Source of the DNA: a virus
DNA length: 25,579 nt
Strand: one strand, 5' to 3'
Virus record (IMG/VR): IMGVR_UViG_3300025326_000190
Coordinates: 1-25,579 of that record
Below are positions 1 to 25,579 of this stretch, piece after piece. The translations under genes were made by a program, and so were the position numbers. Below the pieces are notes generated by a model that was given only the letters and a program-made list of their open reading frames with translations, did not search any database and was not told where the DNA came from. The stretch's first letter is position 1. The number at the start of each line of letters is the position of its first letter.

Positions 1-73
1 CATTGATAAAAACATTCCAGTTGTACATGTAACCGTTGGCATGGTATGGAATGTATTCCTTCTTGACCTTCAT
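1..73 (-). CDS. 5' end of an unidentified gene, cut by the window edge
   Basis: An open frame begins with ATG at 73-71 and runs off the window start without a stop; the visible 24 residues begin MKVKKEYIPYHANGYMYNW. It lies directly downstream of a strong leftward promoter. The start is uncertain: the expected transcription start falls at about position 72, so this ATG would be leaderless. A second ATG in another frame, at about 46 (beginning MPTVTCTTG), is the alternative, though no well-spaced Shine-Dalgarno precedes it. Too little protein is visible to assign a function. Confidence 0.4.
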   Translation of the reverse strand, partial: MKVKKEYIPYHANGYMYNWNVFIN

Positions 74-78
74 ATATA

Positions 79-108
79 ATTATACCATATGGAAAAGCCA
101 AAAGTCAA
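79..108 (-). promoter_or_regulatory. Leftward sigma70-type promoter, extended -10 (P-left-distal)
   Basis: Reading leftward there is TTGACT at 108-103, an 18-base spacer, then TATAAT at 84-79 preceded by TGG (extended -10). The core and flanks closely match the promoters at 5631-5660 (minus) and 11960-11989 (plus). Its -35 box overlaps the stop codon of the endonuclease VII-like gene, so it re-initiates transcription for the genes beyond the window edge. Confidence 0.75.
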
Positions 109-473
109 GTTTTAGACACATATTTTAACAAATTTTTAATTTTTTCTTGTCTATCTTCTAAATCTGTGGGTAAAAACCGATTACATACATTGCATAGCAA
201 TCCGAAATCACAAGATTTCCATTTTTCAATATTTTCTTTTGTTAATTTATGTCCTGCTATAAATTCCCCTGGGCTGCCAATACTTTCTTCTCCCCCATGT
301 CTATGATCAAAAGCGTAGTCATAATTTTTAAATATAAGTTGTTTATTACAACCCTGACAATACGGAGGATAATTTTGCTTGATCCAATTTACCCAGTCTT
401 GTTTATATTTTGTTTTTAAAATTTGGGCATACTCTCGATTAGTTAAATATTTAGATGATTTTTGATTGCTCAT
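105..473 (-). CDS. Endonuclease VII / HNH-type nuclease
   Basis: A 122-residue protein with the layout of phage recombination endonuclease VII (T4 gp49 type) and HNH nucleases. A CxxC pair (YCQGC) near residue 40 is followed by the catalytic-looking AFDHRHG, a helix, then GLLCNVCNRFL with the second CxxC and an Asn two residues later. In this family two CxxC pairs bind a structural zinc and the DH region binds the catalytic metal that cuts branched DNA such as replication or packaging intermediates. The start ATG at 473 overlaps the end of the DNA polymerase gene by 23 bases, so it is the last gene of the replication operon. Seen: the Cys and DH motifs. Inferred: Holliday-junction resolution. 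Confidence 0.75.
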   Translation of the reverse strand: MSNQKSSKYLTNREYAQILKTKYKQDWVNWIKQNYPPYCQGCNKQLIFKNYDYAFDHRHGGEESIGSPGEFIAGHKLTKENIEKWKSCDFGLLCNVCNRFLPTDLEDRQEKIKNLLKYVSKT

Positions 474-2103
474 ACAAATTCTTTCCTATTTTATGTTCGG
501 CATTGTACTTTACCTTTAATTCTACTCCAAAAAATCTGTGAAAGTGTTCGGAGAAGTTACCATACTCCTTCTTAACTATCTGAATAACTTCATCTTTTTC
601 CTCTGGATGTACATCAATAGTGAGATCATCATGACAATCCAGACATACATGGCTTTGATAATTTTGTAATTTTTCTGATAAAACAACAGTCATAATTTTA
701 TTAAAATCAGTTCCGAGACCCTGTATCGGTGCATTTAATCCTTCATTATAATTATCTGTGTGTCTCCCTCTATGAGTATAGGGATGTTCTACATATTTTT
801 CATCTAAGATTCTGGCTCCTATTATCCTGAAAAGTTCTGACAATTCTGGATATCTGATAACAGTTAAATCATGTACAAATTCCTTTGCCTGGGGCCATGT
901 AAACCCATATTCCTGTACCAAAGTATATCCTCTGCCACCAAATATCGTACTAAAATTTGCATTCTTGGCCCTAGTTCTATCCGGTAAGAATTTAAATCTC
1001 TTTAGTGTAGCATCATGGATGTCATACCCCGACATAAGATCGTCTGCCAATTTGTGCTTTCCTGTTACAATCCACACTAACTCTGCTTGAAGTAATGCTT
1101 CCAATCTTGACCAGTCATTAGATAGTAAATATCCACCAGGGAATTTGGAAACAATACACTTTTTAAATTCACTTGTTTCTTTTCTTGGCATCACCTGAAT
1201 AAAATGTTCACTTAACCTACCAGTAAGAGTAGAGATAAGAGAATAATCAGGGTAATAATATCCCTCGTAAAGCCTCGATCTGAACCCTTCATTATATGTT
1301 CCTATTTGTTTTGTACATGCTCTCAATATTAAAACCAACTCTGCTTCTTTTGATTCTTGATTTTCAGCCAAATCTTTTAATACAAGTTCATTTAATTTTA
1401 TGTTCTTTTTTTCTGTTAATGGGACTTTAAAATATTTATGGAAATATTCCTTAACGGGCTTCGATGTATCACTATCCCAATCTAACTTGGTGGAATAATT
1501 TCTCAGTTCTTCGAGAGTTTTTATTCTCTTGGCTGTCCATATCGCTCCCTGTCTATCTAATTCATCGACATCTATTTTTATCCCTCTCATTTCGAGTGTG
1601 GTTAGATGCTTCACATACTCCATCATCATTTGAAATAGTGCCCACTTCCCAGTTCTTTTTAATGCTGGCTCTGTTAAATTCTTTAACTGTTTTGTGAATA
1701 TTAAATCGTGTTTGTTATAAAGTTTTAACCATCCGATGTCATTCCAATATTCTTCTCTTTCAAAATCTATCATCTTCTTGTAATTAGGATACTGATATAA
1801 TAACTTTGCCAAATTTTCCAGTTTATAACCATGACTATCTAAATCTTCCCTGAGAATATGTACCGCTACCTGGGTGTCATAAAAATTATCTGATAAACTA
1901 TAACCTTGTTTTAATAAACATTTAAGATCAAATTTAATATTGTGTCCTATAAATGTTACTGGGTGATCAGTCGTTACGGTTACATCACAAGGCCCTTGAT
2001 ACAAAAAATTATCTTCGGGATCATAAAACCCATTAAACAATACTTTAAAATCAGGGTGATGATGATCTACGCCGATGGTTTCGCAATCGAGTGTAATCAC
2101 CAT
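451..2103 (-). CDS. DNA polymerase family A with 3'-5' exonuclease
   Basis: A 550-residue replicative polymerase of the Pol I/T7 type. Exonuclease motifs: LDCET (D6, E8), GHNIKFDL (D59) and YNKHD (Y129-D133). Polymerase motifs: TGRLS at 294-298, motif A NDWSRLEALL (D330), motif B RTRAKNANF (R376, K380, N383, F384) and motif C CHDDLTI (H491-D493). No 5'-3' nuclease domain is present, as is usual for phage forms. Motif C reads HDD where the family normally has HDE. The frame can be extended to a TTG at 2124, but ATG at 2103, just after AAGGA and adjoining the upstream stop, is the better start. It sits between the primase-helicase and the junction nuclease in one operon. Confidence 0.95.
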   Translation of the reverse strand: MVITLDCETIGVDHHHPDFKVLFNGFYDPEDNFLYQGPCDVTVTTDHPVTFIGHNIKFDLKCLLKQGYSLSDNFYDTQVAVHILREDLDSHGYKLENLAKLLYQYPNYKKMIDFEREEYWNDIGWLKLYNKHDLIFTKQLKNLTEPALKRTGKWALFQMMMEYVKHLTTLEMRGIKIDVDELDRQGAIWTAKRIKTLEELRNYSTKLDWDSDTSKPVKEYFHKYFKVPLTEKKNIKLNELVLKDLAENQESKEAELVLILRACTKQIGTYNEGFRSRLYEGYYYPDYSLISTLTGRLSEHFIQVMPRKETSEFKKCIVSKFPGGYLLSNDWSRLEALLQAELVWIVTGKHKLADDLMSGYDIHDATLKRFKFLPDRTRAKNANFSTIFGGRGYTLVQEYGFTWPQAKEFVHDLTVIRYPELSELFRIIGARILDEKYVEHPYTHRGRHTDNYNEGLNAPIQGLGTDFNKIMTVVLSEKLQNYQSHVCLDCHDDLTIDVHPEEKDEVIQIVKKEYGNFSEHFHRFFGVELKVKYNAEHKIGKNLYEQSKII

Positions 2104-2104
2104 A

Positions 2105-2395
2105 TTAATCCTTGAAGGGGTCAATAATTCTTACTCTATATGTTCTGAAGTCTATCTTTTCAAATTCTTTCAATACAGGATCAGCCCAACAAGTAGATTT
2201 TTCTACAAATTTATGCCCAAACATTTGTACCAATTCCTTAATATCTTCTTCCTTCGGGGTGAATGTCCCTTCTTGTTCTCCTGTCGTACTGTTCCAATAA
2301 TTTTTTACTGTAACAAAATATTCATACACCGAATCAGCATATGCTCTTGGCTGGCCTGATCTTAGTGTTTCTATTTCTATAATTATTTTACTCAT
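2105..2395 (-). CDS. Hypothetical protein upstream of DNA polymerase
   Basis: A 96-residue acidic protein I do not recognise. It is mixed alpha/beta in appearance, with a charged middle (TPKEEDIKELVQMFGHKF) and no Cys pairs or membrane segment. The ATG at 2395 forms an ATGA overlap with the stop of the upstream gene; a TTG two codons earlier is possible but less likely. The polymerase gene starts one base after its stop. The position between primase-helicase and polymerase suggests a replication accessory role, which is inference only. Confidence 0.75.
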   Translation of the reverse strand: MSKIIIEIETLRSGQPRAYADSVYEYFVTVKNYWNSTTGEQEGTFTPKEEDIKELVQMFGHKFVEKSTCWADPVLKEFEKIDFRTYRVRIIDPFKD

Positions 2396-2748
2396 TTCCA
2401 ATAAAATCTCCCTTTTAATGTCTCACAATAAACTGCCCCTAATTCTTTTTCGACTGTGCCCCAACCTCCACGTTCGGCATCACCATTATTATATAGAAAA
2501 AATCTCCCTATCCAAAAACCATATTCGTTGTTATAAAATAATCTGTATAGATTATTATTTGTTTTATAATAATATCCTTCATAAACATCAAAGCGTCTGT
2601 ACGTTAACCAAGATTCTTTCACAAATTCCCAACAATATAACCATCTGCCAAGTGGAAAATCTTTGCAAGCCACAATATATGGCTCATGTCTATCTACGGT
2701 GTAAAACTTTCTTTTTTTCCCTGTCAAGTAAACTTTTATACTATCCAT
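2392..2748 (-). CDS. Hypothetical aromatic-rich protein
   Basis: A 118-residue protein unusually rich in Tyr, Trp and Phe, with clusters such as RWLYCWEFVKESWLTYRRF and EYGFWIGRFFLY. It has no predicted membrane segment because the aromatics alternate with charged residues; a beta-rich fold is likely. The preferred start is ATG at 2748, six bases after AAGGGAG. A TTG at 2772 would place the Shine-Dalgarno inside the gene. It overlaps the primase-helicase stop (ATGGATAG) and the next start (ATGA), so it is translationally coupled in the replication operon. Function unknown. Confidence 0.78.
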   Translation of the reverse strand: MDSIKVYLTGKKRKFYTVDRHEPYIVACKDFPLGRWLYCWEFVKESWLTYRRFDVYEGYYYKTNNNLYRLFYNNEYGFWIGRFFLYNNGDAERGGWGTVEKELGAVYCETLKGRFYWK

Positions 2749-4264
2749 TGAATACTCCCTTTTCCCAATCAATAGTAAATTGTTTGAATAATTGTCTAGC
2801 CCTTCTCTTATTTTTCATCCCAGTTACCCATACAGTTTTTTCATCTTTGTCCCTCACCATCCCGATACAAAGATTAATCACCATTAATTTAAACATCTTT
2901 GCCTCTGCTATTCTGTGTGTTCGCATCTTATAACACCAGGGTTCCTTACTATCAGAATAATCTTTGAAGGTGATAGTAACATGATCTAAAACCATAACAT
3001 GACAATCATTCTGCCTTGCAAGATTACCTAACTTCATCATCGTGTCTCTAAGTTCAAACCTGTTTTCATTCAATCCTCTTGATGATGGTATCCTGGCAAA
3101 GTAATCCACAATCACTAGCCCTGGTTTTATTTCTTTGATCTTTTTTTCTATTGTCTCTACGCTAACCGGATGGGATGTAGCATCTAGTAAAAAAACATCT
3201 GTTAAAGATTCTTCTGGATTAATGTTATGTCCATCATATCTTTCTTTCACCGATTTTAATTCATCTTCATAAAAGACATGCAATACATTATATCCATTCC
3301 TGACTGCATTAGCTCCGATTTGACAAGCAATAGTTGATTTACCTGTCTCTTGTTCTGCTACGAATAAACTTAGCTCTTTTAATCCTAATCCACCATCGAA
3401 GTATTGATCTAAACTTTTTATGCCTGTAGGGATAACTTCCACTGGTGGAAATTCTATCTTTTTAATCTCAGAATATTTATGAATATTGGCATGGGGGGAT
3501 GGATTTGAACCATCATCCTGTCGTTTTGGAGACGACTGCTCTACGTTTGGAGCTACCCCCACTCGATCTTGTGGTTCATACTTTGATATACTTTCTGCTA
3601 TTGTTCTCACTTCATATTGTTCCAATGGTGGATTACATTTATCTTGATTTTCTTGATCTATTGCTTTATAGATTGCTTCAAAACCAAACCCTCTATTTCG
3701 CATAGTGCCTGCTAGTGAAGTAAGATAATTATTTCTTTGGCCTTCTTTTACCATATCTAAATTTATAATATTGTGGCCGTGAAAATCTTCATACTCTTTG
3801 TGCTGCAACTTTTCATATAATTCTTTTGGAAATTCTGCTAGTGGGCATTCCATAGGTGGTACAATCCATTCGTAAGGTTTATGGGTGTCTGGATGAATAG
3901 ATGGGGGAGCAACTACATACCCATTATTTGATCGAATATCAATCCCAGGCCCTAGTTTTGCTACAGAATTTCTAACTCCTTCTAGGTATTTAAAATAATA
4001 GTGCCATCCTTTGCCTGTTCTTGTGAATGGAGTTATACTCTCGAATATTGTTTTTTCCACCACACTATCATCAAAAATTTCGTGGTCAACATCCACTACA
4101 ATTATTCCAGATACCTCCCCTGTTTGAATTCCTATATTCCCGTTATAAGTAATCGGGGTGTCCCATACCCTATTTTGCCAGTCTTTTAAAAATGGTATCT
4201 TCTCTTTGAGTGGTATTAATTTCCATCCGAGTTTTTTGTATTGCTCAATATAGTTTTCCAACAT
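2741..4264 (-). CDS. Bifunctional primase-polymerase / RecA-like helicase
   Basis: A 507-residue fusion. Residues about 1-155 match the bifunctional primase/polymerase (prim-pol) fold: VVDVDHE with metal ligands D58 and D60, the RTGKGWHYYF histidine motif near 88, and PGIDIRSNNGYVVAPPS. Residues about 165-230 resemble the primase C-terminal helical domain. From about 275 there is a RecA/DnaB-type ATPase with Walker A AEQETGKST (303-311), the acidic FYEDE, and Walker B LVIVDYF (383-389). The arrangement is functionally like T7 gp4 (primase plus helicase) but with a prim-pol type primase. Of three candidate starts (GTG 4270, ATG 4267, ATG 4264), ATG 4264 is best spaced from AGGAG. The first Gly of Walker A is Ala. 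Confidence 0.9.
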   Translation of the reverse strand: MLENYIEQYKKLGWKLIPLKEKIPFLKDWQNRVWDTPITYNGNIGIQTGEVSGIIVVDVDHEIFDDSVVEKTIFESITPFTRTGKGWHYYFKYLEGVRNSVAKLGPGIDIRSNNGYVVAPPSIHPDTHKPYEWIVPPMECPLAEFPKELYEKLQHKEYEDFHGHNIINLDMVKEGQRNNYLTSLAGTMRNRGFGFEAIYKAIDQENQDKCNPPLEQYEVRTIAESISKYEPQDRVGVAPNVEQSSPKRQDDGSNPSPHANIHKYSEIKKIEFPPVEVIPTGIKSLDQYFDGGLGLKELSLFVAEQETGKSTIACQIGANAVRNGYNVLHVFYEDELKSVKERYDGHNINPEESLTDVFLLDATSHPVSVETIEKKIKEIKPGLVIVDYFARIPSSRGLNENRFELRDTMMKLGNLARQNDCHVMVLDHVTITFKDYSDSKEPWCYKMRTHRIAEAKMFKLMVINLCIGMVRDKDEKTVWVTGMKNKRRARQLFKQFTIDWEKGVFNG

Positions 4265-4266
4265 CA

Positions 4267-4470
4267 TCACTCTCCTGGCGTGATGGGGTCATCATTCCTC
4301 ACAAATAACTCTCTTAGAGTGTCATAAACTACCCCTGGTACACAATGCCAGAAAAATTTATACCATAATTGCGCCTGAATTTCATGGTTCGCTGGCAATT
4401 TTACTTGATGCCCAACAAATTGAAAATCATGTCGCTGTTTCGCTGCCTTGAAATATCTAAGTCTTAGCAT
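4267..4470 (-). CDS. Hypothetical small basic protein
   Basis: A 67-residue protein (begins MLRLRYFKAAKQRHDF), not recognised. It is rich in Arg, Lys, His and aromatic residues, with no clear motif. The gene overlaps the RNA ligase end by 14 bases and its stop forms a GTGATGATG junction with the primase-helicase start. It could be a small nucleic-acid-binding replication accessory protein, judged only from its charge and neighbours. Confidence 0.72.
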   Translation of the reverse strand: MLRLRYFKAAKQRHDFQFVGHQVKLPANHEIQAQLWYKFFWHCVPGVVYDTLRELFVRNDDPITPGE

Positions 4471-5413
4471 TGTTTTTCTCCAAATGATCTTTATAATTTT
4501 GTGGTATTCTACTTGTTACCATCCTTGTTATTTGTTTCCAAAAATGATCGAACAAGTCTTGTTTAATATCTTGTTCACACTCAGTATAAATATCTTGATT
4601 AACAATCCCTATCAATGGGCCTATGTCTTTTAATTCGCCTGTCCATCTGCCATCCTCTTTCAATCTACTTATTGCCTTTACCAATCTGGCATCGTTGTAA
4701 TAACTGTCTGCTATCTGTTTTTCTATAGGTTCTCCAGGTAATCCCTTCGTGCTTACTCTGTGCTGTTCTTTAAATTCCGGTGCTACATATTTACAAAATA
4801 ACAATTCACCATGCGAAGTTAATTCTGTATAATTTTTTATTGCTATCCCCTCAATTTTACCACCTAACATCGAAGGAGTTTTTAAAATACTATCCATCCA
4901 TTCTTTAATTGGCATGGGCAATCTACTGAGCGAAGTATTTTCTTGTGGTGTAAACAATACTTTTATCGGATTTAAATGTTCATACATAAAATCATCCGAT
5001 CCAAACCAGTTCCTAAAAAAACTATTCCATTCGTTTCTTGGTAAAAATTTTCTATTCCCAAATTCATCTGTGTAACTTACATCAAACAGAATAAATGGAC
5101 AAGTCTTTTCATACTTTAAAACATTATGGTTATTGCTAAATTCTCCCCACAGTGCAGAACCTAAAGGAAGGCAGGATAGATCGAATTCACTACATCTAAC
5201 CCAATTAACAAATTTGCTAAACATTCCTACATCACCTGGAGATTGGTGTGATAACCATTTTGATCTGGACGCTAATTTTATTCCTTCTTCCGTCCGATGG
5301 ATAGATACGTTAGACCCATCAATCTTTTCTGATATCTCTACAGGCAATTCAAAGATTCTCTCAAATCCTTTACTGCCTATGTTATAAACTTTTGGATAAG
5401 GTTTAAAAGTCAT
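4457..5413 (-). CDS. ATP-dependent RNA ligase (Rnl2-like)
   Basis: A 318-residue covalent nucleotidyltransferase. Motif I EKIDGSN supplies the adenylated lysine (K30). Further family motifs follow in order: KLASRSKWL near 46-54, LWGEF (E91), FILFDVSY (107-114), KIEGIAIKNY (186-195) and a motif V-like FCKYVAPEF with K208. KxDGxN with the EGxxxK and lysine motifs is typical of T4 Rnl2-type RNA ligases, which seal nicks in RNA duplexes. The C-terminal 100 residues are helical. No polynucleotide kinase or 3'-phosphatase is seen nearby. A phage tRNA is encoded in the late region, so tRNA repair against host anticodon nucleases is plausible but inferred. A DNA ligase role is less likely because no OB or other DNA-ligase domain follows. 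Confidence 0.87.
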   Translation of the reverse strand: MTFKPYPKVYNIGSKGFERIFELPVEISEKIDGSNVSIHRTEEGIKLASRSKWLSHQSPGDVGMFSKFVNWVRCSEFDLSCLPLGSALWGEFSNNHNVLKYEKTCPFILFDVSYTDEFGNRKFLPRNEWNSFFRNWFGSDDFMYEHLNPIKVLFTPQENTSLSRLPMPIKEWMDSILKTPSMLGGKIEGIAIKNYTELTSHGELLFCKYVAPEFKEQHRVSTKGLPGEPIEKQIADSYYNDARLVKAISRLKEDGRWTGELKDIGPLIGIVNQDIYTECEQDIKQDLFDHFWKQITRMVTSRIPQNYKDHLEKNNAKT

Positions 5414-5605
5414 TTAAAAAAACCTCGCTATTTTAACCTTTACTGCATTAGACACAATAGGTTCCACTATTAATGCCCCGCCACTGTTAGCTCTTACTGT
5501 AACCACACCATTCTTTTCTCTAATTATCTCTAACTCTTTCTTTCCCCATCTGAAGAATACTCTCATACCAGGAATATCGCACTCCATCATATCACATGCT
5601 TTCAT
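5414..5605 (-). CDS. Hypothetical protein, first gene of the replication operon
   Basis: A 63-residue protein, not recognised. It has two Cys at the N-terminus (MKACDMMECD) and then a beta-rich body with a VRANSGGALIVEPIV segment resembling a small beta-barrel. GAGAGGA lies seven bases before the ATG at 5605. It is the first gene after the leftward promoter at 5631-5660, so it probably heads the transcript that carries RNA ligase, primase-helicase, polymerase and nuclease. Confidence 0.75.
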   Translation of the reverse strand: MKACDMMECDIPGMRVFFRWGKKELEIIREKNGVVTVRANSGGALIVEPIVSNAVKVKIARFF

Positions 5606-5630
5606 AAAATTCCTCTCTTTCTATATTATA

Positions 5631-5660
5631 ATTATACCATATCAAAACACTGAAAGTCAA
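5631..5660 (-). promoter_or_regulatory. Leftward sigma70-type promoter of the replication operon
   Basis: Reading leftward, TTGACT at 5660-5655, 18 bases, TATAAT at 5636-5631 preceded by TGG (extended -10). A leader of about 25 bases ends in a Shine-Dalgarno GAGAGGA and the ATG at 5605. The shared core AACTTGACTTT, 18-base spacer and TATAATTATA matches the promoters at 79-108 and 11960-11989. Confidence 0.8.
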
Positions 5661-5670
5661 GTTTTTGAGG

Positions 5671-5850
5671 CTATTTCAGATATTTATTTTTGTACATTTT
5701 TGTACACCTCTCTCGAACCTCTCTCTTGACCAATATAAAAAATCTATCTATCATATATATTTGTAATAGTATTATATATACTAATACTAAAAACACTATA
5801 GTATTAATATATAAATATATCTTGAGTTGTTCCTTTATTATATTATACAT
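5671..5850 (-). CDS. Putative small membrane protein (59 residues)
   Basis: An open frame too short for usual cut-offs. A hydrophobic segment spans about residues 14-41 (INTIVFLVLVYIILLQ and onward), followed by a positively charged tail (VKREVRERCTKMYKNKYLK), consistent with one or two membrane passes and a cytoplasmic C-terminus. No strong Shine-Dalgarno is present. Support is positional: its ATG starts two bases after the previous micro-gene's stop, and its stop lies ten bases before the next promoter. The region is extremely AT-rich, so chance hydrophobic frames (also on the plus strand) are a real risk. Confidence 0.42.
   Translation of the reverse strand: MYNIIKEQLKIYLYINTIVFLVLVYIILLQIYMIDRFFILVKREVRERCTKMYKNKYLK
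5691..5707. repeat. Palindromic operator-like site, copy 1
   Basis: TGTACA-TTTT-TGTACA followed by C. Sixteen of 17 bases equal the palindrome at 11592-11608. It lies about 30 bases upstream of the -35 box of the leftward promoter at 5631-5660, a position suited to a repressor or activator site, and falls within the C-terminal codons of the putative membrane protein. Confidence 0.6.
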
Positions 5851-5851
5851 A

Positions 5852-5929
5852 TTATTTATATGGCCTTGTTAAATAATATACACTACCATAATATATAATA
5901 AAGAATACAATAATTAATATTATAATCAT
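5852..5929 (-). CDS. Putative 25-residue membrane microprotein
   Basis: ATG at 5929 directly follows the stop of the zinc-ribbon gene at 5930 (TAAATG), and its own stop is one base before the next ATG. The sequence is a hydrophobic segment (MIIILIIVFFIIYYGSVYYL) with a short basic end (TRPYK). No Shine-Dalgarno is seen, so expression would rely on coupling. The base composition here is about 85% A+T, so it may be a chance frame; the seamless fit into the gene chain is the main argument. Confidence 0.33.
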   Translation of the reverse strand: MIIILIIVFFIIYYGSVYYLTRPYK

Positions 5930-6193
5930 TTAAAACTCATATTTATTTATGTCTATAGTGCTTATTGTAGCATTCATCTTTGCTACAAACGGTGCTACAA
6001 TTTTATGTAGCAAGCTATGTAGTCCTTCTTCGAGTAATTCTTCTCTTGTGGTTTTGTATATCACTACCAAAGTAGGATGATATAAAAACCACCCACACTG
6101 AACGCACTCGATAGTATAAACCTTTCCTTGTCTAGTTTTAAGCCAATACGGAGGCTTTAAAAAACCTTCGCACTTAGGGCAATTATCTTCCAT
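5930..6193 (-). CDS. Zinc-ribbon protein
   Basis: An 87-residue protein with an N-terminal zinc ribbon: CPKC at residues 5-8 and CVQC at about 30-33, the spacing of a four-Cys ribbon. A helical C-terminal half follows (TREELLEEGLHSLLHKIVAPFVAKM). Such small ribbons often bind nucleic acid or host protein partners, but the target cannot be read here. The ATG at 6193 overlaps the upstream 50-residue gene by 11 bases. Confidence 0.78.
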   Translation of the reverse strand: MEDNCPKCEGFLKPPYWLKTRQGKVYTIECVQCGWFLYHPTLVVIYKTTREELLEEGLHSLLHKIVAPFVAKMNATISTIDINKYEF

Positions 6194-6335
6194 CGTGCTT
6201 CTCCCTATCTTCTATCGGTGATAAAACTGTACTCCATGTTCTATCACATAAATTTAATTCCCATATTCTACCATATTGATCCAAAGCGAAAAGAACATTT
6301 TTACTCACCGTTATTTGCCAAAATTTAATTGTCAT
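6183..6335 (-). CDS. Small hypothetical protein (50 residues)
   Basis: ATG at 6335 overlaps the stop of the upstream gene (ATGA) and the frame ends inside the start of the zinc-ribbon gene. The peptide reads like a single beta-propeller blade or beta-meander (KNVLFALDQYGRIWELNLCD, then RTWSTVLSP), a pattern also seen in WD/Kelch-type repeats. One blade cannot form a propeller, so this may be coincidence or an oligomeric small protein. Function unknown. Confidence 0.62.
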   Translation of the reverse strand: MTIKFWQITVSKNVLFALDQYGRIWELNLCDRTWSTVLSPIEDREKHDGR

Positions 6336-6493
6336 CTTCCTGTACCGTGCCTTCTTTCTTTTGATGTCTTATATTTCCCTTGTACATCTTTTTTTTGTCG
6401 TAAATCAAGTTTAGTGTATGCAGTATAACTGATGCCATACTCTTTACTCAACCATTCCCTGAAATAAAATTTTGTTCCTTCCTTTTTTGTCAT
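6332..6493 (-). CDS. Small basic hypothetical protein (53 residues)
   Basis: Starts at ATG 6493 preceded by AGGAGGATAAA, one of the strongest ribosome binding sites in the window. The protein is Lys/Arg-rich (begins MTKKEGTKFYFREWLSKEYG, ends KERRHGTGR), highly soluble and probably nucleic-acid-binding. Both ends are ATGA overlaps with neighbours. Not recognised. Confidence 0.68.
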   Translation of the reverse strand: MTKKEGTKFYFREWLSKEYGISYTAYTKLDLRQKKDVQGKYKTSKERRHGTGR

Positions 6494-6627
6494 TTTATCC
6501 TCCTTTTAAATTCATATCCATACGAACATCCACTACAAGTAAACGATACAGGTTTTTGATCCTCAAAGTGGATATCAAATTCTGGTGAATCACACACAAA
6601 ACAACAATTAGGTAAAGTAATTTTCAT
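6490..6627 (-). CDS. Small zinc-ribbon protein (45 residues)
   Basis: A minimal four-Cys ribbon: CCFVC at residues 8-12 and CSGC at about 31-34, with a short basic tail. ATG at 6627 overlaps the stop of the kinase-like gene (ATGA), and its stop overlaps the next start (ATGA). GGGGGATAAG precedes the start. It is one of about eight CxxC micro-proteins in this block. Confidence 0.7.
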   Translation of the reverse strand: MKITLPNCCFVCDSPEFDIHFEDQKPVSFTCSGCSYGYEFKRRIK

Positions 6628-7094
6628 CTTATCCCCCATTCAGGTGCGACATCCACCAAGTAAAATTTCCCCTTAGAATAAATTGTGTTAGAAGGTCTCC
6701 CCCCTGTACAACTGTTAAACTGCATATCTCTGAAATATATTCCATCTAATTTTTTTTCTATCTCATCCATAATATCATCCATTTTATCTGTCTCCGGTAC
6801 AGGCTCCGGTTTTATATATTCGTGGTATGTTACTATCTCGTCATTTCTCCTTTTCTCATACCCAACAAACTCAGGCGTGGTTACATACTTTCTCAGCTTT
6901 ACAGGTATTTTTTTCTTTGCTATTTTTTCTGTTATCCTTATTCTATCAACTATAGATTCTACGGTATAATCCCCGAAAACATTACCGAACCATCTTTTCT
7001 CGATTAAATTTTTACCTATTCTGTAAACGTACCCTTCGCACTCCCCACCTATATATCTTGGAGTTTTATACAGCCCTTTGATTGGTTTTCTCAT
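6624..7094 (-). CDS. Kinase-like fold protein, degenerate (tentative)
   Basis: A 156-residue protein when started at ATG 7094, which overlaps the upstream micro-gene stop (ATGA). A longer GTG start at 7154 has no Shine-Dalgarno and would cover that micro-gene. Features resembling protein-kinase folds: GECEGYVYRIGKNLIEKRW (Gly-containing strand then K33), a linker, then GIYFRDMQFNS (like HRD with D123), an Asn at 136, and KFYLVDVAPEW (like DFG, D148). The family core is about 250 residues, so this is a compact or eroded version. It could alternatively be an aminoglycoside-kinase-like or unrelated alpha/beta protein. A phage kinase-like protein among early genes could modify or bind host proteins; this is inference. 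Confidence 0.5.
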   Translation of the reverse strand: MRKPIKGLYKTPRYIGGECEGYVYRIGKNLIEKRWFGNVFGDYTVESIVDRIRITEKIAKKKIPVKLRKYVTTPEFVGYEKRRNDEIVTYHEYIKPEPVPETDKMDDIMDEIEKKLDGIYFRDMQFNSCTGGRPSNTIYSKGKFYLVDVAPEWGIR

Positions 7095-7189
7095 GTCATT
7101 ACCATTATTATAATACCTATCGCCAATCCTGTCAAGAAAACTTTTAAATCCCACAAGAAATATTTGTAATGTCTTTTGTGGTGTCTCAT
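7091..7189 (-). CDS. 32-residue membrane microprotein
   Basis: ATG at 7189 overlaps the stop of the previous gene (ATGA) and its stop overlaps the ATG of the next gene (ATGA), a double coupling that is unlikely by chance. The peptide has a basic N-terminus (MRHHKRHYKYFLWDLK) then a hydrophobic stretch (VFLTGLAIGIIIMVMT, residues 17-32), so a single N-in membrane segment is predicted. Its coding sequence contains a perfect TTGACA/TATAAT promoter, so codons and promoter share bases. Function unknown; phage membrane micropeptides can act on lysis timing or host membrane proteins. Confidence 0.6.
   Translation of the reverse strand: MRHHKRHYKYFLWDLKVFLTGLAIGIIIMVMT
7107..7135 (-). promoter_or_regulatory. 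Internal leftward promoter, perfect sigma70 consensus
   Basis: Reading leftward, TTGACA at 7135-7130, 17 bases, TATAAT at 7112-7107. Both hexamers are exact and the spacing is optimal. It lies inside the 32-residue membrane gene, so transcription would start about 10 bases before the kinase-like gene's ATG, giving a nearly leaderless message for that gene and full leaders for the genes further on. Confidence 0.65.
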
Positions 7190-7476
7190 ACTAATATCCC
7201 AGTCCCATCTTGATTAATATAAAACACACTCTCTTGGCACAATGCAGATTTGAAATAAAGTAACAATACCTCAATCTCTTGAGACAATAATCTATCGCTT
7301 GCTATTTCAAAAACCCATACCGGCTCGATAAAAACTTTATCCTTTGTTCTAAAATATCCTTCTCCATCATACACCGTGAACCCATCCGATAGATGAAATA
7401 TCTCACTCACTACCCATTCTTTATTGACTGGCTCACCATCGTTTAATTTTTGTGGTATGAAGATTTTGTATATCAC
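7186..7476 (-). CDS. Hypothetical protein (96 residues)
   Basis: Starts with GTG at 7476 that overlaps the upstream stop (GTGA), preceded by AAAGGATAAAAA. The sequence looks like a small beta-barrel followed by a helix: FTVYDGEGYFRTKDKVFIEP, then DRLLSQEIEVLLLYFKSAL. No catalytic motif is seen. The next gene overlaps its stop. Unknown function. Confidence 0.75.
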   Translation of the reverse strand: MIYKIFIPQKLNDGEPVNKEWVVSEIFHLSDGFTVYDGEGYFRTKDKVFIEPVWVFEIASDRLLSQEIEVLLLYFKSALCQESVFYINQDGTGILV

Positions 7477-7589
7477 TTTTTATCCTTTCTGGAAAACATC
7501 ATTCCACAGTTTTCACACCTGAACCATAATAGTTTTCCGAGTTGCCCTAAAAAATTTAATGCTCCACTACACAACCGACATGGTTTCAT
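7473..7589 (-). CDS. Small zinc-ribbon protein (38 residues)
   Basis: A four-Cys ribbon reduced to its core: CRLC at residues 4-7 and CENC at about 25-28, with a basic end (FSRKDKK). ATG at 7589 lies seven bases after AGGAGG (in AGGAGGATAGAATG) and overlaps the previous stop; its own stop overlaps the next GTG. Below normal gene-calling thresholds but strongly supported by signals and context. Confidence 0.7.
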   Translation of the reverse strand: MKPCRLCSGALNFLGQLGKLLWFRCENCGMMFSRKDKK

Positions 7590-7744
7590 TCTATCCTCCT
7601 TTCCCATTCCGTTTTGATAAGAGACCTATCCTCTCCGATCCGCTTCAAAGTCTCCATAGGTTTTATGTTAGCATCTTTTACTATCTTTGTCAAGATGTCC
7701 CTGTAGGTCTCCATCTTTTGTCTGTTGTTTTTTCTCTTACCCAT
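7586..7744 (-). CDS. Small basic hypothetical protein (52 residues)
   Basis: Begins MGKRKNNRQKMETYRDILTK, very basic at the N-terminus and helical throughout. ATG at 7744 overlaps the stop of the upstream zinc-ribbon gene by eight bases; its stop is an ATGA overlap with the next gene. Probably binds nucleic acid or a protein partner; not recognised. Confidence 0.68.
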   Translation of the reverse strand: MGKRKNNRQKMETYRDILTKIVKDANIKPMETLKRIGEDRSLIKTEWERRIE

Positions 7745-8141
7745 TTAAATCCTGCTTTGCTTTAATCCACAGTGTCAAGAAGGTTTCATCGTGATCCGGT
7801 TTTAACTCAAGAAGTAACTCAATAACTCTGCTCAATAGACTGTGGTATTGACTGATCCTTTCTACTATATCCTGTGTTTTATTCCCTGTTTCTGGTATTG
7901 CTGTTGATGGGTTCGGAGTCTTAAATACATCGTCCACCGTTATATTATCCTTATTCAAGTCTTTCTTCTCAACTGAGGGCAACTTGGTGGCCTTTACGGG
8001 ACTATCCTGACTGACTACCTTCCCCTTCTTTAGTGAATTACAATACCCACAAAGTTTTAAATCAGTATTCACCTTCACTCCTGCCCTAAAAACTGATTCA
8101 TTACATTTCTTGCATACGAAAAGCAAAGTTTTATTTCTCAT
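7737..8141 (-). CDS. Zinc-ribbon protein with extended helical tail
   Basis: 134 residues. The N-terminal ribbon has CKKC near residues 10-13 and CGYC at about 32-35. A low-complexity linker (residues about 45-95, Lys, Ser, Thr, Pro) and a C-terminal helix (VERISQYHSLLSRVIELLLE) follow. The linker-helix design suggests an adaptor protein. ATG at 8141 follows AGAGGATAAAACAG; both ends overlap neighbours. Confidence 0.75.
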   Translation of the reverse strand: MRNKTLLFVCKKCNESVFRAGVKVNTDLKLCGYCNSLKKGKVVSQDSPVKATKLPSVEKKDLNKDNITVDDVFKTPNPSTAIPETGNKTQDIVERISQYHSLLSRVIELLLELKPDHDETFLTLWIKAKQDLNG

Positions 8142-8268
8142 TCTGTTTTATCCTCTCTTTATACCATATCACAAAACAAACTGGGCATTGAAGCCTTACT
8201 GTCAGTTCTGAGAAATGATATTCTATAGGTTTGACCATGTTATGACAACCTGTACATTTCTCTTTCAT
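8131..8268 (-). CDS. Small zinc-ribbon protein (45 residues)
   Basis: Begins MKEKCTGCHNMVKPI and contains CPVC at about 28-31, giving two CxxC pairs about 20 residues apart. The ATG at 8268 is adjacent to the previous stop (TAAATG) with AGGAAATA upstream; the 3' end overlaps the start of the next zinc-ribbon gene. It may have arisen by duplication within the ribbon cluster, but the sequence is too short to judge by eye. Confidence 0.7.
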   Translation of the reverse strand: MKEKCTGCHNMVKPIEYHFSELTVRLQCPVCFVIWYKERIKQNEK

Positions 8269-8445
8269 TTATTTCCTCATTGTGTCTTGTTTTACTTTGA
8301 TACTATCGAGCAATAATGATAAACTTTTTAGTGCCTCGATCAATTCTCTCTCAGTAATTGAGGGGAGATACGCTTGTTTTAATACCCTTGTCAATATCTC
8401 TTGTGCCTGTTTAAGTCTGAATAACTCAACGTGCGTGAATTTCAT
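8269..8445 (-). CDS. Small helical hypothetical protein (58 residues)
   Basis: A wholly alpha-helical peptide, two amphipathic helices separated by YLPSITE, with heptad-like Leu/Ile spacing (LFRLKQAQEILTRVLKQAY; ELIEALKSLSLLLDSIKVK). It resembles a helical hairpin that would dimerise. The ATG at 8445 overlaps the previous stop (TAATG). No Cys or catalytic residues. Not recognised. Confidence 0.68.
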   Translation of the reverse strand: MKFTHVELFRLKQAQEILTRVLKQAYLPSITERELIEALKSLSLLLDSIKVKQDTMRK

Positions 8446-8633
8446 TAAGACTCACTCCATTCAACATAGGCAGTCAAATCTCTGTACAAATCACTTGACG
8501 TACCACCTGGATTAAATTCCGCCCCTGCAAAGTCATCCGCTTCTTTTTTGCTTAAATTCCCCAATAGCTGTACAAGAAATTTCAATTCAGTGTAGTTAAA
8601 TTCGACTGTGTATTTTGCATTTACTTTTGCCAT
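8445..8633 (-). CDS. Hypothetical protein (62 residues)
   Basis: Begins MAKVNAKYTVEFNYTELKFL; a short beta strand then helices, acidic at the C-terminus. AAAGGATAAAACA precedes the ATG at 8633. It is the first gene downstream of the internal perfect-consensus promoter at 8677-8705, whose predicted start gives it a leader of about 37 bases. Not recognised. Confidence 0.75.
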   Translation of the reverse strand: MAKVNAKYTVEFNYTELKFLVQLLGNLSKKEADDFAGAEFNPGGTSSDLYRDLTAYVEWSES

Positions 8634-8637
8634 TGTT

Positions 8638-8796
8638 TTATCCTTTCCTTAGAGATTGACTTTCTGTTACCATCTTATTATACACTATCCTTGACAATCT
8701 GTCAAGCGGAGTGATCTTATCAGATAACTTGATCTTACTTTCGATCAACTTGAACGCTTCTTTTCTCGATAGATTTTGGAAATCTGTTAGTTTCAT
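8638..8796 (-). CDS. Small basic helical protein (52 residues)
   Basis: Begins MKLTDFQNLSRKEAFKLIES, continues with basic helices and ends QSLRKG. The ATG at 8796 overlaps the previous stop (TAATG). Its second half is encoded by bases that also form the perfect sigma70 promoter at 8677-8705, so selection on codons and promoter may compete here. Function unknown. Confidence 0.65.
   Translation of the reverse strand: MKLTDFQNLSRKEAFKLIESKIKLSDKITPLDRLSRIVYNKMVTESQSLRKG
8677..8705 (-). promoter_or_regulatory. Internal leftward promoter, perfect sigma70 consensus, with dyad at -35
   Basis: Reading leftward, TTGACA at 8705-8700, 17 bases, TATAAT at 8682-8677, all consensus. The -35 is one arm of a 7-bp inverted repeat (CTTGACA-ATC-TGTCAAG, about 8690-8706), so it could also be a binding site. 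It lies inside the 52-residue gene and would drive the genes from 8633 leftward. Confidence 0.68.
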
Positions 8797-9110
8797 TAAT
8801 CCCTTCCTTTCAGGCATATATCACATAATTGTGATAGGTGTTTAAAATACTCGAAAGTGTACCACGTCCCACAATAGGGACATTTTAATTCCCAATCGAG
8901 AAAGTCTATTACTCTTGTGAAAAAACTGCTATCACACAAGAATGACCATGTTCTATTATCTTTCCCTTTGCCCATACTATAATCATTTATAGTATGTTCT
9001 AATAGAAAATCCCCTGGCTTGCTCCATCTTTCCCTTGCTATTCCTTGAAATACTCTGCACTCTTCCCCAGTTTTTTTGTTAAATACTTTTAAACCTACTT
9101 CCTTGTACAT
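8796..9110 (-). CDS. Hypothetical protein with C-terminal zinc ribbon
   Basis: 104 residues. The N-terminal 70 residues are mixed alpha/beta (FQGIARERWSKPGDFLLEHT). A C-terminal four-Cys knuckle follows: CPYC at about 77-80 and CDIC at about 95-98. Unlike the other ribbon genes, the ribbon is at the end. AGAGGATAAA precedes ATG 9110, which starts one base after the HicA-like gene's stop. It takes the place where a HicB antitoxin would be expected, but it has no HicB-like fold or DNA-binding motif that I can see. Confidence 0.75.
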   Translation of the reverse strand: MYKEVGLKVFNKKTGEECRVFQGIARERWSKPGDFLLEHTINDYSMGKGKDNRTWSFLCDSSFFTRVIDFLDWELKCPYCGTWYTFEYFKHLSQLCDICLKGRD

Positions 9111-9111
9111 T

Positions 9112-9300
9112 TTATCCTCTTTCTATCAGATTAGCTCTGACTAGTCTGTTTAATTCCTTCTCTTGAATTATATCATGAGAGTTATGTCTTGTCAAGGTGA
9201 ATGTCAAGGATTGATACTTAACCATGACATGCGAACCTTTGCAATATCTAATTTCACAACCACGATTGACAAGCAATTTTTCAAGATCACGGTATCGCAT
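9112..9300 (-). CDS. HicA-like dsRBD-fold protein (orphan)
   Basis: 62 residues, the usual HicA length. Hallmarks: N-terminal helix (RYRDLEKLLVNRG), strand, then CKGSHVMVKY carrying the conserved Gly-Ser-His with H24 as the likely catalytic residue, strands, and a final helix (EKELNRLVRANLIERG). HicA toxins are mRNA-cutting ribonucleases of about 60 residues normally paired with HicB. No HicB is visible beside it, so this may be a phage effector against host mRNA, a partner for a host antitoxin, or only an RNA-binding relative. GGGGATTGA before ATG 9300 is a fair ribosome site. Confidence 0.7.
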   Translation of the reverse strand: MRYRDLEKLLVNRGCEIRYCKGSHVMVKYQSLTFTLTRHNSHDIIQEKELNRLVRANLIERG

Positions 9301-9308
9301 TCAATCCC

Positions 9309-9725
9309 CTATGGTTTTCTCTGGATATCTTTGATAATCCATCTTCGATTATTCTGTTTAGAATGTTTCATAAATTCATCCCAAGTACAAGGCTTGTCTG
9401 CGTTCGGATTGTATATCAATCCATCTTCAAATGCTATAGCGTGGTTCCCGTACATATCACCCACTATTATTATTCCCTTGCCTGAGAGATCAATCGGACA
9501 ATTATCATCGGACGGAAGTATACTCTGCCTATTTATAAATCTCTTAGTGTCATACCATACTGCAAGGGAAGATATCAGTTGATGTTGCCAATTGCTGATG
9601 GCTATGGTTTTATATTTATTCTGTTGTGTAGGATAGTATCTTGACCAATGTTTATAGTTAAGACTTTCCACCATACATACCGCAGCTAACCAACATTGAT
9701 TAGGTTTTTGTTTGATATGTTTCAT
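9309..9725 (-). CDS. Papain-like (C39-type) cysteine peptidase candidate
   Basis: 138 residues. The N-terminus reads KQKPNQCWLAAVCMVE with a Gln-Cys-Trp arrangement (Q10, C11) starting a helix, as in papain-fold and C39 peptidases. Later GNHAIAFEDGLIYNPNAD offers the His (H95) and an Asp/Asn (D101, N106 or D110) in the family order. These domains cut peptides or isopeptide bonds; some phage and bacterial forms are inactive folds. There is no signal peptide, so action inside the host cell is likely. The ATG at 9725 overlaps the upstream stop (TAATG). The target is unknown, and membership rests on motif order alone. Confidence 0.6.
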   Translation of the reverse strand: MKHIKQKPNQCWLAAVCMVESLNYKHWSRYYPTQQNKYKTIAISNWQHQLISSLAVWYDTKRFINRQSILPSDDNCPIDLSGKGIIIVGDMYGNHAIAFEDGLIYNPNADKPCTWDEFMKHSKQNNRRWIIKDIQRKP

Positions 9726-9928
9726 TAGCTTACCTTGTCGATTAAACCGTTTTTAACTGTTATTGTAGCGTACCACGATCTTTTTGTAAATGGGCATGGC
9801 CCGACTACACAATACTTTCCATCCCCTTTATATTCCGCTCCAAACATACTTGTTTCAATAAAACTAGGTTCTTTCCCGATTGCTTGCTTCAATTCTTTTT
9901 TTGTTTTAAAACCGTATATTCCCATCAT
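9725..9928 (-). CDS. Conserved-looking phage hypothetical protein (67 residues)
   Basis: Contains FKTKKELKQAIGK, then ETSMFGAEYKGDGKYCVVGP and CPFTKRSWYATITVKNGLI. The arrangement 'KKELK...G, E-T-S-M-F-G...Y...G, V-G-P...K-W-A-V' is one I have seen in many small phage proteins of unknown role; I offer no function. ATAGGAGTAAATACC precedes ATG 9928, a leader element repeated before two other genes (10142 and 11402). Confidence 0.75.
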   Translation of the reverse strand: MMGIYGFKTKKELKQAIGKEPSFIETSMFGAEYKGDGKYCVVGPCPFTKRSWYATITVKNGLIDKVS

Positions 9929-9962
9929 GGTATTTACTCCTATGTTATATTGTTATGTTATC

Positions 9963-10142
9963 TTACTTGGAAAGTTTACCGTACCCAGTATCTTCTAGAT
10001 ATTGATAATAGTCCCAAACATTCCCGTATTTTTTCTCTTCATCGATCAATTCTGCGATCTCTTTTTGGCAATCCAAACATAGCAAGATATAACTATCTTG
10101 CATTTCTTTTAATTTTTTGCAGTTTATACACTTGCATTTCAT
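9963..10142 (-). CDS. Small zinc-ribbon protein (59 residues)
   Basis: Begins MKCKCINCKKLKEMQDSYIL; Cys at residues 3, 5 and 8 and a CLDC pair at 22-25 can bind zinc. An acidic helix and a Tyr-rich tail follow (NVWDYYQYLEDTGYGKLSK). ATG 10142 is preceded by ATAGGAGTTAAACATC. About 20 bases further upstream, TATAAT (10164-10159) with a weak TTGTGG may be a minor promoter. Confidence 0.7.
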   Translation of the reverse strand: MKCKCINCKKLKEMQDSYILLCLDCQKEIAELIDEEKKYGNVWDYYQYLEDTGYGKLSK

Positions 10143-10173
10143 GATGTTTAACTCCTATCATTATATTGTTATC

Positions 10174-10851
10174 TTATCGTACCACAAAACCACTAATATC
10201 TTTTTTAGCTTTACCTTTGGGTTTTAATCCTATCACACTAGATGGACTATCTAAAAACCTTAAATCGTTATCATCGCCACTAACCACAGTATATCCATGC
10301 CATTTATTAGGCATACTTTCAAACAATACTGCTACACTTCCACCACAAGATAATACTTCAAGACATTGGATATCATTTAATTCTGATCTTGAAAAGGTAA
10401 GATGATAATTTTTAGGTAACAAGCCTGATAGAAATTTTATCATCATACTCAGGCTTTTTGTATAATCATAGAATTGGATATTGTGGAATTGCTCGAATAT
10501 GTTAAAGATCGTCCAATTTAAATCTGACGTTCCATTTAATCTTACCACAGGAATAAAACCTTTTTTTCTAGCATACTTCTCAAAGTTTTTAATCTCTCTT
10601 TTCAACTGAGATATAAAACTTTCTCTATCGTTAAAGAAGTATTCAGTTTTTCTTTTTCTAGCATTCTGAATACTGTTAAATTGACCCCTGCCAGCAGTAT
10701 TCAAGCAAGTAGAAACACACCCAGGACTAGCGTATGGGCATACATTATGCCCACTAGTGTTACTTGGCGATAAATACAGGATTGCTGTCATATACCCCTG
10801 TTTTTGGCCCTTAACGGTTTTATAATTCTTGTCAATGTTTAATAACTTCAT
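10174..10851 (-). CDS. GP88 / DUF7227-like phage protein
   Basis: 225 residues matching the layout of the phage 'gene product 88' family: YLSPSNTSGHNVCPYASPGC near 26-45, VSTCLNTAGRGQFNSIQNAR, the helix RKRKTEYFFNDRESFI, VVRLNGTSDLNW near 102-113, and IQFYDYTK (125-132). Cys38, Cys45 and Cys49 could bind a metal or an Fe-S cluster. The repeated 'R-L-N-G-T-S-D' and 'F-Y-D-Y-T-K' strands look like the ends of beta strands in a barrel. The family is widespread in phages but has no established function. The C-terminal 90 residues end in a Lys-rich segment. ATG 10851 overlaps the previous stop (TAATG). Confidence 0.75.
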   Translation of the reverse strand: MKLLNIDKNYKTVKGQKQGYMTAILYLSPSNTSGHNVCPYASPGCVSTCLNTAGRGQFNSIQNARKRKTEYFFNDRESFISQLKREIKNFEKYARKKGFIPVVRLNGTSDLNWTIFNIFEQFHNIQFYDYTKSLSMMIKFLSGLLPKNYHLTFSRSELNDIQCLEVLSCGGSVAVLFESMPNKWHGYTVVSGDDNDLRFLDSPSSVIGLKPKGKAKKDISGFVVR

Positions 10852-11003
10852 TATATACCTCTCTCGTGTAAGTTAGCTGCAATTTCACTATCAAAACTTT
10901 CAATTAAATCTATACATTCTAGGCAAAATAAATCACTATCAGAATATGTTATGTTAGTTATTTTAAAATTTTTTCCGCACCTATCACAAATTAGGGCTTT
11001 CAT
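10851..11003 (-). CDS. Small zinc-ribbon protein (50 residues)
   Basis: Begins MKALICDRCGKNFKI and has CLEC at about 28-31, two CxxC pairs in the typical ribbon spacing, with an acidic helical tail. GAGAGTATAAAAAA precedes ATG 11003; the stop overlaps the GP88-like start (TAATG). It may assist the GP88-like protein, judged only from coupling. Confidence 0.7.
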   Translation of the reverse strand: MKALICDRCGKNFKITNITYSDSDLFCLECIDLIESFDSEIAANLHERGI

Positions 11004-11020
11004 TTTTTTATACTCTCTTG

Positions 11021-11215
11021 TTATATACCTTTTTCTATTTGTTTCCTAACATACTCTCTAAACTTATCTTCACTAAATCTTGTGTTATCCTGAGCAAGTG
11101 TATTGATTAATTTATCGTAAACTGATGAGACTCCATCCAATTCTGTTTCATTTTTGACATCCAGAATACTTTCAGCAATTACGTTTGCCAATTTTATGTA
11201 GTCTTTTCTCGTCAT
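11021..11215 (-). CDS. Small conserved-type phage protein (64 residues)
   Basis: Begins MTRKDYIKLANVIAESILDV and is helical throughout. Proteins starting 'M-T-R-K-D-Y-x-x-I/L-A' are common among tailed-phage early genes, with no known function. TAGGAGAATAAA precedes ATG 11215. The promoter at 11236-11264 gives it a short leader, so it probably heads the main leftward early transcript. Confidence 0.78.
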   Translation of the reverse strand: MTRKDYIKLANVIAESILDVKNETELDGVSSVYDKLINTLAQDNTRFSEDKFREYVRKQIEKGI

Positions 11216-11235
11216 TTTATTCTCCTATTTAGTTT

Positions 11236-11264
11236 ATCCTATCACAAGGTTTTAAATTTGTCAA
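11236..11264 (-). promoter_or_regulatory. Leftward sigma70-type early promoter
   Basis: Reading leftward, TTGACA at 11264-11259, 17 bases, TAGGAT at 11241-11236 preceded by TGA (extended -10). A short leader carries the TAGGAG ribosome site for the gene at 11215. It starts inside or just after the stop of the 43-residue gene. Confidence 0.68.
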
Positions 11265-11270
11265 GCAATT

Positions 11271-11402
11271 TCAATTCCGATTTTTAGGACATTCAATATC
11301 GTGTACTTCTTTTAGGTAAATTTCTAATGCACTATCCAACGTAATATTCTTGTTTAGACTCAGAATACATATATAGTCGAATTCTTGTTGTGTTAGGTGC
11401 AT
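11271..11402 (-). CDS. Small hypothetical protein (43 residues), nearest the origin
   Basis: Begins MHLTQQEFDYICILSLNKNI, acidic, helical, ending in a CPKNRN tail. ATG 11402 is preceded by AATAGGAGTAAATAAAA, a good ribosome site that recurs before two other genes. It is the first leftward gene after the origin region; no clear promoter for it was found between 11403 and 11590. Not recognised. Confidence 0.6.
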   Translation of the reverse strand: MHLTQQEFDYICILSLNKNITLDSALEIYLKEVHDIECPKNRN

Positions 11403-11430
11403 TTTTATTTACTCCTATTGTTTATGGTTA

Positions 11431-11520
11431 GTGTCATTTAATAGGTTTAATATGCAATAGCTATGCCATGCCTATTATTTGCATAAATATATGATTTAAT
11501 TACTGTACAATAAATGACAC
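11431..11520. repeat. Nested inverted repeats at the origin-proximal end
   Basis: An outer pair GTGTCATTTA (11431-11440) and TAAATGACAC (11511-11520), ten bases, perfect. An inner pair TATGCAA (11451-11457) and TTGCATA (11479-11485), with CAATAG/CTATT pairing around it. The element could extrude as a cruciform or bind a dimeric protein. Two related direct sites, ACAATAAATGACACA and ACAATAATTGACACA, end near 11521 and 11571, so TGACAC occurs three times in this stretch. No gene is visible at 11403-12085. Confidence 0.6.
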
Positions 11521-11590
11521 ACTATGTAAATATGTAACCAATTCCACAATATCATGACAATAATTGACACAATAAGACTTGATAGGACAA

Positions 11591-11608
11591 GTGTACATTA
11601 TTGTACAC
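11591..11608. repeat. 18-bp palindrome, operator-like, copy 2
   Basis: GTGTACA-TTAT-TGTACAC, seven-base perfect arms with a four-base centre. The inner 17 bases differ by one base from the site at 5691-5707. Presence in only the two main regulatory gaps suggests one DNA-binding protein acting at both. Confidence 0.65.
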
Positions 11609-11710
11609 TATAGCATATTACTATAGCATAGTATAATGTATAACATAATGCTATATACAATATATAGGGCTTGCTATAATATGTTACATACTATATATAG
11701 TATAGTATAG
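11609..11710. other. AT-rich tract, possible DNA-unwinding element
   Basis: About 100 bases almost wholly A and T with repeated TATAGCATA, CTATA and the palindrome ACTATATATAGT, directly beside the repeat array. In bacterial-type origins an AT-rich unwinding region adjoins the initiator boxes, which is the reason for this reading. No coding frame with support is seen. Confidence 0.5.
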
Positions 11711-11809
11711 CTGTTGATATCCTGTTGATATGCTGTGATTATCCTGTGATTATCTTGTGGATATCCTGTGAATAAACCTGTTGATATCCTGTGGATAACC
11801 TGTGTATAA
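11711..11809 (+). repeat. Nine tandem initiator-box-like repeats with 11-bp period (candidate origin)
   Basis: Units start at 11711, 11722, 11733, 11744, 11755, 11766, 11778, 11789 and 11800; period 11, once 12. Consensus CTGTKGATAT/A with C in front: three units are CTGTTGATAT, two CTGTGATTAT, the others TTGTGGATAT, CTGTGAATAA, CTGTGGATAA and CTGTGTATAA. The reverse complements of the sixth, eighth and ninth fit the DnaA box TTWTNCACA, and the eighth is the perfect TTATCCACA. One repeat per helical turn places all sites on one face of the DNA. Either host DnaA or a phage initiator binding iterons is possible. Confidence 0.75.
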
Positions 11810-11826
11810 CTTTGCCCTTACCCAAG

Positions 11827-11857
11827 CCACCCCACCCCAGGCCAGGGGGAAGGGTGG
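11827..11857. repeat. GC-rich hairpin beside the repeat array
   Basis: CCACCC (11827-11832) pairs with GGGTGG (11852-11857) and CCCC (11835-11838) with GGGG (11845-11848), loop AGGCCA. This is the most GC-rich short stretch noticed in an AT-rich window. No U-run follows on either strand, so a simple terminator is unlikely; a replication-priming or fork-arrest structure, or part of an RNA, are options. Confidence 0.5.
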
Positions 11858-11894
11858 TCAGATGGGGACTGAATTTTCGCATACTTTTGCATAG

Positions 11895-11913
11895 AACCCT
11901 ATCCCACAGGGTT
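11895..11913. repeat. Short inverted repeat with a third copy of one arm
   Basis: AACCCT (11895-11900), ATCCCAC, AGGGTT (11908-11913), then AACCCT again at 11935-11940. The middle AGGGTT can pair with either flank, giving two exclusive hairpins upstream of the rightward promoter. Role unknown. Confidence 0.4.
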
Positions 11914-11959
11914 GTGGTAGAATATATTTTCAATAACCCTCCTTTTTTGGTCAATAAAC

Positions 11960-11989
11960 TTGACTTTGGCACTTTCAATATGATATAAT
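11960..11989 (+). promoter_or_regulatory. Rightward sigma70-type promoter of the structural block
   Basis: TTGACT at 11960-11965, 18 bases, TATAAT at 11984-11989 preceded by TGA (extended -10), followed by TATAGTATAC. It shares AACTTGACTTT, spacing and TATAATTATA with the two leftward promoters. The first downstream gene starts at 12086 or 12303, so the leader is 90-300 bases. It is the only strong rightward promoter I can see before the packaging genes. Confidence 0.78.
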
Positions 11990-12085
11990 TATAGTATACA
12001 CTTCAATCATACCTTCATCATCTTCATTAAATCTGAATTATATATTATAATAATATAATATATAAAACCTCCTATAATAATAACA

Positions 12086-12280
12086 ATGAATATAATATTA
12101 AAGACTATAACTTATTTTAATAATAAAATAAACAAAAAACTCACTTATATATATAATAATATTTATACTTTTGATTTGGTGAATTTATTATTATATATTG
12201 TATTGATTATATTATTCTTTCCTGTATTATATTTATTTACAGGAATTCTTACATTAATTAAATTCATTTATAAATATTAA
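12086..12280 (+). CDS. Putative small membrane protein (64 residues)
   Basis: The frame encodes a basic, Asn-rich N-terminus (residues 1-30) and a hydrophobic segment of about 28 residues (31-59, LVNLLLYIVLIILFFPVLY and on), ending KFIYKY. One long or two short membrane passes are predicted. It is the first frame after the rightward promoter. No Shine-Dalgarno precedes the ATG and the region is extremely AT-rich, so it may be a chance frame; a holin-like role cannot be claimed from this alone. Confidence 0.42.
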   Translation: MNIILKTITYFNNKINKKLTYIYNNIYTFDLVNLLLYIVLIILFFPVLYLFTGILTLIKFIYKY

Positions 12281-12302
12281 TATTCATTGGCAGGAGTTGG
12301 TT

Positions 12303-12758
12303 GTGCATAGGATATTATTTGATGTCCCATACGAAATAATTAAATCTTTTGAATCAAGAATATTAATTACTAAAATAAAAAAAGATTTTACTATATTACA
12401 ATTGTTTAATGAATTGATTAAAGTAATTAAATCCAAACCTATTATCCTGATTGAAAAACTGGGGGGGATTTGTGGTACGAATTGGGAAGAGGAAGGCCCC
12501 CACAGAGAAGATATTATTAAAATTGATCCAAGACTTCGCTTGGCAGAACTCCCAGGGGTTTTAATACATGAGTTATTTCATACTCTATTCCCTCAACTTC
12601 ATGAGAATGAAGTATTATCTCTGGAATTTATGTTTGTGAAAAAAGCTAAGAAATGGCAAATAAATAAGATTGTAAACCTTTCGGTGCAGTATTGTAAACT
12701 TGATTTTCGGTTTTATATTAAAAGGGTTCATGTAAAAAATATTCTAAAGAGGAAATAA
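12303..12758 (+). CDS. HExxH putative zinc metallopeptidase
   Basis: 151 residues starting at GTG 12303, six bases after CAGGAG; a TTG at 12297 touches the ribosome site and is rejected. The motif GVLIHELFHTLFP supplies His89, Glu90 and His93 of a zincin HExxH site. HENEVLSLE follows and may give the third ligand, the layout of SprT/IrrE-like minimal proteases. A Gly/Cys segment GGICGTNWEEEGPHRED lies before it. No signal peptide or prodomain is visible. At the head of the structural operon it might process a head protein or act on a host regulator; both are inferred. The stop overlaps the next ATG (TAATG). Confidence 0.62.
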   Translation: MHRILFDVPYEIIKSFESRILITKIKKDFTILQLFNELIKVIKSKPIILIEKLGGICGTNWEEEGPHREDIIKIDPRLRLAELPGVLIHELFHTLFPQLHENEVLSLEFMFVKKAKKWQINKIVNLSVQYCKLDFRFYIKRVHVKNILKRK

Positions 12759-13378
12759 TGGGTGGGTTTAACGATCCTGAAACTAATAAGAAGGCCCAAG
12801 AAAAAAGTTTGGCCACTAGACGTGCAAAGAAAAATACTCAGTTGATGAAACTGTTTGATGATGATATCCCTCCTACTCCTGTAGATCAATTGAGTGCTGA
12901 ATCATTCAAGGAGTTACTTCCAGGGTTCCAGCCTTCTTTAGCACAACTGAAAATACTTGCTGTGGCCCTCAGTTTAGAACATGGTGATTCGATAAGAGGA
13001 TGGTTTAAAGCTGCTGAACTGAATAGGAATGATTGGTATATATGGATTAGGAATCCAGACTTTACAACATGGTGGAATAAAAGTTTTAATAAGGGGATAG
13101 AACAATATCGTGGTGAGTGGGTTGCGATTGGACTCCGTAGGATGAACTCGAATGACCCTGACAGATTCAATTATTGGAAAGCTGTAGGAGAGAAAATATT
13201 CGGGTTTATCACAGAGTTGAAAGTTAAGCAAGATAAAAGTCCAGAGGAAGAACAACTTACTAAGGAATTATTAGAGTTAGTTAAAGATGTGAATATGGAA
13301 AGAAATATGAAACAAGTTGATGGAGAAGTTATTGATATAGTGATACCGAAGGAGATTGAAAATAATGGTGTTAGCTAA
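12758..13378 (+). CDS. Probable small terminase subunit
   Basis: 206 residues. The N-terminus is polar and Lys-rich; the middle has helix-turn-helix-like helices (PSLAQLKILAVALSLEHGDS, then IRGWFKAAELNRNDWYIWI) similar to the DNA-binding domain of phage small terminases that read 'A-x-x-L-N-R-x-x-W-Y-x-W'. A helical middle (WWNKSFNKGIEQYRGEWVAI) and an acidic Lys/Glu helix follow. Small terminases recognise the packaging site and form a ring that loads the large terminase. Here it is 2.5 kb and five genes away from the large terminase, which is unusual. AGAGGAAATA precedes ATG 12758. Confidence 0.6.
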   Translation: MGGFNDPETNKKAQEKSLATRRAKKNTQLMKLFDDDIPPTPVDQLSAESFKELLPGFQPSLAQLKILAVALSLEHGDSIRGWFKAAELNRNDWYIWIRNPDFTTWWNKSFNKGIEQYRGEWVAIGLRRMNSNDPDRFNYWKAVGEKIFGFITELKVKQDKSPEEEQLTKELLELVKDVNMERNMKQVDGEVIDIVIPKEIENNGVS

Positions 13379-13634
13379 AAATGTAACTGCTGATGATGCA
13401 CAAGTTTCTACGGTAGGAAGTCTTTGGGGATATTCGGTAAGAAAAAATATTGCCTTTTATATTACTCTTAGAAGCGGGAGTGTTTCTGGTAGTATTCTGG
13501 CGCATATAGAAGCTACTGGTGCTGGTGGAGAATCTACTGTATTTTTTAATAAAGGTGTAGCAGCTAGTGGTATATACGCTAATCTTGAATCTGGTACATT
13601 CCCAACAGGACTTGTAATTTATTTTGGTGGATAA
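13365..13634 (+). CDS. Small beta-rich structural protein candidate (89 residues)
   Basis: Preferred start ATG 13365, ten bases after AAGGAG; a TTG at 13356 is too close to that site. The sequence (MVLAKNVTADDAQVSTVGSL, later SVSGSILAHIEATGAGGEST and FPTGLVIYFGG) is Gly/Ser/Thr/Val-rich and appears all-beta, like small virion decoration or fibre-base proteins. It overlaps the small terminase end by 14 bases. No family assigned. Confidence 0.65.
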   Translation: MVLAKNVTADDAQVSTVGSLWGYSVRKNIAFYITLRSGSVSGSILAHIEATGAGGESTVFFNKGVAASGIYANLESGTFPTGLVIYFGG

Positions 13635-13646
13635 GGAGTGGAATAA

Positions 13647-14648
13647 GTGCGTAGACAAAGTGCCCCTCAAGCTAATGATAGTGGAGAAGTTGTAAGGAAT
13701 ATTCCTTCCGGTACACAGGATGTGAATATTGTGGGTGGGGGTGGTAGTGGAGTACAATATGATGAAGATACTGCTTCTGTTGCTGCTGAAAAAATTACAA
13801 TGGCAGGGGTTGTTCGTAAAGATACTGCTGTTTCTTTAGTTGATACTGATGGAGATAGAACAGAATTAGAAGTAGATTCTGCTGGTAGACTGCATGTAAG
13901 TGCAAGTGCTGGTGTTGATGTTACTGATCGTGCGCTTCGTGATAATGGGAAGGTTGATATAGCTGCCTTCGATGCTTCACTTCCAGCAGGAACAAATAAT
14001 ATTGGTGATGTAGATGTTTTGAGTTTACCGCTTCCAACAGACGCTAGTACAGAAACTACTTTAGCTCTTATTAAAGCTAAAACCGATAATCTTGACGTAG
14101 CATTATCTACTCGTACAAAACCAGCAGATACACAGAATGTTCAGATAGCTGCTGAGACAGCAAATAAGATTGAAGTCCAGGGAGATGTAGCGCATGACGC
14201 TGCTGCTGCTGGCAATCCAGTATTAATAGGAGTTAGAGCAAATGCTAATGAACCAACTGCTGTCGCTGATGCAGATGCAACACATCTTTGGGCTGATCTT
14301 TTTGGAAGATTGGTTGTTTTAACAGGACATCCTTCACCAGAGGCTCCTGTTACAGCTAATGGCGGTGCTGCTGGATTATCAGTAATTGCTGCTCCAGGTG
14401 CAAGTCTTAGTCTTTATATTTGTAAAGGAAGTGTTCATAATAGTGCAGCAACAGAAAGTGTTATTTCTTTGAGGGATGGTGCTGCTGGCACAATTCGCTG
14501 GACTATTAATGCTGCTGCTGATGGTGGTGGATCATTATTTGATTTTGGTTCAAGAGGATGGAAATTAACAGCTAATACTGCTTTAGTTGCAGATATAGGA
14601 GCAGCTACAGGATATATTAATATTACAGAATACTATATAGCACCATAG
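13647..14648 (+). CDS. Virion fibre/decoration-type structural protein
   Basis: 333 residues starting at GTG 13647, eight bases after AAGGAG. It is rich in Ala, Asp, Thr and Gly, with a repetitive N-terminal two thirds (e.g. DVDVLSLPLPTDASTETTLA, ALSTRTKPADTQNVQI) typical of phage head-fibre or tail-appendage stems. The C-terminal 100 residues look like a beta-sandwich (SLSLYICKGSVHNSAATESV, then GSRGWKLTANTALVADIG, then YINITEYYIAP). Neighbours on both sides are similar structural proteins. No enzyme motif is visible. An exposed virion protein is likely, but head or tail position is unknown. Confidence 0.65.
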   Translation: MRRQSAPQANDSGEVVRNIPSGTQDVNIVGGGGSGVQYDEDTASVAAEKITMAGVVRKDTAVSLVDTDGDRTELEVDSAGRLHVSASAGVDVTDRALRDNGKVDIAAFDASLPAGTNNIGDVDVLSLPLPTDASTETTLALIKAKTDNLDVALSTRTKPADTQNVQIAAETANKIEVQGDVAHDAAAAGNPVLIGVRANANEPTAVADADATHLWADLFGRLVVLTGHPSPEAPVTANGGAAGLSVIAAPGASLSLYICKGSVHNSAATESVISLRDGAAGTIRWTINAAADGGGSLFDFGSRGWKLTANTALVADIGAATGYINITEYYIAP

Positions 14649-14658
14649 GAGATTCAGC

Positions 14659-15339
14659 ATGGCATGGGTTAGAACACAAAATGTTTCAGGGAATAATAGT
14701 AATAATCCAAGCACCTCAATATCTAGGACTATCACAGCACCAGCAGCAGGTAGTTTGATTGTAACTGCGGTTGCAATCGACAAGAATTCTGGAACACTTA
14801 CTACCCCCAGTGGTTTTACACTTCTTAATAATCATGTAGCAACTGATGTATCAGGAGGGTTAGCATATAAAGTTTCTGATGGGACTGAGACAACTGTGGT
14901 ATGGAGTTGGGTAACATCTCATGAAGCATGTTCTTGGGTTGGTGTGTATACAGGACTTTCTTCAATACCAGAAGATGCGAAGGCAGAAGCCAACTCTGGT
15001 TCAAGTGCGGTTACTTCACAGACTAGCGGTACAACAGCAGCAATCGCTGGAACACCAGAACTAGGAGTAGCTGTAATGGCAGCAGATACCGCTAACAACG
15101 TATTCACAGGCAGAGCATGGAGTAATGGTTTTGCAGAGATAGCATTTCAACCTGGAGATAATGGTGTAATCGCAGGAATGAGTATAGCAGAAAAAAACAT
15201 AATTTCTGCTGGTACTGTAGAAACCACATTTAGTACAACAGACAGTGGAGATCAACTATGGGCGAGTGTGGCGACATTTAAAGAGGAAGCTGTTGTTGGT
15301 GGATTAAAAACATTAGCACTCACAGGAGTTGGAAAATAA
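14659..15339 (+). CDS. Beta-rich structural protein
   Basis: 226 residues, Ser/Thr/Ala/Gly-rich, with many short strands (SISRTITAPAAGSLIVTAVA, SGFTLLNNHVATDVSGGLAY, GTETTVVWSWVTSHEACSWV) and a jelly-roll-like design; the C-terminus ends LKTLALTGVGK. Proteins of this look are found in phage virions and some bacterial surface proteins. AGGAGATTCAGC precedes ATG 14659. The stop overlaps the next start (TAATG). Possibly a decoration or receptor-contact protein; not certain. Confidence 0.65.
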   Translation: MAWVRTQNVSGNNSNNPSTSISRTITAPAAGSLIVTAVAIDKNSGTLTTPSGFTLLNNHVATDVSGGLAYKVSDGTETTVVWSWVTSHEACSWVGVYTGLSSIPEDAKAEANSGSSAVTSQTSGTTAAIAGTPELGVAVMAADTANNVFTGRAWSNGFAEIAFQPGDNGVIAGMSIAEKNIISAGTVETTFSTTDSGDQLWASVATFKEEAVVGGLKTLALTGVGK

Positions 15340-15647
15340 TGTGGAAATTAATAAAATTATTTTTTTGGGTTTGGCGTTCTAAGCAGTTAAAAGAAGCATG
15401 TGAATATTCCATCACAAAGACAGCCAAGGATATATCATTCAGTTATGCTGATAATGATATGGTGAAGCAAGCAGAGTCCCACCAGTGGGCAAAGTTGTAT
15501 ATGAAGGAGTATGGTGGAGAAGCAAGTGATTCAGAGATAAATTTAATGATCGAGATATTATTTCAGTTAAAGAGGGGGAATAAGAATGGCAACTGTAACT
15601 TTGAAACGAAAAGCACTTCGATTAGGAAGAGCATCTGCTCAACCTAA
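15339..15647 (+). CDS. Small hypothetical protein overlapping the next gene
   Basis: 102 residues starting at a TAATG junction. A short hydrophobic and aromatic start (MWKLIKLFFWVWRSK) may be a membrane anchor; the middle is charged and helical. The last 20 residues (NGNCNFETKSTSIRKSICST) lie in the frame overlapping the next gene by 62 bases and look unlike real protein, so the frame may have been extended by loss of an earlier stop. Function unknown. Confidence 0.6.
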   Translation: MWKLIKLFFWVWRSKQLKEACEYSITKTAKDISFSYADNDMVKQAESHQWAKLYMKEYGGEASDSEINLMIEILFQLKRGNKNGNCNFETKSTSIRKSICST

Positions 15648-15798
15648 TGATTGGGATGATTTTGTAACAGCATTAAATAAACTTACTACATTGTGCAATG
15701 AGTTGAAGGCAGATTTTAATGCTCATGCTCACGGTGGAGCCGGTACAGATACCACAACCTCTGCTGCGGATGCAGATAGTTTTGCTCAAAAAGCATAA
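15586..15798 (+). CDS. Small structural protein (70 residues)
   Basis: Begins MATVTLKRKALRLGRASAQP and ends with FNAHAHGGAGTDTTTSAADA. The 'H-A-H-G-G' segment is common near the C-terminus of small phage virion proteins and tail-associated chaperones. AGAGGGGGAATAAGA gives a strong ribosome site. It sits directly before the structured leader of the large terminase. Confidence 0.68.
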   Translation: MATVTLKRKALRLGRASAQPNDWDDFVTALNKLTTLCNELKADFNAHAHGGAGTDTTTSAADADSFAQKA

Positions 15799-15807
15799 TA
15801 ATTTTAG

Positions 15808-15873
15808 CTTATCTACCATGTGTAGAAAAAGTAACGATATTGTTTGAACAATATCAGTTCACGAAAGATGAAC
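15808..15873 (+). promoter_or_regulatory. Structured leader upstream of the large terminase gene
   Basis: Three hairpins in 66 bases: TCTAC-CATGT-GTAGA (about 15811-15825), GATATTGTT-TG-AACAATATC (15836-15855, nine-base perfect arms), and GTTCA-CGAAAGA-TGAAC (15857-15873) ending one base before the terminase ATG. No usual Shine-Dalgarno is exposed. This could tune terminase translation or be an RNA-processing site. No U-run follows the hairpins. Confidence 0.5.
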
Positions 15874-15874
15874 A

Positions 15875-17377
15875 ATGGAAATTACTGAACAAAGAATAAA
15901 AGAATTATCTGCTGAAAGTAAAGTTGGAGCATTGAGAGCTATTTATGCTAATGACTTCAAATTATTTAGGAAGAATTTAGTTTACACTCTTGATGAACAT
16001 GATACAACTGGAAATGCTATTAAGAAATTTCCAGCATGGGCTTACTTGGATGAATTGGATAATGACCTCCTTCAATATCGGTGGCTGTTCGTTCTTAAAT
16101 CAAGGCAGATGATGGCAACTTGGGAGTTGGTATCTTATTTACTTTGGACTATTCTCTTTCATAAAGGTAAGAAGGTAGCCTTTCAATCAAAGAAGGGTGA
16201 TGATGCTGATGCTCTTGTACAAAGGGCGAAGGTGATATATGATCATCTTCCTAAGTGGAAGCCTCTAGCAGAGTTTAGTTATTCCAGAATCAAGGTTCCA
16301 GAGATGTATTCGGATGGGTATGGCATCCCACAAGGCCCTGACCAGCTTAGATCATACACTTTCTCGGTGATATTTTCTGATGAGTTTGGATTTCAAGAAC
16401 AGCTTCAAGATACATTTAGTGCTTCTAAGCCAGCAGTTGATGGGGGAGGACAATTTATAGCTGTAACAACTTGGCCCAAAGGCAGAGCCAATTTTAAAAA
16501 GAATTGGATGCAGAATCCAGTGTTTCAACAACCAAAGGGGAAATTAGTAAAACTTCATTATAGCAGACGACCAGACAAAGATGATATTTGGAAAAGAGAA
16601 GCCAGGAAGGGATATACAGAAGAAGCATGGAATCGTGAGCAGGAAATGATTGAATTAGGAGAAGGTAGAAGAAGGATATTTGAACCATTCAGTGAACTTC
16701 GTCATATTAATTCTGGTTTGATATACCAGAAGGAGAAAGTAGTATTAAGAGGTTGGGATTTTGGATTTCATCGTCCTGCATGTTCTTGGAGCCAGATAGA
16801 TGATCAAGATAGATGGAATGATTTGTACGAAATATTAGGACAAGATGAGATTTTAGAGAATTTTGCTCCAAAAATTATTGCAGAAAGTAATATAAGATAT
16901 CCTGACGCTACGTTTATAGATTATTGTGATTATGCTGGAATGCAAAAATCAGATAAAAACAGAAGAACATCTATCGAAATATTGAGAGATTTTATTAAAC
17001 AGCATCCTATTTGTCGTCCTAATCTTGATATTGAAGATGGACATGAAATAATCAGGAAGAAAATGGTTATGTGGATTGGGCCTAGACCTGGATATCAAAT
17101 TCACCCATCGTGTGTGAATAGTATTGATGGATTTTTGTCAGGATATATTTATGCTAGAGATGGTAAAACTCCAACAGGCGATTTAAGAGATGAAGATGAG
17201 AAGGAAAATAATGAAAAAGATTATTACAAACATCTTCAAGATTGCCGAAGGTATAAAATCCAAAATATTTATACCAATAAGGGAGACAAAATGAATACTG
17301 AAACAAAACTTAATGCCAGACAATCTAATTCTTATAATTCTGCATTGTTAAGGATGAATGCGAGAAGGGGAATGTAA
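15875..17377 (+). CDS. terL: Large terminase subunit (packaging ATPase-nuclease)
   Basis: 500 residues. ATPase half: a Walker A-type segment LKSRQMMATWE (near 75-83) of the variant 'K-S-R-Q-M' class used by many large terminases, and Walker B VIFSDEFGF (165-173, catalytic E170). A coupling segment AVTTWPKG lies near 196-203. Nuclease half (RNase H-like): LRGWDFGFHRPA with D295, TFIDYCDYAG with D349 and D352, and a late Asp in HLQDCRRY near 460. It powers DNA entry through the portal and cuts the concatemer. The Walker A lacks the usual Gly-Lys-Ser/Thr ending, a known relaxed feature in some families. The stop overlaps the portal start (TAATG). Confidence 0.88.
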   Translation: MEITEQRIKELSAESKVGALRAIYANDFKLFRKNLVYTLDEHDTTGNAIKKFPAWAYLDELDNDLLQYRWLFVLKSRQMMATWELVSYLLWTILFHKGKKVAFQSKKGDDADALVQRAKVIYDHLPKWKPLAEFSYSRIKVPEMYSDGYGIPQGPDQLRSYTFSVIFSDEFGFQEQLQDTFSASKPAVDGGGQFIAVTTWPKGRANFKKNWMQNPVFQQPKGKLVKLHYSRRPDKDDIWKREARKGYTEEAWNREQEMIELGEGRRRIFEPFSELRHINSGLIYQKEKVVLRGWDFGFHRPACSWSQIDDQDRWNDLYEILGQDEILENFAPKIIAESNIRYPDATFIDYCDYAGMQKSDKNRRTSIEILRDFIKQHPICRPNLDIEDGHEIIRKKMVMWIGPRPGYQIHPSCVNSIDGFLSGYIYARDGKTPTGDLRDEDEKENNEKDYYKHLQDCRRYKIQNIYTNKGDKMNTETKLNARQSNSYNSALLRMNARRGM

Positions 17378-19488
17378 TGCCAGAAGAAATTTTAGAAGAA
17401 GAATCTAGTCAAGAATTTCTGATCGACAATAAAAATTACGCAGAAGATACAGAGAAAGCTGCCGAGGCGTTATCTTTTCTTGACAAAGTTTCTACAGAAT
17501 TGCAGATGCGTAGAGGGCTATTGAATGCGAAGTATTTAGAGTATTACAATATTTATCGCTGTACATTTGATGTCAGATATTATAATGGTGAAGCACAAGT
17601 TTACGTTCCTATTTTGAGAAAAGCGTGTGAGCAGTTTGTTTCAAGAATTAAAAGAGCATTGTTTCCCACCGATGATGTTTTTGATGTAGAACCAACCGAC
17701 AATGATATGGATGATGAATCTGATGCTATTTATGATTACATGAAATGGCAGGTAGAAAAAAGAGTTAAGCTAAAGCAAAAAGTTGATAGATTTCTTAGAC
17801 AGCTTGTCATGTACGGATGGGCAGTGATTGAATGCGGATGGGAAGAAGAAGTTAAGAAAATTATAGGATTAAGAAAGAGGCAAACGCCAGTAAGAATAAA
17901 ACAAACTGATCCCATCACTGGAAATACTTATTATGAAGAAACTGGTGAGATGGAGACAGTTATTGAGGAAGCTGAAAAGAAAATTGTAAAGAAACGCAAT
18001 CCAACATTTGATGTACAAGATAATTTCGCTACATATTTATGGCCACACACAGCTAATGATATAGATGAAGTGGTTGGGGTAATCACTTTAAGTAAACAGA
18101 CTCGAAATCATCTAGTATCACAAATGAAAAAAGGGATATATGTTAATGTCAATATACCAGAAATATCTCTGGGAGATGTATCAGACCAGTGGAATTGGTC
18201 AAAGGAATATAGATTAGCCAAAGACGGATTGACCGATCAGGAAGATTCACAAAAAACCTTCTTTAGAGCAACACTTATTAAATATCAAGGTCTTTATAAC
18301 TGGGGAACAGAAGATGATCCAGACGAGCAAGAAACGATAATCACGACTATCGGTGGGAAGATTTGTATTGAATTAAGGAAGTGTCAGTATTTTGATAATG
18401 AGAAGCCATTTCTACTTGGTCGCATTAATGAGTTAATGAATGAAATTTATTCTTCTGGTATGTATGAGCCTTTGGCTTCATTACAATATTATTTTAATGA
18501 TACAGCTAATCAGACATTTGATAGTAATTATTATTCTCTTAACCCTATTGTCAAGTATGACCCAGGCAGAGTAGTAAATATAGCTTCTATCGCATTCGCA
18601 CCTGGGGCTATGTGGGCATTAACCGACCCTTCTGCTGCTGATATCATCAGACCACCAGAAGTGGCTTCTATCGGATTTAGCATCATGGCACAAGTTAAGG
18701 GATTGATCGAAGAATATCCTGGTTTACAGAATATACCAATGACGGGAAGAAAGGCTGCGTTGCATATACAAGCACTTCAGCAAGAATATTCACTTCCAGT
18801 ACAGCAGATCGTTGAGAATTTAGAAGATACTATAATGTCTCCTTGGTTAAAGAAGGCTTATAGCAGAGTACAACAATTCTTGAATAAAGCAGAGATTGTG
18901 AGGGTAACTGGTAGAAAGGGTGCTAAATATTGGAGAACAATCGACCCTGAGAATCTCGTAGGAGATTATAATTTTTATTGGAGAGGGGCTAATCAGACTA
19001 CCAACATACATATTAAATCACAACAAATAGCACAATTCTTAAACACAATGGCTCCTTGGGTACAATTAATGATGCAGCAACAGAAATTACCTAATATTGA
19101 ATGGCTATTGAAAGAATACTGGTCAGATGGGCTTGCTATGGATGGTGAAGATAAACTATTCATCAGTATGCAGGATGAAAGAGCATTACCTCCTGAGATT
19201 GAAAATATGATTATGGCATTGGGCAAGCCACTTCCAACTAGCATGGGGGATGACCACCAAGGACACATGCAAGCACACCAACCATTACTACAATCAGACA
19301 TGCCTGAAATTGTGGAAATAGCCAGAATGCACATGGAGAAGCATCAGAAAGATTTTGAAAATATGCAGAAATTAATGCAGCAACAAGCTGCTGCTCCACC
19401 ACCAGAACCACCAGCAGAGCCAGGACAGGAAGTGGAAGGCGAAAGAATGATGGAAGGAAATCAACCAATAGGAAATTTTAGGGGGTAG
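17377..19488 (+). CDS. Portal protein
   Basis: 703 residues, the size of podovirus-type portals (T7 gp8 class about 536, N4 gp59 about 760). It starts acidic, then has the clip/stem region with YVPILRKACEQFVSRIKRAL and FPTDDVFDVEPTDND, the wing region near YMKWQVEKRVKLKQKVDRFL, and a C-terminal helical barrel-like tail rich in Gln, Met and Pro (MQKLMQQQAAAPPPEPPAEP). Immediately downstream of the large terminase and upstream of scaffold and capsid, as expected for the DNA gate. No protease motif is seen. GGGGAATGTA precedes the ATG. Confidence 0.85.
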   Translation: MPEEILEEESSQEFLIDNKNYAEDTEKAAEALSFLDKVSTELQMRRGLLNAKYLEYYNIYRCTFDVRYYNGEAQVYVPILRKACEQFVSRIKRALFPTDDVFDVEPTDNDMDDESDAIYDYMKWQVEKRVKLKQKVDRFLRQLVMYGWAVIECGWEEEVKKIIGLRKRQTPVRIKQTDPITGNTYYEETGEMETVIEEAEKKIVKKRNPTFDVQDNFATYLWPHTANDIDEVVGVITLSKQTRNHLVSQMKKGIYVNVNIPEISLGDVSDQWNWSKEYRLAKDGLTDQEDSQKTFFRATLIKYQGLYNWGTEDDPDEQETIITTIGGKICIELRKCQYFDNEKPFLLGRINELMNEIYSSGMYEPLASLQYYFNDTANQTFDSNYYSLNPIVKYDPGRVVNIASIAFAPGAMWALTDPSAADIIRPPEVASIGFSIMAQVKGLIEEYPGLQNIPMTGRKAALHIQALQQEYSLPVQQIVENLEDTIMSPWLKKAYSRVQQFLNKAEIVRVTGRKGAKYWRTIDPENLVGDYNFYWRGANQTTNIHIKSQQIAQFLNTMAPWVQLMMQQQKLPNIEWLLKEYWSDGLAMDGEDKLFISMQDERALPPEIENMIMALGKPLPTSMGDDHQGHMQAHQPLLQSDMPEIVEIARMHMEKHQKDFENMQKLMQQQAAAPPPEPPAEPGQEVEGERMMEGNQPIGNFRG

Positions 19489-19494
19489 AGAAGA

Positions 19495-19662
19495 ATGAAA
19501 CATGGAACACCAGAACACAAAGAAGAAATGAAAAAGAGGATGAAAAAACCCTCACCCAAAATGCTCGGTAAAGGTATGGCAAGAAAAGCAGTAGAAGCAT
19601 TGCATAAACGTAAAACTCGATTAGAACAAATGGAAGCACAATTGGAAGGGAAGTCATTTTAA
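19495..19662 (+). CDS. Small basic protein (55 residues)
   Basis: Begins MKHGTPEHKEEMKKRMKKPS and is Lys/Met/Glu-rich, helical, ending QLEGKSF. It starts six bases after the portal stop, with a weak GAGAAG ribosome site, and its stop overlaps the next ATG (TTTTAATGG). It is the first of five very small genes between portal and scaffold. Possibly a head-packaged or scaffold-associated peptide. Confidence 0.68.
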   Translation: MKHGTPEHKEEMKKRMKKPSPKMLGKGMARKAVEALHKRKTRLEQMEAQLEGKSF

Positions 19663-19847
19663 TGGAAATGGATTATAAAGCCATAGAGTTGTTAGAAAAG
19701 GCTATAAAATTACATCAAGTTCACATGGATTATCCAAAAACTGCTGATGTAGAATCTCAAAATAAGCTAATGATGTATATTAAAGATGCACACCAAGCAT
19801 TAAAAGAAAACTTTATAGAGGAAAAGATGGAAGGAGTAAAATTTTAA
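19662..19847 (+). CDS. Small helical protein (61 residues)
   Basis: Begins MEMDYKAIELLEKAIKLHQV, fully helical with a heptad pattern, and ends EEKMEGVKF. Both junctions are TTTTAATGG overlaps. No family recognised. Confidence 0.7.
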   Translation: MEMDYKAIELLEKAIKLHQVHMDYPKTADVESQNKLMMYIKDAHQALKENFIEEKMEGVKF

Positions 19848-20044
19848 TGGCTGGAAAAGTAGAAAAAGTAATGGGAGAGTATAAAAGAGGCACGTTGCAT
19901 AGAGGTAAGAAAGGCCCAGGGAAAGGTGCAAAAGTAAAGAGTAGGAAACAGGCTGTGGCGATTGCTCTCAGCGAAGCTAGGGAAGCAGGAGAGAAAGTTT
20001 CTCCATCACCAGCAGAAAAACGATTAAGAGGGAAGAAATTTTAA
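19847..20044 (+). CDS. DUF6496-like small basic protein (65 residues)
   Basis: Begins MAGKVEKVMGEYKRGTLHRG and contains SRKQAVAIALSEAREAGEK, the signature of the DUF6496 domain (K-V-M-x-E-F/Y-K-x-G-T-L then S-R-K-Q-A-x-A-I-A-L-S-E-A-R), found in many phages and bacteria with no settled role. It is strongly basic, as if DNA- or RNA-binding. The C-terminus is LRGKKF. The start overlaps the upstream stop (TTTTAATGG). Confidence 0.75.
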   Translation: MAGKVEKVMGEYKRGTLHRGKKGPGKGAKVKSRKQAVAIALSEAREAGEKVSPSPAEKRLRGKKF

Positions 20045-20121
20045 TGGGTAAAACGTGGAAGGATTCTGAAAGTAAGAAACCTATTTATACAAGTAAAAAA
20101 CAAATTAAGAGCAGGGGGTAA
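20044..20121 (+). CDS. 25-residue basic micro-gene overlapping the tRNA
   Basis: ATG 20044 lies in the TTTTAATGG overlap that links the neighbouring genes. The peptide is MGKTWKDSESKKPIYTSKKQ followed by five residues ending SRG. Its stop codon uses bases 20119-20121 inside the tRNA-Pro gene, so the last ten bases are shared with the tRNA. It may be a real micro-protein or a translated stub left by tRNA insertion. Confidence 0.42.
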   Translation: MGKTWKDSESKKPIYTSKKQIKSRG

Positions 20122-20186
20122 GTCAGTAGTAGACTACTCGGCTTGGAACCGAGAGGACATTGGTGCGAATCCAATCTCCCTGACCA
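20112..20186 (+). tRNA. tRNA-Pro (anticodon UGG)
   Basis: A full cloverleaf: acceptor CAGGGGG/CTCCCTG with one G-U pair, D stem AGTC/GACT, anticodon stem CTCGG/CCGAG with loop CTTGGAA giving anticodon TGG (20144-20146), five-base variable region, T stem ATTGG/CCAAT, discriminator A and an encoded CCA end (20184-20186). UGG reads CCA and related proline codons. The T loop is TGCGAAT rather than the usual TTCRANY pattern. It lies in the late operon between tiny protein genes, so it is co-transcribed and would need processing out of the message. Confidence 0.92.
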
Positions 20187-20203
20187 AATTAAGGAGAATA
20201 TTA

Positions 20204-20398
20204 ATGGCAAAAAGAGCAATGCCCACTGTTCCTGGGACACCAAAATATCCAAGAGGGGAACCACTTTTATTACCTAGAGCAAGAAAAAGGAAAGCCAGGG
20301 TTGCTCCATACCCCAAAGAATTTGAAAAAGAAATAGAAGGAGAAAGAGAAGAAAGATTACAACGACTTGAAAAACGATTAAAAGGTAGAGCAATTTAA
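20204..20398 (+). CDS. Small basic protein (64 residues)
   Basis: Begins MAKRAMPTVPGTPKYPRGEP, with two Pro-rich basic segments and a Glu/Arg-rich helix at the end (EIEGEREERLQRLEKRLKGR). AAGGAGAATATTA precedes ATG 20204. It could be a head-packaged basic peptide; no family seen. Confidence 0.7.
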   Translation: MAKRAMPTVPGTPKYPRGEPLLLPRARKRKARVAPYPKEFEKEIEGEREERLQRLEKRLKGRAI

Positions 20399-20409
20399 GG
20401 AGATGATAG

Positions 20410-20760
20410 ATGGACTTTCAAAATCTTAGTGCAGATTATGAGAAATTAACAAAGTGTTTAAAGGATGCTGAGGAATTTGATAAACTATGTAAAGAGAATC
20501 CAGAACACATAAAACAAGTGTTTTTGGACGGAATGAAATCCGAGTTTTGGAGATTTTTTCAGGGCTGCATGGTTAGAACCAAATGGAGTATGGAACAAAA
20601 TCTGAAGGGAAAAACAATAAATAACTTGGATGATTGTATTACACTAGCAAAGTTTAATACAATATATAAACAGACAGATGAATTAATAAATTTTCCTGAG
20701 AATTTCTTAAAGACACTTTTGAAAATACAGGAAAAAACAAATGCCAAAATCGCTGGCTAA
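20410..20760 (+). CDS. Hypothetical protein upstream of scaffold (116 residues)
   Basis: An all-helical protein with Cys residues at about 16, 27, 53 and 77 (LTKCLKDAEEFDKLCKENPE, FQGCMVRTKW, LDDCITLAKF) that are not in CxxC pairs. AAGGAGATGATAG precedes ATG 20410. Its place just before scaffold and capsid suggests a head-assembly or head-completion role; not recognised. Confidence 0.72.
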   Translation: MDFQNLSADYEKLTKCLKDAEEFDKLCKENPEHIKQVFLDGMKSEFWRFFQGCMVRTKWSMEQNLKGKTINNLDDCITLAKFNTIYKQTDELINFPENFLKTLLKIQEKTNAKIAG

Positions 20761-20780
20761 GCGTAAAATAGGAGGATATA

Positions 20781-21452
20781 ATGGCTGATCAAGAAGCGTC
20801 AGATCAGGTTGACGTTAAAGATACTGATGAACAGAAAGAAGATACAGAGGAAGTTAAAGAAGAAGAAGTCGTTGAGGAAGAAGAATCAGAGCATGAAGAA
20901 AAAGTGCCTTATTCTCGATTCAAGGAAGTTGTTGATGAAAAGAATACACTTAGAGGTTTGACTGATACTCTATCTCAATTAGTTACTCAAAATAGAGGAT
21001 TGACACCAAAGGATAAGGAATTTGAGTGGCCCGAAGATGTCGATGCTAATACAAGAAAAGCTGTAGAACAATATTACAGACAATTATCTGGCAAGCAAAA
21101 TGCAGCCAATGAGGAAATCTTAGGGGCTGTTATTGACAGACTTGATGAAGTAAAGGCTTCTGTTGCTAACCCTCAAATTAAAAAATATACCAGGGAGATA
21201 GATACTATTCGTAAAGAATATTCTAATTCAGGGGCATATTTAACTAGGGAACAGGCATTTGAAATTGCTGTTACTAGGGGGTTGATTAAGAAAACTTCCA
21301 CTGGAAAACTCATTGTTAAAAAGTCTGATGTCAGAATAAGCAAAGAAAAGACCAATAACAATGTCAGTTCTTCTAAGGATAAAATAAAGAAGCCCATGCG
21401 AGACATGAATGACAAAGAACTAGATGAAAGCATGGTTGATGTAAAATTTTAA
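20781..21452 (+). CDS. Scaffolding-like acidic protein
   Basis: 223 residues. The first 45 are almost all Asp/Glu (EEVKEEEVVEEEESEHEEKV), then helical coiled-coil-like segments (YSRFKEVVDEKNTLRGLTDT; NEEILGAVIDRLDEVKASV) and a basic C-terminus (KKTSTGKLIVKKSDVRISKE). Scaffolding proteins of tailed phages are helical, acidic, with a basic C-terminal capsid-binding end, and lie just before the capsid gene, as here. TAGGAGGATATA precedes the ATG. No protease motif is present, so the scaffold would be released whole or cut by another enzyme. Confidence 0.68.
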   Translation: MADQEASDQVDVKDTDEQKEDTEEVKEEEVVEEEESEHEEKVPYSRFKEVVDEKNTLRGLTDTLSQLVTQNRGLTPKDKEFEWPEDVDANTRKAVEQYYRQLSGKQNAANEEILGAVIDRLDEVKASVANPQIKKYTREIDTIRKEYSNSGAYLTREQAFEIAVTRGLIKKTSTGKLIVKKSDVRISKEKTNNNVSSSKDKIKKPMRDMNDKELDESMVDVKF

Positions 21453-21467
21453 GGAGAGTGATTTTTA

Positions 21468-22892
21468 ATGTTCAAGTGGTTATCCAATAAGCTATCTTCT
21501 TGGTTACAACCTAAGATGGCTGGTGGAGCAGATACCACATCCACTGTTCTCGGTAATTATACCGTACAGTCTGGATCAGACGCTATCCAGTACATTGCAG
21601 AAAAAACTCTTAGGATTGCTTATAAGATTCTAAGGTTCTATGAAATGGGTGATAAGGCAGTATTGCCTTCTCAATCATCCAAGACATTCCAATATACTCG
21701 ATATGAGCGTTTACCATTACCTTTCAGTGTAATTAGTGAAGGTAATGAGGGTAGCTCTACTACAATGAGTATTTCAACTGTTACTGCAACTGCGGAACAG
21801 TGGGGAGCATACGTTACAATTACTGACGTTGCTGAATTAACAATTAAACACAAGCCTCTACAAAAGGCTCTACAACTATTAGGGTTTCAGAGTGGTGAAA
21901 CAGTTGAGCGAGAATGTTTTAATGTCGTTGCGACTGGAACATCTATCTTCTATCCTGGTACTATTGCAAATAGATTTTCACTAACCTCTACCGATGTAGT
22001 TACTTCTGATACATGGCGTAGGATGGTGGCAAGTCTACGAGCTAATGGTGCTATGGGAATGGAACGTGCGCCAGGGGTTGCCGATCCAGAGTTAGGAGAT
22101 CATTATGTATCTATTCTTGATTCCTACATGGAGTTTGATGTATCATCTGATCCTGATTTTATTGACTCAGTTAAATACGCTGCTGCAAAGAGGTTATGGA
22201 ATGGAGAGATTGGAGAGTTCTTAGGTGTTCGTTTTCTACGATCCAATTCACTTCCAACTTTAACATCTGCTGCTGCACCTACCACAAATATTAATGAAGG
22301 TGGGGGAGATTTGGCACTACGTTATCACCGGATTCTAGTTGTAGGTTTCGATACTACATTCAATTATCCTAGCGTAATCTACCAAGTTTCAACTGAGGAT
22401 GTTGGTGCTGCCGATACTGATGACTCTGTTACCGTAGTGTTACCATCTACTGCTACACTACGATATAAGATTTACTGGGCAACATCCGCATCAGATATTA
22501 CCGCTTCTAGTGCTGCAAACGCAGCTATTACTAAGTATGTTCAAGGTTCAGATCAATATTTTGCTGCATCAGCAAGTATTGAGATTGGAGATACTGCCAA
22601 TGCCAATGGTACTACAATCTTCGCAATCGCTACCTCCGGTACAACTGCTGGTAGCTTACTTGACGAAATGGCATCAGCTAGTTCCAAGACTCACCTTGGA
22701 TTCTTATTCGGTAAGGAAGCATACACCGTTGTTGATCTACAAAACTTACAGTCTACACTAACCCCTCCTGGGGCAAGTGATAGTAATCCTCTAGCATTAA
22801 GACGTAAAGCTGGATGGAAGATTATGTTCAAATGCGTAATCAACAACAACAACTTCTTCAATCGAGTAGAAGCTGAATCTTCATTTGATTAA
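21468..22892 (+). CDS. Major capsid protein, N4-gp56-like family
   Basis: 474 residues. The N-terminal half fits N4-gp56-type HK97-fold capsid proteins: TLRIAYKILRFYEMGDKAVL, KTFQYTRYERLPLPFS, SEGNEGSSTTMSISTVTATA, EQWGAYVTITDVAELTIKHK and QKALQLLGFQSGETVERECF. A Thr/Ser/Ala-rich region of about 110 residues near 290-400 (e.g. YKIYWATSASDITASSAANA) looks like an inserted surface domain before the closing segment LRRKAGWKIMFKCVINNNNF. The AAGGAGAGTGATTTTTA ribosome site is strong, as expected for the most abundant virion protein. A structured non-coding stretch follows its stop. Confidence 0.8.
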   Translation: MFKWLSNKLSSWLQPKMAGGADTTSTVLGNYTVQSGSDAIQYIAEKTLRIAYKILRFYEMGDKAVLPSQSSKTFQYTRYERLPLPFSVISEGNEGSSTTMSISTVTATAEQWGAYVTITDVAELTIKHKPLQKALQLLGFQSGETVERECFNVVATGTSIFYPGTIANRFSLTSTDVVTSDTWRRMVASLRANGAMGMERAPGVADPELGDHYVSILDSYMEFDVSSDPDFIDSVKYAAAKRLWNGEIGEFLGVRFLRSNSLPTLTSAAAPTTNINEGGGDLALRYHRILVVGFDTTFNYPSVIYQVSTEDVGAADTDDSVTVVLPSTATLRYKIYWATSASDITASSAANAAITKYVQGSDQYFAASASIEIGDTANANGTTIFAIATSGTTAGSLLDEMASASSKTHLGFLFGKEAYTVVDLQNLQSTLTPPGASDSNPLALRRKAGWKIMFKCVINNNNFFNRVEAESSFD

Positions 22893-23071
22893 AATTAGCC
22901 TATGAACCATCTACGGTTCTAAGTAGTAGAATAGGCTAAAAGGGTGGAGTAGGTATAATTCGGTAAAATGGTTCTTGACAATACAATGTCTAAAAGGAAC
23001 TAGCTAATATCCGATGACCGAGGATGATCCTGGGAGCAGGATGAGGGTTATTACTCAAAAAAGAGGATGAA
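22893..23071 (+). ncRNA. Structured intergenic RNA candidate after the capsid gene
   Basis: 179 bases with no supported gene, the longest gap in the late block. A nine-base stem TTAGCCTAT (22895-22903) pairs with ATAGGCTAA (22931-22939), enclosing GAACC/GGTTC (22904-22908 with 22915-22919); a second pairing TCTAC with GTAGA inside the loop is mutually exclusive. Further on GACA/TGTC and ATCCT/AGGAT (23027-23031 with 23038-23042) are possible stems. No U-run follows any stem, so a plain terminator is unlikely. Options are a transcript-processing site, a regulatory RNA or a leader for the gene at 23072. No tRNA could be folded here. Confidence 0.4.
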
Positions 23072-23572
23072 ATGTCCAACCAATTAGAATTAGATTTTAC
23101 TGAAAAAGAAATTATAGTAAAGAAGCGTGGTAGACCCCCAGGCTCAAAGAATAAGAATAGCAGGAAAGAGAATGTAGATACTCATTTGGCTCATACCCAA
23201 AAGATAGAAGGTGCAAGTCCTTCTCCTGCTACCAATGATGATAGATTTGATAAACTAGAAAGATCAATTAATCTTCTTACTCAGATAGTATCTGGACTGG
23301 TAGATCAGAAGAAATTAGACGCTGATGCGTTGGCAGACACAGCCAAAACAGTACAGGAAAAATTAGAAGATACTGGGGAAAAAAAAGTCAAGATAAATGT
23401 GAAGCCAGAAATAATAATTAATGGAGCTAGATATTGTGGGATAGTTGAAGTCCCTGTTAGTTTGGCAAGCCGACTAAAAGGAATGATGGAGACAAGAGAA
23501 GAAGCAAAAAGGAAAGAATTAGAATATATAGAACACCCAATATTAGAATTGGCAGTATTAAAAGGCAATTAA
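23072..23572 (+). CDS. AT-hook-containing virion-operon protein (166 residues)
   Basis: The N-terminus has KKRGRPPGSKNK, the AT-hook core R-G-R-P (19-22) that binds the minor groove of AT-rich DNA. A Ser/Asn/Lys linker follows, then helices (DRFDKLERSINLLTQIVSGL) and a C-terminal beta segment (KVKINVKPEIIINGARYCGI). AAGAGGATGAA precedes the ATG. It is placed between capsid and tail-attachment genes, unusual for a DNA-binding protein, suggesting contact with packaged DNA or end recognition. Family not recognised. Confidence 0.62.
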   Translation: MSNQLELDFTEKEIIVKKRGRPPGSKNKNSRKENVDTHLAHTQKIEGASPSPATNDDRFDKLERSINLLTQIVSGLVDQKKLDADALADTAKTVQEKLEDTGEKKVKINVKPEIIINGARYCGIVEVPVSLASRLKGMMETREEAKRKELEYIEHPILELAVLKGN

Positions 23573-23585
23573 ATAGGAGAAAACA

Positions 23586-23849
23586 ATGTTCAACTTTTTT
23601 AAAAGGAAGCCGGTTGCTATTATTCAGATTTCAAGATTAACAGCAACAGAAGAAAATACCAGTGTTACAGTTAATGCTTTTAAACTAGATAGGAAAGAAA
23701 TTTATAAAGCCATGCAAGAAGCAGGGGAAGCATTAAGACTAAGGCTTATTGAAAATAATTTGGTAGCACAGCGTTGCATGACGGAAGAAGTAAAAGAAGA
23801 TAATGTTCAAGATACATCTGAATTTAAAAAGAGCAAGGTGAAAAAGTAA
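23586..23849 (+). CDS. Hypothetical virion-operon protein (87 residues)
   Basis: Begins MFNFFKRKPVAIIQISRLTA, a hydrophobic-basic start without a clear membrane pass, then an acidic helix (EEVKEDNVQDTSEFKKSKVK). ATAGGAGAAAACA precedes the ATG; the stop overlaps the adaptor start (TAATG), so the two are coupled. Not recognised. Confidence 0.72.
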   Translation: MFNFFKRKPVAIIQISRLTATEENTSVTVNAFKLDRKEIYKAMQEAGEALRLRLIENNLVAQRCMTEEVKEDNVQDTSEFKKSKVKK

Positions 23850-24550
23850 TGGCAGTAAGAATAGCAAAGACAGCTATAATCAGTATTGCTCAACAGAATG
23901 TGGCTAGAGGGACAGAATTAAACACTATATGCGATGACAAGTTAAATCTAATTGTCGATCAATTATATAATGACTTTTCATGGCCTAGTAATCAGATATC
24001 TGCTTCCATCACATTAACTGCTAATCTTAGCACATGGACTGTTCCTACAGATTATGCCAAGGGGCTGTTTGGGAAGTTAATATTGCCTAATAGCTCTCCC
24101 CCAATCGAGATTACTTTGCCACTGTTGTCTTTTGTTGATTACGGATTGATTAGTGCCCAAAGTCAACCAGGGCAACCACAGATATTAAATATTAACAGAC
24201 GAGTGGACACTGGTGGAGAGATACAATTATCCGGTACGGTATGGCCTGTTCCAGATCAAACATATTCTGGTAAATTATATTATCATGCTATTCAAATTTA
24301 TGATGTAGCCGATGCTGCTGCGCCAGCATTTCTTGATATAAAAACATTAACTGAATTGCTTACCAATGAATTAAGAGGAATGGGATACGGTACAGATGTT
24401 GGCATACCATACGATCCACAGATGTTGGAAAAGGTGTTGGGTAGGATGCGTAGAAATATGGCTGATGAAGGAATATATCCACAGAGAGCGAAGTTAGATG
24501 GTAGAATATTCAGACATAGACCTAGAACAGCTTCATGGCTCTCAGAATAG
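23849..24550 (+). CDS. Head-tail adaptor / tail tube A-like protein
   Basis: 233 residues. Helical N-terminus (AISIAQQ-type, with DDKLNLIVDQLYNDFSW), central beta region (ITLTANLSTWTVPTDYAKGL; SGTVWPVPDQTYSGKLYYHA) and helical C-terminus (LTELLTNELRGMGYGTDVG). This helix-beta-helix layout with a Trp/Pro beta sandwich is that of podovirus adaptors (T7 gp11, P22 gp4-like) that ring the portal exit. Position after capsid and before the nozzle-like gene supports this. The size is in family range. No sequence motif is decisive, so the call rests on layout and order. Confidence 0.6.
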   Translation: MAVRIAKTAIISIAQQNVARGTELNTICDDKLNLIVDQLYNDFSWPSNQISASITLTANLSTWTVPTDYAKGLFGKLILPNSSPPIEITLPLLSFVDYGLISAQSQPGQPQILNINRRVDTGGEIQLSGTVWPVPDQTYSGKLYYHAIQIYDVADAAAPAFLDIKTLTELLTNELRGMGYGTDVGIPYDPQMLEKVLGRMRRNMADEGIYPQRAKLDGRIFRHRPRTASWLSE

Positions 24551-24559
24551 GAGAAACTA

Positions 24560-24760
24560 ATGACACCATTTGAATATCTTGTAGGATCACTAATAGTGGG
24601 ATTGTATATTAATGGATTTGTGTATTATAAATTAGCAGTTAAGGAAGCTGTAAAAGTTAAAGCAGAATTAATGATATTAAGAGAGAATGATCTTAAACAT
24701 ATAAATGAAATGCTATCACAAATCACCGATCATATATTTCGTTTAGCAAAGAAGGATTAA
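24560..24760 (+). CDS. Small membrane protein with coiled coil (66 residues)
   Basis: A hydrophobic segment at residues about 5-25 (EYLVGSLIVGLYINGFVYYK) followed by a charged helix (VKVKAELMILRENDLKHINE) with heptad character. One N-terminal membrane pass with a cytoplasmic or periplasmic coiled coil is the shape of many i-spanins and of some phage DNA-ejection peptides; the choice cannot be made here. GGAGAAACTA precedes ATG 24560. Confidence 0.65.
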   Translation: MTPFEYLVGSLIVGLYINGFVYYKLAVKEAVKVKAELMILRENDLKHINEMLSQITDHIFRLAKKD

Positions 24761-24761
24761 A

Positions 24762-25579
24762 ATGTCCAAAAAGGATTTAAAATTCACTGGTGGATTAAAT
24801 TTATTTGTACCTCCACATGAGGTAGCAGATAATCAGGCGCAGACTTTAGAAAATATGGAGATACGTCCTACCAGTATTGATGGTAATTTAACTTTCTATG
24901 CTCTTACAGCAAGATATTCTTACAAGAGATTACATGGCTCCGATCTAGGGATAATCCCAAGAAATTTGGTGGAGTTTGTCCAAGTGAATAGTGGAGTAGG
25001 AGTTAAACAGTTTACTGGGGCTGGATTAAATGATGCTACGTTTGGTGGTACTTATGTAGGATCAACTGTTTTATCCACCTATGAAGTAGAGATAGATGCC
25101 ACAGGAACCCCCGACACTTTTAAATGGAGAAAAGATGCAGGAGGATATACCACAGGGGTAGCCATTACTGGTTCTGCTCAAACGCTTGCAGAAGGAGTAA
25201 CAATCACTTTTGCAGCCACTACAGGACATACATTGGGAAATAAATGGATTGTTAATGTTGCTCCATCCGGTACGAAGTGGTTAGTTGTTGGGGGATTAGG
25301 AGCAGGCACTACCTTTGTAATTAAAGCACTTCAAGATGGACAGACAACCCCAATACAAGTCAGTTCTCAAGCTACCGTTAGTGCAGGAGTATGCAGCTTT
25401 CTGTTATTTAATAATTATCTATATTATACTGATGGAAACAAAGCATGGCGTAAGTGGGATGGGTTAGATGATACAGCCAGTGGGTTTACCACAATAACCA
25501 AGTATGGTATTCAACATAAAAGTAAAGCAATATATCTAAATGATGTTACTAATAACAAACCCCATCGGTTTTGGGTTAG
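24762..25579 (+). CDS. Tail nozzle / DNA-stabilisation-like protein, cut by the window end
   Basis: Open from ATG 24762 to the end of the window, 272 residues seen. The start KFTGGLNLFVPPHEVADNQA with TLENMEIRP matches the opening of beta-propeller nozzle or stabilisation proteins (T7 gp12/P22 gp10 type), which begin 'G-G-x-N-x...P...I-x-D-x-x-A-x-x-L-x-N'. Residues about 107-175 (STYEVEIDATGTPDTFKWRK, VAITGSAQTLAEGVTITFAA, TTGHTLGNKWIV) form a compact beta domain that I recognise as a recurring module in phage and bacterial surface proteins, here apparently inserted. The rest (FLLFNNYLYYTDGNKAWRKW) is blade-like. AGGATTAAA precedes the ATG. Confidence 0.6.
   Translation, partial: MSKKDLKFTGGLNLFVPPHEVADNQAQTLENMEIRPTSIDGNLTFYALTARYSYKRLHGSDLGIIPRNLVEFVQVNSGVGVKQFTGAGLNDATFGGTYVGSTVLSTYEVEIDATGTPDTFKWRKDAGGYTTGVAITGSAQTLAEGVTITFAATTGHTLGNKWIVNVAPSGTKWLVVGGLGAGTTFVIKALQDGQTTPIQVSSQATVSAGVCSFLLFNNYLYYTDGNKAWRKWDGLDDTASGFTTITKYGIQHKSKAIYLNDVTNNKPHRFWV

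Follow-up and report, generated by a model that had tools for sequence, protein, structure and literature searches.

In E. coli oriC the low-affinity DnaA sites lie exactly 2 bp apart, face one direction and fill step by step, starting at a strong box (PMC4451416). They form the arrays R5M-tau2-I1-I2 and C3-C2-I3-C1, with R1, R2 and R4 as strong anchors. The plasmid and phage-plasmid origins of P1, F, RK2 and pSC101 place host DnaA boxes within the origin of a mobile element and add iterons and an encoded Rep. P1 has two DnaA-box arrays, one of them beside its DUE (PMC4980987). DnaA boxes have also been listed for the injection stop signal of T5 (PMC13250531).

The replication starts of uncultivated phages are mostly unknown. 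The DNA analysed here, referred to as the window, is the whole 25.6-kb virus fragment IMGVR_UViG_3300025326_000190 (25,579 nucleotides), in which a tandem array of nine DnaA-box-like units had been predicted to be a candidate replication origin. As in the E. coli arrays, the window has weak 9-mers 2 bp apart, its sites fall on one helix face and AT-rich DNA adjoins the array. The original prediction had taken one box per helical turn to be denser than ordinary bacterial origins, which is incorrect, the E. coli oriC arrays being equally spaced (PMC4451416). Unlike oriC, the window has a single array whose strong boxes cluster at one end. It has no dnaA or dnaN neighbourhood, these phage records contain no DnaA gene, and the phage encodes a polymerase and a prim-pol/helicase of its own. 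The origins of P1, F, RK2 and pSC101 resemble the one proposed here in carrying host DnaA boxes within a mobile element, but their Rep and iterons have no recognised counterpart in the window. With the T5 stop signal and the left ends of T7-like phages the window shares tandem 11-bp DnaA boxes in the non-coding DNA of dsDNA phages; those boxes are associated with DNA entry or with early control, whereas the array of the window is found where replication and structural genes diverge, at a skew minimum.

The reading that we favour, at somewhat better than an even chance, is that the array is a platform for host DnaA and constitutes the core of a bidirectional origin of phage replication. An origin using host DnaA is thus still the best-supported reading of the locus, while three points bearing on it, the density of the boxes, the hairpin and conservation of all nine units, were lost or lost weight. 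If the array marks an origin, origins may be readable from sequence in many phage lineages, and phage replication would be linked to the host DnaA cycle. If such arrays capture DnaA instead, they would represent a widespread phage strategy against host initiation. On either reading the array is a short, testable target.

Sequence of the array

The array and its principal units are as follows.

11711 to 11810, minus strand: DnaA-box-like array, nine head-to-tail 11-bp units (one of 12 bp), TTWTNCACA on the minus strand
11767 to 11775, minus strand: unit 6, perfect DnaA box TTATTCACA
11790 to 11798, minus strand: unit 8, perfect consensus DnaA box TTATCCACA
11801 to 11809, minus strand: unit 9, perfect DnaA box TTATACACA
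11778 to 11799, minus strand: two-unit core, units 7-8, CTGTTGATATCCTGTGGATAAC, identical at 20 of 22 positions at the homologous junction of L010/L012 (a second lineage, described below)

All nine units start exactly where they had been predicted to start; unit 6 is the one of 12 bp, and the last unit ends at 11810. The array was the top-scoring tandem repeat of the window (period 11, 8.8 copies, score 96; Tandem Repeats Finder). Units were scored against TTWTNCACA, a consensus that may differ from the host's own DnaA box. Three units had been predicted to match it on the reverse strand, and the boxes at 11767, 11790 and 11801 are indeed perfect. Unit 5 has one mismatch and the remaining five units have two each. 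The strong boxes (units 6, 8 and 9) thus lie toward the right end, and weaker units extend toward an AT-rich tract.

Single perfect boxes are uninformative, since the window holds five against a mean of 4.0 in shuffles. Three of the five, however, fall within 43 bp, and three per 60 bp were found in 0 of 300 dinucleotide shuffles; a looser spaced triple pattern was found in 0 of 100. The clustering of DnaA boxes is therefore beyond chance, as in an oriC-like origin, and the three strong and six weak units, all in one direction and in an 11-bp register, have oriC-like spacing.

The units could also be iterons of a phage-encoded initiator, their likeness to DnaA boxes being incidental or partial. 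Six of the nine deviate from the DnaA consensus, and TGTTGATAT/TGTGATTAT are exact repeats, as this reading would have it. We consider it improbable in the light of the gene content, the relatives and the wider survey given below.

Gene content and intergenic setting

All main genes left of the array run leftward. This block also encodes an RNA ligase and GP88, and its replication genes are the following.

451 to 2124, minus strand: family A DNA polymerase (PF00476, phrog_17), leftward block
2741 to 4270, minus strand: single protein combining Prim-Pol, PriCT_1 and RecA/DnaB-like helicase domains, leftward block

The rightward block, to the right of the array, encodes the terminase, portal and major capsid protein (MCP). 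The array lies in an 870-bp gap (11215 to 12086) where transcription diverges, and a single strand switch beside it confirmed the predicted position at the junction of the two transcription blocks. No initiator or Rep family was detected among the scanned ORFs of the window and of a 39-kb relative, genomes that may be incomplete; the earlier statement that no initiator gene is recognisable was borne out to this extent. This result weighs against iterons with a cognate phage protein, although many leftward genes have no recognised function and could be cited in favour of such a protein.

The following features were located in the gap and beside it.

11600 to 11710, no strand: AT-rich tract, candidate unwinding region, 77% AT, 3' of the TTATNCACA boxes
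12037 to 12136, no strand: least stable 100-bp stretch, second candidate unwinding region, with a similar ATAATATAAT tract in L010
11811 to 11872, no strand: GC-rich block, C-rich then G-rich halves, 65% GC
11960 to 11989, plus strand: sigma-70-type promoter TTGACT-18-TATAAT, 11 of 12, TG-extended, serving the rightward structural block
11236 to 11264, minus strand: TG-extended leftward promoter-like site, TTGACA-17-TAGGAT, ahead of the first gene in the replication block

The AT-rich tract that had been said to adjoin the array on one side is real (77% AT at 11600-11710 against 64% window-wide), and 11609-11708 ranks fourth among the least stable 100-bp stretches of the window. A DnaA-trio was absent 3' of the boxes, the longest in-phase [C/T]TA run being 1 in the window and 2 in L010, so that unwinding, if it occurs, would not be of the described basal kind. 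On the other side of the array a GC-rich hairpin had been predicted. The block is GC-rich and is partly kept in L010 (TGCCCTT-CCCAAG ... GGGGACTGAA), but the hairpin was rejected as a structural element: folding gave z = 0.3 against shuffles, and a different, weak structure is predicted in the relative. The rightward promoter at 11960-11989 is almost unchanged in L010.

The original prediction had named cumulative GC skew as a check. The raw minimum of the window falls at 12168, about 400 bp from the array, and that of the relative's 39-kb contig at 17915, with boxes at 18316. A skew minimum near the boxes, as expected for a DnaA-dependent origin, is thus present in both, though confounded with transcription direction; because GC skew and transcription direction switch together, the skew of the window is no independent proof of an origin.

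A different function for bound DnaA was weighed at this point. The array may bind host DnaA without being an origin. It would then act by capturing the protein, which would stall initiation in the host or regulate early transcription or the entry of the genome, as has been proposed for DnaA boxes in the T5 injection stop signal, and replication would begin elsewhere or be driven by recombination or transcription. Control of transcription is made less attractive by distance. The rightward promoter is about 150 bp downstream of the array and the leftward promoter-like site about 450 bp away, distances that exceed ordinary promoter contact. The position of the array at the skew minimum in both lineages also speaks against this alternative. 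A T5-type injection stop signal would be expected in first-step-transfer DNA with A1/A2-type genes, and no A1/A2-like gene was recognised among the window proteins scanned. Evidence from other phages, given below, leaves DnaA capture a serious alternative, albeit a distinctly less probable one than an origin.

Within the otherwise diverged left part of the gap, L010 keeps the block CACAATATCATGACAATAATTGACAC (11545-11572), which has TGACA repeats and may be an operator. A family of CTATAGCATA repeats surrounding the array occurred at chance level and was discarded.

Conservation in relatives

Three contigs (L005, L006 and L013) belong to the same species as the window, and the array is identical in L006 and L013. 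The second lineage (L010 and L012) is 86% identical to the window in TerL, 82% in portal and 93% in MCP, and has the same gene order and single strand switch. Alignment-based scans for distant relatives returned the same two lineages only, and no nearer relative or host was found among genome contigs by TerL or MCP.

At the homologous junction L010/L012 carry CTTGTTGATAACCTGTGGATAAC, which matches units 7-8 of the window at 20 of 22 bases. This pair of boxes has an AT-rich part on its left and, on the other side, the GC-rich block and promoter also seen in the window; it was reproduced in 0 of 3000 shuffles of the relative's gap. A search for the array at the same junction in relatives, which the original prediction had called for, therefore recovered the two-unit core and not the nine-fold array. 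Nine units in one lineage and two in the other mean that copy number is plastic, yet the site, the register and a strong box are retained. Variable copy number is also a property of iteron plasmids and fits an iteron reading, whereas the retention of perfect DnaA boxes in both lineages does not.

The same comparison bears on the possibility that the array is a functionless by-product of slippage in an AT-rich gap. Other short AT repeats are present in the gap, the nine-fold array is missing in the second lineage, and distant relatives have no array: in the complete genomes MW202637 and MW202477 (about 25% identity, same gene plan) neither an array nor a DnaA-box cluster was found. Slippage is nevertheless very improbable, given that the core pair is conserved (20/22) in an otherwise diverged gap and that many unrelated phages retain perfect boxes in the same register.

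L211 and L212 (33% identity in MCP) have two perfect DnaA boxes 11 bp apart (L212:6714-6733, L211:4375-4394). The pair lies between the terminase and portal genes and not at the homologous junction, and was not accepted as a homologous site.

Several genes and gene calls were recorded in the course of these comparisons. A HicA-like toxin-domain protein of 62 amino acids (window 9112-9300, minus strand; E 6e-6, just below the Pfam cut-off) is 98% identical in the 86% lineage, which makes its gene the most conserved small leftward gene; no HicB partner was recognised. The leftward phage genes of that lineage include one for a type II secretion G/prepilin-like protein (L015:4929-5345). ARAGORN called a tRNA-Trp (cca) at window 3487-3562, minus strand, inside the prim-pol/helicase gene and on the same strand; it is probably false, since it was not called in the relatives' contigs. 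A tRNA-Pro (tgg) at 20112-20186, plus strand, within the structural block is kept in same-species contigs, whereas the 86% lineage lacks it and has different tRNA calls.

Proposed initiation

If the array is an origin that uses host DnaA, the three strong boxes at its right end would anchor the protein, and cooperative binding would fill the weak units leftward, with one DnaA per helical turn on one face. The DnaA filament may then open adjoining AT-rich DNA, with the left tract the likeliest site. At the opened site the phage's prim-pol/helicase and family A polymerase would enter and copy outward, each fork being co-directional with the gene block that it crosses. Against this reading, the phage encodes both proteins and so need not use the loading of host DnaB by DnaA; the reduction to two units in the second lineage, the missing array of MW202637 and MW202477 and the absent DnaA-trio also count against it.

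Arrays in other phages

Pattern scans found at least 120 IMG/VR contigs with three or more tandem 11-bp DnaA boxes. The matches listed merged into 70 contexts, of which 62 were intergenic by a simple ORF call, the ORF calls of the survey being crude. Contamination by bacterial oriC fragments was rejected: 1 of 50 records with arrays contained a DnaA gene, located about 42 kb away from its array, and the surveyed arrays are thus not chromosome origins.

Divergent gaps were enriched for arrays. In the first survey 13 of 37 arrays located in gaps were at divergent ones; among 142 control gaps from the same contigs, 19 were divergent (OR 3.5, p=0.004). New loci (L265-L314) supplied 16 contexts independent of the first survey, and a bare box pair was seen at a divergent gap in L275, L297 and L310. 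This second, smaller set had the same trend (OR 5.7, p=0.07; pooled p=0.0006). Divergent gaps with an array had a skew jump of 0.22, those without one a jump of 0.07. Across 20 contigs (20-88 kb) the median cumulative-skew percentile was 0.22 for arrays and 0.44 for the remaining gaps (p=0.004), and in 5 of the 20 the array lay in the lowest 5% of cumulative skew. In one of these contigs, G037 (locus L084), the skew reaches its minimum at the array even though both flanking genes have the same direction. Skew and divergent gaps together support an origin role for a subset of arrays, and the bias toward skew minima weighs against the capture reading. Arrays in co-directional gaps, of which there are many, had no mean skew jump, which speaks for capture and against an origin. 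The surveyed phages had no consistent AT-rich side of the array (18 versus 17).

Arrays were also found in phages of known type. Replication of T7 and T5 is initiated by means other than DnaA. T7-like phages carry arrays in the early left-end region (L202, MW394389 4090-4255; L203, KP090453 37250-37390), and the T5-like MH370377 has one in its non-coding pre-early region; in both groups the arrays are outside the known origins. Such arrays in early or pre-early non-coding DNA, together with the T5 stop signal described with DnaA boxes (PMC13250531), are evidence for capture, and they mean that an array alone is no proof of an origin.

As to the protein bound, the 21-bp core of the window, TGTTGATANCCTGTGGATAAC, occurs in at least 71 stretches, unrelated viral contigs included. 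Unit sequences of an iteron origin would be specific to a lineage, and such recurrence in unrelated phages is unexpected for a lineage-specific initiator; it is better explained by DnaA, a host factor that these phages would have in common, than by an iteron protein specific to one phage. Judging from the sequence, we have fair confidence that host DnaA would bind the array.

Tentatively, and at rather less than an even chance, we suggest that tailed phages with their own polymerase and helicase-primase initiate at compact, oriC-like arrays of host DnaA boxes of 11 bp, placed where their two transcription blocks diverge, and that they form a broad class that has yet to be collected. Were this class real, phage replication would be tied to the initiation switch of the host.

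Two further kinds of array were noted. L078 and four similar loci have five identical TGTTGATAAC units in a co-directional gap, with no perfect DnaA box, perhaps reflecting a host with a variant DnaA box. The microvirus PQ006258, an ssDNA phage, has five perfect tandem DnaA boxes (L205:3776-3830) directly after its replication initiator gene.
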